Origin: Calditrichia bacterium
GTDB taxonomy: Bacteria; Calditrichota; Calditrichia; Calditrichales; Calditrichaceae
Direction: 5' to 3'
Length of the DNA stretch: 56,721 nucleotides
Assembly: GCA_026983775.1 (NCBI GenBank)
Contig: JALSTK010000094.1
Location: 1 to 56,721, forward strand
The notes under the pieces: model-generated
Told to the model about the DNA's origin: nothing
The model's input: only the letters and a program-made list of their open reading frames with translations
Databases searched by the model: none
In this document: positions 1-56,721 of the stretch, in pieces
Layout: each line of letters opens with the position of its first letter
Position numbering within the stretch: position 1 is the stretch's first letter
Program-made: the position numbers and the translations under genes

Positions 1-201
1 AAGGCTTTTTTCCTTATCCAGACCAAAATCGATCAAGCGGCTTAACAAAGACAGATCGAGTTGCCGGATTTGAGATAAAAAATGTTCCCGTTGCTCATCG
101 GTCAGCTCGTCCCAGAAACGGAATATGTGTCCCTGGCCCATAGCGTAAAGTTGTTCAATTTTCGTCTGTATTTGCTGATCTTTGACTTTAATCATTCCCA
201 T
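1..201 (-). CDS. UDP-sugar pyrophosphorylase (UAP1-like), N-terminal fragment
   Basis: This gene runs off the left edge of the window; only the first 67 codons are present. The translation contains YAMGQGHIFRFWDELTDEQ followed by a segment like QIRQLDLSLL. That pattern is typical of the helical N-terminus of eukaryote-type UDP-N-acetylglucosamine/UTP-hexose-1-phosphate pyrophosphorylases (UDPGP family). Such enzymes make UDP-GlcNAc or UDP-glucose from UTP and the sugar phosphate. The nucleotide-binding signature lies outside the window, so substrate cannot be judged. Two in-frame ATGs lie close together (201 and 195) with no strong ribosome-binding site; I took the first. Confidence 0.6.
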   Translation of the reverse strand, partial: MGMIKVKDQQIQTKIEQLYAMGQGHIFRFWDELTDEQREHFLSQIRQLDLSLLSRLIDFGLDKEKSL

Positions 202-302
202 ACCCGCATATTTACTAAGGAAGAATCAAATCCATTTTAGATATACAATAAACCGAAATTTAAGATGAATTCGCATAAGAAACAAACCCGAATCGGCCGG
301 AG

Positions 303-1658
303 TTAAAACAACGCGAACATGATATCCATTACATTGGTTCCCGTGGGTCCGGTCATGATCAGTTGATCCAATGTTTTAAAGAAAGGATAGGAATCATTGC
401 CATCCAGGAATGTATGGGGATTAAGATTTAAATTCTTGGCTCTTTCTTCCGTCAGATGATCGATCCAGGCTCCGGCGGCATCGGTCGGTCCGTCGGTTCC
501 GTCTGTTCCCACGCTGCAAAAATAAAAGGGTTTACTTATTCCGGCCATCTCTGTTAACACGGCCAGGACCAATTCCTGATTACGGCCTCCTTTTCCCTTG
601 CCCCTCAGGGTTACGGTCGGTTCGCCTCCGAGAATCAGGCATCCTGAAGAAGGAAGAGGATGTCCGTCCATAATGGCCGATTTCAAAATCGCTGCAATCA
701 GTTTTCCGATCTCCCTTGCTTCACCCCGGGCCTGATCCGTAAGAATCAGAGGAGCGAATCCATGTTTGCGGGCCATATCTTCCAGGAGCCCGAGCGCTTG
801 TTTATTATTTCCTATAATAAAATTATGCACCCGGTTGAATATTCGATCGCCCGGTTTCGGCGTTTCCTCCCGCTTCCCGCTTTGGCCCTCTTGAAATAGT
901 CGAACGACGGTTCGGGGAAGCTTTGCGGTTAATTCATATTTTTCGATAATTCGAAGTACATCGTTATAAGTCGTGTTATCGGCAGCCGTAGGTCCGGAGG
1001 CAATCACATCGAGCGGGTCTCCGATGACATCCGATAAAATAAGAGTTACGCACTGAGCCGGTTGGATCAGCTCGGCCAGGCGTCCTCCTTTAACCAGTGA
1101 AAGATGTTTGCGTAAGGCATTAATCTCTTCAATCGTTGCGCCGCATTTGAGGAGTTCCCGGTTCATTACGGCCAGATCCTCAAGGGTAATCTCCCGAGGC
1201 AGAACCTCGAACAGGGCCGAACCGCCTCCGGTAATCAAAACAATCACCAGATCATCCTGCTCTGCTTGCCGAGCTATTTTCAAAAGTTCAGTACCGGCTT
1301 TTAAAGTATTCATATCAGGGACCGGATGACCTGCTTCGAAGAGACGGAGCCTGTGAAGGGCACGACCATGGCCGTATTTTACGACCACAGCACCTGTAGT
1401 CACACGATCCTGCAACAGCTCTTCCATTTCCTCAGCCATATAGGCCGCTCCCTTGCCAAAACCGATGATGTAAATACGGTGGTATTTTTTCAAATCAAAG
1501 GTATGATCATGGATATATAAAAGATGCTTTTCTAAGTGAAGCTGCCTTTTGATGAGTTGGGCCGGATCCACGGCTTCAATGGCCTGACGAATCATCGTTG
1601 TAGCCAATTTTTTCAACGGCATATCGGGCTGATCCTTGTGGCTTACTTTCTTTGTCAT
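303..1658 (-). CDS. glycerate 2-kinase (DUF4147/MOFRL family)
   Basis: ATP-dependent phosphorylation of D-glycerate, normally to 2-phosphoglycerate, in the cytoplasm. The 451 residues match the family length and show its blocks in order: LITGGGSALFEVLP near residue 142, LRKHLSLVKGGRLAE near 182, SDVIGDPLDVIASGPTAAD near 210, and the C-terminal MOFRL block with GGEPTVTLRGKGKGGRNQE and SVGTDGTDGPTDAAGAW. The start at 1658 is uncertain: a second ATG at 1622 (MPLKKLATTMIRQAIEAVDP) looks more like the usual family N-terminus. The gene is divergent from the EamA exporter with only about 35 bp between the two chosen starts, so both promoters must be packed there. Confidence 0.88.
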   Translation of the reverse strand: MTKKVSHKDQPDMPLKKLATTMIRQAIEAVDPAQLIKRQLHLEKHLLYIHDHTFDLKKYHRIYIIGFGKGAAYMAEEMEELLQDRVTTGAVVVKYGHGRALHRLRLFEAGHPVPDMNTLKAGTELLKIARQAEQDDLVIVLITGGGSALFEVLPREITLEDLAVMNRELLKCGATIEEINALRKHLSLVKGGRLAELIQPAQCVTLILSDVIGDPLDVIASGPTAADNTTYNDVLRIIEKYELTAKLPRTVVRLFQEGQSGKREETPKPGDRIFNRVHNFIIGNNKQALGLLEDMARKHGFAPLILTDQARGEAREIGKLIAAILKSAIMDGHPLPSSGCLILGGEPTVTLRGKGKGGRNQELVLAVLTEMAGISKPFYFCSVGTDGTDGPTDAAGAWIDHLTEERAKNLNLNPHTFLDGNDSYPFFKTLDQLIMTGPTGTNVMDIMFALF

Positions 1659-1692
1659 TATTTTACCGTCATATATTTATCTTGTTATAGTA

Positions 1693-2574
1693 ATGAACGG
1701 ATTACGAATGAGAACTATGTTAATCCTGATATTTGCCGTTTTTATCGTTTCCTGGAGTTCCATATTCATCCGCTGGATGAAGGATTTGCATCCTCTGGTT
1801 ATTTCATTTTACCGTCTGGCGCTTAGCGCCCTGTTCCTTTTACCATGGGCTTTCCCACGTTTTAAGTCCGTCCGGATTCGACAGAAGCGGATACTTCCTT
1901 ACATGGTATGGGCAGGTATCTTTTTGGCTTTGCACTTCTTTTTCTGGATAGACTCCTTACAAAAAACCACCGTTGGAAACTCAATTTTTCTGGAAAGTAC
2001 TCACCCTTTATTTGCTCTGCTGCTCTCCATGTTTTTCCTGAAAGAGAAGGCTTCGAAAGCATTTATCCCGGCTCTGGTCTTCGGTTTAACCGGAATGTAT
2101 CTGACCGTTCACCGTGATATATATCAGAACATGGAAGCTCTGAGCGGTGATCTCATGGCTGTCTTCTCTGCGTTTTGTATTGCTGCCTACCTGCTGTTCG
2201 CCCGAAAGACAAAGCATCAAATCGATTTGCTACCGTATCTGGTCATGGTCTACAGTATAGCCGCCATGACCTTATTACCTTTTATTGTTCTCAAGGGACT
2301 TAGTCTGATACGAATCAGCTATTTCAATTTTTCCCTTCTGCTTCTTCTTGCCCTGGGCCCCAGTATGATCGGCCATTCTTTACTGAATTGGGCCTCGAGA
2401 CGAATGCCGATCTATAAAGTGAATATGGCCTTACTGGGTGAAGCCGTTCTCGCTACCTTTTATGCGGCGATTCTATTAAATGAAATCCCCTCGCTAAATT
2501 TTTATATCGGGGCTATTTTGATTCTCATTTCGATCGGCCTGGTTTTCCGAATAAAAACCGAAGTTAATATTTGA
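1693..2574 (+). CDS. EamA/DMT-superfamily membrane transporter
   Basis: Inner-membrane protein of 293 residues with about ten hydrophobic segments in two similar halves, the usual EamA (drug/metabolite transporter) layout. Recognisable pieces are FAVFIVSWSSIFIRWMKDLHP with FYRLALSALFLLPWA in the first half and GPSMIGHSLLNWASRR with a late GEAVLATFYAAILLNE in the second. EamA proteins export metabolites or amino acids; the substrate cannot be predicted here. The reading frame stays open further upstream, but the ATG at 1693 gives the normal short N-terminus and avoids overlapping the divergent glycerate kinase. Its stop overlaps the 3' end of the convergent ABC ATPase gene by 11 bp. Confidence 0.85.
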   Translation: MNGLRMRTMLILIFAVFIVSWSSIFIRWMKDLHPLVISFYRLALSALFLLPWAFPRFKSVRIRQKRILPYMVWAGIFLALHFFFWIDSLQKTTVGNSIFLESTHPLFALLLSMFFLKEKASKAFIPALVFGLTGMYLTVHRDIYQNMEALSGDLMAVFSAFCIAAYLLFARKTKHQIDLLPYLVMVYSIAAMTLLPFIVLKGLSLIRISYFNFSLLLLLALGPSMIGHSLLNWASRRMPIYKVNMALLGEAVLATFYAAILLNEIPSLNFYIGAILILISIGLVFRIKTEVNI

Positions 2575-3322
2575 CGGGTTTGGGTTGAATCGGTCCTTCG
2601 ATACTACCGCTGACAAACTGATTCACTACGGCATTATCCGACTGATGCAGAGCTTGAACATCCCCGTTAAAAATAATTTTGCCCACATGGAGCATAACCA
2701 CTCGTGTAGCCACTTTTTCCACGCTTTGCATATCGTGGGTTACGACGATAGAGGTAAGTTTAAGCTGATTGCTGAGGTCTATGATCAGTTTGTCGATACT
2801 GGCTGCCATTATCGGATCGAGCCCGGTAGTTGGCTCATCATACAGAACATATTTGGGGTCCATCACAATGGCTCGGGCCAGGCCAATTCGCTTCTTCATA
2901 CCTCCCGAAAGTTCGGCAGGTCGTAAATCCTGGGTTCCCGGCAGGCCGACCAATTCCAGCTTTTCCGCCACTTTTCTTTCGATTTCAGCCGGCGACAAAT
3001 CCGTATGTTCCACTAAAGGCAGAGCCACGTTTTCAGCTACCGACATCGAATCGAAAAGAGCCGCACCCTGGAAAAGGAAACCGAACTGTTTACGAAGAAA
3101 GAAGAGATCTTTCTGGCCTACTTTCCGGATGGCAATATTATCCACCAAAATATAGCCTTTGTCCGGCTGCATCAAATTGAGGATATGCTTCAACAGGACG
3201 CTTTTTCCACAACCGCTACGCCCAATAATCACTAACCGTTCGCCATCGAAAACATCGAGATCAACGCCCCTTAGAACCACTTTCTCATCAAAAGATTTGT
3301 GTAGATTATGGATTTTTATCAT
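2564..3322 (-). CDS. mlaF: ABC transporter ATPase, MlaF type
   Basis: ATPase subunit (252 residues) of an Mla-type ABC system that moves phospholipids or other hydrophobic molecules between the inner membrane and the periplasm. It has Walker A GRSGCGKSVLLKH, a Q-loop region FLFQGAALFDSMSVAENVALP (the last part is typical of the MlaF/Ttg2A group), signature LSGGMKKRIGLARA and Walker B VLYDEPTTGLDP followed by the switch histidine in VVTHDM. It follows the permease gene by two bases. No MlaD-like substrate-binding gene is next to it in the window. Confidence 0.88.
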   Translation of the reverse strand: MIKIHNLHKSFDEKVVLRGVDLDVFDGERLVIIGRSGCGKSVLLKHILNLMQPDKGYILVDNIAIRKVGQKDLFFLRKQFGFLFQGAALFDSMSVAENVALPLVEHTDLSPAEIERKVAEKLELVGLPGTQDLRPAELSGGMKKRIGLARAIVMDPKYVLYDEPTTGLDPIMAASIDKLIIDLSNQLKLTSIVVTHDMQSVEKVATRVVMLHVGKIIFNGDVQALHQSDNAVVNQFVSGSIEGPIQPKPVKY

Positions 3323-3324
3323 AA

Positions 3325-4095
3325 TTAAAAGAGGATCACTGAAATTAAATAATCGTTTAACAATATTAATGCCGAGGATAGAACAAAGGCCCGGATGGTG
3401 GACTGGCCGACGCCTTCCGCCCCGCCGCTGGTATTAAATCCGACGTAACAGCCGATAATGGCCGTTGTTCCACCGAAAACGAATGCTTTAATCAAACCCG
3501 ACATTACATTCATAATCGTAAAAAAATCCTTAACGCTACCAAAGAAAATTTCAGGGGGCAGGTCCAGATTCATATAAGCAACAAAATAGGCCCCTAAAAT
3601 CCCTACCAGATCAGCTATAATGGTTAATACGGGAATCATCACAAAACCGCTGAAAATTCTGGGTAATGCCAGATAGCGGATCGGATCAATCGCCAGAGAT
3701 TCCAGAGCATCGATTTGTTCCGTTACCTTCATCGTACCGATTTCGGCTGCGATCGAAGCTCCGATACGGCCGGCCGCAACCAGAGCCGTTAATACCGGGC
3801 CCAATTCGATAAAAATAGCAACACTTGTAGCCGCCCCCAGATAATTAAAGGAAATAAAACCTTGCAACTGGTAGGCTGTTTGTACAGAGGCTACGGCTCC
3901 GGCGAAGATTCCAACGAAAATAACGAGAGGCAGAGATTTGACTCCGATCTCGTACATCTGGTAGAATACCAACGACCTGTTTTTCCATAGCTGGCCGAAG
4001 TAATTGACGGTCTTCCCCAGCATAATGAAAACTTCGCCGGTCTGCTGGATAAAACGAATAGCACGCGAACCGAACCCTGATATTTGTTCGATCAT
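3325..4095 (-). CDS. mlaE: ABC transporter permease, MlaE type
   Basis: Permease (256 residues) partner of the MlaF-type ATPase. It has the family blocks GIFAGAVASVQTAYQL, ELGPVLTALVAAGRIGASIAAE, GTMKVTEQIDALESLAIDP and a late GFNTSGGAEGVGQSTIRA, with five or so membrane spans. MlaE proteins form the transmembrane dimer of phospholipid-trafficking complexes. Its ATG directly follows the TAA of the upstream outer-membrane protein gene, so the two are probably translationally coupled, and the ATPase gene follows within two bases. Confidence 0.9.
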   Translation of the reverse strand: MIEQISGFGSRAIRFIQQTGEVFIMLGKTVNYFGQLWKNRSLVFYQMYEIGVKSLPLVIFVGIFAGAVASVQTAYQLQGFISFNYLGAATSVAIFIELGPVLTALVAAGRIGASIAAEIGTMKVTEQIDALESLAIDPIRYLALPRIFSGFVMIPVLTIIADLVGILGAYFVAYMNLDLPPEIFFGSVKDFFTIMNVMSGLIKAFVFGGTTAIIGCYVGFNTSGGAEGVGQSTIRAFVLSSALILLNDYLISVILF

Positions 4096-7000
4096 TTAGA
4101 AATCAACACCCATGGATAAATAATGCATCGGAGTACTCGATTTTTGCAAATTATAGTTCCAGGCCAAATCGTATTTGAGAATAATACCGAGAAATCCCAG
4201 ATACATCCTGGCCCCGAATCCGTATCCGGCCACAATATCGTGAAATATTCCGTTCTTTACCCCCCGGAACTTTTGCATATCGGAGGCCTGCCAGGCTGAT
4301 CCGACGTCGGTGAAAAAGACTCCTTTAATATTTCCAAACTGCATGGGTGGAAATCCGAATTGCATATAAGGAATCAGAGGGAAACGAAATTCAAAATTCA
4401 TTAAACTAAAAGCCGTACCGGTTCTTTCATAATAGCGGGCCCCTCTCAAGGGCATCACAAATTCGGAAAAATAGACATCATATAAGTTATCAATACGGAT
4501 ATTGCCGTTAAACCGCCGGTTGAGCCAGTTTTCCGTACCCCCGAGAAAAAAACGTTGCGGTTGCTTACCCGTACTGAAACCTCCCGCATAACGAAAAGCC
4601 AGTGAATAATTCATGGGTAATTTAATATAACGGCGCAAATCCGTTTTAATGGTATAAAACTCAGGACTGTTTGAGACATATTTGGGGCTGAATATAAAAC
4701 CGATTGACCCCCGAAAACCATCACGAGGCCCCGTATCCGGCCAGACCCATTCCGACGTATCATGAACCAATTGCAAAGCCGGCATAATACTGGATATTTT
4801 CTGGCCGGGTACGTCCAATTGGAGAAACTCCATAGTGGCATTCCACCAATTCAGCGAAAAATCCACCCGGGTAAATTTGTTGAACGGATGCGAGGCCATT
4901 CCCCAAAAACCATACGTACGATAACGAACCAGTCCCAGACCGGTCCAATAAGTATTGGCATAATGAAAGAGGGTCATGCCGTAATCCGTTCTGCGCGGCA
5001 AATAAAAATATTGAAGGGTTAGATAGCTGTTTCGCAGATCGAATACGAGATTCGTACCCAAATATATTTTATGATTACCCAACACATCGCTAAAAGCAAT
5101 GGCCGTATAGCCCTGAAATCCCCACAAAGTATTATAGGAAGCAGCACCGTTCACTAAATCCGGCGAAAATTTCACCCGATAGTTATGCACCTTGTAATTA
5201 CCGCTTTCCAGTTTATACTCATCGGTTTTAAGCTTAACTTTCGCTTTCTTTTTAGAGAGCCTGCGATCCATATTGGCAAAAACGTAATGGCTGTAATCTT
5301 CGGACGTGCTCTTCATTGTGAGCCGGGTGCCCAGAGAATCCGCCGCTACCGTTTTTTCCCTGGGGCGTTGAAAAATCAAAGGAGCATATCCTTCTTTAAG
5401 GCGCTTAATATACTGAGTTTCCTCTACCTTTACAGCGGGCAGGTTGAATGGGTCGGCAATGGTGAATATATCCCAGCCGCCTTCCTGAAAAGAAGCAAAA
5501 GCCAATGTTTTCCCGTCGCGGTCGAGGCTTAATTGGTACGCACCGGTCAGTAAATTGGTAATCGCATACACACTATCGTTTACCAGATTATGATGGTAGA
5601 TATTTGAAATTCCCTCATGATCGCTGACATAGAGCAATTCTTTCCCATCCGGTGAGAACAAAGGACTGGTTTCATTACTTTGCCATTCGGTAATACGCTT
5701 CATTCCGGACCCGTCCCGATTAACAATATAGATATCCTGATTTTTGAAGTTGTGAGCGGACATTCGAAAATTTTTCGGAATTTGATCCTTAGATAAGAAC
5801 GAACCGCGGTCGGATACAAAGACAATGCGCTCTCCGTCCGGTGACCATTTGGGATAGGAATCCGAGAAGATATCGTTGGTCAGGTTCCTGATTTTTCCTG
5901 TTTTCAAATTGAAAATATAGATGTCACTCTGCCCGTTGAGGTTGCCGATAAACGCAATATTCTGGCCATCGGGAGACCAGGCGGCCGAAAAGATACCATC
6001 CAGATTAAATTTATGCTGTTTAAAGTGACCTGTCTTCAGATTATAAATATACAGAGCATCCTGATCACCTGCTTTAGCGGAAAAAGCCACGTAAGCAGCA
6101 TCCGGAGACCAGTCCATCCCCGGACTCAACCAGTGTAATTCCTCGAAGTTGACCGAGGTCTCACCCTTTACCAAACGCTTAATTACTTTATGTTCCAATA
6201 CGTCCATTAAATAAATGGATTGCTTCCCGTCTTTATCCGACAGAAAAACCATCTTATCCCCCTGAGGAGAAAGGGTGGGACTGATATTGAGATAATTCTT
6301 CGTTTTCTTATGTTTGGTGAGTCTGCTGGCTATATCGTCGGTTTCTTTGCGGTCTGCTATATCCGGCCAATATTCTTTACGCATGGCTTTTTGCCAATTG
6401 TCGGAAAGCTCATCCAGTTTCATGCCCAGGGCGGATTTAAAAGCGGATTCGAAACGGAAACTGCCCTTCAGTTTATGCAAGATTTCAGCTATTTTAGGAT
6501 TGCCGTATTTTTGAGCGATATAGCGAAAGACACTTTGTCCGCCCTGATAGGCCATATAATAACTGAGATATTTTATCGGAGGCAAATAGCCGCTCATCGT
6601 TGCATCCCGCAGAATCATATCGGCTCGGGTATCCCAGCGCATGGAAAAATATTCGGCCAGTCCTTCTGCGAACCAGGTGGGAACCGGAACCACCTGTCCG
6701 GAAACGATGGATTGAATCGATCCGCCATAGAGCATATCATTCATGACGGCATGAGTCAATTCGTGATGAATAACATGGCGTAACTGATCGTACGACCCCT
6801 CGAAGGGGATAACCACGCGATTCTTATAAAGCTCCGTAACCCCTCCGACACCTTCCGGCAGGTAGGAATCCAATACATTGGTCTGCTGAAAATCGTTATG
6901 GGATTTATAGAGAATAATTTTGACCCTGTCCTGAATCTCATATTGAAAATCCTCTTTCAGATATACATAAGAAGATTCGGCTTCATCGGCGACAAATACA

Positions 7001-7164
7001 GCTAATGGATAGGCACCCGGATAAAAATATACATCGAAATGCTCGGATTGTAGAAAATGCCATTTAAAATCATGATATTGCACTTTATTCTGACCGAATC
7101 CCTGGGCAAAAAGAGGAACAGAGATTAATAAAATCAATACAATTAGTTTATTCCAAAGTTTCAT
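4096..7164 (-). CDS. secreted peptidase-MA / TolB-propeller / outer-membrane barrel protein
   Basis: Large exported protein of 1022 residues with a signal peptide (KLIVLILLISVPLFAQG). After it come a zinc-metallopeptidase-like domain with HHELTHAVMND near residue 138 (HExxH-type), then TolB/WD40-like PD40 repeats at roughly 280-560 (WSPDGQNIAFIG, WSPDGERIVFVSD, FSPDGKELLYVSD). The C-terminal ~380 residues are rich in alternating aromatic strands and resemble an Omp85/surface-antigen barrel (FFLGGTENWLNRRFNG, VFFTDVGSAWQ). Such fusions occur in FCB bacteria; the function is unproven. The stop codon abuts the MlaE start, suggesting a link to envelope lipid transport. Whether the peptidase is active cannot be told from sequence alone. 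Confidence 0.8.
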   Translation of the reverse strand: MKLWNKLIVLILLISVPLFAQGFGQNKVQYHDFKWHFLQSEHFDVYFYPGAYPLAVFVADEAESSYVYLKEDFQYEIQDRVKIILYKSHNDFQQTNVLDSYLPEGVGGVTELYKNRVVIPFEGSYDQLRHVIHHELTHAVMNDMLYGGSIQSIVSGQVVPVPTWFAEGLAEYFSMRWDTRADMILRDATMSGYLPPIKYLSYYMAYQGGQSVFRYIAQKYGNPKIAEILHKLKGSFRFESAFKSALGMKLDELSDNWQKAMRKEYWPDIADRKETDDIASRLTKHKKTKNYLNISPTLSPQGDKMVFLSDKDGKQSIYLMDVLEHKVIKRLVKGETSVNFEELHWLSPGMDWSPDAAYVAFSAKAGDQDALYIYNLKTGHFKQHKFNLDGIFSAAWSPDGQNIAFIGNLNGQSDIYIFNLKTGKIRNLTNDIFSDSYPKWSPDGERIVFVSDRGSFLSKDQIPKNFRMSAHNFKNQDIYIVNRDGSGMKRITEWQSNETSPLFSPDGKELLYVSDHEGISNIYHHNLVNDSVYAITNLLTGAYQLSLDRDGKTLAFASFQEGGWDIFTIADPFNLPAVKVEETQYIKRLKEGYAPLIFQRPREKTVAADSLGTRLTMKSTSEDYSHYVFANMDRRLSKKKAKVKLKTDEYKLESGNYKVHNYRVKFSPDLVNGAASYNTLWGFQGYTAIAFSDVLGNHKIYLGTNLVFDLRNSYLTLQYFYLPRRTDYGMTLFHYANTYWTGLGLVRYRTYGFWGMASHPFNKFTRVDFSLNWWNATMEFLQLDVPGQKISSIMPALQLVHDTSEWVWPDTGPRDGFRGSIGFIFSPKYVSNSPEFYTIKTDLRRYIKLPMNYSLAFRYAGGFSTGKQPQRFFLGGTENWLNRRFNGNIRIDNLYDVYFSEFVMPLRGARYYERTGTAFSLMNFEFRFPLIPYMQFGFPPMQFGNIKGVFFTDVGSAWQASDMQKFRGVKNGIFHDIVAGYGFGARMYLGFLGIILKYDLAWNYNLQKSSTPMHYLSMGVDF

Positions 7165-7299
7165 AAAAAATTCCCATGCTTAGTTCATAGAGAAGCTAAG
7201 GATATATGCCAGAACAATCAAGTACCGGCAAGCTTACTCACTTGTAATTATCCTTACATTTTTCTAAATTTGTTCAATGATTATTAAACCGAAGAGTTC

Positions 7300-7695
7300 A
7301 TGAAAAAAGTTCCCCCGATCTTTATTAAAATGGCTTTGTTTGCCGCCATTCCCTTTCTTTTGACAAATTGCCAAGCCAATCCCGAACATGCGTTGTCAAA
7401 GAAACAATTTACGGAGATACTTACCGATATTATGATTATTCAAAAAATGAATATAAAGGATAAGGAGAAGGCGGAACGTATTGAGGATGTATTGGATACC
7501 CACCATACAACCCGCGATCAGTTCTTGCAAATGAAGCAGTTACATGCGGATGATCCTCAATTCTGGATGGAGGTCTACCGGAAAATTCAAAAGAATATTA
7601 AAGAACGAAGTTACGCGCTTAATAAGAAGAGACACAAAAGAAGAGTTAAAAAGAAGCATAATTTATTCAAGGGTTCGAAGGTCTTACCCCAGTAA
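7300..7695 (+). CDS. DUF4296-type lipoprotein
   Basis: Small protein of 131 residues with a lipoprotein signal ending in LLTNC, so it is probably lipid-anchored. The rest is helical and charged (LSKKQFTEILTDIMIIQKMN, then a basic C-terminus with KKRHKRRVKKKH). The pattern resembles DUF4296, a family of unknown function common in Bacteroidota-type genomes. It is the only rightward gene between two leftward blocks. A weak ribosome-binding site (GAAGAG) precedes the ATG. Its end overlaps the convergent thioredoxin gene by 12 bp. Confidence 0.65.
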   Translation: MKKVPPIFIKMALFAAIPFLLTNCQANPEHALSKKQFTEILTDIMIIQKMNIKDKEKAERIEDVLDTHHTTRDQFLQMKQLHADDPQFWMEVYRKIQKNIKERSYALNKKRHKRRVKKKHNLFKGSKVLPQ

Positions 7696-8073
7696 TTTAC
7701 GGAGCGCTGCCTCTGTTTTCGCGCCCAATAAAAACGATTCTACTTCTCCTCCTTCGACGATCACAGTGGATGGAGTGCCCATCACTCCAAAAATTTTACC
7801 TACCGCCATGTCTTCGGCCAGATTCACTTTGCGAATATTTTCAAATTCCTTATTCAATTTATCGATTACAGGAGTCATCCGTTTACATGCCGCGCAGGAA
7901 GTGGTATAAAAATAGATCAGAAGCTTTTTACCCGAACTAATTTCACTGCCCAGCACACCGGGTACCTCTTCTATCACCTTGCCTTTTTTGGAAAAAGTGG
8001 ATAGACGAATATAGAGCTGCAGAACAACAAAGAAGCCCACAACAGCCAATACTATATAGAGTACACTATTCAT
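7684..8073 (-). CDS. membrane-anchored thioredoxin-fold protein
   Basis: A 129-residue protein with one N-terminal membrane span (VLYIVLAVVGFFVVLQLYI) followed by a thioredoxin fold. The redox motif is CAAC in YTTSCAACKRMTPVIDKL and the cis-proline loop is GVMGTPSTVIVEGG. It is probably a membrane-tethered disulfide reductase or thiol carrier. It is the last gene of a leftward set (rhodanese, DUF1858, DUF6132, thioredoxin) and overlaps the DUF6132 gene by 8 bp, which argues for one transcript and a shared job. Confidence 0.82.
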   Translation of the reverse strand: MNSVLYIVLAVVGFFVVLQLYIRLSTFSKKGKVIEEVPGVLGSEISSGKKLLIYFYTTSCAACKRMTPVIDKLNKEFENIRKVNLAEDMAVGKIFGVMGTPSTVIVEGGEVESFLLGAKTEAALRKLLG

Positions 8074-8299
8074 CGGCTTCTTCTCCGGCCTTTTTTGATT
8101 TTATTCTTCCATCCCAGGCCAGTAATAATCCCGCACCCAGACCATAGCCACTTGTTATATAAGGGTTACTGCTTAAAGGACAGGTTCCCGATGCACAGCC
8201 GATAAAATAATAATATGCATATCCGAGCCCCAGTCCGATCAGCCCGTACAGTCCCATCTTACGCCATTTATTTTTTATCATCACAACACCGGCCTTCAT
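8066..8299 (-). CDS. DUF6132-like small membrane protein
   Basis: A 77-residue protein with two hydrophobic spans flanking a cysteine-containing loop, FIGCASGTCPLSSNPY. That loop is the mark of the DUF6132 family, which often neighbours thioredoxins and rhodaneses; function unknown. The start may be the ATG at 8299 or the internal one at 8281 (MIKNKWRKMG). The first overlaps the DUF1858 gene by 4 bp, a typical coupled ATGA junction, so I keep it. The paired cysteines suggest the protein takes part in thiol or persulfide transfer at the membrane (inference). Confidence 0.7.
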   Translation of the reverse strand: MKAGVVMIKNKWRKMGLYGLIGLGLGYAYYYFIGCASGTCPLSSNPYITSGYGLGAGLLLAWDGRIKSKKAGEEADE

Positions 8300-8514
8300 T
8301 TATTTTGTTTATTTTTTTCGGAAACTACCCGGTTTAACCGTTCGACAACCGTATCCATAGGCAGCCCTTTTTCCTTAACTTTTTCTTCCAGAGTTCCCCA
8401 AACCGGTTCTCCGCAGACCAGACATTGAACACCCATATCTTGCATTGGACCGATGGTTTCAGGAAATTTCTCAACAATTTCCTCGATGTCCATGCTTTTC
8501 GTAATGAACTTCAT
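8296..8514 (-). CDS. DUF1858-domain protein
   Basis: A 72-residue soluble protein covering one DUF1858 domain: TKSMDIEEIVEKFPETIGPM followed by a CLVCGEPVWGTLEE segment with a CxxC pair. The family is also described as a hybrid-cluster-protein-associated redox disulfide domain, and is thought to handle disulfide or persulfide chemistry. It sits between the rhodanese and DUF6132 genes in the same orientation, supporting a sulfur or nitrosative-stress redox role. Confidence 0.78.
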   Translation of the reverse strand: MKFITKSMDIEEIVEKFPETIGPMQDMGVQCLVCGEPVWGTLEEKVKEKGLPMDTVVERLNRVVSEKNKQNK

Positions 8515-8587
8515 CTTGTACTACCTTCCGTATACAAAGTGGATTTCCAAATCATTCATTTTAGATGCAAAAGTAGTAAAGCAGGGG

Positions 8588-8992
8588 TCAGGGTTTTATT
8601 ATCTTTTTCGGCAATGCATTCCAGGCTCTCATCCCGCCCAGCATATTTACCGCTTTAAAACCTTTCTTTAGCAGAAATCGGGTAGCCCTCAGGGAGCGGT
8701 TCCCGCTGCGGCAGTACACTACAATTTTCTTCTCTTTGAATCGGTTTAATTTCCGGTACTGTTCCGCCAGAACCTGCAAAGGAAGGAGTCGGGCTCCCTC
8801 AATATGACCCAATCTGCCGTTGAATTCCTCAGGAGTCCGCACATCCAGTAAAAGAATATCCTGTTTTGCATCCAACATCTGGCGGACTTCACCGACGGTT
8901 ACATTTTGTGTTTTGGTAGTGGAAGTTTGGCCGAATGCAAAGCCTATTGAAAGGACAAAAGGTAAAATTAGTTTCGCGATTCTTAAGTTCAT
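8588..8992 (-). CDS. exported rhodanese-domain protein
   Basis: A 134-residue single-domain rhodanese with a signal peptide (LILPFVLSIGFAFGQT), so it works outside the cytoplasm. The domain starts with VGEVRQMLDAKQDILLLDVR, continues with TPEEFNGRLGHIEGARLLP, and has the active-site loop VVYCRSGNRS with the catalytic cysteine near residue 94. Rhodaneses carry sulfane sulfur as a cysteine persulfide. It probably heads the redox cluster that continues with DUF1858, DUF6132 and thioredoxin genes (72-bp gap to the next gene). Confidence 0.85.
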   Translation of the reverse strand: MNLRIAKLILPFVLSIGFAFGQTSTTKTQNVTVGEVRQMLDAKQDILLLDVRTPEEFNGRLGHIEGARLLPLQVLAEQYRKLNRFKEKKIVVYCRSGNRSLRATRFLLKKGFKAVNMLGGMRAWNALPKKIIKP

Positions 8993-9028
8993 ACCATCCT
9001 TTTCCCGGTAAAATTGTTACTGCATTAA

Positions 9029-9065
9029 AAAGAAGAAACCTCGTTATTATTGAGGTTTCTTCTTT
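9029..9065 (-). terminator. strong stem-loop terminator after clpB
   Basis: A perfect 14-bp inverted repeat (AAAGAAGAAACCTC and its complement) around a 9-base loop, just past the clpB stop codon at 9103 and before the rhodanese start. T-rich flanks occur on both strands, so it may stop transcription in both directions; for clpB the stem itself ends in a T-rich arm. Confidence 0.75.
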
Positions 9066-9102
9066 CCAATTAAGAACCATTATTTATTTATTTTTATTCC
9101 GA

Positions 9103-11712
9103 TTAAACCGTCCGGAATTGCATCTTTCCGTCTTCATAAGCGATTTTAATGGTTTTTCCTTCCTGCAAGGTGCCGGCGATGATTTCACGGGCGATTTCGT
9201 TCACCACTTCTTTTTGCAGCAGCCGTTTCAGGGGCCGGGCACCGAAAGAGGGATCATACCCCTTTTGTGCCAGATAACTTAATGCCGAATCGGTCAACTC
9301 AACCTGATATCCCTTATCCTCTATCAGTTTCTGGACATGTTGGAATTGCAGCTTAACGATTTCTCTGATGTCATGGGTAGTCAGAGGATGAAAGACGATG
9401 ATATCGTCAACCCGGTTTAAAAATTCGGGTCGGAGTGTTTTCTTTAAGATATCCATTACATTGGCTTTGATTTCCTGATAGACTGTTTCCGCCTGATTGC
9501 TGTTCATCTGTTCGGTGCGTTCCCGGATATAAGCCGCTCCCAGGTTGGAAGTCATGATTACGATGGTATTTTTAAAATTAACCGTTCGTCCCTTGTTGTC
9601 TGTTAACCGTCCGTCGTCCAGCACTTGAAGTAAGACATTAAAAACTTCCGGATGTGCTTTTTCGATTTCATCCAACAAAACAACCGAATAGGGTTTTCTT
9701 CTAACCGCTTCGGTCAACTGACCGCCTTCCTCGTAACCCACATAGCCGGGAGGAGAACCGATTAATCGTGAGACGGAATGGCGTTCCATATATTCCGACA
9801 TATCGATACGAACCATGGCGTTTTCATCATCGAACAGAAATTCAGCCAGAGCCCTGGCCAGTTCCGTTTTGCCCACCCCAGTGGATCCAAGGAAAATGAA
9901 AGAACCGATAGGTTTATGCTGATCACTTAATCCCGCCCTGGATCGTCGAACGGCATCGGAGACCGCTTCAATGGCCTCTTCCTGGCCGATCACCCGGGTT
10001 CGCAGACGATCCTCCATTTTAAGCAGTTTCTCTTTTTCGCTTTCCAGCATACGTTGCAGCGGTATGCCTGTCCAGCGCGAAATGATTTCGGCAATATCTT
10101 CTTCGTCCACTTCTTCCTTGAGCATGGAACGATCTTTCTGGATTTCCTGCAAACGCTCATTCATTTGCTTGAGCTGTTTTTCTGTCTCCGGAAGAAGGCT
10201 GTAACGAATCTCGGCCACACGATCCAGTTTGCCTTCCCGTTCCGCCTTTTCCATTTCGTTTTTCAGTTCATCCATTCCGGATTTCAGCTTACGGATGGCC
10301 TGGATGGTCTCTTTTTCCGATTTCCATTGTGAGCGCAATTCCCTGGCCTGTTCTTCCAAATTGGCAATTTCGCGATTAACGGTTTCGAGACGCTTTTTGG
10401 AAGCTTCATCTTTCTCTTTTTTAAGCGCCACTTTTTCAATGGCTAACTGTTTCAGACGACGTTCCACATCATCCAGCTCTTCAGGTAAAGAATCGATCTC
10501 GATACGCAGTTTGGAGGCCGCTTCATCGATGAGGTCGATGGCCTTGTCCGGTAAAAACCGGTCGGATATATAGCGATGAGAAAGTACGGCAGCAGAAACC
10601 AATGCGGCATCTTTAATGCGCACACCATGATGTACCTCATACTTCTCTTTTAATCCCCGCAAGATGGAAATCGTATCCTCCACGGAGGGTTCATCCACCA
10701 GCACGGGTTGAAAACGCCGCTCCAGGGCAGCATCCTTTTCTATATATTTACGATACTCATCCAGGGTGGTCGCTCCAACGGCATGCAACTCACCCCGGGC
10801 CAGAGCAGGTTTAATCATATTCGAGGCGTCCATAGAACCCTCGGCAGCTCCGGCTCCCACCAGGGTGTGCAATTCATCGATAAACAAAATGATCCCACCC
10901 TCGGACTCGGTTACCTCTTTAAGAACCGCTTTCAACCGCTCTTCGAATTCACCACGAAATTTAGCTCCGGCAATTAAAGCCCCCATATCCAGAGCCACAA
11001 TACGTTTATCCTTAAGATTTTCAGGAACATCACCATTCACAATCCGATGGGCAATACCTTCTACAACGGCCGTTTTACCCACACCCGGTTCGCCGATCAG
11101 TACGGGATTATTTTTCGTGCGGCGCGACAGGACCTGTAATACCCGGCGGATCTCCTCGTCCCGACCGATAACCGGGTCTAATTTACCCTGCCGGGCCAGT
11201 TCGGTTAAATCGCGGGCGTATCTCTTCAGCGCCTGATATTTTACTTCGGGATTCTGGTCCGTTACCCGCTGATTCCCGCGAATGTCCTGCAAGGCCTTCA
11301 GAATCATATCCTTATTTAATCCGAAGGATAATAATATTTCGGCCGCTTTACCGCTCTTTTCCTGACTAATCGCCAGCAAAAGATGTTCGCTGCTGACGAA
11401 TTCATCCTTTAATGCTTTGGCTTCGTTTAAAGCCACATTCAATATCTGTTGACTACGGTTACTCAAATAGACCTGCATGGCACTGCCGGATACACGCGGC
11501 AAATCGGCCACAGCCCGATCTACCCTGGCATTGATTTGATCCAATGGGATGCCATACTTCTTAACCGTGGCAACCACTACTCCTTCGCCATCACCGAGTA
11601 ATGCTTTTAATATATGTTCCGGTTCGATTTGTTGCTGACCATATTCCTGTACAATCTGCTGGGCATTGGACAGGGCTTCCTGTGCTTTTATAGTAAATTT
11701 ATCAAAATTCAT
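9103..11712 (-). CDS. clpB: ATP-dependent chaperone ClpB
   Basis: Disaggregase of 869 residues that works with DnaK to rescue aggregated proteins. Full domain order: N-terminal Clp_N repeats (1-145), first AAA+ domain with Walker [14 protein letters not shown] near 206 and Walker [16 protein letters not shown], the long coiled-coil middle domain (about 400-530) that separates ClpB from ClpA/ClpC, the second AAA+ domain with [13 protein letters not shown] near 605, and the C-terminal D2 small domain. An AAGGAGG ribosome-binding site precedes the ATG. A sigma-54-type promoter lies about 36 bp upstream instead of a clear heat-shock sigma-32 promoter or CIRCE operator. Confidence 0.97.
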
Positions 11713-11747
11713 TTTTTCCTCCTTAATATCCTTTTGGAAGGTTTATA

Positions 11748-11763
11748 AGCAAATGGGATGCCA
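11748..11763 (-). promoter_or_regulatory. sigma-54-type -24/-12 promoter of clpB
   Basis: Read on the minus strand, the sequence is TGGCATCCCATTTGCT. It matches the RpoN consensus TGGCACG-N4-TTGCW at the GG and GC pairs and their fixed spacing, and at all positions except C6 and G7. Transcription would start near 11737, leaving a leader of about 25 nt before clpB. A second copy of the same motif precedes hsp20. Confidence 0.6.
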
Positions 11764-11863
11764 GACAAGAAAAGGGTGATTTTAAGGGGTTTATAAATAG
11801 AACAACAAAGATTAGCAAAAAGGTTCTATCAATTAATGCAGATAAGCGTGTCAATTTGACCGA

Positions 11864-12028
11864 CTATTTATGATCTTTTTTTTGCTGGTCGTCTTCCCCG
11901 GACAGGCCCTTTTTAAAATTTTTTATCGATCCGCCAAGACCTTTGGCCAAATCCGGTAGACGTTTGGCGCCGAACAATAAGATAATAATAAATAAAATAA
12001 TCAGTAGTTCCGTTAAACCAAATGGCAT
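11864..12028 (-). CDS. tatA: Sec-independent translocase subunit TatA
   Basis: A 54-residue gene. The product begins MPFGLTELLIILFIIILLFG, a single short membrane helix, followed by the TatA/E hinge AKRLPDLAKGLGGSIKNFKK amphipathic helix and a charged tail. TatA multimers form the pore that exports folded proteins. An AGGAG ribosome-binding site lies about 9 bases before the ATG, supporting the start. A longer overlapping reading frame on the same strand has no protein-like content. tatB/tatC are not nearby. Confidence 0.92.
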   Translation of the reverse strand: MPFGLTELLIILFIIILLFGAKRLPDLAKGLGGSIKNFKKGLSGEDDQQKKDHK

Positions 12029-12145
12029 GATAAGCGCTCCTTATTTCCGGTAAAATTAGAACGGAATCGATAGAGATGCAAATTGAATTTTGATTTTCCC
12101 GCTTACTTTGCAAAGGATGTTGGCCGGAATAAGTTTCATAAAAAA

Positions 12146-12175
12146 AACCCGTACATTTTTAAAAAGGCACGGGTT
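12146..12175 (-). terminator. rho-independent terminator after hsp20
   Basis: On the minus strand AACCCGT...ACGGGTT form a 7-bp stem directly followed by eight T residues. It lies about 55 bp past the hsp20 stop codon and before tatA. Confidence 0.7.
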
Positions 12176-12231
12176 CTGGCTTTATTTGGAGCAAGAAATA
12201 AATATTTGCAGGGACGGAAGCACTTTCCGAT

Positions 12232-12675
12232 CTATTTCACGTTGATCTTAATCTCTTCCGGTTTTGCTTCTTCCGCTTTGGGCAGACGCACCTGCAAAAG
12301 TCCTTTTTCCATGCTTGCTTCAATCTGATCCAGCTTGATATCCGCAGGAAAAGCAAATACACGATGGAATTTTCCGAAATCCCGTTCATATTTCAGGAAA
12401 TTGCGTTTGTTCATATCATCGTCTTCCTGCTTATCTCCGCTGATGTGCAATTTCCCATCCTGGAAGGTGATCTTCACATCCTGTTTTTCCAAACCGGGTA
12501 ATTCCATGGTCAAAAGGAAATCCTGATCGGTCTCTTCAATATTCACCGCAGGAATGAATCGACCTAAGGATTCTTCATTTTCCCGACCTTCCCCAAATAC
12601 TTCATCATAAATGCGATCGATCTCATTTTTAATGTTGAGGATATTTCTTCCGGGGACTCTGCGCATAAAAACCAT
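12232..12675 (-). CDS. Hsp20/alpha-crystallin small heat-shock protein
   Basis: ATP-independent holdase of 147 residues that binds unfolding proteins and works with ClpB/DnaK. The alpha-crystallin domain spans roughly residues 40-145: VNIEETDQDFLLTMELPGLE, then FQDGKLHISGDKQED, then FAFPADIKLDQIEASMEKGL and GLLQVRLPKAEEAKPEEIKI with the conserved GxLxVxLPK strand. An AAGGAG ribosome-binding site precedes the ATG. Upstream is a sigma-54-type promoter nearly identical in layout to that of clpB, so the two chaperones may be co-regulated. Confidence 0.93.
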   Translation of the reverse strand: MVFMRRVPGRNILNIKNEIDRIYDEVFGEGRENEESLGRFIPAVNIEETDQDFLLTMELPGLEKQDVKITFQDGKLHISGDKQEDDDMNKRNFLKYERDFGKFHRVFAFPADIKLDQIEASMEKGLLQVRLPKAEEAKPEEIKINVK

Positions 12676-12718
12676 TTTTTTCTCCTTATTTTATTTTAAG
12701 TAATTTGTTACAGGTATT

Positions 12719-12734
12719 TGCAAGGCCCATGCCA
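12719..12734 (-). promoter_or_regulatory. sigma-54-type -24/-12 promoter of hsp20
   Basis: Minus-strand sequence TGGCATGGGCCTTGCA fits TGGCACG-N4-TTGCW with a single mismatch (T for C at position 6). The predicted start is near 12707, about 30 nt before the gene. Confidence 0.6.
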
Positions 12735-12900
12735 GAAGGATAGATACCAACCTAACCACTTATATTTTAAAAGGTTATTCCCTTATTTCTTTCATTGATG
12801 ATTTTGCCGTTCTTTTTAATCATTCGCTTTTGACTGACAGAATTACCGAATAAACGACACTTCGCGCAGTATGGGGGTTATTTCCCATCGAACGGATTAT

Positions 12901-12929
12901 TTGAAATTGATAATTTTTAGCTGTAATAT
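12901..12929 (+). promoter_or_regulatory. sigma-70-type promoter for the phosphoesterase gene
   Basis: TTGAAA at 12901-12906 and TAATAT at 12924-12929 with a 17-bp spacer, about 28 bp before the ATG at 12957. The 12735-12900 stretch between this and the hsp20 promoter shows nothing else I can name. Confidence 0.55.
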
Positions 12930-12956
12930 TTTGTTTTGGTAATTTGGGAGATGATT

Positions 12957-15419
12957 ATGAAAAAACGTTTACTTACTTCTTTTCTTCTTTTTGTATTTAC
13001 TGTTCTGGTAATGACCCAATGTTATGTAAAACCGGCCGGAGAATTATCGCTTCCGGGTCGGTATGCCCGGTATACTCTTTTGCCCAACGGTTGGAAGCTG
13101 ACACCCGCAGGACAACAAATTCCCGTGGGAGAGTTACCCCTGAACATGGTCATCAGTCAGGATGAGCATTATGCAATCACCACCAATAACGGGGAGGGAA
13201 CACCCTCTCTCTCTGTCATTGATCTGCATTTACAAAAAGAGACCCAAAGAGTCACTGTGCCCAACGCCTGGCTCGGACTGGCTTTAAACAGTGCAGGGGA
13301 CCGTCTCTTTGTTTCGGCCGGAAATGAGGACGCTGTTCTGGTCTATTCGTTTAACCGGGGACAATTGAAATTTATGTATTCCGTGGCACTTGATACGGTG
13401 AAACAGAGTGGAACCGTTTCTGTTGCGGGATTGACATACTGGCCGCAGAAAAACCGTATCTTGGCGGTTTCCAAGGAGAGTAATACATTATATGCGATCG
13501 ACCCGATTTTAAAGCAAGTAGTCGATACCCTGGCCATGCCCGGCAAATGCTATGATGTGCTAGTTAATCACCAAGGGAACAAAGCCTATGTATCCGTTTG
13601 GGGAGAGGCTAAGATCGTAGAAGTGAACTTATTCTCTTTCGGCATTTTACGCACCATTCCGGCCGGGGCTCATCCCTGTGAGATGCTTATTACCAAAGAT
13701 GACCGCCGGCTCTTTGTAGCCGACGCTAACAGCAATTCAGCTTCCGTAATCGATCTGAAATCCGGTACAATATCAGAAACCGTTATCTCTTCCCTCATGG
13801 CGCACGTACCACCGGGGAGTACACCGAATGCGTTGGCCTTCAATAAGGACGAAACAATCCTGTTTGTAGCCAATGCCGACAACAACGATCTGGCTTTATT
13901 CGATATATCGGATGTAAATCATAGCAGGAGTTTAGGTTTTATACCAGTGGGATGGTATCCGACGGTTGTGCGCTATTTGTCGAAGTCCAATCGAATTCTG
14001 GTGGCGAATGGCAAGGGCCTTGCTTCGCAAGCTAATCCTTTGGGTCCCAAACCCGGTATGAAGAAGAAGAGCCCGATCGATCAATATATCGGTCGCCTCT
14101 TCAAAGGCACCGTTTCTATGATTGCCATGCCTTCTTCGCAACAACTATCCCGATTTTCTCAACAGGTCTTTGCCAACACCCCTTATATTTCCAAAACGAA
14201 GAATCGGAAAGGTCATCAGCATATTGTTCCGGAAAATCATAACGGACAGCGATCCTCAAAAATCCGTCATGTATTTTACATCATTCGTGAGAACCGGACG
14301 TATGATCAGGTATTAGGGGACGTGCCCCGGGGCAACGGGGACTCGAGCCTTTGTTTATTCCCCGCAGCAATCACTCCCAATGCTCACGCTCTGGCCGACA
14401 TGTTTACCCTGTATGATAATTTTTATGCCGACGCCGAAGTAAGTGCCGACGGGCATAACTGGTCTATGGCTGCTTATGCCACAGACTATGTTGAAAAAAC
14501 CTGGCCAACCCTCTACGGTGGTCGGGGAGGTCATTATGATTTTGAAGGGGGGCAGCCCGCAGCCCGGCCGTCTTCCGGTTATATTTGGGATGAAGTACTT
14601 AAAAAAGGGTTAACCTTGCGTAATTACGGAGAATACGCCTGGCACGATAAAAAGCATCCCGGTTTTTACCGGGCGAATGATGCCTATATGCGACTGTACA
14701 CCAGTACTAAATTTCCCTGCTTTGATCTGAGTATCCGGGACACATTTCGCTTTAAAGTTTGGAAAGAGGAATTCGATCAATATATCCGCGGAGATTCTTT
14801 GCCGGATTTTACCCTTATTCGCCTTCCCAATGATCATACTGCCGGCACCAGAAAGGATTTCCCTACCGTACAGGCTATGGTCGCAGACAATGATTACGCC
14901 CTCGGTGAGATCGTCCAGACCATATCTCAAAGCAAATACTGGGCTTCAAGCATGATTTTTATTCTGGAGGACGATGCCCAGAACGGTTCGGATCATGTGG
15001 ACGCCCACCGTTCCGTGCTGCTGGTTGCCGGGCCCTACGTAAAACACGGCTATGTGGATCATACCATGTATTCCACCAGCAGTGTTTTAAAAACCATGGA
15101 ATTAATCCTTGGGCTGCCGCCCATGACCCAATATGATCTTTCCGCCACCCCGCTGTTGTCCTCTGTTACGGATCAATCCGATACAGAACCTTTCCGTTTT
15201 ATAAAACCCTCGGTAGATCTGAATGAAATGAACAGCGGTACCGCTTATGGCGCGGTTCGTTGTCAGCAGATGAACTTAAGTCGTGAAGATGCCATACCGG
15301 ATATAGAGTTCAATGAAATAATCTGGAAAGCGGTTAAGGGAGCCGCATCCACCATGCCTTCGCCCGTACGTAGTGCTTTTGTGATGCTCAGGAACAACAG
15401 GGACGATGACGATGATTGA
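12957..15419 (+). CDS. beta-propeller phosphoesterase lipoprotein
   Basis: An 820-residue exported protein. The signal peptide ends in a lipobox (VMTQC), so it is probably lipid-anchored. Residues ~30-400 are YVTN/Lactonase-type propeller repeats (GAHPCEMLITKDDRRLFVAD, NALAFNKDETILFVANADNN). From ~437 comes a phosphoesterase domain of the phospholipase C/acid phosphatase family (VFYIIRENRTYDQVLGD, AEVSADGHNWSMAAYATDYV, FILEDDAQNGSDHVDAHRS). This fold is related to alkaline phosphatase and uses bound metal. The frame opens earlier, but GGGAGATG before 12957 and the signal peptide fix the start. The C-terminus ends in an unusual aspartate run (RDDDDD). The substrate is unknown. Confidence 0.85.
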   Translation: MKKRLLTSFLLFVFTVLVMTQCYVKPAGELSLPGRYARYTLLPNGWKLTPAGQQIPVGELPLNMVISQDEHYAITTNNGEGTPSLSVIDLHLQKETQRVTVPNAWLGLALNSAGDRLFVSAGNEDAVLVYSFNRGQLKFMYSVALDTVKQSGTVSVAGLTYWPQKNRILAVSKESNTLYAIDPILKQVVDTLAMPGKCYDVLVNHQGNKAYVSVWGEAKIVEVNLFSFGILRTIPAGAHPCEMLITKDDRRLFVADANSNSASVIDLKSGTISETVISSLMAHVPPGSTPNALAFNKDETILFVANADNNDLALFDISDVNHSRSLGFIPVGWYPTVVRYLSKSNRILVANGKGLASQANPLGPKPGMKKKSPIDQYIGRLFKGTVSMIAMPSSQQLSRFSQQVFANTPYISKTKNRKGHQHIVPENHNGQRSSKIRHVFYIIRENRTYDQVLGDVPRGNGDSSLCLFPAAITPNAHALADMFTLYDNFYADAEVSADGHNWSMAAYATDYVEKTWPTLYGGRGGHYDFEGGQPAARPSSGYIWDEVLKKGLTLRNYGEYAWHDKKHPGFYRANDAYMRLYTSTKFPCFDLSIRDTFRFKVWKEEFDQYIRGDSLPDFTLIRLPNDHTAGTRKDFPTVQAMVADNDYALGEIVQTISQSKYWASSMIFILEDDAQNGSDHVDAHRSVLLVAGPYVKHGYVDHTMYSTSSVLKTMELILGLPPMTQYDLSATPLLSSVTDQSDTEPFRFIKPSVDLNEMNSGTAYGAVRCQQMNLSREDAIPDIEFNEIIWKAVKGAASTMPSPVRSAFVMLRNNRDDDDD

Positions 15420-15998
15420 TCAGGTAAATAAACGGTCCACAGCCTGGCAAAGGATATGACCGACGAGGATATGCATTTCCTGGATGCGGGCTGTATTACG
15501 GGAAGGAATAACGATGTTCAGGTCGCAATAGGAGCCAAATTTGCCGCCATTGTTTCCGCTAAGACCGAGGGTTGTACAATTCAATTCCCTGGCTTTGGCA
15601 AAGGCCTGCAAAACATTGGGACTATTACCGCTGGTAGAGATACCGATTAACAAGTCACCCTCTGCGGCCAGAGCTTCAACCTGACGGGCAAAAACCTGTT
15701 CAAACCCAAAATCATTGGAAACGGCTGTTAAAGCCGAGCTGTCTGTGGTTAAAGCGATGGCCGGCAAGCCGCGTCGATCGGTCACAAAGCGCCCCGTCAT
15801 TTCGGAGGCAATATGTTGAGCGTCAGCCGCGCTACCTCCATTTCCGCAAAGAAGAATTTTACGGCCCTGCCGAATGGTCTGCATTACCATTGCACAGGCC
15901 CGGAAAATAATCTCCTGCAAATCTTCCGTGACCTGTTCTTGCAGATCACGATGTTCTTTTAAGCTGGAGCGGATTAAATTTTTCATTTCGTGGTTCAT
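15420..15998 (-). CDS. gmhA: phosphoheptose isomerase (SIS domain)
   Basis: A 192-residue SIS-domain enzyme that isomerises sedoheptulose 7-phosphate to D-glycero-D-manno-heptose 7-phosphate for lipopolysaccharide core or other heptose glycans. It shows LLCGNGGSAADAQHIASEMT, the strand ALTTDSSALTAVSNDFGFE, and GISTSGNSPNVLQAF, all typical of GmhA (the DiaA paralogue is similar). The stop codon abuts that of the convergent phosphoesterase gene. No other heptose genes are adjacent. Confidence 0.88.
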   Translation of the reverse strand: MNHEMKNLIRSSLKEHRDLQEQVTEDLQEIIFRACAMVMQTIRQGRKILLCGNGGSAADAQHIASEMTGRFVTDRRGLPAIALTTDSSALTAVSNDFGFEQVFARQVEALAAEGDLLIGISTSGNSPNVLQAFAKARELNCTTLGLSGNNGGKFGSYCDLNIVIPSRNTARIQEMHILVGHILCQAVDRLFT

Positions 15999-16028
15999 AT
16001 GTAACTCAGGTTGAATGCCGTGCCCAAT

Positions 16029-16421
16029 CTATCCCAGATCTTCCGCACGAAGTGGTTGGAACTTTTCCAATTGCGGAGAGAATCTATGAATCGCAGAAGT
16101 CTCTTTTTTAGTCATCGCATCTTCGAAACGGTCGATTGAATTGAAGCGAACCAACCAGGCGACTTTATTAAACTCATTTAATTTAATCAGAGATTGTTTC
16201 CCGAAACCTCGGCCAAGCAGGACATCACAATCCTGCAAATTTTGAACGATTTGTCTTACTTTACCGTGTGTAACCGAATCCTTATCAAACAGAGGGTTTT
16301 TACGTTCTTCCTCAAAAGTAAGCGTGCCGTTTTTAAAGCGATAGATCAGATACTGCGGGGCATCACCAAAATGCCCTTTATGGATGGAATTACGATCGTC
16401 CGCGGATACGGCAATTTTCAT
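16029..16421 (-). CDS. NifX/NifB-type dinitrogenase cofactor-domain protein
   Basis: A 130-residue protein whose first 100 residues match the dinitrogenase iron-molybdenum cofactor biosynthesis domain (PF02579): MKIAVSADDRNSIHKGHFGD, then YLIYRFKNGTLTFEEERKNP, and a CDVLLGRGFGK turn. Members bind metal clusters or anions, but most outside nif clusters have no assigned role. No nitrogenase genes are nearby. It lies 11 bp after pdxT in the same direction, so it is probably cotranscribed with pdxST. Confidence 0.72.
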   Translation of the reverse strand: MKIAVSADDRNSIHKGHFGDAPQYLIYRFKNGTLTFEEERKNPLFDKDSVTHGKVRQIVQNLQDCDVLLGRGFGKQSLIKLNEFNKVAWLVRFNSIDRFEDAMTKKETSAIHRFSPQLEKFQPLRAEDLG

Positions 16422-16432
16422 AGTAACCTTTT

Positions 16433-16999
16433 CTAACCGATTTTATTGATGAAATATTCATGAATCCGGACATCATCCGTCAACTCCGGATGGAAGGTAG
16501 CGGCCAGAATATGGTCATTGGCTGCCATGACCACTTCCCGCTCATGATATGCCAACGGTTGGACATCCGGTCCTAATTTAGAAATTTTAGGTGCTCGTAT
16601 AAAAACCCCTTCCACCTCCATCTGCTGACCGTCCGCTTCAAAAACAATGGTATCTACAAAGGAATCGATCTGCCGGCCATACGCATTGCGCGTGACTTCA
16701 AGATCGATGAGATTTAGGGAAGGATGGGGTAAATCGCCCGCTTCCCTGCTAAGTACAATCAATCCGGCACAAGTACCCATCACGGCCCTGGAACGGCCAA
16801 AATCCAACAGATCGGACCGTAAGCTATTCTTCTCGATGAGTTTGAGCATGGTAGTGGATTCTCCCCCGGGAATAATCAGCTTATCACATGAATTTAATTC
16901 GTGAGCATAACGAACAAAAACAGGAGTATGGCCCAGCTTTTTAATCATCCGGGCATGCATCTCAAAGTCGCCTTGCAGAGCGAGAATTCCGATATTCAA
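16433..16999 (-). CDS. pdxT: pyridoxal 5'-phosphate synthase glutaminase subunit PdxT
   Basis: A 188-residue class I glutaminase that supplies ammonia to PdxS for ribose-5-phosphate-dependent PLP synthesis. It shows GILALQGDFEMHARMIKKLG, the oxyanion strand IIPGGESTTMLKLIE, the nucleophile loop MGTCAGLIVLS (Cys near 79) and the His-Glu pair in FHPELTDDVRIHEYF. It starts six bases after the pdxS stop codon. PLP made here is the cofactor of the glycine decarboxylase encoded a few kilobases away. Confidence 0.95.
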   Translation of the reverse strand: MNIGILALQGDFEMHARMIKKLGHTPVFVRYAHELNSCDKLIIPGGESTTMLKLIEKNSLRSDLLDFGRSRAVMGTCAGLIVLSREAGDLPHPSLNLIDLEVTRNAYGRQIDSFVDTIVFEADGQQMEVEGVFIRAPKISKLGPDVQPLAYHEREVVMAANDHILAATFHPELTDDVRIHEYFINKIG

Positions 17000-17005
17000 G
17001 TACGG

Positions 17006-17887
17006 TTACCAGCCTCTTTTTTGTAACATTTCTTCTTCAGGAATCGAGCTCATTTCCAGACCGGGCATAGCCTCTCCGAGACCTTCGCTGGCTTTGGCCA
17101 CTATATCGGGATCGTCATAATGAGTCGTAGCCAATACGATCGCTTTGGCCCTTTCGGCGGGATCTTCAGATTTAAAAATACCGGAACCGACAAAATTGGT
17201 TTCCGCCCCTAATTGCATCATTAGAGCCGCATCCGCGGGAGTTGCAATGCCTCCGGCCGAAAAATTCGGTACAGGTAATTTGCCGTTCTCTTTGATGTAC
17301 CGAACCAGATCCAAAGGTGCTCCTAAATTTTTCGCATAACTCATTAATTCTTCATCCGGTAAAGATTGAATACGACGAATCTCCTTTTGAACGGCCCGCA
17401 TATGACGAACCGCTTCTACAATATTTCCGGATCCGGCTTCTCCTTTGGTACGGATCAGAGCGGCACCTTCCGCAATACGGCGCAGAGCCTCGCCTAAATC
17501 GCGTGCTCCGCAAACGAAGGGGACTTTAAAATCATGTTTCCAGATATGGTTGGCTTCATCGGCCGGAGTCAACACTTCACTCTCATCGATAAAATCAACA
17601 CCCAGACTTTGCAGGACCTGGGCCTCCGCAAAATGACCGATACGGCATTTTGCCATAACCGGGATGGATACGGTGGCCATAATATCCTTGATTAATTTGG
17701 GGTTGGACATGCGGGCCACACCGCCCTGGGCCCGGATATCGGCAGGAATACGTTCCAGAGCCATCACGGCTACAGCCCCTGCATCTTCGGCAATTTTTGC
17801 CTGGTCGGCATTGGTCACATCCATGATGACTCCGCCTTTAAGCATTTCGGCCAGACCGACTTTTACTAAAAATTCTTTATCTAACAT
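17006..17887 (-). CDS. pdxS: pyridoxal 5'-phosphate synthase subunit PdxS
   Basis: A 293-residue (beta/alpha)8 synthase that condenses ribose 5-phosphate, glyceraldehyde 3-phosphate and ammonia into PLP. The chain matches the family end to end: [54 protein letters not shown] (active-site lysine), [17 protein letters not shown] and [20 protein letters not shown]. It is the first gene of the leftward pdxS-pdxT-NifX-like set. Confidence 0.97.
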
Positions 17888-18014
17888 TCAACTCCACTCC
17901 TTTACGATGAATTTTTCAAGTGGTTTTTGAACCTCTTATTCAATCCACTTTTTTATCGTTCTATACTTTCCGTATAACACACAAATGCTAATTTATTCAG
18001 CTATCTTCTTTAAG

Positions 18015-19043
18015 TCAAATTTCAATGGTTTGTTCCTTAGCCAAAACCTTATTGGCAATTTCCCGAATCGTTTTTTCCGTTTGGCGTACAAATCCATGGA
18101 TAAAATTGCTGGACAGGCGCTGGTATGACAAAGGTCCGCCGAAATAAAGATTCGGATATTGGCGACTTTCTCCATATTCGGTAACTTCCGGCCAGCCTTT
18201 TTCATCAACCCGGATGTTAAAGTTATGAAGCAGACCGATATGGGCCCGGTAACCGGTCGCGAAGATAATTTTATCCGCTTCCAATGGTCCCCGCGAAGAA
18301 AATACCGTTTTATTTTCAATGCGTTCGATTTCCCGGAATGGATGGTAACGAATTAATTCCACGCGTATTAATTCTTTTAAATAGCTCTCATAAATACCGC
18401 GAATATGATAAAGTTTATCGGTTTGCGAAAAATATTTGAGTTCGCTGCGAGTGACCAAATGGACAATAGAATACCCGGCCAGCTCAATGGCAATTTCAGC
18501 AGCACTATTGCCTCCCCCCACAACCACGATGCGCTTCTTCTTAAAACGGGAGGCATTCTTATAGCGACCGGAGTGAATCACATAGGGATTATTTTTTATT
18601 CCCGGGATCGGTGGAATATAGGGATTACCCATGACGCCGGTTGCCAGAACTAGGAATGAAGTGAGATATTGCGTTCCGTCGCTGCAGAGGATCCTGTATC
18701 CGCCATCCTTAGGCAGAATTCCCGTCACTGGGGTATGCGTCCTGACCTCTAAGTCGAAATGATTCTTAAAAGCCTCGAGATAGCTTACAAATTCGCGGAT
18801 AGTGCAATAGGGTCTTTTAACGGGATACTTCCATATAGGTAAACGGTGGCTGAGGCTGGTCCAGTCTCGTTGAGGATGACACGGTGAGAGCAACAACATG
18901 CCGGGGCGCAGATTTCGCCAGGATTGGCCGATCTTATCCTTTTCGAGAATGATATAATCCAAACCGTTGCGTTCGGCTTCTTCACCGGCCTTTAATCCGG
19001 CCGGCCCGGCACCTATAATGATAAGCTGTTTACGAATTTCCAT
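18015..19043 (-). CDS. FAD/NAD(P)-dependent oxidoreductase (YpdA/flavin monooxygenase-like)
   Basis: A 342-residue flavoprotein with an N-terminal FAD-binding GAGPAGLKAGEEAERNGLD, a second Rossmann motif VVGGGNSAAEIAIELAG near residue 175 for NAD(P)H, and the ATGYRAHIGLL block near 265. The layout with RPGMLLLSPCHPQ fits the YpdA/thioredoxin-reductase-like or single-component monooxygenase groups. YpdA members reduce low-molecular-weight thiol disulfides, which would fit the redox genes elsewhere in the window, but the substrate is not determined by the sequence. Confidence 0.75.
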   Translation of the reverse strand: MEIRKQLIIIGAGPAGLKAGEEAERNGLDYIILEKDKIGQSWRNLRPGMLLLSPCHPQRDWTSLSHRLPIWKYPVKRPYCTIREFVSYLEAFKNHFDLEVRTHTPVTGILPKDGGYRILCSDGTQYLTSFLVLATGVMGNPYIPPIPGIKNNPYVIHSGRYKNASRFKKKRIVVVGGGNSAAEIAIELAGYSIVHLVTRSELKYFSQTDKLYHIRGIYESYLKELIRVELIRYHPFREIERIENKTVFSSRGPLEADKIIFATGYRAHIGLLHNFNIRVDEKGWPEVTEYGESRQYPNLYFGGPLSYQRLSSNFIHGFVRQTEKTIREIANKVLAKEQTIEI

Positions 19044-19088
19044 GGGACTGTTTTTCCCGGCTCTTTATTAAACCGTCTATTTATAACA

Positions 19089-19120
19089 AAACAGGCGCCT
19101 GGAACTAAACCTTTGCGCCT
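19089..19120 (-). terminator. terminator downstream of the PATAN response regulator
   Basis: ACAGGCGC and its exact complement form an 8-bp stem with a 16-base loop; the minus strand continues with TTTTGTTAT. It ends the leftward gcvPA...response-regulator transcript. The remaining 19121-19264 holds nothing I recognise. Confidence 0.55.
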
Positions 19121-19264
19121 GTGAAACCATGTACCCTATTTCAATCACCTCGTTCCGTCTACTCTACAAGAGTAAAATTTATGGTCTTTTTAATTTCTGC
19201 GGATGAAAATGAGTCCGGTTTGCATTGCAACAAGCCCCCGGACGACGGAAGCGAAATGTAGAGT

Positions 19265-19996
19265 TTACCCCTCCTCGCCGTGCCGGGTTTCATCCATAAT
19301 CCGGCAAGCTTCCATAACCACATTCATAGTAGAGTTTTCAATATTCCGTTCCGTATTCACATCGTTTATTTCAAATTGAAAGGTTCCCCCGGCAAGAGCA
19401 ACCAGGTCATAGAAAGCCGGTTCGCCTTTTTTATCGTCCGTGGAAGCAGCCCACAGCTGGCCGCTCTTCAAATAAATCTTACCATTTATCTTTCCGCTGA
19501 TGTGCAATATACCGGATTTTTTGTTCAGATTTAACATTTGCACCAGTTCCACGATAGAAAGCTCACTCAGGTCTCCGGCAAATCCCTGCTGTTTGGTTTC
19601 CAGTTGTTCGAGGCCTTGTTTTCGTTGCAACAAACGTTGTACCCGGTTCAAAAGCGCTTTTCTTTCCACGGGCTTGGTCAGATAATCATCCGCGCCGGCC
19701 CGGAATCCACGTAATTCCGTTTCAGGGTCTTCGAAAGAAGTCAGAAAAATAAAGGGTACCAACGGAATGGATGAACTCTCCCTGATGAGCATACACAGTT
19801 CAATGCCGTCCATTTTAGGCATCATTACGTCCGAAATAATCAGATCGGGCTTCTCCTTCTCGGCCAGTTTGTAAGCGACCTCTCCATTCTCGGCTTCTAT
19901 GATTTGATAATCTTCACCCGATTTCGATAATGTTATTTTTAACAGACGTAATACATTAATATTATCATCAACAATCAGTATCTTTTTAGGCATCAC
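19265..19996 (-). CDS. response regulator with C-terminal PATAN/DUF4388 domain
   Basis: A 243-residue two-domain protein. Residues 1-125 are a receiver domain (KILIVDDNINVLRLL; phosphoacceptor Asp in LIISDVMMPKMDG; Thr in FLTSF; Lys in DDYLTKPVERK). Residues ~140-230 are a DUF4388/PATAN domain (GDLSELSIVELVQMLNLNKK, GILHISGKINGKIYLKSGQL), used in signalling proteins for protein contacts. There is no DNA-binding domain, so output is probably by protein interaction. It is the fourth gene of the gcvPA-RR-gcvPB-RR group, 31 bp after gcvPB. Confidence 0.85.
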   Translation of the reverse strand: MMPKKILIVDDNINVLRLLKITLSKSGEDYQIIEAENGEVAYKLAEKEKPDLIISDVMMPKMDGIELCMLIRESSSIPLVPFIFLTSFEDPETELRGFRAGADDYLTKPVERKALLNRVQRLLQRKQGLEQLETKQQGFAGDLSELSIVELVQMLNLNKKSGILHISGKINGKIYLKSGQLWAASTDDKKGEPAFYDLVALAGGTFQFEINDVNTERNIENSTMNVVMEACRIMDETRHGEEG

Positions 19997-20027
19997 TGGG
20001 CTCCGTTTGATTTACTAAGCGAAGACG

Positions 20028-21479
20028 CTAGTTGGGTTTATAATAGTTAATATCCAGGTTTCGGGCAGCAGCCGCCTCATCCAGCCGACCTACGGGCGTG
20101 GAGTGCGGTGCCGAATGTAACATTTCCAAATCCTTTCCTATTTCCTCATCGATGCGTAACATGGCTTCACAGAAGGCATCTAACATTTCCTTGCTTTCAC
20201 TTTCGGTCGGTTCGATCATCAGAGCTTCTTTAACGATCAACGGGAAGTAGATAGTGGGAGGATGAATGCCGAAATCAAGCAGTCGCTTGGCAATATCCAG
20301 AGCCCTGGCTCCACGTTTTTTCTGTTTCTCGGCCGAGAGCACAAACTCATGCATTGAAGGGGCCGTATAGCCAAGATCATAATGGTCTTTCAGACGCGTT
20401 TTGATATAATTGGCATTAATAATGGCCTGTTCGGCCACTCTTCGGAATCCTTCCCTACCAACCATTCGGATATAAGCATAAGCTCTGACCAGAATACCGA
20501 AGTTACTATAAAAAGCCTGTACCCGGCCGATTGAATCCGGGTAATTATAACTAAGATAGTAGCGAGCATCCGTTTTGTCAACCACAGGAACAGGTAAAAA
20601 GTCTTTCAGTTTATCATTCACAGCCACAGGTCCCGATCCCGGACCACCGCCGCCATGGGGTGTGGAGAAGCTTTTATGAAGATTGATATGCATAACATCA
20701 AAGCCCATATCTCCCGGACGCACCAAACCGAACAGAGCGTTTAAGTTGGCCCCATCCATATAAAGGAGGGCATCAACCGAATCCATGAGTTTGCGAATCT
20801 CTTCGATTTGATTTTCGAAAATACCCAGAGTATTGGGATTAGTGAGCATCATTCCGGCCACATCCTCATTGAGGTGCGCCTTTAAATCGTCCATATCTAC
20901 CGTTCCCTCAGGATTCGATTTTATGCTTTTTGTCTGAAAACCGGCAATATGAGCACTGGCCGGATTGGTACCATGCGCCGAATCCGGAACGAGAATGGTT
21001 GTCTTTTTATGATGATGTACATCATGATATTTGCGAATCAGCAGCAAGCCGGTGAGTTCTCCGTGGGCACCGGCTGCGGGTTGCAGGGTTATCCCGCTAA
21101 AACCGGTGATGGCTTTCAGTGCCTCCCCCAACTCATACATCAACTGTAAAGCACCCTGGGCCGAGCTTTCCGGTTGCCGGGGATGCAGATTCAGGAAAGC
21201 CGGGTCTGCGGCAACCTGTTCATTTATTTTAGGATTATATTTCATGGTACAGGAGCCCAGCGGATAGAAAGCTTTGTCTACATGGTGATTAAGAACCGAT
21301 AAATCGACATAATGGCGTACGACTTCATTTTCAGGAACCTGAGGCAAATCGGCATCGCGGGTACGAATAAATTCCTTCGGTATCCATTGTTCTTTACTCT
21401 TTTGCGGAACATCTATTTTGGGTAACACATGGCCGCGTCGACCTTCTTTACTGAGTTCAAAAATCAACTTCTGATACAT
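20028..21479 (-). CDS. gcvPB: glycine dehydrogenase (decarboxylating) subunit 2
   Basis: The 483-residue PLP-carrying half of the two-subunit P-protein, which decarboxylates glycine and loads aminomethyl onto the lipoyl arm of GcvH. The PLP lysine is in MHINLHKSFSTPHGGGGPG; YPLGSCTMKYNPKINE near residue 65 is the family signature, and LLYMDGANLNALFG precedes the PLP site. The reading frame extends 50 codons further upstream, but AGGAGG before 21479 and the family N-terminus (YQKLIFELSKEGR) fix the start. It is separated from gcvPA by a response-regulator gene, an unusual arrangement. No gcvT is present in the window. Confidence 0.95.
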   Translation of the reverse strand: MYQKLIFELSKEGRRGHVLPKIDVPQKSKEQWIPKEFIRTRDADLPQVPENEVVRHYVDLSVLNHHVDKAFYPLGSCTMKYNPKINEQVAADPAFLNLHPRQPESSAQGALQLMYELGEALKAITGFSGITLQPAAGAHGELTGLLLIRKYHDVHHHKKTTILVPDSAHGTNPASAHIAGFQTKSIKSNPEGTVDMDDLKAHLNEDVAGMMLTNPNTLGIFENQIEEIRKLMDSVDALLYMDGANLNALFGLVRPGDMGFDVMHINLHKSFSTPHGGGGPGSGPVAVNDKLKDFLPVPVVDKTDARYYLSYNYPDSIGRVQAFYSNFGILVRAYAYIRMVGREGFRRVAEQAIINANYIKTRLKDHYDLGYTAPSMHEFVLSAEKQKKRGARALDIAKRLLDFGIHPPTIYFPLIVKEALMIEPTESESKEMLDAFCEAMLRIDEEIGKDLEMLHSAPHSTPVGRLDEAAAARNLDINYYKPN

Positions 21480-21486
21480 TACCCTT

Positions 21487-22536
21487 TCACTCCTCCTGAT
21501 TATCTTCTGTATGATTCGTTTGGAAGACAACCAAACGGTTGCCTCCCTGATGAATAGCCGCACGTAAAGCCTGATCGGCCTGATGCAGCAATTCGAACTG
21601 ATCATCCATTTCCGTTTCGTTGGGATCAAACGTACTGGAGCCCAAAGAAAAGCTTAAGTTTTGAAATTCGTTTTGCTGGCGTTGATTGATATTCAGGGTA
21701 TTCAGCAACTCATCACCGGAGAGATCAAGCGTTTGCAGAACAATCCGCACCCGTTCGGCTTCGAGGTAGGTTCCCTGATGATCCGTTTCCGGGAGAAGAA
21801 TAAAATATTTATCATCACTATTTGAGGCCAGCACATCCGATACGCGGGTATGGGTAAGCAGAGCGTTGGCACATTTCATCATGATGTAGTGTGAAACCTG
21901 AATACCGTATTTTTCTCCGATCCGTTCCATTTGGTGCATTTGGACAATCACCAAAGACAGGGGTTTTTTATGACGGATGGTGCGTAAAAATTCTTCCTGT
22001 AAGCGTCGTTCAAAAAATGAATTACTGTATAAACCGGTTAAGGGATCAATAAAAGAATCCCCCTCTCCTTTACGGGTGGCTTTCAGCAGTTCGTTCAGTT
22101 CGCCCCTGATTTTGCTGTTATTATCCGCTAAGCGGGCATTTTCGTCACGCAGCATGGTTAATAATTCGGTACGCCTTAACACGGCTTTGGTACGGGCTAC
22201 CAGCTCCCGGGAATTAAAAGGTTTAAGCATATAGTCTTCTGCTCCCAGTTCCAGGCCGGTTACCCTCTGCTCGGGATGCGTATATTGAGCGGTTAGAAAA
22301 ATGACCGGAATATCGCGGGTATCGCTTTTTGATTTTAAAACCTTGCAGGCCTCAAACCCATCCATTTCGGGCATTTTACCATCCAGAATGATCAGATCCG
22401 GTTTGGATTTACGGGCCATCTCGATCGCTTCCAGACCATTATGTGCCGTTTCCACTTCGAATTGATGAAAGGAGAAAATACGGGATAGGGTAACCAGCAT
22501 TTCCTGATTATCATCCGCCACTAATATTTTCGGCAT
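21487..22536 (-). CDS. response regulator with degenerate GGDEF domain
   Basis: A 349-residue protein: receiver domain at 1-120 (KILVADDNQEMLVTL, Asp in LIILDGKMPEMDGFEACKVL, Lys in YMLKPFNSREL), a short coiled coil (~130-160), then a GGDEF-fold domain (DPLTGLYSNSFFERRLQEEF). The catalytic GGDEF loop reads SNSDDKY, so cyclic-di-GMP synthesis is unlikely; the domain may act as a sensor or scaffold. It sits 10 bp after gcvPA and 7 bp before gcvPB, clearly in the same transcript. Confidence 0.88.
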   Translation of the reverse strand: MPKILVADDNQEMLVTLSRIFSFHQFEVETAHNGLEAIEMARKSKPDLIILDGKMPEMDGFEACKVLKSKSDTRDIPVIFLTAQYTHPEQRVTGLELGAEDYMLKPFNSRELVARTKAVLRRTELLTMLRDENARLADNNSKIRGELNELLKATRKGEGDSFIDPLTGLYSNSFFERRLQEEFLRTIRHKKPLSLVIVQMHQMERIGEKYGIQVSHYIMMKCANALLTHTRVSDVLASNSDDKYFILLPETDHQGTYLEAERVRIVLQTLDLSGDELLNTLNINQRQQNEFQNLSFSLGSSTFDPNETEMDDQFELLHQADQALRAAIHQGGNRLVVFQTNHTEDNQEE

Positions 22537-22546
22537 AACTGCATCC

Positions 22547-23875
22547 TCACGATAGCACCTCTTTCATAAATGAAATAAACAGATCCAGATCGGCACGACT
22601 ACGTTTTTCGGTTACTGCAATCAGGAGATGATTTTTTAATCCCGATTGTTCCAGATTAATTCCAGCAAATAATTTATGATGTAGTCCTTCTGAAATAACT
22701 TTCCTGGCCTCAACGGGCAAGCGAATGGTAAATTCTTTAAAGAACGGCGCCGGACCGGCCATCTCCACGCCCGGAATTTGTATCAGTTCAGCGGCGAGAT
22801 AATGGGCCTTCTGCAAACACAGATTGGCAATTTCTTTAATTCCTTCTTTGCCTACGGTTGCGAGATAAAAAGCAGCACGGGCAGCGACCAGACCGGAATT
22901 GGTGCAAATATTGGAGGTGGCTTTTTCCCGACGAATATGCTGCTCCCGGGTCTGGAGAGTGAGTACAAATCCTCGCTTACCGTTACCATCGTGGGTAATA
23001 CCGGACAGACGTCCCGGGATCTTACGAACCAGTTTCTGACTGCTCGAAAATAAGCCGAGATACGGCCCACCATAATTCTGGGCATTCCCCAGAGACTGAC
23101 CCTCGGCAATGGCAATATCCGCCCCCCATGCTGCAGGAGGTTGTAAAATCCCCAGCGAAATAGGGTCATAAACCTGAATCAAGAGTGTACTCTTATCTTG
23201 CTTTTCGGCTGAAATTTCAGCCATATTTTCGAAGAAACCGTAATAATTCGGATGCTGAATAACAACAGCAGCAACCTCATCCGTCCACTGCTTCTTTATA
23301 GCGGATAAATTGAGCGTCAGATTCTGTGCAGGAATCTCTTCGATCTCGACCTCCATATTGGCCAGATAGGTTTCCACAACCTTCCGGTAATTCGGGTTGA
23401 GGGTGGCCGGGAGCAAAACCTTCCTTTTGCGGGTATGATGCAGGGCCAGCAAGACTGCTTCGGCCAGAGCGGAACCGGCTTCATACATGGAAGCATTGGT
23501 AACATCCATAGCGGTAAGTTCGCAAATCATGGATTGAAACTCATACATGATCTGTAAATTACCCTGGCTGACTTCCGGTTGATACGGAGTATAGGAAGTA
23601 TAGAATTCCGGTCTGGCGGCCAGTTCATTGACTACCGCGGGGATGTAATGATCATAGACTCCGCCACCTAAAAAAGAAATACCTGTCTGATTTTTTCCTG
23701 CCAATTCCTGCATCATTCGCCGGACTTCCAATTCGGATATTGCTTGCGGAATAGGAATTTCTCCTTTAAGCCGGACCGTTTGGGGTATATTGCTAATTAA
23801 GTCTTCGAAAGAGTCGACACCAATGGTCTTCAACATTTCCCGGATATCGGTTGAGGCATTAGAGAGATAAGGCAT
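22547..23875 (-). CDS. gcvPA: glycine dehydrogenase (decarboxylating) subunit 1
   Basis: The 442-residue partner of GcvPB in the two-subunit glycine decarboxylase. Family blocks: YLSNASTDIREMLKTIGVDS at the N-terminus, FLGGGVYDHYIPAVVNELAA, FYTSYTPYQPEVSQGNLQIM, MYEAGSALAEAVLLALHHTR and RREKATSNICTNSGLVA. It lacks the PLP lysine, as expected for this subunit. It is the first gene of a leftward group with two response regulators and gcvPB. Confidence 0.95.
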   Translation of the reverse strand: MPYLSNASTDIREMLKTIGVDSFEDLISNIPQTVRLKGEIPIPQAISELEVRRMMQELAGKNQTGISFLGGGVYDHYIPAVVNELAARPEFYTSYTPYQPEVSQGNLQIMYEFQSMICELTAMDVTNASMYEAGSALAEAVLLALHHTRKRKVLLPATLNPNYRKVVETYLANMEVEIEEIPAQNLTLNLSAIKKQWTDEVAAVVIQHPNYYGFFENMAEISAEKQDKSTLLIQVYDPISLGILQPPAAWGADIAIAEGQSLGNAQNYGGPYLGLFSSSQKLVRKIPGRLSGITHDGNGKRGFVLTLQTREQHIRREKATSNICTNSGLVAARAAFYLATVGKEGIKEIANLCLQKAHYLAAELIQIPGVEMAGPAPFFKEFTIRLPVEARKVISEGLHHKLFAGINLEQSGLKNHLLIAVTEKRSRADLDLFISFMKEVLS

Positions 23876-23993
23876 AAGTAAACCTTTTCAATATTTGAAG
23901 TTTATTCAGATTATACGATACTGTCTAAATCAGCAGACAATTTAATATATAAAATGATCATTAACAAAGGTTTTTAGTCGAAGAATAAAGATG

Positions 23994-24019
23994 CGGAAGG
24001 CACGCTCTTGTGCCTTCCG
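23994..24019. terminator. stem-loop terminator between gcvH and gcvPA
   Basis: CGGAAGGCAC and its perfect complement (10 bp) around a 6-base loop, with an A/T tract on the right side. It lies just past the gcvH stop codon and separates the accBC-gcvH transcript from the gcvPA transcript. The rest of 23876-23993 is AT-rich and presumably holds the gcvPA promoter. Confidence 0.65.
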
Positions 24020-24047
24020 TAAAAAAACGCCTGGATTTTCCGGTCAA

Positions 24048-24425
24048 TCAGGAAATATGTTTTTTGTAAGCTTCTGCGTCCATTAAACCGTCTAATTGGG
24101 ACAGGTCCGAAGGTTTGATGCGAACCATCCACCCTTCTCCATAAGGATCTTTATTAACGGTTTCGGGAGCATCTTCAAGGATGGGATTTAATTCGATTAT
24201 TTCACCGCCTATGGGACTGAACAGATCGGCCACGGCCTTCACGGCTTCAATCGTACCGAAGCTATCCCCCTGAGATACTTCCGTGCCCTCTTCAGGTAAT
24301 TCCACAAAGACCACATCCCCTAATTCACCCTGAGCGTAGTCGGTTATACCTACAACTACCGTATCTCCGTCTAAACGGGCCCATTCATGGTCACTGGTAT
24401 ACTTTAAATCAGCAGGTACATTCAT
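24048..24425 (-). CDS. gcvH: glycine cleavage system H protein
   Basis: A 125-residue lipoyl carrier that shuttles the aminomethyl group from the P-protein to GcvT and is also used as a lipoate donor. The lipoyl lysine is in GTIEAVKAVADLFSPIGGE (about residue 63); the N-terminus (MNVPADLKYTSDHEWARLDG) and GITDYAQGELGDVVFVELPE are standard. It follows accC by 27 bp rather than sitting with gcvP, linking it to the biotin carboxylase transcript. Confidence 0.96.
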   Translation of the reverse strand: MNVPADLKYTSDHEWARLDGDTVVVGITDYAQGELGDVVFVELPEEGTEVSQGDSFGTIEAVKAVADLFSPIGGEIIELNPILEDAPETVNKDPYGEGWMVRIKPSDLSQLDGLMDAEAYKKHIS

Positions 24426-24452
24426 ATCTAAACCTCCGCATAAAAAATAGAA

Positions 24453-25799
24453 TTATTCCGACAGATTGATTCGATCCAAAAATCCTGTATCAAATTTCCC
24501 TTCGATAAATTCGGGGCGATTGATGAGCAGTTTATGGAAGGGAATGGTTGTTTTAATGCCTTCAATGATAAATTCGTCCAGAGCCCGATTCAAACGACTC
24601 AGCGCCTCTTCGCGATCCTTACCGAATGCAATGAGTTTTGCAACCAGTGAATCGTAAAAGGGAGGGATATGATAGCGTTGATAGGCATGGGTATCCACGC
24701 GAATACCGGGCCCACCGGGAATATGAAAGCTGACGATTTCGCCCGGATTGGGCATAAAATTGCGTTGCCAGTCTTCGGCATTGATACGACATTCGATGGC
24801 ATGGCCTAACAGATGAACATCTTTTTGGCTGTAATCCAACTTCTCACCGAAAGCTACCCGAATCTGGTCTTTCAACAGATCACGATTATAGGCCATCTCG
24901 GTTACGGGATGTTCGACCTGAATTCTTGTATTCATCTCCATGAAATAGAAATTTCCCTGATCATCGAGCAAAAATTCAATCGTCCCGGCTCCTTCGTAAC
25001 CCACTTCCTGAGCACCTTTTACGGCGATTTCACCCATTTTCCTGCGCAAATCTTTACTTACCACAACCGATGGGGCTTCTTCCAGTAATTTTTGATGCCG
25101 GCGCTGAATACTGCATTCTCTTTCACCCAAATAGACGGTATTCCCGTGTTGGTCCGCTATAATTTGAATTTCCACATGACGCGGATTGGAAATATACTTT
25201 TCCAAATACAAGGAGGCATCACCAAAGGCGCCCTGAGCCTCGGCCTGAGCCATCTGGAAATTAATCTCGAATTCATCCATGGTATTCACAATGCGCATCC
25301 CGCGTCCCCCACCGCCCGAAACGGCCTTAAGCATCACCGGAAAACCGATCTCTTCTACCAGGGCTTTCCCTTCATCGAGTGTATCCAGAACACCTTCACT
25401 ACCGGGAACCACCGGCACCCCGGCCTTCTTCATCAGATCCTTGGCCTGGGCTTTATTACCCATGCTGCGAATCATATGGGCATTCGGGCCGATAAATTTA
25501 ATGCCGCTGGAAGCACACATATCGGAAAAATCCGCATTTTCAGCTAAAAATCCATAGCCGGGATGAATGGCTTCCGCGCCGGAAATTTCTGCTGCGGCAA
25601 TGATACGAATGGGATTCAGATAACTTTCCGAACCCGCCGCCGGTCCTATGCAGATGGCTTCATCCGCGAAACGAACATGGAGAGATTCCGCGTCTGCCTC
25701 AGAATGAACCGCCACTGTGGATATGCCCAACTCTTTGCAGGCCCGGATAATACGAAGGGCAATTTCACCGCGATTGGCAATTAATATTTTTTTAAACAT
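24453..25799 (-). CDS. accC: acetyl-CoA carboxylase biotin carboxylase subunit
   Basis: A 448-residue ATP-grasp enzyme that carboxylates biotin on AccB in the first step of fatty acid synthesis. It shows [34 protein letters not shown], the glycine-rich lid [33 protein letters not shown] and the catalytic [18 protein letters not shown]. It follows accB with a 101-bp gap (25800-25900) and precedes gcvH. The carboxyltransferase genes are not in the window. Confidence 0.96.
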
Positions 25800-25900
25800 G
25801 TATGTTCAGCCTCTGTTTCCTGTTCCAAGAGATCTGCTCTAAAACGATCTCAAACCCAGTTTGAAATATTAAGCACTAGATTATTAAAAAGGATGCTCCG

Positions 25901-26398
25901 TTAACTTTTTTCAATTAAAAATAGCACCTGATTGTATTCGACCGGTTGGGCATTCTCCACCAGAATTTCGGCTATTTTACCGGATACTTCGGATTCGATT
26001 TCATTCATCAACTTCATGGCTTCGACAATGCAAAGGGTCTGCCCGACAGCTACATTTTGTCCGACTTCCACATAAGGATCGGCGTCCGGAGAGGGAGCCC
26101 GGTAAAAGGTCCCTACCATGGGGGAGCGGACTTCGACTAAATTATCCTGTTTCACCGCGGGAACCGGGGCCTCCGTCGGCACCTCGGACTGTACCGAAAG
26201 TGGAGCTTCGGCAACCATCTGCTGAGGCATGGGTTGGGCAGCGGCCGGCACCGGTGCGGACACAAAATGGACCTCACCGTTTCCGGAAGGAAAATTCTTG
26301 GTTATCCTTAGCTTTTTACCCTCTTCTTCTATTTCTATCTCACTAATATCTGATTGTTCAAGCATTTTCATTAGTTGTTTAATTTCTTTTAAATCCAT
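25901..26398 (-). CDS. accB: acetyl-CoA carboxylase biotin carboxyl carrier protein
   Basis: A 165-residue carrier with an N-terminal helix ([20 protein letters not shown]), a Pro/Ala-rich linker (about 55-90) and the biotinyl domain. The biotin lysine is in [18 protein letters not shown], and the thumb segment [12 protein letters not shown] is present. The GGGAGGT ribosome-binding site before the ATG is strong. It opens the accB-accC-gcvH transcript. Confidence 0.96.
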
Positions 26399-26604
26399 TA
26401 TACCTCCCTATTAATTGCAGGCAAATAAAAATCGTGCCGCTCAATATTGATGATTAAAAAGTACAGTAAGTACAGTGAGCGGTTAAACCTAAACCTTGGG
26501 AATTTATGTCATTTCTATCCACAGTGCAATAAATATTTAGGATATCCGACTTTAACGGATGGCTGCCGCTTATTTGTTTTTTTGTTGTTCCGGGATACTT
26601 ACTA

Positions 26605-26633
26605 TTGCATTCACTGTATTATCTCTTTAAATT
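26605..26633 (+). promoter_or_regulatory. possible sigma-70 promoter of rpmB
   Basis: TTGCAT (26605-26610) and TAAATT (26628-26633) are 17 bp apart, about 44 bp before the rpmB start. The 26399-26604 stretch between accB and this site otherwise holds only a short direct repeat (AGTACAGT twice, near 26461). Confidence 0.35.
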
Positions 26634-26676
26634 AGCGTTTCTTTAAAATGATTGAGGATAGTAAGGAGTAGTTATC

Positions 26677-26874
26677 ATGGCAATGGTATGTGAAATCTGC
26701 GGAAAACGACCGATGGTTGGAAATAATGTAAGTCATGCTCATAATAAAACTAAAAGACGATTCATGCCCAACTTACAGAGAATTCGTGTCCAGACCGAAC
26801 ACGGAGTCAAACGGATGCGCGTCTGCACCAGTTGTATTCAGGCCAATAAAATTCAAAAGCCTGTCCTATCTTAA
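26677..26874 (+). CDS. rpmB: 50S ribosomal protein L28
   Basis: A 65-residue large-subunit ribosomal protein. It keeps the zinc-type cysteines (CEICGKRP near residue 5 and CTSC near 52) and the L28 signature [24 protein letters not shown] lies about 10 bases before the ATG. It is a lone rightward gene with its own terminator. Confidence 0.96.
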
Positions 26875-26901
26875 GCTGACCATTTCAGGTCAGCTTTTTT
26901 T
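26873..26901 (+). terminator. rho-independent terminator of rpmB
   Basis: AAGCTGACC pairs with GGTCAGCTT around a 6-base loop and runs straight into a T tract. The stem begins within the rpmB stop codon, so termination is tightly placed before the convergent GWxTD gene. Confidence 0.85.
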
Positions 26902-26903
26902 AA

Positions 26904-28193
26904 CTATTGATATTCCACTTCCAAAAAATCGGGATGCAACCGATAATCCCCAAAGCCGGTCACATCGATGAATAAAAACGTTTTCCTGAGATTATAGTAA
27001 CGCCAAATGACATAGGGCTTTGTCCCCATTTCAAAAGGGTGACGTTCCACATCATCCGGAAATCCGAATTTTATGAGAATGCGTCCCCGGTCGGTTTGCC
27101 AACCTTGTTGCCCCATGACCTTGAATTCCCGGTTGGCATAATTTACTCTTTTAAAATATTCATTTTTCAACTCATTCCGGGCTGTGGCCGGATCAGGATC
27201 CCGTTCTTTCCAAAAACGTTTGAAAAAGGCCTGCTTCTCTTTGAGAGGTGCTTTTAAATATTTTTTCAGTGAGTCGGAGCTCAAAATGTAGGTCATTTCT
27301 TTCAGGGCCAGGTCGATATCCGCAATCGTATTGGGAACATCCGTCCAATAAAATGAAAAATTCTGAAGTTGCTTTATCTTGTTTTTACCCGAACTAACCG
27401 TGACCTCCAGGGTATATTCGCTTCTGTTAAATCGCTCCTTGCGGATATCGAGGACAAAAGTATTATACCTGGCCGGGGCGGTGCGGGTGATCGTCGTATC
27501 CAGGTCAGATTTCTTGGATTTAGAACTCATTGAATAGTGCACCTGCAACGGTTGCAGTGTATCTTGAGTAAACACATCGAATAAAACAAAAAAATGGCCG
27601 GAACGGACATTAAAATTATTACCGAACGTAGGCGTGAAGCTAAGGACATGACCGCTACTGTCCCTCTGCAGGTCATGAGCAAAAATAATTTTACTCATGG
27701 CAATCTTTTTATGGATAAAATCATCGATTTTAATACTTACTTTACGTTGAGCACTCTTATTTGAAATCAGGTCATTCGATCTTCCGAGTATTTTGTATTT
27801 TCCCGGATTCAGAAAAAAATCATTTTTAATAATTAACTTTTCTTTCCTGCTGTTGGTAAGATCGAAATTGGGCACATGTATTTTTTTATGAACCGTCTTA
27901 CTGCGGACAACCCGATTATTTTTATCATAGATTGCGATGATAAATTCGAGATCCGCATCATAACCGCTGGTATCGCTACGAACGAACATCAGATCGTCAT
28001 ACAGAAACTGGGCCCTTGTATAGAAATGGACCTGCTTTGAATGCTCGTCAAAACGCTGATTAAGTGCCAATTTAAAAAACGGAATACCGATACCGCTCTC
28101 TTTGGCATATTCCCTGTATTGGGCATGCGCCGATTGAAGAAGGATCCCTATGCCTACGATTACACAGACCCCTAATACGTTAACTTTTTTCAT
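26904..28193 (-). CDS. exported GWxTD-domain protein
   Basis: A 429-residue protein with a signal peptide (VLGVCVIVGIGILLQSAHAQ). The central part is beta-rich; the C-terminal ~110 residues form the GWxTD domain, including FFKRFWKERDPDPATARNEL and the signature GWQTDRGRILIKFGFPDDVE near residue 365. The domain is found in FCB-group, Gemmatimonadota and Acidobacteriota genomes and has no proven function; members are exported envelope proteins. It follows rimO by 17 bp in an ftsY-rimO-GWxTD leftward set. Confidence 0.82.
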   Translation of the reverse strand: MKKVNVLGVCVIVGIGILLQSAHAQYREYAKESGIGIPFFKLALNQRFDEHSKQVHFYTRAQFLYDDLMFVRSDTSGYDADLEFIIAIYDKNNRVVRSKTVHKKIHVPNFDLTNSRKEKLIIKNDFFLNPGKYKILGRSNDLISNKSAQRKVSIKIDDFIHKKIAMSKIIFAHDLQRDSSGHVLSFTPTFGNNFNVRSGHFFVLFDVFTQDTLQPLQVHYSMSSKSKKSDLDTTITRTAPARYNTFVLDIRKERFNRSEYTLEVTVSSGKNKIKQLQNFSFYWTDVPNTIADIDLALKEMTYILSSDSLKKYLKAPLKEKQAFFKRFWKERDPDPATARNELKNEYFKRVNYANREFKVMGQQGWQTDRGRILIKFGFPDDVERHPFEMGTKPYVIWRYYNLRKTFLFIDVTGFGDYRLHPDFLEVEYQ

Positions 28194-28210
28194 ATAGGCA
28201 CCTTTTATTC

Positions 28211-29512
28211 TTATACAATTTTACCGTACAGTTCATACTCACTGGCCTCTTCGATCTTTACTTCCAGCAAGGAACCGTTGGCTATCCTTTTGCCATTTCC
28301 AAGATCAGAAATGATGACTTCGTTATCAATCTCAGGGGCATCTCTGTATGTTCTTCCGATGCAGGTACCGGAATCGGCCTGGAATTCATCGATTATAACC
28401 TCTATTTTGCGATTAATGAACTGTTTATTTTTAGTAATTGAAATATTTTGCTGTAATTCCATGATCTTTTCCTGCCGTTCCAGAGCCACACGGGGTTCAA
28501 CCTTACCCGGAAGTGCATAAGCAGCCGTATTTTCCTCATCGGAATACACAAAGGTTCCCAGCCTGTCAAACTTTATATCCTTGACGAAATCATAAAGTTC
28601 CTGAAAGTCCTCTTCTGTCTCCCCGGGATGGCCTAAAATCAAGGTGGTGCGCAAGGCAACTTCCGGAATTTCTTCCCGAAAACGCCTTAATAAATCCAAT
28701 AATGATTTTCTGGTGTCACCCCGACGCATACGGTGCAGCATGGCATCGCTGATATGTTGAATCGGTATGTCGATATAGGGTAAGACCTTAGGATGGTTTT
28801 TCATTAAGTCGAGGATATCCAGGGGGAAATTGGTCGGGTACCAATAAAGTAAGCGAATCCACCTTAAGCCGGGAATGTCCGCCAACCGGCGGGTTAATTC
28901 CGTTATTGCGGAGCGGCCGTAAATATCGCGACCATAATAGGATGTATCCTGGGAGATGAGAATGAGTTCTTTGGCCCCGTTTTCGGCCAGTTTTTGCGCT
29001 TCATCAATCAGGCTTTCCATGCTTCGGCTGCGGTGTTTTCCGCGAATGGCCGGAATTGCACAAAAAGCGCAATTATGATTACAACCCTCGGATATTTTTA
29101 AATAGGCATAGTGCCGTGGTGTGGAGACCTTCCGCAACCTATACAGGTTATCCAGGGCAGCATGTTTCTTGCCCAGGCTATTTAGAATCGAAGCGTAATC
29201 TTCCGTGCCGAAAATGGCATCGACTTCGGGGATTTCCTTTTCGATATCCTGGCGGTAACGCTGGCTTAAACATCCGGCTACGAATACCTTTTTAGCCGGG
29301 TCTTCTTCTTTCAGTTTCAAAGCTTCGAAAATGGCTTGTAAAGATTCTTCTTTGGCATCCTGGATAAAACCGCAGGTATTTATAATCAGAACATCCGCTT
29401 CCTGTGGTCGTTCGATCAATTCAAAACGGTTATACGCCAGTTGTCCCATCAATACTTCGGAATCGACTACATTTTTGGAACAACCCAGGGTGGTTACGTG
29501 TATTTTTTTCAT
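28211..29512 (-). CDS. rimO: ribosomal protein S12 methylthiotransferase RimO
   Basis: A 433-residue radical-SAM enzyme that adds a methylthio group to an aspartate of ribosomal protein S12. It has the N-terminal UPF0004 cluster cysteines (TLGCSKNVVDSE, NTCGFIQDAKEES, VAGCLSQRY), the radical-SAM motif CNHNCAFCAIPAIRGKHRSR near 142, and a C-terminal TRAM domain. The S12-type signature (IRGKHRSRS) separates it from MiaB. It overlaps ftsY by 4 bp. Confidence 0.95.
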   Translation of the reverse strand: MKKIHVTTLGCSKNVVDSEVLMGQLAYNRFELIERPQEADVLIINTCGFIQDAKEESLQAIFEALKLKEEDPAKKVFVAGCLSQRYRQDIEKEIPEVDAIFGTEDYASILNSLGKKHAALDNLYRLRKVSTPRHYAYLKISEGCNHNCAFCAIPAIRGKHRSRSMESLIDEAQKLAENGAKELILISQDTSYYGRDIYGRSAITELTRRLADIPGLRWIRLLYWYPTNFPLDILDLMKNHPKVLPYIDIPIQHISDAMLHRMRRGDTRKSLLDLLRRFREEIPEVALRTTLILGHPGETEEDFQELYDFVKDIKFDRLGTFVYSDEENTAAYALPGKVEPRVALERQEKIMELQQNISITKNKQFINRKIEVIIDEFQADSGTCIGRTYRDAPEIDNEVIISDLGNGKRIANGSLLEVKIEEASEYELYGKIV

Positions 29513-30417
29513 GGTTCCGGGAATAGCCCCTCCACAAATTCTTTGGGATCGAATAGTTCCATGTCTTCTTTTTGCTCACCTAACCCGATATATTTGACGG
29601 GAATTCCCAATTCCCGCTTCACGGAAAGCACCACACCACCGCGTGCCGTGCCGTCCAGTTTGGTCAGGAATATGGAATCTACCTCTGCCGCTTTAACAAA
29701 TTCTTTGGCCTGACTGATGGCATTTTGTCCGTTTCCGGCATCGAGCACTAAAACGACCTCGTGCGGGGCACCCTCCATCCGACTTTCAATAACCTTACGA
29801 ATCTTGTTTAATTCGGTCATTAAATTTACTTTGGTATGAAGGCGGCCGGCCGTATCGATGATCAGATAGTCTGCTTGCCGCGCCCTGGCGGCTGTCAACG
29901 CATCGAAAACAACCGCGCCGGGGTCGGATAGAGGTTGATGCTTTATGACAGGACAACCGATCCGCTCTCCCCAAATGGACAATTGTTCGATAGCCGCAGC
30001 CCGGAAGGTATCGGCAGCGGCCAGAAGAACCTGTTTGCCCTGATTCTTATAATGATAGGCTAATTTTGCAATGGAGGTTGTCTTACCGGTACCATTCACA
30101 CCCACAACCAGAATAACATAAGGCTTTGCTTCTACCTCTTTCTCCCGGGGCGCGATCATCAAACGACTCACTTCATCTTTGATGATGGCGTTTAGTTCTT
30201 CGGAATTGTTAAATTTTTCTTTGCGGATCCGAATTCTGATCTTGTCCAGTAAATATAAAGTCGTATCCACACCCACATCACCGGAAATAAAAATTTCTTC
30301 CAGTTCATCCAACAAATTTTCATCAACTTTTTTTCTGCCGGAAACCAGACGTGTAATTTTGGAAAAGACCCCTTCCCTTGTTTTTTGTAATCCGAATTTT
30401 GTTTTACCGAAGGCCAT
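29509..30417 (-). CDS. ftsY: signal recognition particle receptor FtsY
   Basis: A 302-residue SRP GTPase that docks ribosome-SRP complexes at the membrane. It shows the N domain (about 1-90), G1 VVGVNGTGKTTSIAKLAYH near 105, the DTFRAAAIEQL insertion-box region, G3 DTAGRLHTKVNLM near 187 and TKLDGTARGGVVLSV near 249. The acidic A domain is absent, giving a short Gram-positive-like form. It opens the ftsY-rimO-GWxTD transcript. Confidence 0.95.
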   Translation of the reverse strand: MAFGKTKFGLQKTREGVFSKITRLVSGRKKVDENLLDELEEIFISGDVGVDTTLYLLDKIRIRIRKEKFNNSEELNAIIKDEVSRLMIAPREKEVEAKPYVILVVGVNGTGKTTSIAKLAYHYKNQGKQVLLAAADTFRAAAIEQLSIWGERIGCPVIKHQPLSDPGAVVFDALTAARARQADYLIIDTAGRLHTKVNLMTELNKIRKVIESRMEGAPHEVVLVLDAGNGQNAISQAKEFVKAAEVDSIFLTKLDGTARGGVVLSVKRELGIPVKYIGLGEQKEDMELFDPKEFVEGLFPEP

Positions 30418-30477
30418 TTATTTTTTACTCCTTTCATTATCCTGTTCCAAAATACGACACAAAGGGAATAGGTTCAA

Positions 30478-31431
30478 CTAATTGCCCCTAAAATTAGGGT
30501 AATCAAAATTAAATCGAAGTTTAAAATAGCGGCGGGTGGAGTAAAAGCCTATAACCATTAAAATAAAATATAAGGGCCACTTCAAACACATAATCAGGGC
30601 AAAAAAGAGAATGGTAAATTTTGTAGCCCGTACCGCGCTCTGTATGGTGCGCTTCCACAGAGTTGCCGAGATAAAAGGAGCGGCCAGGGTAAGGATAAGC
30701 AGGGCTGTCCAATCTTTTAAAACTATGGCGGAAATAACACTCGCCATATAAAACATAAAAGCCAGTATTAAAAGTTTCTCTATCCCTAAGATGACCGCAA
30801 AGGTATTCTTATGACTTCGTCGATCACCATCCGCATCCGGCAAGGTTGTGTAAAAATAGAGAGCCGTATTGAGAAAAAAATATGGGAAGGCGTCGTAGAC
30901 CAGTGCCCAGGAGGCATCCTGCACGGCTACCCAACCGATGGCAAAAGCCAACCAGCCCATCAAACCGTTGGCAATCAGGCTGGGCAAGGGATGATCTTTC
31001 ATGATGAACGGCCGGTAATTATACATATAACCGGTCAGTAAAATAAATACGCTGACGAGTAAACCGACCTGAAAAGAGAGTAGAAAGCCTCCCGCTACGG
31101 ATAGAACCAGGAGCACAAGGGTCTCTATTCCCACCTGGAATTTTGACAGATATCCTTCGGAGACAATGAACAACTTTTTATTTTTTAAATCGCTGTCCAC
31201 ATCGGCTATCTGATTGAGCAGAAAACTTGCGCCCATGGCTAAAGCGAAAACAGCGAACAGCTCCAACAGATAAACCGATGCCTTTAAATTCAACGGATCA
31301 TGGGGCAAAATAAGACGCTGTTTGGAGGTTATATAAAATCCGGCCATCAGAGTAGACCAGCCCGGGAAAAAGAGCATGGGACGCAGAACAAAAATATAGT
31401 CGAAACCGGCCAGCAAGCGATTCTTCCCCAT
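30478..31431 (-). CDS. UbiA-family prenyltransferase
   Basis: A 317-residue inner-membrane protein with about eight or nine spans. It carries the two aspartate-rich Mg-prenyl-diphosphate motifs: NQIADVDSDLKNKK near residue 69 and LPDADGDRRSHKNTFAV near 199. Family members prenylate quinone, haem, chlorin or lipid head groups. The first motif (NQxxDxxxD) fits the general family, but the acceptor is not predictable here. The stop of the PHP gene lies 4 bp upstream, so the two are probably cotranscribed. Confidence 0.82.
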   Translation of the reverse strand: MGKNRLLAGFDYIFVLRPMLFFPGWSTLMAGFYITSKQRLILPHDPLNLKASVYLLELFAVFALAMGASFLLNQIADVDSDLKNKKLFIVSEGYLSKFQVGIETLVLLVLSVAGGFLLSFQVGLLVSVFILLTGYMYNYRPFIMKDHPLPSLIANGLMGWLAFAIGWVAVQDASWALVYDAFPYFFLNTALYFYTTLPDADGDRRSHKNTFAVILGIEKLLILAFMFYMASVISAIVLKDWTALLILTLAAPFISATLWKRTIQSAVRATKFTILFFALIMCLKWPLYFILMVIGFYSTRRYFKLRFNFDYPNFRGN

Positions 31432-31435
31432 GGTA

Positions 31436-32488
31436 TTAGTCTCGTATTATCCGGATATGATTCGATAAAATCCAGAGACGGTTTTCTTTGTACACTTCCA
31501 CCCGCGTTATTCCCGGCTTTACTACCGGAAAATCGGCGCTGTCACCATCGGTTCGATTGATCTCCCGGCCGTCTTGAATCAGGATAATCATGGCCTTTTC
31601 GGAAATCCGAACCTTTAAACGCATCCCGGTACAAAAAGGAATGGAATCTCCCATAGTCGCCTGACCATCCTTTTTTTCGACCCAGAATTGAAATGAATTG
31701 GCGGCTCCCATCAGACGATGGGCAACGAAACAGCGTCCTGCTTTCAAGGCTTCGTAAACCCGGCTGAGGTTGACCGAAGCATCCTCTTCCCGATTCAATG
31801 GATTTTTTGTTAAAACATAAGTGCGAATGGTACGGAAAGAAATTTTATAGCGAAAAATTCGAATGGGTATAAAACCGAATAAACGATAAATATGGCCGTG
31901 GGCATCGACCCCACCCACGCCGACTACTTTGCGCACCTGGTTCAATTCATCCCACCGTTCCAGGGTCTGTAATTTCGGCGAGAGGATGGACCTTCTGGGA
32001 TGCAGAGCTCGTAAGTATTTATTCTTATGGGTTAATCCTTCCATCCATTCCGACATATGATTCCACAGCTCCATGCCATCGAAGCATTCGTTATCCCAGA
32101 GGGTCCAGGGATAGGGAGGATATTCCGGCATTACGGAACGTTGTTCAAAAGGATGAGCCATAAAGCCGATTCCACCCTGCTTGCGCACGGCACAAACATA
32201 ATCCTCAGCCGAAACGGTTACATCGATGGGCCGACTGATATTAAAAGCAAGATAGTGATTCTTATCTTCCCGGTCATTCAGTTCCGATCCGATTCCCACC
32301 AGAACCCTGCCATACCATCCTTCCAGCCCGTCCAGCCTGGGCTGCAATGTATTATGATCGGTCATCAGCATATAATCGATATCCAGTTCATTGGCAATGG
32401 CTGCGATTTCAGGAATCGACTTGGAACCGTCACTGTAGGTGGAATGAATATGGATCACACCCGAATATGTGAAATACTTTTGCTCCAT
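31436..32488 (-). CDS. PHP-domain metal-dependent phosphoesterase
   Basis: A 350-residue protein with an N-terminal PHP domain: IHIHSTYSDGSKSIPEIAAI (motif I), MLMTDHNTLQP (motif II), GFMAHPFEQRS (motif III) and GGVDAHGHIYR (motif IV) supply the expected metal-binding His/Asp set. The last ~90 residues form a beta-rich extension seen in PHP proteins annotated as CehA/McbA-like. It probably hydrolyses a phosphoester; the substrate is unknown. It is cotranscribed with the UbiA-type gene. Confidence 0.8.
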   Translation of the reverse strand: MEQKYFTYSGVIHIHSTYSDGSKSIPEIAAIANELDIDYMLMTDHNTLQPRLDGLEGWYGRVLVGIGSELNDREDKNHYLAFNISRPIDVTVSAEDYVCAVRKQGGIGFMAHPFEQRSVMPEYPPYPWTLWDNECFDGMELWNHMSEWMEGLTHKNKYLRALHPRRSILSPKLQTLERWDELNQVRKVVGVGGVDAHGHIYRLFGFIPIRIFRYKISFRTIRTYVLTKNPLNREEDASVNLSRVYEALKAGRCFVAHRLMGAANSFQFWVEKKDGQATMGDSIPFCTGMRLKVRISEKAMIILIQDGREINRTDGDSADFPVVKPGITRVEVYKENRLWILSNHIRIIRD

Positions 32489-32588
32489 ATAACCTCACTG
32501 TACCCGACTCATTTTAATAAACATCCCGATTGAAAACAATGAACATGTGCTGTACCTGCTATTGCAGCGGAGTAAACTCGTACAGAAG

Positions 32589-32984
32589 CTACCGGATCGA
32601 TAAAATAAGATTGGCGATCAGAATACCGGCTCCGTCTGCCAGCAAATCCTTTAACGAAAAATGGTTTCCCTTTTGCGTGGCATCATACGTTTCTTTACCG
32701 ATACCTACCGTTAGTGTGAAGCCTCCGGCAAATATCCTGGACTTTTTAAAAGTGAAATCATTTCGTTGCAGGGTCTTGCTTGCCGCAACCGTGAGCATCA
32801 TACTACCCAGCAGATGCAGCCCTTTATCCGTGCCGAACCAATCATCCCGAGCCATTTTTACATGTGTTGAGTCTTTTTCATTTACAGAACCCGCTAATGT
32901 AGCGCCGAATCGACTTTGGGCGGCAAGTTTTGATGTAATCAATCCCAGAAGTACCATAATTATGATTAATTTAAAAGACGACAT
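32589..32984 (-). CDS. YfiM/DUF2279-like envelope protein
   Basis: A 131-residue exported protein (signal ending KLAAQS) with the features of the YfiM-like group: TDKGLHLLGSMMLTVAASK, then GIGKETYDATQKGNHFSLKD followed by LLADGAGILIANLIL. The conserved GKE...D...KDLLAD pattern is shared with VanZ-like and DUF2279 proteins. Function unknown. It overlaps the 3' end of the preceding DUF5683 gene by 14 bp, so the two are coupled. Confidence 0.65.
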   Translation of the reverse strand: MSSFKLIIIMVLLGLITSKLAAQSRFGATLAGSVNEKDSTHVKMARDDWFGTDKGLHLLGSMMLTVAASKTLQRNDFTFKKSRIFAGGFTLTVGIGKETYDATQKGNHFSLKDLLADGAGILIANLILSIR

Positions 32985-33720
32985 AGGCCCGAATACCCAG
33001 ATATGATTTGCCCCAATCAGGATGCACGGTTAAACGCATGGCCTGATCGAATTTAAATAAATAAGCTCCGGCATAAGCATCGGCTAAAGTTAGCAGATAG
33101 GCAGCGCCAAAATACCAGCTGAATTTCGAATACTCTTCCCTGAAACGGGTTTGCCCCGTATCACGATACTTACGGTCGGCCTGATGCGCTCTGTAAAACA
33201 GATAGCCGTCGACCGCCAGATAACCGGCAGCTTTCCAGTAGGCTCTATCATAGACCTGTCCCCAGCCCGGTAAAATGGCCGAACGTAATACGGCTCCCCA
33301 GGGGGATTTTAAGGGGCGATTATTCAATAATCCGCCCTGCCAACCCCGGGGTTTCTCGTGAATTGCCGCGTCGCTCACATCCAGAAGATTAATAAGATAG
33401 AGAAAACCGGCCACACTGAGATTGGTTTTGAATAATTGATAATGGTATTCGGAACCGTTCTTCTTATAGTACCAGTAATGGAAAACAGTTCGATAGTAAA
33501 AAGTAGCAGACGTTGCATAGAGCAGCGCCCCCTGTGTCAACCGCTCCTGATAGATCTGTCCCCAGCCCGGTAAAATCAGGGAACGAACGATTGCCCCGCT
33601 CTTCGTTGGCGGCCCGGTGGAATCTACAGCTTGTGAACCGGTTTGAGCCTGAAGAGCACTCGACATCCAAAGAATAATGAAAACAGACAGGGTTCGATAT
33701 GTGGAAGTTAGTCGGGACAA
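32971..33720 (-). CDS. DUF5683-type membrane protein with duplicated motif
   Basis: A 249-residue exported protein with a signal peptide (TLSVFIILWMSSALQAQT). It has two copies of the DUF5683 signature, AIVRSLILPGWGQIYQERL near residue 43 and AVLRSAILPGWGQVYDRAYW near 142, each followed by aromatic hydrophobic helices. DUF5683 proteins are frequent in FCB genomes and lack a known role; the motif resembles that of TM2-like membrane proteins. The duplication suggests an internal fusion of two units. It is followed by the YfiM-like gene. Confidence 0.75.
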   Translation of the reverse strand: MSRLTSTYRTLSVFIILWMSSALQAQTGSQAVDSTGPPTKSGAIVRSLILPGWGQIYQERLTQGALLYATSATFYYRTVFHYWYYKKNGSEYHYQLFKTNLSVAGFLYLINLLDVSDAAIHEKPRGWQGGLLNNRPLKSPWGAVLRSAILPGWGQVYDRAYWKAAGYLAVDGYLFYRAHQADRKYRDTGQTRFREEYSKFSWYFGAAYLLTLADAYAGAYLFKFDQAMRLTVHPDWGKSYLGIRAYVVF

Positions 33721-33748
33721 AATTTTTCCTGTTTATACTGATTCCGAT

Positions 33749-34663
33749 TCAGGCAATTATTTCAAGTGCCGCCGGAACGATCTCTATTTTTAATGATTTG
33801 GAATTCATAGTAAGCAGTTCCCCGTCGGCATGGACAGCAAAGCCCTGTTCCGAAGAAAATTGGATTACCCTGGCTCTTTGTATATCCACTCTGGGATCCT
33901 CCTTATGCCGTCCACGGTATACCTTGATCAGATTAATAAGAATATCTTTAACGGGCATATTCTGGATCAGACACAAGTCGAATGTACCATCATCCATTTT
34001 AGCATCCGGAGTCAAATAAAAACCTCCCCCTAAAGAAGTCCCGTTGCCCACGGTAACCATAAAAAAATCCCGGATGGTTTGTTTGCCGTCAATGGCAACC
34101 TTAATCAAATGGGGCCGATACGATAAAAGTGTTTTCAGCACCGAATACAGATAAACGGCATTCCCCTTCAAATGCCTCACGCGATTGCTGGTGTTCACCA
34201 CGTGTGCATCAAAACCAATGCCCACTCCATTATGAAAATAACGTTCATTGGCCTTACCGAGATCAATCGTCCGTCTATGATTCTGCATGAGCAGTCTGAA
34301 CGCTTTGCCGGTCTGAAAGGGTATATGAACCGCCCGTACAAAATCATTACCTGTTCCGACCGGAATTATTCCCAGAGGTTTGTGAGTGCCGTAAATCCCG
34401 TTTACAACTTCGTTTAACGTACCGTCCCCGCCCACGCAAACAATAATATCGTAGTGTTTGGCAGCATCCTGCGCCAGCTCGGCCGCATGCCAGGGACGTT
34501 CGGTATAAACCACCTCACACTGCAGCTTTTCGTGCCGGATCAGAGACTCTACCTCTTTGCCGACCGCCTGACCTCTACCCCGTCCGGAAACAGGATTTAC
34601 AACGAAAAAATATTTAGGCAATTTTTGTATACTCCTAAGCCATGGCGATGCAATCCACTTCAA
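33749..34663 (-). CDS. diacylglycerol/lipid kinase (YegS/DgkB type)
   Basis: A 304-residue cytoplasmic or peripheral kinase that phosphorylates diacylglycerol or a related lipid. It shows FFVVNPVSGRGRGQAVGKEV, the nucleotide loop VCVGGDGTLNEVVNGIYG near 78, GIIPVGTGNDFVRAVHIP, and the C-terminal domain with DGTFDLCLIQNMP and FAVHADGELL. The ATG at 34663 overlaps ridA by 29 bp; a downstream TTG at 34621 would remove the overlap, so the start is uncertain by 14 codons. Confidence 0.9.
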   Translation of the reverse strand: MKWIASPWLRSIQKLPKYFFVVNPVSGRGRGQAVGKEVESLIRHEKLQCEVVYTERPWHAAELAQDAAKHYDIIVCVGGDGTLNEVVNGIYGTHKPLGIIPVGTGNDFVRAVHIPFQTGKAFRLLMQNHRRTIDLGKANERYFHNGVGIGFDAHVVNTSNRVRHLKGNAVYLYSVLKTLLSYRPHLIKVAIDGKQTIRDFFMVTVGNGTSLGGGFYLTPDAKMDDGTFDLCLIQNMPVKDILINLIKVYRGRHKEDPRVDIQRARVIQFSSEQGFAVHADGELLTMNSKSLKIEIVPAALEIIA

Positions 34664-35015
34664 TCAGAACATTTTTAGGCAGTTTACTGACTTCGACCGT
34701 AGAGCGTGCCGGTAGGGCTTTTCCGAAATATTCAGCGTAAATTTCATTCACAGCAGAAAAATCGGCCAGATTTTGCAGGTAAATGGTTGTTTTCACCACA
34801 TTATCCAGGCTGCTTTGGGCGGCTTCCAAAACCGCCTTTAAATTTTCAAAAACCTGCCGGGCCTGCTCTACGACTCCGCCTTCAACCATTTGATTGGTTG
34901 CGGGCTGAATAGCGATCTGACCGGAGGTAAAAATGAAAGACCCGGCACGTACGGCCTGTGAGTAGGGTCCTATAGGTTGGGGAGCCTGTTCGGTTTTAAT
35001 GAATTCCGCTTTCAT
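34635..35015 (-). CDS. ridA: RidA family enamine/imine deaminase
   Basis: A 126-residue trimeric enzyme that hydrolyses reactive 2-aminoacrylate and related imines released by PLP enzymes. It shows APQPIGPYSQAVRAGSFIFT, SGQIAIQPATN, FENLKAVLEAAQSSLDNVV and the active-site arginine in LPARSTVEVSKLPKNVLIEV. An AGGAG-like ribosome-binding site precedes the ATG. It is the last leftward gene before the origin region. Confidence 0.95.
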   Translation of the reverse strand: MKAEFIKTEQAPQPIGPYSQAVRAGSFIFTSGQIAIQPATNQMVEGGVVEQARQVFENLKAVLEAAQSSLDNVVKTTIYLQNLADFSAVNEIYAEYFGKALPARSTVEVSKLPKNVLIEVDCIAMA

Positions 35016-35145
35016 GGTTTACTCCTGCATTATTCATTGTAAAATTTAAAATAGGCACTCACTTGATTTATGTCAAGGAAATGGGTGACGGATGATCGAG
35101 GTACGCCCCTGATTTATCTCATCTATAAAACTTGTGAGCAACCGG

Positions 35146-35560
35146 TTATCCCCAATTCGGCAATCACCTTCTTTGCAAAATATCTTTGGCAATTCGGGAT
35201 TATTTTTCTGAAACGGTTGTTTAACGTGAAACAACAACGAAGTGTGGCCGAAACAAAAAAAAATTGATAAAAATGAATATTTCTTAAAAAAATCTTCTCA
35301 GTTCGCTTGATTTTAAAAGATAGAATATTAAACTAATACAGACAGTTAAGCACGGCTGTGGATAAGTTGTGGATAACTGCCAAATATTCACATTGTACAA
35401 AAACCTGAAAACTCAATTCATTAATACCGTGAAAAGCAATTTAATGGTAACCCGTTAATTTTATTGATATTAACCCGATACTTGATTACTAAAGAGGGAT
35501 GGATACTTTCATCATAAATTTATAATTGTCCTGAACTTAGAATACTTTTTATGTGGATAA
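35146..35560. other. probable replication origin (oriC) with DnaA boxes
   Basis: The 571-bp gap before dnaA holds perfect TGTGGATAA boxes at 35357-35365, 35368-35376 and 35552-35560, and an 8-of-9 box on the opposite strand at 35146-35154 (TTATCCCCA). AT-rich stretches at about 35254-35340 and 35401-35530 could be the unwinding element. Genes to the left mostly run leftward, as expected for an origin here. The 65-codon open frame in this gap is not a gene. Confidence 0.72.
35218..35233. promoter_or_regulatory. parS-like ParB-binding site
   Basis: TGTTTAACGTGAAACA matches the nearly universal parS palindrome TGTTTCACGTGAAACA at 15 of 16 positions. It lies 370 bp before dnaA, where chromosomal parS sites cluster. 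parA/parB are not in this window. Confidence 0.65.
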
Positions 35561-35586
35561 TTCAAATTTTAAGGGTCTGAAAAAAC

Positions 35587-36981
35587 ATGTCTTCAAGTCT
35601 TGCCGAGAAGCTATCTGAACCGGAATCTGTCTGGCAGAATATTCAGGATATCATCAAAGAACATATTAACATTCGAAGCTACAATACCTGGTTTTCACCC
35701 ACCAAAGCGCTGGCCATTCATAACGACTCTATCGAGTTGGAAGTACCCAACCATTTCTTCTGCGAATGGATCGACAATCATTATGCCCGTTTACTGCAAA
35801 ATGCCATTACCCAGGTAATCGGCGAGCCGAAAAAAGTCCGCTATATTATTCAAAACGAACGCCGACCCGGATCCGCCTATCAGGCCAAAGACTGGGTCTC
35901 GGATTCCGGAAGCAAAGAGGAATCGACATCAACGGAGACCCGTTCCCCGTATTTTACGCGCATTAATGAACATTATACATTCGAAAATTTTATTGTAGGC
36001 GACAGCAATAATTTTGCCTATGCCGCCGGACGGGCGGTAGCCGATTCTCCGGGACGCACCAATTACAATCCACTGATCATCTACGGCGGTACGGGTTTGG
36101 GGAAAACTCATCTGATTCAGGCCATCGGTAATCATGCCATGCATAAATTTCCGGGAACACGGGTTTACTATTCTTCCAGCGAAACCTTTACTTCGCATTT
36201 CATTAATTCCATTCAGCAAAACAAGGTAGCCGAATTCTCCGCCTTTTATCGTTCCTGCGATATTTTGCTCCTGGATGACATTCATTTCTTTTCCAATAAG
36301 GGGAAAACCCAGGAAGAGTTCTTTCATACATTTAACGATTTGCACCAGAACGGCAAGCAGATCATTCTCACTTCAGACAGGCCTATTAACGAACTGGTTG
36401 CCCTTGAAGAACGGTTGGTTTCCCGCTTTAAATGGGGACTCGTCGTGGATATTCAACCGCCGGACTTCGAAACAAGACTGGCCATCCTGCGCAATAAATG
36501 CGAAGAAAGCGATCTGGCGATTCCGGGTGATGTTTTGGAATACCTGGCCGTGAATCTGATGGATAATGTACGTGAACTGGAAGGAGCTTTAACCAAGATC
36601 ATGGCTCAGGTAACCTTCACCTCCGCCGAACCGACTCTGGATCTGGCCCGCCAGATCGTATCTGAAATCGCCCGGCCCGATCAGAAGACCCTCACCATCG
36701 AACGCATTATGGAATATACGGCCCAGAACTTTGATATACCGGTCGATCAGTTACGCGCCAAAACCCGTAAAAAAGAAATTGTGCGCGGCCGACAGATCGC
36801 CATGTATTTGTCTAAAAAACTGACCCATCATTCCTTGATTACCATCGGTCTGCATTTTGGCGGTCGTGACCATTCCACGGTCATTCATGCCATCGAAACC
36901 GTGGAACGGGCCCTGCGCTCGGACAGCGCTCTTAAACAACGTCTGGAAAACATGAAACGCCATCTGGAATTTAATCAATAA
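35587..36981 (+). CDS. dnaA: chromosomal replication initiator DnaA
   Basis: A 464-residue initiator that binds DnaA boxes and melts oriC. Domain I (VWQNIQDIIKEHINIRSYNT) is followed by a short linker, the AAA+ domain with Walker A GGTGLGKTHLIQAIGNH near 167, Walker B ILLLDDIHFFSNK and sensor 2 VRELEGALTKI, and the DNA-binding domain IV with the signature GGRDHSTVIHAIE near 425. The gene starts 27 bp after the last DnaA box, so self-regulation is likely. dnaN and recF do not follow it. Confidence 0.98.
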   Translation: MSSSLAEKLSEPESVWQNIQDIIKEHINIRSYNTWFSPTKALAIHNDSIELEVPNHFFCEWIDNHYARLLQNAITQVIGEPKKVRYIIQNERRPGSAYQAKDWVSDSGSKEESTSTETRSPYFTRINEHYTFENFIVGDSNNFAYAAGRAVADSPGRTNYNPLIIYGGTGLGKTHLIQAIGNHAMHKFPGTRVYYSSSETFTSHFINSIQQNKVAEFSAFYRSCDILLLDDIHFFSNKGKTQEEFFHTFNDLHQNGKQIILTSDRPINELVALEERLVSRFKWGLVVDIQPPDFETRLAILRNKCEESDLAIPGDVLEYLAVNLMDNVRELEGALTKIMAQVTFTSAEPTLDLARQIVSEIARPDQKTLTIERIMEYTAQNFDIPVDQLRAKTRKKEIVRGRQIAMYLSKKLTHHSLITIGLHFGGRDHSTVIHAIETVERALRSDSALKQRLENMKRHLEFNQ

Positions 36982-36993
36982 TACTTCTTTTAG

Positions 36994-37845
36994 TCAATCA
37001 CCAATCCGCCATTTTTTAAGCGCTGCGATATTCTCGGCAAATTTTTCCATTCCGCCCGGAATCTCCAATATACCTGCCGCTTCCTGTAATCTCGCTTCTC
37101 TTACGATTCTTTTAAAAGTATCCGCTCCCAGGTAGCCTTCACCAATCGGGGCATGTCGATCCTTACGACTACCGAGGGGATGCAGAGAATCGTTCAGATG
37201 CCAGACAGGTATATGGTCCAGGCCGAAGAAATCGTCGGCTTGCGCTAAAAAATCCCGCCAACCTTGCGTAGAGGCCAGATCATAACCGGCGGCAAAGACA
37301 TGACAGGTATCCACACAGATTCCGAAATGTTGCGGATGAGTTACCAGGGTCAGTATATACCGCAGTTGATCCAGTTTATAACCCAGATTCGTTCCCTGCC
37401 CGGCAGTAGTTTCCAGCAATATCTTTACCCGCGGTACATATTCATCCAGACAATGATTCAAAGAATCGGCAATGGTTTCCATACCCCACGTTTCATCGTT
37501 TTCTCCGTAGGAACCGGGATGGATGACCAGATAATTGAGGCCCAATTGGTCACAGCGTTTCAGTTCCTGGATAAAAGCGGTTCTGGAACGTTGCAGTTTC
37601 TCATCTTCCCAGGCGCAGAGATTGATCAGATAAGAAGCATGGGACACCAAAGGTTTATCTATAAATCCCAACGCTTGCCGCACGGATCGAAATTCATCGC
37701 TTTGTTCGGAAGAATAACGCACCGCCTTCCACTGGCGTTGATTTTGGGTAAATATCTGAAAGACTTCCGCTCCAACCGAACGGGCCCGTTCAAAGGATTT
37801 GGCGATATGATCGGCTATGGAAACATGGCAACCTATTTGAAACAT
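36994..37845 (-). CDS. nfo: endonuclease IV (AP endonuclease)
   Basis: A 283-residue zinc-dependent apurinic/apyrimidinic endonuclease for base excision repair. It shows [110 protein letters not shown] and LEIPGG, which carry the metal-binding His/Glu/Asp residues. The open frame extends 11 codons upstream, but the ATG at 37845 ([11 protein letters not shown]) matches the family start and follows an AAAGAGAG-like site. Confidence 0.94.
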
Positions 37846-37924
37846 GGCATCACTCTCTTTTCGTTTATTATGGTACACCGCTAAAATTACGGTTTACTTT
37901 AAGATTGTTCAATTTTATCCGATT

Positions 37925-40453
<2,529 letters not shown>

Positions 40454-40513
40454 CCGGATGAAAACGGTCGGGTGCCTTTTTCGCCCTTGGTAGCGGATTT
40501 TCAAATGAGTTGG

Positions 40514-40691
40514 GCCCGCCATGGGGCGGGCAGGCAATACACGAGACTTTCCTCCGGCTGTTCCTATTCCGATAAACCGTTTTCTCTTCCCTTGCCTGCA
40601 AATACATTCGCAGACGAATGAAAAAACACGACCAACCCATTACTTTCGACGCTCGAAAGAAAGATACATCTTTGGACCGACGTCTGTCGGT
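40514..40691. repeat. cluster of four short hairpins
   Basis: Four perfect small inverted repeats lie within 180 bp of non-coding sequence: GCCCGCC/GGCGGGC (40514-40531), CATTCG/CGAATG (40605-40620), CTTTCGA/TCGAAAG (40643-40659) and ACCGAC/GTCGGT (40676-40691). Loops are 3-4 bases. Their sequences are unrelated, so this is not a tandem repeat; one or more may end the convergent kinase and hydrolase transcripts. Confidence 0.5.
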
Positions 40692-40712
40692 ATTGAAAAA
40701 ATTAATACAGTG

Positions 40713-41939
40713 CTATTCTTCCTTGCTGAGTATATTTTTATAGCCGGAGCTGATTAGCGAAGTCAGTCTCTTATAGAAGGTCTGAAGCTGTTTAAGACTT
40801 ATCTTTCCTTTTTTATGACGACCGAGAAATTGATCCGTCCGGTGAAAAATTTGATTTTCCACAGGTAGAAGTTGCTGCAAAATACCGCTGCCTTCCTGAT
40901 TCCAAACCGCTGGTAGATTCAGATATTTTTTCCCGGAACCGCGTTTAACGGGGAAACAACGCTCTTTCAGTTTTAAGGCCAGGTCACAGAGAGGGGCTAC
41001 TCCCTTCTCATTTGCCCTGAGCAATGAGGGGATGGATTGCGCTCCTCTAATCCAAACCGGAACGGCCACACTCGTAAGCTGAAAACCGAGTAACGTCCAG
41101 ATAGTCAATTGCCGTACATCCTGTCCGGTCCGAACGCCATGTACCAAAAAGGTGGCACAGGAGCTGTAACGCGGTATATAATCCTGAAACGGAACAAAAC
41201 AATCCTCTTTATCCGAAAGCTTATCCCCTTTTTTGAGCAGATCCGTTCCTGTGAGCGAATGGAAAAGGCTGCGGTCGACTTTTTGCAAAATATAACGATC
41301 GCTTATTTCCCCTTTTGCCATAGCCTGATTAAACAGTTCGCTGGCCGTCCGGAAACGAATATAACCGTAACCCGTGTTGTTTTTACCGGTAACCGAATAA
41401 TTGGTACGGATAATATATCCGAAGGGAGCTACGGAAGGATCGTTGGCATCTATCTTCGTAAAAGTGAAATTGCCCGTCTCATAATAAGCAGCCCCGCCCC
41501 GGGCATCGATAACGCCGAAGTTAGCCTCTATACCCATGGGTTTGGGCCAATCTGTTAACAACTGTTCAAAATCCTGCAGAGTGGCACACTGTTGCAGAGC
41601 TTTCTTCATCAACACGCCTTCCCGGTCTTTCAGTTTGGTCGTATCTCCGATATTCAAATTATAGGAAGCGGCATTCATAATGGCAAAACCGGCACTGTTG
41701 CTTCCGGCCCAGACTTCCTTCCCAAGGGAATCCACGCTGTTTACCAAACCGATATAGTCGTATGTTCCATCGGAAAAATACATCAGTTTGTTTTGTAAAA
41801 ACCCGGAATCGCGATGTTTCCATAACAGGGGCCGGTGGTCTTTGGTAAATTTTCCGCTGATAACAGCGGTTGTACAGGAGAACAATTGAACCCGGGCTAA
41901 AACTCCTATTAGAAAAACTATCAAAATCATACGTTTCAT
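40713..41939 (-). CDS. Ntn-hydrolase, C45/acyltransferase-like
   Basis: A 408-residue exported protein. The signal peptide (MILIVFLIGVLARVQLFS) ends right before CTTAVISGKFTKDHRPLLWK, where the cysteine would become the N-terminal nucleophile. This matches linear amide C-N hydrolases and peptidase C45/acyl-CoA:6-APA acyltransferase-like proteins (HRDS, NSAGFAIMNAASYNLNIGDT). Likely activity is amide bond hydrolysis in the periplasm; the substrate is unknown. AAGGAAG before the ATG at 41939 supports this start over a frame opening 21 codons earlier. Confidence 0.75.
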   Translation of the reverse strand: MKRMILIVFLIGVLARVQLFSCTTAVISGKFTKDHRPLLWKHRDSGFLQNKLMYFSDGTYDYIGLVNSVDSLGKEVWAGSNSAGFAIMNAASYNLNIGDTTKLKDREGVLMKKALQQCATLQDFEQLLTDWPKPMGIEANFGVIDARGGAAYYETGNFTFTKIDANDPSVAPFGYIIRTNYSVTGKNNTGYGYIRFRTASELFNQAMAKGEISDRYILQKVDRSLFHSLTGTDLLKKGDKLSDKEDCFVPFQDYIPRYSSCATFLVHGVRTGQDVRQLTIWTLLGFQLTSVAVPVWIRGAQSIPSLLRANEKGVAPLCDLALKLKERCFPVKRGSGKKYLNLPAVWNQEGSGILQQLLPVENQIFHRTDQFLGRHKKGKISLKQLQTFYKRLTSLISSGYKNILSKEE

Positions 41940-42133
41940 AATCGCTTCCTTACAAATGAATTCGTGTGCAACGCACGGTTCTTTATAACAGCCTTTTTTC
42001 AACGTTGACTTCCTAACTTACAGCGAATTTCGGAACAAACAAACATTCTATCCGTCCCCTTCTCCGTTTTTCCCCTTGCATCCCGCCGTTACATGGCAGG
42101 ACAGGGACATGCGTTTTTAGGTAGATAAATGAA

Positions 42134-43411
42134 CTATTTGAGCATTCTTAAAATTGTAGTCATCAGACTCTCTCCCCGCAATCCTTCATCTACCCTGACG
42201 GTCACTCCCTCCCTATTAATCAGGAAAAGGGTCGGCCATTTCATAACACCATATTTAGCATGGATGGGTAGATTCTCATCGTCCACTACCTGATTCCAGC
42301 GCATTCCGTTATCTTCAATAAATTTTTTAAACTCATGAATATTAAAATTCTTTTTAACCCTTTTATCGGAACTTATGCTAATGATCTCAAAACCTTTTGC
42401 ATGATAGGCAGCGTATGTTTTTGCAAGGTTCGGAATTTCAGCAACACAAGGCCCACACCAGGTTCCCCAGAAATCCAGGAGAACAATTTTCCCTTTATAA
42501 TCGGACAGTTTATGCTTTTTTTGTTTAAGGGTGGTAAAGGTAAAATCCGGTGCGGGTTTTCCTTTTATATGGGCTATAATCTTTTGATTTTTTCTACGCG
42601 TCTTCATATGCGTGTAGAAATCCTGAATCCATTTACTCCGTTTTTCTTCAGGTATCCGTTCAATCATAGGCATCATTGTATCACTAATCGTATTCCGTTC
42701 TTTCATAAACATTTTTCCAAGTACCAGAAGGATATCATAATAAACCGAAACCTGGGCATGTAACAAAGAATCGGATTCAGCGTATTCGCTTTTTAAATCG
42801 GAAAATTGTTTTTCAAAATCACTCCGGTAGGCAAGCAGTTCTGAAAGACCCCGGGCCGCATTAAATTTCATATGCCAAAAAGGAATATAGGCCTGAAAAT
42901 TATCAGGGTAATCAGCCATTTCTTTTTTAAGTTCGGAAACTTGTTCCGCTTTCGATTTTCCGGCCATAACTAAAAAATCCAGATTACGGAATCTGGCCGA
43001 TCGAACCGGTTTCCCGTCTTGCCCGTAAATATAGCTGACATAGGTCTTCAAATTATTATCTTCTATGGCTTTCCCATCCGTAAAATAATAAGAAAGTAGA
43101 GCCGCTTTCTTTGGAATTTTTATGGTGGCTACCCAGTGATTGTCTATTTTTTCCATTTCGGCTGATCGGGCTCTCCCTGAATCCGGTGTGAGCACATTTT
43201 GATACAGGGCCTCCGCCCCTCCCGAATAGGTACCCCTGGTCCCCCAGTAATCAAATACATAGACCAGGGTAATGGGGCCTGAAACGGATAATATACCCTT
43301 TTCGGAAGGATTATATTTAATCTCATATAATTCGCCCCTAATCGGAAGATTGCCGGCAATCAGTCCAAGCGGCAACAAAATCATACTGATAAAGATCCAT
43401 TTGGCTTTCAT
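42134..43411 (-). CDS. exported TlpA/ResA-type thioredoxin with N-terminal extension
   Basis: A 425-residue protein with a signal peptide (WIFISMILLPLGLIAG). The N-terminal ~270 residues form a beta-rich and helical region like those of Bacteroidota TlpA-like proteins. The C-terminal ~140 residues are a thioredoxin fold of the AhpC/TSA-Redoxin type: GKPAPDFTFTTLKQKKHKL, FWGTWCGPCVAEIPNLAKTY with redox CGPC near 318, and MKWPTLFLINREGV with the cis-proline. It probably reduces periplasmic disulfides. Confidence 0.85.
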   Translation of the reverse strand: MKAKWIFISMILLPLGLIAGNLPIRGELYEIKYNPSEKGILSVSGPITLVYVFDYWGTRGTYSGGAEALYQNVLTPDSGRARSAEMEKIDNHWVATIKIPKKAALLSYYFTDGKAIEDNNLKTYVSYIYGQDGKPVRSARFRNLDFLVMAGKSKAEQVSELKKEMADYPDNFQAYIPFWHMKFNAARGLSELLAYRSDFEKQFSDLKSEYAESDSLLHAQVSVYYDILLVLGKMFMKERNTISDTMMPMIERIPEEKRSKWIQDFYTHMKTRRKNQKIIAHIKGKPAPDFTFTTLKQKKHKLSDYKGKIVLLDFWGTWCGPCVAEIPNLAKTYAAYHAKGFEIISISSDKRVKKNFNIHEFKKFIEDNGMRWNQVVDDENLPIHAKYGVMKWPTLFLINREGVTVRVDEGLRGESLMTTILRMLK

Positions 43412-43642
43412 AATTTCCTCCCGGGAACCGTTAAAAAAGATGAGAGCCCTTTTCGGGACGGATCGGGATAAACGATTATCCCTTTTATTTAATTTGTAGT
43501 GTCCGGTGATGAACGTCTTAAGTTATTTCCGAGAGATTCGGTATTTATTTTTTTTCACCCGGTTCATTTTACGATTTATGGTAATTAATATAAGAAGTGG
43601 ATTAAGGGAAATAAAGAAATTTATAAAAAATTCGGGAATTTA

Positions 43643-43735
43643 AACCGTATGGAGATAAATGCCGTAGAGATCCGCTAAAGCCCGGCAACCGTCGTACCCC
43701 GGAGAGAGACAGGGTAAATACCTGTAATGTTTTTT
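43643..43735 (+). ncRNA. possible SAM-I-like riboswitch aptamer (orphan)
   Basis: The stretch has GATCCGCTAAAGCCCGGCAA followed by CC, close to the SAM-I core GGCCC...GAAGCCCGGCAACC. A later ACAGGGTAAATACCTGT resembles the AAGGUGCUAAUUCCUGC segment. A T-run follows at 43729. No intact gene lies downstream on this strand, so it would be an orphan or a relic cut by mobile debris. No covariance search was possible; the outer P1 stem is unconvincing. Confidence 0.35.
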
Positions 43736-43753
43736 AGTATGGGAACAATTTAT

Positions 43754-43780
43754 GGTTCTATGTCGATCTGTATGGGTTAT
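43754..43780 (+). repeat. ISL3-type terminal-sequence relic
   Basis: GGTTCTATGTCGATCTGTAT plus GGGTTAT matches 21 of 27 positions of the sequence at 47545-47571 that precedes the decayed ISL3 transposase. It may be a solo end of a related element. No transposase follows it. Confidence 0.4.
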
Positions 43781-43870
43781 CCATTATGAGCAAGATAGTG
43801 AGATTTACAAAACTACGTAAAAAAATATTCGGTATTTGCAACAGATTCCAGTCGATTGGAAGGAAAAAAC

Positions 43871-43954
43871 AACTCACCCCTCTTTCCCCTCTCTTTTAAG
43901 AGAGGGGAAGTTGAAACATCACATGGACGAAAATACCGTTAGAAGGGGTGAGTT
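43871..43954. repeat. nested palindromic repeat
   Basis: An outer 11-bp inverted repeat (AACTCACCCCT at 43871-43881, AGGGGTGAGTT at 43944-43954) encloses a second stem of about 12 bp (TTCCCCTCTCTT / AAGAGAGGGGAA, 43884-43909). Such REP-like or MITE-like pieces occur between genes in many genomes. The short open frame crossing it (43836-44045) is not supported as a gene. Confidence 0.65.
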
Positions 43955-44089
43955 ACTATCCGTTCCGGTTCAAATGATTGCTTCATTAAGAAATGAGGAT
44001 ATTGGGAAAAAGGTATCCGGTTATTCGGTCGGATACTTATTTTAGTTTAGGAATCCTACCTATATCAAATGATAGAGGGAACAATCTAT

Positions 44090-44493
44090 TGCTCTACTGG
44101 GTTTCTTGTGGTTAAATGCCGTAAAAATGTCATCCTTACATCATCACGAAGTGATGCAATATAAGTAGCCACACCCGTCAGCCGCCGGGCAGGAGCGAAG
44201 CCTGTGGGCAAGATGCAACCGAATAGGATTACCGCAAAGCGGTAAAATAAACCAGGCCTTTCAATGTATAGGGTCTCCTATTTCGATAGCCTGCTCTGTG
44301 TTCTACCTTCGACGCCTTCAGCGTCGCGCTCTCTTTTTCCGCTTTACCACAGGCTCCGCCTGTGGCTACTCATATTCGTATCCTTCGGATACTATTGTTT
44401 TTAAATACAAGATGAACGAAACAATAAAAATTGTTTAATTCATTTTATCATTCTTCAGTTAATATACGGCTTCACAAGAAACCCGGAAGAGCC
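44090..44493. mobile_element. 404-bp ISL3-type MITE with 8-bp target duplication
   Basis: 21-bp terminal inverted repeats (44090-44110 and 44473-44493) agree at 18 positions; the outer part of the right one reads GGCTCTTCCGGGTTTCTTGT on the minus strand, a GGCTCT-type ISL3 end. Flanking 8-mers CAATCTAT (44082-44089) and CAATTTAT (44494-44501) match at 7 of 8, as expected for the 8-bp duplication of ISL3 elements. Inside lies a large imperfect palindrome: ATATAAGTAGCCACA (44159-44173) faces TGTGGCTACTCATAT (44361-44375), and at least five tight hairpins with 3-5-base loops are embedded (44142-44156, 44230-44244, 44310-44326, 44347-44365, 44378-44392). It has no coding capacity. Confidence 0.8.
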
Positions 44494-44518
44494 CAATTTA
44501 TCAAGGGTCTCGCAGATT

Positions 44519-45331
44519 TCATATGTTTTTCTTTTTCAAACTCTCCATAATCTCCTGGGTAATTGCTTTTATCAGCGCTTCGTCCGGATCTTTCACACCG
44601 GCCTGACCGGAAGGCGGTGCACTTGTTTCAATTTTTCTATCTTTAATGGCCAGCGGTTCCGTTTCACAAGCGGATACCTGCCCGGATACATGATATTTTT
44701 CCCGCAAAGCCATCAACCGTTGCGCCTCTTCTTCGGGCAAAACATTTACACTACCTAATTGTACGGCGTTCCAGACTATATGGGCAGTGTGTTCCAGAGT
44801 TTCCATTTTATAATAGGCATTGATCAGGTCCGAACCCAGAGTCAGCGCGCCATGATTTTGCAAAAGAACCGCATCTGATTTTTGAATATAGGGCCGAATC
44901 TTTTCCGGTATTTCCGTGCTCGACGGCAAGCCGTATTCTGCAACAGGCACGGAACCGATGGTAAAAATCGCTTCCGGCAGGATGCAACGGTCGAGAGGAA
45001 TATTGGCAACGGCAAAACCGGTACAATAGGGAGGATGGGCATGAACCACAGCGCTAATGTCCGCACGCTCTCTGTACACTTCGAGATGCATCTTAATTTC
45101 ACTGGAAGGTTTATAGGTTGAACTCCTGGAAAGCAGGTTACCGTTCTCGTCCACTTTCAGGATCATTGCCGTGTTCATAAAACCTTTGCTTACACCGGTA
45201 GGCGTGGTCAGTATTTCGCGGTCGTTCAATCTGACCGATATATTGCCGTCGTTAGCCGCCACATAACCGCGCTGCCAGAGCCGGCGGCCGATTTCTACTA
45301 TTAGTTTTTTAACTTCCCATTCCCGGGCCAT
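44519..45331 (-). CDS. class II aldolase with C-terminal encapsulation-peptide-like tail
   Basis: A 270-residue zinc aldolase/adducin-family enzyme, probably an L-fuculose- or rhamnulose-phosphate-type aldolase that releases lactaldehyde and dihydroxyacetone phosphate. It shows AANDGNISVRLNDREILTTP, VVHAHPPYCTGFAVANIPL with zinc histidines, the catalytic Glu in ILPEAIFTIG, and LQNHGALTLGSDLINAYYKM. Family members usually end near residue 215. Here a flexible Pro/Ser-rich linker (about 218-248) leads to a short amphipathic helix, DPDEALIKAITQEIMESLKK, which looks like the encapsulation peptides that target enzymes into bacterial microcompartments. No shell-protein gene is in the window. Confidence 0.85.
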   Translation of the reverse strand: MAREWEVKKLIVEIGRRLWQRGYVAANDGNISVRLNDREILTTPTGVSKGFMNTAMILKVDENGNLLSRSSTYKPSSEIKMHLEVYRERADISAVVHAHPPYCTGFAVANIPLDRCILPEAIFTIGSVPVAEYGLPSSTEIPEKIRPYIQKSDAVLLQNHGALTLGSDLINAYYKMETLEHTAHIVWNAVQLGSVNVLPEEEAQRLMALREKYHVSGQVSACETEPLAIKDRKIETSAPPSGQAGVKDPDEALIKAITQEIMESLKKKNI

Positions 45332-45510
45332 GTTCGGTCTTCCAATGCTTTGAATACTGAAAATTCAAATTCTGTTTCCACAAATTCGAACGCTAATCTT
45401 CTTTAAAGATCAAGTTCGTTCCTGAGCGGCATACGTTTTTCTACTTACAGGATGATACTCATTCTTTCCATAGAGATCAATATATTTATTAACTTACACC
45501 CCATCGAATT

Positions 45511-47517
45511 TTATTTTCCACTCCATTTCAAATGGACGGCCTGTCCGCCGCTTCGGGTCATTTTCACCCGCAGGGTATCATTACTGCTTACCCGTCGGTG
45601 ACGAATACGTATCGCCGTGGGATTGGTATCGTAGTCGGTCTGCGGACTATCCTCGTAGATATCCGCCTCATAGGTCCGATTCGGTGTAAGGAATCCGAGT
45701 GCAATCTGCATTTGCCGGGGATGTTCGTCGGTAATCGTACCGATAAACCAGTCATTCCCTTTTCTGCGGGCCACGGAAACATAGTCACCGATTTTAGCCT
45801 GTAAAGGCAGTGTTTCATCCCAATTCGTCGGCACCTCTTCGATAAACCGAAAGGCCGGTTGGTGCCGGTAATTTTCGATCAGATCCGCTGCCATTTGCAA
45901 GGGACTGAAGAGAACCACATACAGAGCCAGTTGTTTGGCCAGGGTCGTATAGACGCGATGTTTGCCGCTGGGATCAAATTTAATATTAAAGATTCCCGGC
46001 GTATAATCCAGCGGTCCGGCCACCATGCGGGTAAACGGCAAAATGGTGGTGTGCTCCGGCGGATTACCGTCCGACCAGGCGTTATACTCCATACCGCGCA
46101 CTCCTTCGCGGGTCATCATATTGGGCCAGGTTCGACGAATACCGGTCGGTTTGATCGGTTCATGGGCATCAATCATAATTTGGCGTTTAGCCGCTTCCTG
46201 CACGACCCTGCGATAGTGACGCACCATCCATTGGCCGTGGTGATGCTGACCGGAAGGATGCATTTTACCGGCATAACCCGTTTTAACGGCATGAATTCCC
46301 AAACTCTGATAGAGATCGAGTGCTGCCGTGAGCTGGCGCTCATACTGGGGGACATTGCCACCGCTTTCTTGATGGCCGATCAGGGAAATGCCTTTCTGTC
46401 TGGCATACCGGGCCACTTCCTTTAAATTAAAATCTGGATAAGGTGTGGTATAACTCTGTACATTATTGCCTGAAAGCCAGGAATCCCAGCCCCGGTTCCA
46501 GCCTTCAATGAGCACTCCTTGAATATGATGTGTGGCGGCGAAGTCAATGTATTGTTTGGCACGCCTCGTGGTCGCCCCGTGTTTCGTCCCTGAGTGCCAG
46601 GTATATTTGCCGATATGCATTCCCCACCAAATGCCCACATACTTCATGGGTCGGATCCAGGATGTATCCTTAATTTTATTCGGTTTGTTCAGATTCTCGA
46701 TCAAATGAGAAGCGAGTAATTGTTTAGCCCGACTAACGATAATGAGTACCCTCCAGGGAGTTTGCAAAGGAATACTATGCTTCACTTTTATACTATCCGG
46801 CCAGGGAACCAACTCGCTTTTAAAATCCGTTTGCCGATCTTTTAGTCTTTTCAGAGTCATGGCCGGATAATCGGTTAAGGCCGCTTCGTGAACGGTAATC
46901 ACATAGCCTTCTTTGGTCTGAATCGTGAACGGGGTATTAACACCCTTGATATCCGAAAGAGCCGTTTTGGAATAGAGATGTTCGTAACTATCATAATCGG
47001 CGGGAATCCACCAGGCCGTATCGTTATGCGCGAAACGGAAGCGTGTCTCTTCGGAAATAATTTCGACCTTGTGCATTTCCCGTTGTGCGGGTAATATATA
47101 TCGGAAAGCGACCCCGTCATTATAAGCACGAAACACCAAATCCAAAAGCCGATGCGGATTATTTCTTTCTTTCAAATGGATGATCATTTGCCGGTAGTGA
47201 TCGCGGACCCGGTGATCGGTTCCCCAGACCGGTGTCCAGCTCGTATCTTCTTCCAAAACCTCGGTGCGTTCGATCTTCATATTAGCCTGCAGGGCCGGCG
47301 CATCTTTAAAGCGGAATCCCAGGGAAGAGGGATTAAGCACCACTTTATCTTTATAGCGGATTTCATACTGCGGCGCTTGCGGATTCAGATAGAAATTTAC
47401 GGTTAATTGGCCATCGGGAGAGTTGATTGTAGCCTGGGCCCGGGATGGAACCTTCTCCTTGCAAAATAACAAAAAGGATGATACAAAAAACAAAATAAAC
47501 AGGATAAAAATACGCAT
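45511..47517 (-). CDS. glycoside hydrolase family 97 (alpha-glucosidase type)
   Basis: A 668-residue exported enzyme with a lipoprotein-like signal (FFVSSFLLFC). The N-terminal beta-sandwich begins ATINSPDGQLTVNFYLN; the (beta/alpha)8 barrel holds GIHAVKTGYAGKMHPSGQ, IDAHEPIKPTGIRRTWPN near 449 and MTREGVRGMEYNAWSDGNPP near 470-485, followed by FTRMVAGPLDYTPGIF. The glutamates in HEP and in REGVRGMEY match the inverting, calcium-dependent SusB-type glucosidases rather than the retaining galactosidases, which use Asp. It likely trims alpha-glucans or other alpha-glycosides in the periplasm. Confidence 0.93.
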   Translation of the reverse strand: MRIFILFILFFVSSFLLFCKEKVPSRAQATINSPDGQLTVNFYLNPQAPQYEIRYKDKVVLNPSSLGFRFKDAPALQANMKIERTEVLEEDTSWTPVWGTDHRVRDHYRQMIIHLKERNNPHRLLDLVFRAYNDGVAFRYILPAQREMHKVEIISEETRFRFAHNDTAWWIPADYDSYEHLYSKTALSDIKGVNTPFTIQTKEGYVITVHEAALTDYPAMTLKRLKDRQTDFKSELVPWPDSIKVKHSIPLQTPWRVLIIVSRAKQLLASHLIENLNKPNKIKDTSWIRPMKYVGIWWGMHIGKYTWHSGTKHGATTRRAKQYIDFAATHHIQGVLIEGWNRGWDSWLSGNNVQSYTTPYPDFNLKEVARYARQKGISLIGHQESGGNVPQYERQLTAALDLYQSLGIHAVKTGYAGKMHPSGQHHHGQWMVRHYRRVVQEAAKRQIMIDAHEPIKPTGIRRTWPNMMTREGVRGMEYNAWSDGNPPEHTTILPFTRMVAGPLDYTPGIFNIKFDPSGKHRVYTTLAKQLALYVVLFSPLQMAADLIENYRHQPAFRFIEEVPTNWDETLPLQAKIGDYVSVARRKGNDWFIGTITDEHPRQMQIALGFLTPNRTYEADIYEDSPQTDYDTNPTAIRIRHRRVSSNDTLRVKMTRSGGQAVHLKWSGK

Positions 47518-47544
47518 AATACTTTCCTCACGGATAAGATTATT

Positions 47545-47571
47545 GGCTCTATGTCCTTTTGTGTGGGTAAT
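47545..47571 (+). repeat. left-end-like sequence of the ISL3 relic
   Basis: GGCTCTATGTCCTTTTGTGT followed by GGGTAAT lies 28 bp before the decayed transposase start, where an ISL3 left inverted repeat is expected. It resembles the solo end at 43754 (21 of 27). I found no matching right end. Confidence 0.5.
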
Positions 47572-47598
47572 ATACTGAGAATATATTAAATTTGCTTT

Positions 47599-47935
47599 AT
47601 GAATTCAGCACATTTATTTACACAGGCATTGGGTTTACTTCCGCCCTGTTATGCAAAGAAGATGGAATTTTCCAAAGTCTTAGAGGAAAAAAGCGTTTAG
47701 ATATTTATTTACGTTTTAAGGGACTCAAAATTTAAAGATAAAGAAGGCATTGGGTACCCTGTTTATGACACTCTTGAACGTAGTTGGTAATACCTGATTT
47801 TTTTGACTTGTTTTATTTATGCAAAAATCCCCCGTATAAGGACTTCGAAGAGGAACATCAGGCAAGTACAATTTCACTGGGCGCGTCCTGATAGCGGTTT
47901 TACTTTATCCTTTCTTCCCTGACGGTTTCGCTTCT
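47599..47935 (+). pseudogene. decayed ISL3-family transposase, N-terminal part
   Basis: Translated in shifting frames the stretch reads MNSAHLFTQALGLLPPCYAK, then a frame slip to KRLDIYLRFKG, then GYPVYDTLERSW, an in-frame stop, KIPRIRT, and RQVQFHWARPDSGFTLSF. This follows the N-terminal zinc-binding and HTH part of ISL3 transposases (ALGLLPP, CPVHDTRERTWRH, VPRVKC, WARPGSGFTLLFE). Zinc-ligand cysteines are lost. At least two frameshifts and several stops make it non-functional, and the catalytic DDE part was not found. Confidence 0.75.
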
Positions 47936-47940
47936 TCTTT

Positions 47941-48513
47941 TAAGAATGTAGAGTCCGCCACCTTTTGCTCATCTGCCCCATATATTGATAATCGTGTTCC
48001 ATACTAACTATGGAAATATTATCTAAATTAGCTTTACCAATAATTTAATCAGGACTAAAATATTGCCGGGTCCGATGGTGAACCAATGCTTTGATTTCAA
48101 AATCCGATTTTACATACAAACAAGTTGTCGAACAGTGGTATTTTGACTTTTTTTGAGCATATTTTTAGCATTAACCCGGACCACCGCTCTTATATTTTAA
48201 CTTCCGGCTTACTGTGGATGGATGAATTCCGCTTATCCGAGCTATTTTTCTTTGTAAAAAAATTCTCTTTTTTAATCTGTAAATTCCGTATCTTTGTGCC
48301 GGGGTTAACTACGGCAATCTGTCCCTATGAGGTGGTATCCTTTCAAAAGTGCCCTTTCGGTTATTCGTTTTGGGGGTAGAACCGAAATTAACCGATAACC
48401 CGTTTTGAAACCGAACTGTTGCACTTATTCGTTGAATCCATTGTCCAGCAAATGATTGTTGATGGCTGGAATTCAATGATTGATCCAAACCGGGAAAATT
48501 ATGCAGTAGAAAT
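47941..48513. other. non-coding stretch after the IS relic
   Basis: About 570 bp, AT-rich, without a credible gene. The open frame at 48125-48379 has phenylalanine-rich, non-protein-like content. This may be the eroded remainder of the ISL3 element; I cannot recognise its catalytic domain. Confidence 0.4.
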
Positions 48514-49506
48514 ATGAAATTCCGCACAGAAATAGATATTCAACCGACCGGGAATCAAATCGAGCACCGGGAACCTCTGATCACTCTCGGATCCTGCTTT
48601 GCCGATTATATCGCACAGAAATTGGATGATTTTCACTTTAAGACCTTAAAGAATCCGTTCGGTGTACTCTATAATCCCGTTTCCATTTTGGAAGCACTGC
48701 AAATACTCTTTCAAAAGAGGGTCTTCGGCAAAGAAGACTTAATCTATCATAACCACCAATGGCATAGCTTTGATCACCATAGCCGCTTTTCGCATCATAA
48801 TGCTGACATCTGCCTGGAAAGAATCAACCGAAATACCGAAACAAGCCGCTCTTTTTTGCTCGGCGCAAAGCACGCTCTGATTACCCTGGGAACATCCTGG
48901 ATTTATACACACAAAAAAACACATCGGGTCGTGGCTAATTGTCATAAGCTTCCCGCGGATCAATTTGAACGTAGGAAACTTTCCGTGCAGGAGGTACAAA
49001 CCGCTTGTGAACAAATCATCGAATGGTTCCGGATATTAAATCCTGAAATCCGGCTCATATTCACTATAAGCCCCATCCGCCATTTAAAGGACGGGTTCAT
49101 CGAAAATCAACACAGCAAAGCTACTTTATTAGCGGGTTTACACCAGGCACTTCTTCATTATGAGGGGTGCGACTATTTTCCATCCTTTGAAATCATGATG
49201 GACGATTTGCGCGACTACCGCTTTTATCAGGCCGATCTGATCCATCCCAATCAAATGGCCATCGATTATATCTGGGAAAAATTCAAAGACACCTTTTGTA
49301 CACCAACCTGTCTGCAGACCATTCACGACCTGCAGCCTCTGCTACGCGCACTGACCCATCGCCCCACAGATTTCCGGAGCCCGGAGCATCAACGGTTCAT
49401 CGCACAACAGCTCAAATTGATAGAGAGTCTGCAAAAACAGTATCCTCATCTACATCTCGAAGCCGAGCGTCAGCATTTTTTAAACCAAAAAAGCCCGCGC
49501 TCATAA
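48514..49506 (+). CDS. GSCFA-domain protein
   Basis: A 330-residue protein matching the GSCFA family, named for LGSCFADYIAQKLDDF near residue 27, with NPFGVLYNPVSILEALQ near 48, ALITLGTSWIYTHK near 120 and the late YFPSFEIMMDDLRDYRFYQADLIHPNQMA. The fold is related to SGNH hydrolases, with the GS and the DLxHPN motif as likely catalytic residues. It probably acts on acylated or esterified cell-surface material, but no substrate is known. A terminator for the convergent peroxiredoxin gene overlaps its 3' end. Confidence 0.88.
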   Translation: MKFRTEIDIQPTGNQIEHREPLITLGSCFADYIAQKLDDFHFKTLKNPFGVLYNPVSILEALQILFQKRVFGKEDLIYHNHQWHSFDHHSRFSHHNADICLERINRNTETSRSFLLGAKHALITLGTSWIYTHKKTHRVVANCHKLPADQFERRKLSVQEVQTACEQIIEWFRILNPEIRLIFTISPIRHLKDGFIENQHSKATLLAGLHQALLHYEGCDYFPSFEIMMDDLRDYRFYQADLIHPNQMAIDYIWEKFKDTFCTPTCLQTIHDLQPLLRALTHRPTDFRSPEHQRFIAQQLKLIESLQKQYPHLHLEAERQHFLNQKSPRS

Positions 49507-49514
49507 GCGCAGGC
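49493..49514 (-). terminator. terminator of the peroxiredoxin gene, inside the GSCFA 3' end
   Basis: On the minus strand GCCTGCGCT and AGCGCGGGC form a 9-bp stem with one mismatch and a 4-base loop, followed by TTTTTT. It starts 18 bp after the peroxiredoxin stop and extends over the last codons of the GSCFA gene. Confidence 0.7.
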
Positions 49515-49532
49515 CGCATCAATCGAAATTAC

Positions 49533-50192
49533 TTAAGAATCCAGTTCCTTGAAACGAAACCACCAGTCATACCCTTCCGCTTCGGTCTTGCGTTCTTCGG
49601 CAGTCTTTACATCGCCTGCCGGCGGTATAATAACTTTTTCGCCGATCAAACCATTGTTCGGCCAATTCTCCGGCAGAGCAACTTTGTACTTATCGGATAT
49701 CTGCAGGGCCTTCAAAGCACGCAAGATTTCATCAACCTGGCGGCCCACTTCCTGGGGATAGTAGATCATTAAACGCAAATTGCCATCCGGATCCACGATA
49801 AATACAGCACGAACCGTATTGGTCCCTTTGCCCGGGTGCACCATACCCAGGGCCCTGGCCACGTTACCCATATCATCGGCGATTACGGGAAAAGGGATAT
49901 CCACGCCAAGATTATCCTTAATCCATTCCACCCATTTGATATGGGAAAACACTTGATCGATGGACAACCCGATCAGTTTCGTATCCAGGGCTTCAAAATC
50001 ATCATTCCGTTTGGCGAAAGCTACGAATTCTGTGGTACAAACCGGAGTAAAATCCGCCGGATGGCTAAACAGCACGAACCATTCACCCTTATATTCTTCC
50101 GGTAATTTCATCTTGCCGTGGGTGGTATTCACTTCCAGCTCGGGAAAGGCTTCACCTAATAACGGAATTCCGCTGAATCTTTCTTCTGACAT
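49533..50192 (-). CDS. 1-Cys peroxiredoxin (Prx6 type)
   Basis: A 219-residue thiol peroxidase that reduces hydrogen peroxide and organic peroxides. The peroxidatic cysteine is in [20 protein letters not shown] near residue 52, with [20 protein letters not shown] and the Prx6-type C-terminal domain ([27 protein letters not shown]). No second cysteine is present, so an external reductant is needed. The frame extends upstream, but AGGAG sits 7-8 bases before the ATG at 50192; an adjacent ATG at 50195 is the alternative. Confidence 0.93.
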
Positions 50193-50387
50193 CATGTTAC
50201 TCCTCTGTTTTGCGTTGTATGCTGATTCTTGATCTGTTTTAATATACAATATTTAGGCATATAAATCGGGGGCTATGTCATTTTAAGGGAGTTGCTTTTA
50301 CATATTGAGTATGCTATTGCGGAGACAAACAGTTTTGTTCAGCCGCGGGCAGGCACGGCAGCAAACGGTTCGGATTATGGCTCGCAG

Positions 50388-50419
50388 GCGCTCATACAAT
50401 CTAACCTTATTCGTTATAC
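50388..50419 (-). repeat. cassette-junction repeat, copy 1 (attC-like)
   Basis: GCGCTCA, 13 variable bases, then TATTCGTTATAC. The same two blocks with 11 bases between them recur at 50845-50874. On the gene strand the block reads GTATAACGAATA, similar to the outer boxes of integron recombination sites, and lies just past the 3' end of a leftward gene. Upstream, 50250-50387 holds GC-rich sequence without a gene. Confidence 0.5.
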
Positions 50420-50437
50420 TTTTAATCCCAACATCTG

Positions 50438-50704
50438 CTACAATTTTGAATCATTGCTTTTTGCGTCAACGAGAGTGTTAAGTAATAAATGTGTATCGTT
50501 TTCCGCTCCAACTCCCAATGATGCCAATTTTGATTGATCAAATGCATATGAAATCTCATTAAGTATTTTACCTGCGGCATCAATTAGAGCTTTAAAATCG
50601 TCGAATCTTATTTCTGCCTTTTGCAATATTTGAGGATATTTCAAGTTCTTACAAATATGTGCAAAATGATTGTTCCTTTTCCGTATAAAGGCGTCGCTTT
50701 TCAC
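50438..50704 (-). CDS. hypothetical protein, possible cassette gene
   Basis: An 88-residue open frame with helical, charged content (RFDDFKALIDAAGKILNEIS) and no family I recognise. It lies between the two copies of the 12-bp TATTCGTTATAC repeat, 455 bp apart, so it would be the payload of one small cassette. No clear ribosome-binding site is seen, as is common for cassette genes. It may be a truncated fragment. Confidence 0.35.
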   Translation of the reverse strand: MKSDAFIRKRNNHFAHICKNLKYPQILQKAEIRFDDFKALIDAAGKILNEISYAFDQSKLASLGVGAENDTHLLLNTLVDAKSNDSKL

Positions 50705-50844
50705 CCGTCCGCCATTAACTACAATGTTGAATAAAAATCTACTGTCAAAATTTATTGAAAAATTTGTTTAACTATACGAACCTTAACTACAATTTTAAAT
50801 TACAGGCCCAAACTTAAAAACCACATAAAACCTGCACAGATACA

Positions 50845-50874
50845 GCGCTCAGGTGCGAAGCCTATTCGTTATAC
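50845..50874 (-). repeat. cassette-junction repeat, copy 2 (attC-like)
   Basis: Second copy of GCGCTCA-N11-TATTCGTTATAC, directly after the 3' end of the BNR-repeat gene. The preceding AT-rich 50705-50844 contains TATACGAACC (50774), a possible degenerate partner box. Confidence 0.5.
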
Positions 50875-50878
50875 ATTT

Positions 50879-53212
50879 TTACCGTAAGAGCACTATTTTT
50901 AACGTTTTTGAATAATTGTCTCCTACCAATCTTAAAAGATATATTCCTGAAGCTAAATTGTTTGATTCTAATTTATAATAATAACTGCCAGCCTCAACAA
51001 ATGATTTTTCAATAGTTTTTACCCGTTTCCCCAAAATATTAAATAGTACAAGTTTAATTTCTGAGCTGTAGGGAACATCAATGCGAATATTAGTCTCATT
51101 ATTAAAAGGATTGGGATAATTATTATATAACTTATAATTCATTGGATTAGCAATAACTATTTTTTGAATGGGTGAAAACTTTTCATTCCAATAATCCGTT
51201 ACTGTTGAAATACGCCAATAATAAGTAGTCATAAAATTCAAATTATTTGCATGGTATGAAGTATCACTTATTACCTGATCAACAAGTAATGTCCGAAAAG
51301 TTGAATCTGTTGAAATTTGTATACGATATTCAGTAATTCCAGGTGTTATCTTCCAACGTAATGATATTGAATTTTGATTCAATTCCTTGCCATAATCTAT
51401 AATTGGTGTTATGGCAGAAGTAATTTCTTTGTATAATCCCGAAGATGTTCCAACAAAATGTTTGTTATTAGAAATGCTAATGCATTGAACTTTTCTACTT
51501 GCAAGACCAAAGTTACTTTCAACCCAAGTTTCTCCCCCATCTGAACTCATTATTACGCCATTATTTGACAATCCACAATAAATAAAGTTGCCCTCAATAC
51601 CAATTGAGTTAACAGCAGAATTGTACAGAGGATTATTAAGCTGTAACCAGGTTAATCCTAAATCTTCACTTTTAAAAAGTTTATTTACAGAACCTGATCC
51701 CAAGTAGAAAACGCCATCAGCAGAAACCGAAACAGCTTTACCAGAAAACAAATCGGGCACTGAATTATAAGTCCAACTATCTCCTAAATCATCTGAACGA
51801 TAGATGCCTGATGTTCCATTCGTAACAACAACTATTGAATCATACACAGCAATAGAAGCACTATTAATATTATTAGGCATTCCGTTGCTCATCTTTTCCC
51901 AATTATTTCCTGAATTTATACTCCGAAATACACCATAATCACTTCCTATAAACAGAACATTATTATTACCTACGATTGTTTCCAACTGTCCTGCATCTAA
52001 ATTCGGGTTTAATTTTCTCCATGAAGCGCCATTGTTGGTAGAAACAAATAACTCTTCATAGTAATGATTCGTCCATGAGGAAACTAGCACAAATACATTA
52101 TTTTCAAGAGCTAGAATTGAAGTTACAAATTTATTATTGTTTCCAAGATCCATTTCTTGCCAATTACTTAAATCTTTTGTTGCTCGAAATAATCCGGAAC
52201 CACTCGTCCCGACGAAAAGATAATCTGAATTTTGTGAAAGCGAATAAATATTTGCACTACTTATACCATTCATATATCTCATCCAATTCATCGCATTTTT
52301 ATAAGATTTATAAAATCCATCAAAAGTTGCTAAAAATAGTTCGGTTGAGTTTCCATCTATGTCTGATATTGTAAGATTTTTCAAGCCAGTATTGATTTTT
52401 GACCAACTAGCGCCTTCATTGGCAGAACGAAAGAAACCGTAATGATAAACCCCTACATATATACCGTCGCTATCCGCATAAATTGAGTTTATAATATCCG
52501 ACGGGGCATGACTACCGCTTGGCAAGAACCATGTTAATCCATCATCAACGCTTTTATAAACTTTTGCATTATTATTGAAATCAAAAGCATATAAAACACT
52601 ATCAAACTCTGTAATACCTTCAAAATTCCATGCATATTGATAAGGATCAATTCTTGACCAACTATCACCAAAATCAAGGCTTCTGAATACGCCAGAACCT
52701 GATGTCCCCGCAGCCGACGCTAAAATAATATTTGAAGAAGTAATGTGGATTTTTTCAATATCTCGATTGTCAATACCATTGTTGATTTGTTCCCAAGTTT
52801 GTCCACAATCTTTGGATCGATAAATTCCTTGATATCCGGAACCCAAATAAATCAAGGAGTCTTTTGTTTCTATTGTCTGATATCTACCCTCTTTTATTTT
52901 TACCCATTCAACATCTGCAACTTTTTTTCTATAACAGCCACCGCTGCTTATAGCAACGATGTAATCTTCACAAAATGAAATATCCCAAACTTCAAAAGAG
53001 TTCAATCCGATTGGCTGCCATATTTTCCCAAAATTTTCGCTAATATATACTCCTCCTTTGGTTCCAATAATAAGGGTATCATTTTGAACGAGTAATGAAT
53101 AAACCACGCCACCTTCTAACTTATCCGTTTTTTGCCAAAAGTAATCTTGTGCGCAAACATGAGCAAACAAGAAAATATAAACTACAAAGATTTTTATTGC
53201 ATTTCTTAACAT
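50879..53212 (-). CDS. T9SS-exported BNR/sialidase-repeat protein
   Basis: A 777-residue secreted protein. The signal peptide (KIFVVYIFLFAHVCAQ) is followed by about twelve BNR/photosystem-stability-type propeller repeats (GGVYISENFGKIWQPIG, SGVFRSLDFGDSWSRID, GIYRSDDLGDSWTYN), a fibronectin-like segment (SISLRWKITPGITEYRI) and a type IX secretion sorting domain (YNNYPNPFNNETNIRID, ending GIYLLRLVGDNYSKTLKIVL). Such proteins are secreted or surface-bound; the ligand is unknown. The frame opens at 53260 inside a palindrome, but the signal peptide favours the ATG at 53212. Codon use is markedly more AT-rich than in genes before 50 kb, a sign of transfer. Confidence 0.85.
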   Translation of the reverse strand: MLRNAIKIFVVYIFLFAHVCAQDYFWQKTDKLEGGVVYSLLVQNDTLIIGTKGGVYISENFGKIWQPIGLNSFEVWDISFCEDYIVAISSGGCYRKKVADVEWVKIKEGRYQTIETKDSLIYLGSGYQGIYRSKDCGQTWEQINNGIDNRDIEKIHITSSNIILASAAGTSGSGVFRSLDFGDSWSRIDPYQYAWNFEGITEFDSVLYAFDFNNNAKVYKSVDDGLTWFLPSGSHAPSDIINSIYADSDGIYVGVYHYGFFRSANEGASWSKINTGLKNLTISDIDGNSTELFLATFDGFYKSYKNAMNWMRYMNGISSANIYSLSQNSDYLFVGTSGSGLFRATKDLSNWQEMDLGNNNKFVTSILALENNVFVLVSSWTNHYYEELFVSTNNGASWRKLNPNLDAGQLETIVGNNNVLFIGSDYGVFRSINSGNNWEKMSNGMPNNINSASIAVYDSIVVVTNGTSGIYRSDDLGDSWTYNSVPDLFSGKAVSVSADGVFYLGSGSVNKLFKSEDLGLTWLQLNNPLYNSAVNSIGIEGNFIYCGLSNNGVIMSSDGGETWVESNFGLASRKVQCISISNNKHFVGTSSGLYKEITSAITPIIDYGKELNQNSISLRWKITPGITEYRIQISTDSTFRTLLVDQVISDTSYHANNLNFMTTYYWRISTVTDYWNEKFSPIQKIVIANPMNYKLYNNYPNPFNNETNIRIDVPYSSEIKLVLFNILGKRVKTIEKSFVEAGSYYYKLESNNLASGIYLLRLVGDNYSKTLKIVLLR

Positions 53213-53238
53213 AATTTTACTTGCATAATGATTGAACT

Positions 53239-53278
53239 CACTGGTTTTTACGGAGCGCAACGGAGTAAAAATCCAGTG
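53239..53278. repeat. attC-like imperfect palindrome
   Basis: CACTGGTTTTTAC (53239-53251) faces GTAAAAATCCAGTG (53265-53278): 13 paired bases with a single unpaired T in one arm and a 13-base loop. A stem with an extrahelical base is the structural mark of integron attC sites. It separates the small membrane protein gene from the BNR gene. Clear 7-base R boxes are not visible. Confidence 0.5.
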
Positions 53279-53288
53279 CCGTGATTTT

Positions 53289-53522
53289 TTATGTGCTTTT
53301 CTTGAAATTTTTCAAAATGTTTTTAATCTCTTCAAGTTCACGATTAATCTCTTTTGAAGACACGCTTGTCTTATACGCCATTATGATAAGTTTTACGGAA
53401 ACCAAAAAAATACCGGCCTCCAACAATAGATCATGTGTAAATCCAGTATAAAATAGAGCCATTACAAAAAAAGCAAATGTTATAGCTATTACGATAATTG
53501 AACCTATGTCAAAATGTTTCAT
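53289..53522 (-). CDS. small two-span membrane protein
   Basis: A 77-residue protein with two hydrophobic helices (IIVIAITFAFFVMALFYTGF and LLLEAGIFLVSVKLIIMAY) and a charged C-terminal helix (KEINRELEEIKNILKNFKKS). No family recognised. It sits alone between two attC-like palindromes and reads leftward, as a one-gene cassette would. Its role cannot be predicted. Confidence 0.5.
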   Translation of the reverse strand: MKHFDIGSIIVIAITFAFFVMALFYTGFTHDLLLEAGIFLVSVKLIIMAYKTSVSSKEINRELEEIKNILKNFKKST

Positions 53523-53557
53523 ATCAATACCTTATTTTTCTGTCACATAACGTGGCG

Positions 53558-53624
53558 GCGGATGATCGTTCCGAGCGCGCATAATGTCGTAGGCTATTAT
53601 GCGAGGGAGGAACGTTAGATCCGC
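53558..53624. repeat. attC-like compound palindrome
   Basis: GCGGAT-gat-CGTTCC (53558-53572) faces GGAACG-tta-GATCCGC (53609-53624), enclosing an 8-bp inner stem CGCATAAT/ATTATGCG (53578-53603). On the gene strand it includes ATCTAAC, which fits the RYYYAAC box, and farther on GTTATGT, an imperfect GTTRRRY. Adjacent GC-rich hairpins (GCCG-CCCGC around 53632-53655 and GGCGT/ACGCC around 53660-53678) extend the structured region to the hepT stop codon. Confidence 0.55.
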
Positions 53625-53691
53625 TTGATAGGCCGCCCGCCGTAGCGGGTCGGCTTTATTGGCGTGCTGTGCAACGCCCACTAATTAGAGA

Positions 53692-54045
53692 TTACTTCAA
53701 ATAAGACGAGACCATATTTTTTATTTCTTCTTCTAATTTTAAAATATCTTCGGTAGCGGTATTCCAAACTACTTGAGTATCTACGCCAAAATAATCATGG
53801 ATTAATTTGTCGCGCATTCCGGCCATAAAACGCCAGGGTATCCATGAATAATTATCTTTAACTTCTTGTGGGATTTTCTTGGATGCTTCACCAATAATCT
53901 CTAATGCTCTAATAACGGCATATTGAGTCTTTACATCTTCTTGAAAAACGGGATAATCCATATCTTTAAGGAAGGTCTTTATCTTGATTATAGAATCTAA
54001 TATATCATTTAAATAGTCAATACTTATTCTATCTTTATCTTTCAT
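53692..54045 (-). CDS. hepT: HepT-type HEPN toxin
   Basis: A 117-residue all-helical HEPN protein (DUF86), the RNase toxin half of the HepT/MntA type VII toxin-antitoxin system. The catalytic Rx4HxY motif is intact in GMRDKLIHDYFGVD (Arg near 80, His near 85). Its start overlaps the nucleotidyltransferase gene by 4 bp, the standard arrangement with antitoxin first. The pair may stabilise the cassette array, a known role for toxin-antitoxin cassettes in integrons. Confidence 0.92.
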   Translation of the reverse strand: MKDKDRISIDYLNDILDSIIKIKTFLKDMDYPVFQEDVKTQYAVIRALEIIGEASKKIPQEVKDNYSWIPWRFMAGMRDKLIHDYFGVDTQVVWNTATEDILKLEEEIKNMVSSYLK

Positions 54046-54341
54046 AATATCGATTGGGCTTCTGAAATTATTCTTTTGCCAATATTGGGTTTTAATGAGC
54101 TCTTCATTACTAAGTCGACTTTTACACCAAGTATTCCGCTTAAATAATCTTCCAATTCAATAAACTTAAATAATGAAGGCGGCTGAGAAAAAGTTACTAA
54201 AATATCTATATCACTATCCGGTGTCTGTTCATTACGAACAAAAGAACCAAATATTTCCAAAGAGAGTACATGAAAATCTGAACGTAGCTTTGTTAATTCT
54301 TTTCTTAATTTGGTGCTAATATTTTTCAAGTCGTTTTTCAT
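54042..54341 (-). CDS. mntA: MntA-type nucleotidyltransferase antitoxin
   Basis: A 99-residue minimal nucleotidyltransferase, the antitoxin that AMPylates HepT. The catalytic motif GSFVRNEQTPDSDIDILVTF lies at about residues 31-50 with GSxxR and DxD aspartates intact. It overlaps both the upstream DUF2971 gene and the downstream hepT gene by 4 bp, forming a tight three-gene unit. Confidence 0.92.
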   Translation of the reverse strand: MKNDLKNISTKLRKELTKLRSDFHVLSLEIFGSFVRNEQTPDSDIDILVTFSQPPSLFKFIELEDYLSGILGVKVDLVMKSSLKPNIGKRIISEAQSIL

Positions 54342-54769
54342 ACATCAAAAATGCTAAAATATTTTGTAAATAGCAAATTCAGCATAAACTTCTCATCTAT
54401 AACTTTTGGCGGATTTAAGCGATATCTTACATATCTAACCTTAATAAGATGGCTATCGGGAACATCGAAATCGATACAGATTCCTTTATGATTATCTGAA
54501 TAATGAGCCCACTGAACAGGACTTCTCCAGCTTTTACTAAAACATAGTATGCCATATTTTTTTGATAAATCCTTTTTTGTAGCATCGAAAGCTTCCCTTA
54601 ACAAAGGATGGGATAGGTTAATGCCCAATAGTTCAAACGGATCATTGAGACTCATAATCTCGGCAATCTTTAACCGTCTTCTTTGCAAATCATCTAACCC
54701 ATATTGCTTATTTAAGAAATGATAAACTCTCATCGTTTTTTCAGGGCTTAACATAATATTGAACCGCAA
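54338..54769 (-). CDS. truncated DUF2971 protein
   Basis: A 143-residue protein covering only the first half of a DUF2971 domain: VYHFLNKQYGLDDLQRRRLK, IAEIMSLNDPFELLGINLSH, GILCFSKSWRSPVQWAHYSD and HKGICIDFDV. Full-length members have about 250-300 residues; here the chain stops just after FTKY, where the family continues with a conserved WxxExExR-type segment. The stop is fused by a 4-bp overlap to the MntA start, so the truncation is old or was made by the rearrangement that joined them. Start may be 54769, 54754 or 54733. Confidence 0.7.
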   Translation of the reverse strand: MRFNIMLSPEKTMRVYHFLNKQYGLDDLQRRRLKIAEIMSLNDPFELLGINLSHPLLREAFDATKKDLSKKYGILCFSKSWRSPVQWAHYSDNHKGICIDFDVPDSHLIKVRYVRYRLNPPKVIDEKFMLNLLFTKYFSIFDV

Positions 54770-55065
54770 GATCCCACTTTACTTTTTAGCAAGATAAGCA
54801 ATAAGATCAGTGTATTCAAATAGGTAGCACTTTATATTCATTGTATATCTACCGGACTCATCGTCAATACAAAACAGACATCTATTGGCTATCCAGCAGT
54901 AATTAAAGAACGTATCCCTCCAAAAGCGCTGCCCTTTTACCGATTATTGCGGTAATTTAGTATATAAAAATCTGTTAGATTCATAGAAATTCAATACCCC
55001 TATTCCTTATCCCTTATTCCCTATTCCTTATTCCCCCTCCCCCTATCCCCTCTTAAAGAGTTTAA
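54770..55065. other. AT-rich gap beside the integrase relic
   Basis: About 300 bp without a gene. It holds a TTACCG/CGGTAA hairpin near 54938-54953 and a pyrimidine-rich tract with repeated CCCTATTCCTTA-like units (about 54997-55054). By position it would correspond to the attI and promoter region of an integron, but no attI box is recognised. Confidence 0.4.
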
Positions 55066-55416
55066 CAAGAAATTGCCGATGGAATCAACCGTTTACTCGA
55101 CCCGCTCAAAGAAAATATCCGCGCCGAAGGAACCTACGTTAACCGGGTAAAACAATTTATGCTCTTTCCTAATACAAAACATCCCTCGCAAATGGGCGCA
55201 CAGGAAGTCAACCGCTTTCTTACCCATCTCGCCATTCAACGAAAAGTAGCCGCATCCACTCAAAACCAAGCCTTAAACGCCATCAACTTCTTGTACAAAG
55301 AAATTCTCGAACAACCCTTCGGTCAAACGGATGACATCCCCCGGGCTAAAAAGCCCAAACGGCCCTCGCCTGAGGCGGACGACAACAAACGCGTAAAAAC
55401 CACTTGCACTATCTAA
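55066..55416 (+). pseudogene. truncated integron-integrase-like tyrosine recombinase
   Basis: An open stretch of about 116 codons encoding only the N-terminal core-binding (SAM-like) domain. The pieces TYVNRVKQFMLFPNTKHPSQ, MGAQEVNRFLTHLAIQRKVA, ASTQNQALNAINFLYKEIL and RAKKPKRP closely follow integron integrases (IntI-type; FLTHLAV...ASTQNQAL.ALLFLY). The catalytic domain with Arg-His-Arg-Tyr is missing; after KRP the sequence degenerates (SPEADDNKR) and stops. The start codon is also lost. It points away from the leftward cassette-like genes, the usual divergent layout of intI and its cassettes. Confidence 0.75.
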
Positions 55417-55438
55417 CCGTATACGTCAGGCGTTTACT

Positions 55439-56113
55439 TTAATCATTCAGGCCGATATTATACCGTTTTTTCCAATTAGCCACTTTTTCTTCAAATGGAC
55501 TTTTTATTGGTATTCCCTTCTCAGGAATATCATTAATAATCGAGACATTATCAGTCAATAAGTATTCTTTAAATCCCTCCGAATTAGCCCAGTAATATAT
55601 ACCCCAATTCAATAGATCCCATGCAGGACTATAGGGATTACACTCGTAATCAATATAAAATAAGCGATCATTTTTTATGACGAAATTATTCGGGAAGTAA
55701 TCAATATTCAGCCCATATTTTTTTACATTGTGATACATATCGAACAACTGTTCAATTATTGATTCAGAAATTTTATTTTCGGCAATCAAATGAGAAGCAA
55801 CTTCGCCATCAATATACTCTTTCAAAAGGTAGTTTCGTTTAGCATCATAACTTAAAAGTTTAGGAAGAAGTACTCCGCAAGTATGTAACTTATGATAAGC
55901 ATTTACTTCGAGTGTAACTTTATTGTTGCCACCAAAGGAATAATAATCACAAGATTCATAATGCATAATTTTGAGTACCAGATTTTGACCCCCAAACTCT
56001 ACTAAATATGAATAACCTGATTTACCTTTTCCGAGTTCTTTTTGAATAGAAACCTGCCCGAGTTTTGTTTCAAACGATTTATTTCTTATTTCTTTTGTAT
56101 TTTTCAATCTCAT
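55439..56113 (-). CDS. protein-kinase-like phosphotransferase
   Basis: A 224-residue small kinase-fold protein. It shows a glycine loop ELGKGKSGYSYLVEFGG, the ATP lysine in NLVLKIMHYE, hinge LLKEYIDGEVASHLI, a catalytic loop NIDYFPNNFVIKNDRLF with Asp and Asn in place, and metal-binding YIDYECNPYSPAWDLLNWG. It resembles the aminoglycoside phosphotransferase/choline kinase or LPS kinase groups; the substrate is unknown. Very AT-rich codon use and position between integrase relic and attC-like site suggest an acquired cassette. Confidence 0.65.
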   Translation of the reverse strand: MRLKNTKEIRNKSFETKLGQVSIQKELGKGKSGYSYLVEFGGQNLVLKIMHYESCDYYSFGGNNKVTLEVNAYHKLHTCGVLLPKLLSYDAKRNYLLKEYIDGEVASHLIAENKISESIIEQLFDMYHNVKKYGLNIDYFPNNFVIKNDRLFYIDYECNPYSPAWDLLNWGIYYWANSEGFKEYLLTDNVSIINDIPEKGIPIKSPFEEKVANWKKRYNIGLND

Positions 56114-56142
56114 TCCAAATCGATTTAGATACAGGTTTCAAG

Positions 56143-56172
56143 CGCTTAACGTCGGCTGCAATCCGTGTTTAA
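56143..56172. repeat. short palindrome after the DUF6544-like gene
   Basis: On the minus strand CTTAAACACGGATTGCAGCC leads to GACGTTAAG: CTTAA/TTAAG ends with CGG/CCG inside, and GTTAAGC fits the GTTRRRY box. It may be a decayed attC remnant, but it is shorter than usual sites. Confidence 0.3.
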
Positions 56173-56201
56173 GAATTTATTTTAGGCCCAAGAGCCGATC
56201 A

Positions 56202-56720
56202 TCAATGAGCATATTCGTATACAATTCGCAGGATACGGCCGCGCCAGTAAGGTTTCCGACCTTCCGGTAAAAGCCACGCTACCTCGCCTTTTAGCGGTAT
56301 CATCATGCCATTCCGTATCTCATAGTCCCAAAAACGACCCTGCCAGGGAGTGGCTACTAGCTCTCCATTAACTTCGCGGTATCGTCCGTCTGAACTCACA
56401 GAACCGATTAATCCCTTATCATCAAACTGAAACACCAACTTTACTGTTGTTGTTCGATCGGTAAGCGTCGCGCGAGCCTGAGTGTCATCTATTGCTTCCC
56501 AAACTACGCCCTGACTTGGCAAAAGTGCCGTGGGATACCAGGCAGCTTCAGCAAAAAAGCGCATCAACTCTCCTTGTGCCAGTTCCGGCGTGCCGGGCTG
56601 CTTCATCACTGTCAAGAGACCGAACAGCTTCGCAGTCAGGATACCCTCACCAGCAACGTAAGCATCATGGACAAACGCGTTCAAGGCCGGCGCCATGCGG
56701 ATGCGAGCATCCCAGACAAA
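56202..56720 (-). CDS. DUF6544/DUF6920-like protein, C-terminal part
   Basis: The gene enters from the right edge; 173 codons are present. The visible part starts FVWDARIRMAPALNAF and shows GEGILTAKLFGLLTVMKQPG, ELMRFFAEAAWYPTALLPSQ, WEAIDDTQARATL and YEIRNGMMIPLKGEVAWLLP. This matches a family of uncharacterised proteins (DUF6544 type, LolA-like beta fold suspected). An in-frame ATG at 56694-56696 is internal, since WDARI before it belongs to the family. The sequence is richer in G+C than its left neighbour, so the AT-rich segment may end here. Confidence 0.6.
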   Translation of the reverse strand, partial: FVWDARIRMAPALNAFVHDAYVAGEGILTAKLFGLLTVMKQPGTPELAQGELMRFFAEAAWYPTALLPSQGVVWEAIDDTQARATLTDRTTTVKLVFQFDDKGLIGSVSSDGRYREVNGELVATPWQGRFWDYEIRNGMMIPLKGEVAWLLPEGRKPYWRGRILRIVYEYAH

Positions 56721-56721
56721 A

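Follow-up and report, generated by a model that had tools for sequence, protein, structure and literature searches.

What kind of element occupies positions 44090-44493 of this 56,721-nucleotide stretch of Calditrichia bacterium DNA (the window), and what is the large palindrome inside it? A preliminary description had proposed a non-autonomous element (MITE) of the ISL3 type, and had suggested that the interior might be either a second repeat family or a structured RNA or DNA that helps mobility. We followed up both proposals in the genome to which the window belongs (G000; 4.03 Mb in 179 contigs, 99.5% complete) and in its relatives.

The element is 404 bp long, and its boundaries stood as originally drawn. 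The terminal inverted repeats, TGCTCTACTGGGTTTCTTGTG on the plus strand (44090-44110) and GGCTCTTCCGGGTTTCTTGTG on the minus strand (44473-44493), are identical at 18 of 21 positions, and the left repeat agrees with the pattern GGCTCTTCYGGGTTTCTTGTG at 19 of 21; the consensus end of the family, genome-wide, is GGCTCTACCGGGTTTCTTGTG(GTTAA). The flanking octamers CAATCTAT (44082-44089) and CAATTTAT (44494-44501) match at seven of eight positions. Between the ends, the palindrome arms AATATAAGTAGCCACA (44158-44173) and TGTGGCTACTCATATT (44361-44376), both given on the plus strand, are complementary at 94%. The folded interior of approximately 250 bp is real, as single-strand folding lies far beyond that of shuffled sequences, with a z score of -9.3 for the DNA fold of the whole element and of -5.5 (plus strand) and -6.6 (minus strand) for the RNA fold of 44140-44393. 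Hairpins are present inside the element as described, but the earlier count of five was too low, since seven were found whose stems of 5-8 bp pair perfectly. Hairpins were mapped at 44142-44156 (CATCAC-GAA-GTGATG), 44229-44245 (TTACCGC-AAA-GCGGTAA), 44268-44281 (ATAGG-GTCT-CCTAT), 44310-44326 (CGACGC-CTTCA-GCGTCG) and 44378-44392 (GTATCC-TTC-GGATAC), together with an A/T-rich one at 44419-44436 (AAACAAT-AAAA-ATTGTTT). No ORF of at least 80 aa was found inside the MITE.

The element is one member of a populous family, and the refuting condition of no other copies clearly failed. A first search of the genome returned 40 scored copies at about 82-92% identity, plus further unscored candidates, and no fewer than 55 distinct insertions were counted among the loci that were read, including 37 of nearly full length (360-450 bp). 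Pairwise identity averages 88.5%, with a median of 93.7% to the nearest neighbor. The MITE ends occur 62 times in the genome at ≤2 mismatches and 101 times at ≤3, compared with zero for the reversed-pattern control at either threshold. Octamer duplications matching at seven or more of eight positions flank 16 of 36 full copies, compared with 1.2% of swapped (mismatched) flank pairs, and exact duplications flank 11 of the 36, compared with 0.16%. In the other 20, strict boundaries reveal no good octamer repeat, and five of these copies lie within a composite repeat. A DNA search of 59 related genomes found a MITE copy in none of them, so that the family was seen only in its own genome. When 84,980 species were scanned for the exact ends, the single match lay inside an FtsK-like gene of a planctomycete and was dismissed as due to chance.

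Full-length ISL3 elements with nearly matching ends exist in relatives, whereas none was found in the element's own assembly. A genome of the same family (G005; 4,978,541 bp) contains sixteen intact ISL3 elements of 1,288 bp with the ends GGCTCTACTGGGATTTTTGTG, and the five that were checked all have exact 8-bp duplications. They encode a 410-aa protein with the domains DDE_Tnp_ISL3, Zn_ribbon_ISL3 and HTH_Tnp_ISL3, which scores above the NCBIfam ISL3 cut-off. The terminal repeat of these elements agrees with that of the MITE at 18 of 21 bases at each end, they make 8-bp duplications as the MITE does, and their left subterminal stretch weakly resembles that of the MITE (AAAAAT..ATCCTTA, p 0.048); unlike the MITE, they are autonomous, encoding the 410-aa transposase. 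A genome of the same class (G036) carries a 1,288-bp ISL3 element whose end is a 92% match to the MITE consensus across 25 bp and whose protein is 74% identical to the G005 type. Neither a MITE copy nor the GTAG core described below was found in the G005 genome. Conversely, no autonomous ISL3 element with GGCTCTACYGGG ends was found in the G000 assembly, where the nearest ISL3 proteins show 29-30% identity along most of their length (40% for a short fragment on C179). The ISL3 elements on C154, C139 and C179 were ruled out as partners by their ends (GGTTCTCTTGGCAAATCTATGGGTA, GGTTCTTTCTCGTTTTGTGTGGGTA and GGCTCTATGTCGAATAGTGTGGGTA, respectively). Two tandem ISL3 transposase genes of equal score lie 1,440 bp apart at G000:C154:17215-19779 (L031/L032), with the ends GGTTCAACAG/GGTTCTCTTGG. 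In the window itself, a decayed N-terminal piece of an ISL3 transposase, interrupted by stops, lies at 47545-47913 behind the end GGCTCTATGTCCTTTTGTGTGGGTA and matches the C139 copy (tblastn 1.8e-11).

The ISL3 type, as judged from sequence, is supported by the multiplicity of copies, by the octamer duplications and by the matching ends of full-length ISL3 elements in relatives, and 44090-44493 is almost certainly an ISL3-type MITE. We infer that it was mobilized in trans by an ISL3 transposase. Because the cognate transposase is missing from its own assembly, the family appears to be orphaned, although an unassembled partner is possible in a draft of 179 contigs.

A second and different ISL3-type MITE of about 328 bp (MITE-B; 43754-44081, minus strand), whose ends begin with GGTTCTATGTC, directly abuts the element under study (MITE-A). 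Its outer octamer at 43746-43753 is CAATTTAT, and CAATCTAT at 44082-44089, which also matches this copy at seven of eight positions, serves both elements, giving the order CAATTTAT, MITE-B, CAATCTAT, MITE-A, CAATTTAT. Most simply, one MITE inserted first and the octamer it left behind then served as target for the other; alternatively, the two MITEs may have moved as a single unit. Elsewhere, MITE-A is nested at one position in a longer MITE-B copy and has been amplified as a composite (L003, L007, L013 and L017); L012 and L067 are partial instances, and a 515-bp relative of MITE-B lies at G000:C45:9872 (L126:873-1387). A related repeat beside the element was considered as the empty site of the window but is actually MITE-B; because approximately 110 bp around the nesting site are absent from it, it does not qualify as a clean empty site. 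The arrangement in the window has a second instance at L075:3689-3722, where 8-9 bp separate the end of a MITE-A copy from another repeat's decayed ISL3-type end. At L064:266-1092, L070:3200-4024 and L071:552-1301, the MITE's right half is fused to a non-coding repeat of about 0.8 kb, which in L071 is repeated in tandem with the MITE.

The palindromic core consists of two inverted GTAG-tagged hairpins (GTAGCCACAGGC-NNN-GCCTGTGG) that flank a hairpin-rich spacer. The left outer arm includes the GTAG tag and the start of the left hairpin unit, the loop of which usually holds a 20-nt insert (CCCGTCAGCCGCCGGGCAGG; 44174-44193, plus strand, placed by copy alignment). The right hairpin unit, read on the minus strand as GTAG followed by CCACAGGC-NNN-GCCTGTGG, lies at 44347-44369. 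The unit is present in both arms of L078 and in the right arm of most copies. The stem of the right unit is nearly invariant and its 3-nt loop is hypervariable, with 13 triplets among 49 copies; the loops of three neighboring hairpins are almost constant. A test for inversion of the loop found three reverse-complement pairs among the 13 triplets, which was not convincing (p 0.09).

L074 and L075 lack the 20-nt insert in the left arm but have it, reverse-complemented, in the right arm, with the direction of the spacer kept, and L078 has it in neither arm. Such an arm exchange would be the expected product of template switching between the arms, a process known for inverted repeats in yeast (PMC8604942). 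Deletions between direct repeats of GCCTGTGG produced the shorter forms L065, L067 and L124, and in some shorter forms the deletion occurred at GTA instead. The core can also be deleted altogether: the core-less copies L066, L072 and L073 have one deletion junction in common at three unrelated sites, and core-less forms have therefore either moved or arisen repeatedly. Both the exchange between arms and the deletions at internal repeats are compatible with slippage during replication of a palindrome. The proposal that the core is a second repeat family is not supported, since all placeable matches to the GTAG unit in the genome fall within MITE copies; an odd match at C69:61578, considered as a free-standing unit, proved to be a core-deleted MITE copy. 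The interior is unusual for a MITE, as the preliminary description had remarked, both in its size and in the elaborateness of the palindromic core.

Does the folded core do anything for the element or for the host? For stems that were selected solely on the window copy, we counted 1.12 shared variants per column compared with 2.74 elsewhere (permutation p 0.0014), a depletion equaled in 1 of 352 circular shifts, whereas private changes were not depleted (0.47 compared with 0.39). This pattern would fit constraint during spread rather than after insertion, and together with the roughly 10:1 ratio of core-bearing to core-less copies and the two terminator-like hairpins it speaks for a core that actively aids spread, as a DNA foldback, as a barrier that shields the ends from transcription or as a structured RNA. 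However, on a tree the stems changed less on both terminal and internal branches without significance (p 0.46 and 0.14, respectively), and we therefore do not claim protection of stems limited to the period of spread, a reading suggested by the equal private changes. Moreover, double compensatory changes in the core stems are nearly restricted to one closing pair, changes compatible with G-U pairing favor neither strand, several core-less loci have a common junction, and Rfam gave no match to a known structured RNA family at either the gathering threshold or E ≤ 5. The suggestion that the core helps mobility was not substantiated: core stems vary about half as much as the remaining columns, but the core-less junction is shared and neither convincing compensation nor a G-U bias was seen. 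We regard an active aid to spread as rather unlikely, and a mild constraint on the core as possible. A role for the copies as domesticated host elements, such as terminators or regulatory RNAs, might be suggested by the fact that all 37 near-full-length copies lie between ORFs and that the two terminator-like hairpins are on one strand. However, convergent genes flank just 4 of 32 copies and divergent genes 10, gene ends are not preferred, copies at tandem genes show no preferred orientation (nine same, nine opposite), and private mutations in the stems are not depleted; such domestication appears extremely improbable.

The GTAG tags raise another possibility, namely that the core derives from the capture of a REP dimer, a REPIN-like pair of inverted hairpins once moved by a Y1 (RAYT) transposase and now borne by the ISL3-type MITE. 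As in GTAG REPs (PMC3733652), GTAG stands immediately 5′ of an 8-bp stem with a variable 3-nt loop, and the hairpins form an inverted pair around a structured spacer, as in REPINs (PMC3733652, PMC3116915). The genome also has a single Y1_Tnp gene, with a GTAG hairpin, GTAGTCCCGGCTTGCCGGGA, on either side. However, these hairpins have a stem different from that of the core, so that no RAYT gene flanked by the same repeat was found in the genome, and the core hairpin shows no dispersal independent of the MITE. Its spacer measures approximately 150 bp compared with the usual 20-100 in GTAG REP dimers, and with 14 hairpin ends in the core, a chance GTAG at one of them has odds of roughly 1 in 20. 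We therefore consider a captured REP dimer unlikely. The only Y1/IS200-like transposase gene lies at G000:C117:35056-36554 (L123), and hairpins similar to those beside it occur at C161:25522 and 27295. A hybrid, in which an ISL3-type MITE moved as double-stranded DNA by a DDE enzyme carries a REPIN-like GTAG dimer that is kept by selection on the element itself, is improbable in our judgment; if it were true, one unit could use two unrelated mobility systems.

Overall, a non-autonomous ISL3-type MITE with an inherited cargo core explains the locus best, and we hold this combined reading with good confidence. In this view, a DDE transposase from an ISL3 subgroup, now seen in one genome of the same family and one of the same class but absent from the element's own assembly, would have recognized the 21-26 bp ends in trans and thereby moved the element. 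The core itself is probably cargo, most likely an inherited foldback of two inverted GTAG-tagged units around a hairpin-rich spacer, which replication slippage and template switching may have reshaped. It is probably unnecessary for movement and at most mildly favored during the spread of the element; the lower variation in stem columns than in other core columns argues against pure cargo, which predicts no such difference.

ISL3-type MITEs with stem-loops are already known, and it is common for prokaryotic MITEs to share just their ends with the autonomous partner (PMC3852290). Among published cases, the closest is a 187-bp MITE of Microcystis aeruginosa PCC 7806, which likewise has GGCTCT-type ends (GGCTCTTCG) matching an ISL3 element, 8-nt duplications, a stem-loop fold and no transposase, and occurs in many Microcystis genomes (PMC11448079). 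It differs in being half as long and in having its 1,215-bp ISL3 partner within the same genome, and no description of a GTAG hairpin pair was seen for it (PMC11448079).

The family described here is a numerous group of ISL3 MITEs from a lineage that has received little study, and its cognate transposase can be seen only in relatives; it exemplifies a parasite that has seemingly outlived its helper element. Through their arm exchanges and recurrent deletions, the more than 50 copies of the core preserve a natural record of the changes that long palindromes undergo in bacteria.

Follow-up and report, generated by a model that had tools for sequence, protein, structure and literature searches.

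Gene order and the integrase remnant

The window, a whole contig of 56,721 nt (C94) from a 4.03-Mb Calditrichia genome, carries a run of six genes that all lie on the minus strand and, to their right, an integrase N-terminal domain on the plus strand (Table 1). Read from right to left, the six genes encode a truncated DUF2971 protein, MntA, HepT, a 77-aa membrane protein, a T9SS BNR/sortilin-like protein, and a HEPN_AbiU2-like fragment, and beyond this last gene, at the left end of the array, the next gene is a chromosomal peroxiredoxin. The order agrees with the original prediction of leftward accessory genes and an IntI-like domain pointing the other way, and it is the divergent arrangement of intI and cassette array that is characteristic of integrons. 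The setting had been described as an FCB-type chromosome; the flanks are indeed chromosomal and the phylum is Calditrichota. We found no synteny of the flanks in relatives, where the flanking genes are not adjacent, and because of this no empty site could be demonstrated.

Table 1. Features of the array, the integrase remnant and related sites (positions in the window unless a contig is named)
Feature	Position	Strand	Evidence
Terminal attC-family site: R'' GTATAAC, L''/L' stem, R' core GTT changed to GCT	50356..50419	-	Covariance model R2, 50.7 bits, E 7.7e-11 (whole own genome searched)
HEPN_AbiU2-like gene, N-terminally truncated, last of array	50438..50704	-	PF18734 positions 123-176 of 193, E 2.9e-4 (does not reach the gathering threshold)
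T9SS-secreted BNR/sortilin-like beta-propeller protein, 793 aa	50879..53260	-	TIGR04183, PF15902, PF18962
Small cassette-like unit with 77-aa membrane protein gene (53289-53522)	53289..53550	-	TTATGTG ... CACATAA at ends
Cassette-junction hairpin after HepT, ending CCACG^TTATGTG (G at 53551)	53548..53637	-	Identity to C122:171-260
HepT-type HEPN RNase toxin	53692..54045	-	PF01934 E 6.9e-29
MntA-type nucleotidyltransferase antitoxin	54042..54341	-	NF047752 E 1.6e-13, PF01909 E 1.9e-17
DUF2971 (PADLOC PDC-S31), first cassette gene, C-terminally truncated	54338..54751 (ORF to 54769)	-	PDC-S31 E 1.4e-17, profile 11-131 of 208
attI region, reading toward cassettes, crossover G(54752)^TT(54751-54750)AAGC	54749..54957	-	Homology to C56:1-184
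Candidate cassette promoter Pc, TTGACG-16-TACAAT	54840..54867	-	Same place in window and C56 copies
Integron integrase remnant, SAM-like N-terminal domain only, IntI residues ~15-97	55066..55363	+	TIGR02249 89.7 bits, E 2.2e-25
Other attI-like copies	C19:160-367; C19:1194-1400; C173:6735-6903		
TGGTGTAC-N4-GTAC boxes	C56 263-276 (intI promoter); C117 24068, 25309 (lexA, dinB-type operon)		

The DUF2971 gene starts at the attI crossover, and its PF11185 match covers only positions 1-20 of 89. The 793-aa protein probably starts at 53212, and its gene is followed by GTATAACGAATA. The membrane-protein gene occupies a 262-bp unit with a 7-nt inverted repeat (TTATGTG/CACATAA) at both ends, in which the R'' core AAC reads AAA; judging by these ends, the unit is cassette-like with a presumably mutated R''. 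The genes in the middle of the array are taken to be cassettes mainly from their position. A 2.3-kb gene had been considered a departure from classical arrays, a point that we do not uphold: such a size is not unusual, and a cassette-like unit on another contig of the same genome, C122, is a 10.8-kb type I restriction operon. The cassette-like array on that contig (C122 1-13300) comprises a SIR2-like gene and this type I restriction-modification operon with its PDC-S68 helicase, and also holds an intact attC (12450-12551) and YefM/YoeB.

The integrase remnant aligns with positions 15-97 of 315 of the NCBIfam integron integrase model TIGR02249 and scores 76.9 bits with PF13495 and 55.9 bits with the IntI model PRK15417. 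Xer models score low (XerD 16.2 and XerA 19.3 bits versus 89.7 for TIGR02249), so that the outcome named in advance as fatal to the prediction, a fragment closer to XerC or phage integrases than to IntI models, did not apply. The IntI-like domain had been placed at 55066-55416; the homology is real and stops at 55363, and the rest of the ORF is unrelated. The remnant has neither a start codon nor any part of the catalytic domain. Assignment to the IntI family takes 265 bits with TIGR02249 and the IntI-specific C-terminal region, and because the fragment, an N-terminal domain only, falls short of this, our claim is for the remnant of an integron and not for a working one. A full-length integron integrase is encoded elsewhere in the same genome (C56:304-1299, 331 aa, 474 bits against the cut-off of 265), and window positions 55165-55363 share 83% DNA identity over ~200 bp with C56:412-610, inside this intact intI (BLASTN). 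A block of ~75 nt at 55240-55320 is nearly identical to the C56 intI and the parts flanking it are far more diverged, a pattern that could reflect gene conversion between the two.

A toxin-antitoxin or defence island lying beside a stray XerC- or phage-type integrase fragment, with no integron history, would account for the gene content, as defence islands often hold MntA-HepT, DUF2971 and AbiU2-like genes, and for the negative outcome of generic attC searches (below). We regard this as very improbable: the fragment is integron-type by 70 bits over the Xer models and 83% identical to an intact intI, and it is accompanied by attI homology and an attC-family site.

Recombination sites of the array

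Window positions 54774-54957 are 87.5% identical (BLASTN) to C56:1-184, just upstream of the intact intI. This segment of ~200 bp was found five times in the genome: in the window, on C56, twice on C19, and once on C173. The four copies with a downstream gene show 77-93% pairwise identity over the last 30 nt before GTT, and after ATATTRTG^TT the identity drops to 20-37% and the four following genes differ. Because the similarity between these copies breaks off precisely at G^TTRRR, where cassettes insert, we identify the segment as attI. The junctions read GTTAAGC in the window, GTTAGGG and GTTAAAG on C19, and GTTGGGT on C173, and the window thus has a GTTRRRY crossover beside intI. On C19 the first attI-like copy is followed by a unit (BrnT/BrnA) with TTAGGG at its start and CCCTAAC at its end, and then by a unit that runs from TTAAAGC to GCGTTTAAC; as far as the sequence of such ends can tell, this is the arrangement of integron cassettes.

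The two C19 copies are parts of 330-bp composites (36-367 and 1080-1399), an attC 5' hairpin plus ~200 nt of attI, that lie between the BrnT/BrnA and 616-aa gene cassettes. They share with the delta-attI-type cassettes of class 1 and 2 integrons (PMC12901181) the replacement of the attC 3' part by an attI fragment, but differ in their chromosomal setting and in the ~200 nt of attI that adjoin an attC 5' hairpin; the composites are found on C19 and not in the window. An attI-like duplication in genome G019 was rejected as an IS91-like transposase repeat.

The attI region may contain a cassette promoter. The candidate Pc has the same position in the copies of the window and of C56 and is eroded in those of C19 and C173; matches to patterns of this type are no more numerous in the region than chance predicts, and it is the position in two copies that hints at a promoter. 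A dyad, TTACCG...CGGTAA, at window 54937-54955 is fully or almost fully conserved in every attI-region copy but that of C173 (four of five) and could be an operator or a terminator.

At the other end of the array, the last 66 nt match a repeat that occurs in several other genomes of the phylum, with up to seven DNA matches per genome. The terminal site was found by covariance model R2, which was trained on nine copies, all from other genomes, and whose other matches in the own genome are on C19 (two) and C18. By this model the family is present in 7 of 40 Calditrichota genomes, and the terminal site is 80-86% identical in DNA to copies in G022, G011, and G007. The consensus, xxxTAACGAATAAGGTTAGATTGTG...CACAATCTGAACCGTTTGTTGGAC, has an R'' with variable outer bases and a GTT core, and its structure includes a 12-bp L stem with an extrahelical G. 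We interpret the family as attC because it obeys the inverted-repeat rule of cassettes in three cases: R'' TTGGGCCTAAC is partnered by GTTAGGCCCA 841 nt upstream in G022:C280 (10 nt), TAGTGGCTAAC by GTTAGCCAC 710 nt upstream in G007:C93 (9 nt), and CCCTAAC by GTTAGGG 707 nt upstream, at an attI-like junction, on C19 of the own genome (7 nt). These three are out of about a dozen copies, and the attC role therefore rests on few cases; the remaining copies that we tested had no convincing upstream partner motif, and probably many of them stand alone or have decayed. No L-stem pair varies within the family, so that covariation is neutral on the structure, and the single-strand fold of the window site is no better than that of shuffles.

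The cassettes might instead have dispersed into ordinary chromosomal sites (attG-type), bringing along or duplicating the intI/attI piece, with no decay in place. Single attC-family cassettes do adjoin housekeeping genes in G007:C93, G022:C280, and C18 of the own genome, and attI-like pieces without intI recur at C19 and C173. The window's attI and intI remnant, however, match the order and orientation of C56, differing only by internal deletions and an insertion of ~95 bp, and we hold dispersal to be improbable. The genes at G007:C93, G022:C280, and C18 are single secreted-lipoprotein genes with an attC-family site, as if they were dispersed cassettes.

Of the attC hairpins in the original prediction, one attC-family site was recovered in the array, by the lineage-specific model R2. 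Its site at the array end means that a complete absence of attC matches at relaxed thresholds, the other outcome named as fatal, did not occur. A generic attC rule (paired R''/R' and L''/L') did not exceed chance anywhere in the window: a score of 14 or more is reached by real attCs in class 1 integrons, G031, G001, G019, C19, and C122, and the best window score, 13.5, lies inside the BNR gene at chance level. Covariance model R1, built on the attCs of relatives, recovers held-out attCs and has no match in the window; by the generic rule and R1 the array lacks a canonical attC in which R''/R' and L''/L' are intact. An Rfam scan of the window gave no matches. Multi-family attC alignments (A1-A3) were dropped, as their L''/L' registers differed across families.

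Imperfect palindromes and repeats had been proposed to separate the genes. Homology bears this out for the terminal site and for the hairpin after HepT, and the others are not above chance. The hairpin after HepT has 94% identity over 90 nt to C122:171-260 of the own genome and a fold z of -2.4; its C122 counterpart ends CCACG^TTAGTAGC, before the SIR2-like gene of a cassette closed by GCTACTAAC. Neither R1 nor R2 matches this hairpin, which by its homology is probably the 3' part of an attC. The hairpin after the membrane-protein unit folds weakly (z -1.4). To the right of the integrase remnant, an APH/Bud32-like kinase gene (55439-56113) lies between the remnant and the right flank. It was rejected as a cassette: GTTAAGC is present upstream at 56150, but there is no matching GCTTAAC at the other end and no covariance model match. 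The attC-like relic proposed beyond the kinase, at ~56140, drew no support from the generic rule, R1, R2, or the fold test (no fold, z +1.3).

The intact paralogue and its LexA-type box

The C56 integrase is full length with the R, K, HxxR, H, and Y residues. Its contig ends within the attI-side repeat, and its own array is thus not visible. An assembly duplicate was ruled out by 12-17% divergence and different neighbours, and comparison of the two sequences suggests that the window integron is a second copy of the integron to which the C56 integrase belongs. Their attI and intI parts have the same order and orientation, with ~90 nt of C56 (234 to ~325) absent from the window. This missing part holds the -10 element, the GTGTACTTTCGTAC LexA-type box, and the ATG.

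With a complete integrase on C56, the window could be without intI and nevertheless alive, its attI and promoter forming a second docking site that the C56 integrase serves in trans. The window copy retains G^TTAAGC (GTTRRRY) and the TTGACG-16-TACAAT candidate, and the attI-like copies on C19 and C173 also bear different cassettes. The first cassette gene is truncated, the terminal attC core is mutated, and no insertion in the window looks recent, all of which argue against a living site; we consider it unlikely.

The whole genome has three matches to GTGTACNNNNGTAC, one in the C56 intI promoter and one each immediately ahead of lexA and of a dinB-type operon. GTAC-N4-GTAC is found ~30 nt before lexA in 6 of 10 named Calditrichota lexA loci, with near variants in the other 4, and the TGGTGTAC-N4-GTAC box is also borne by the intI promoters of G008 and of two G019 integrons. 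The box was matched seven times in 200.8 kb of other sequence, and four of the matches are these intI promoters. The LexA protein of this genome is 83% identical to Calditrichaceae entries, and its nearest ten matches are all from Calditrichota. Because intact intI promoters share the box that precedes lexA in Calditrichota, intact intI is likely under SOS control by a phylum-specific LexA box that is not of the E. coli type. Previously, only E. coli-type LexA boxes were reported at intI genes, and the absence of others was discussed (Cambray et al. 2011, PMC3108266). We also entertain, tentatively and with more doubt than confidence, a wider view in which Calditrichota integrons are native and SOS-controlled through their own LexA box, and dispersed attI/promoter copies, that of the window included, are usable in trans by a single IntI.

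Decay of the integron and its place in the phylum

An integrase fragment of IntI identity lies divergent from the array, the attI homology breaks at G^TTRRR, an attC-family site ends the array, and genes are truncated. The IntI-type remnant and the attC-family site support the prediction of a fossil integron, and we conclude, with a probability of about 0.88, that this Calditrichota bacterium carries here a sedentary chromosomal integron that has decayed and that is a second copy beside the C56 integron. It is of a known kind, as a decayed example in Calditrichota. Several features make the decay clear: the core of the terminal attC reads GCT, the array has no canonical attC, two of its cargo genes are cut short, and intI has lost its promoter and start.

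In its active state IntI would have been transcribed rightward, and circular gene cassettes would have been inserted at attI, with the crossover at G54752^TT. The cassettes would have stacked leftward, the first being expressed from a promoter in the attI region; we infer both this past activity and the promoter. Later, deletions would have removed the intI promoter, the start codon, and all of the catalytic domain, the attC sites would have eroded, and the first and last cargo genes (DUF2971 and AbiU2-like) would have been truncated, the order and cause of these steps being our reconstruction.

The locus shares with sedentary chromosomal integrons (complete, In0, or CALIN; PMC9024848) a divergent intI, an attI on the intI promoter side, cassettes that would end in attC, and toxin-antitoxin cargo, and differs from them in having an intI of one domain, degenerate attCs, and Calditrichota as its phylum. 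Loss of LexA control accompanies integrase inactivation in chromosomal integrons (Cambray et al. 2011, PMC3108266), and the window fossil likewise lacks both the LexA-type box and the functional integrase parts: as with those inactivated integrases, control by the intI promoter was lost together with the integrase. It differs from them in that an intact paralogue is present in the same genome, whose promoter has a putative LexA box that is not of the E. coli type.

An intI over the cut-off is present in 19 of 40 Calditrichota genomes, and G031 has a canonical integron with a divergent intI and five attCs of ~136 nt. From related groups, IntegronFinder 2.0 (PMC9024848) names Chlorobi, Ignavibacteriae, and Salinibacter. 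Our search of titles and abstracts found no paper describing integrons in Calditrichota, which does not prove that none has been published. The few papers in which both words (integron and the phylum name) occur report environmental work or are unrelated, and the term integron is absent from the Caldithrix abyssi genome paper.

Calditrichota joins the phyla in which integrons are common, and the cassettes seen near the fossil carry toxin-antitoxin and restriction genes. Cambray et al. 2011 (PMC3108266) left a point open to which the C56 copy, with a box that matches the lexA promoter of its phylum, suggests an answer that can be tested. As one genome holds both the fossil and its intact paralogue, the steps of integron death can be read.
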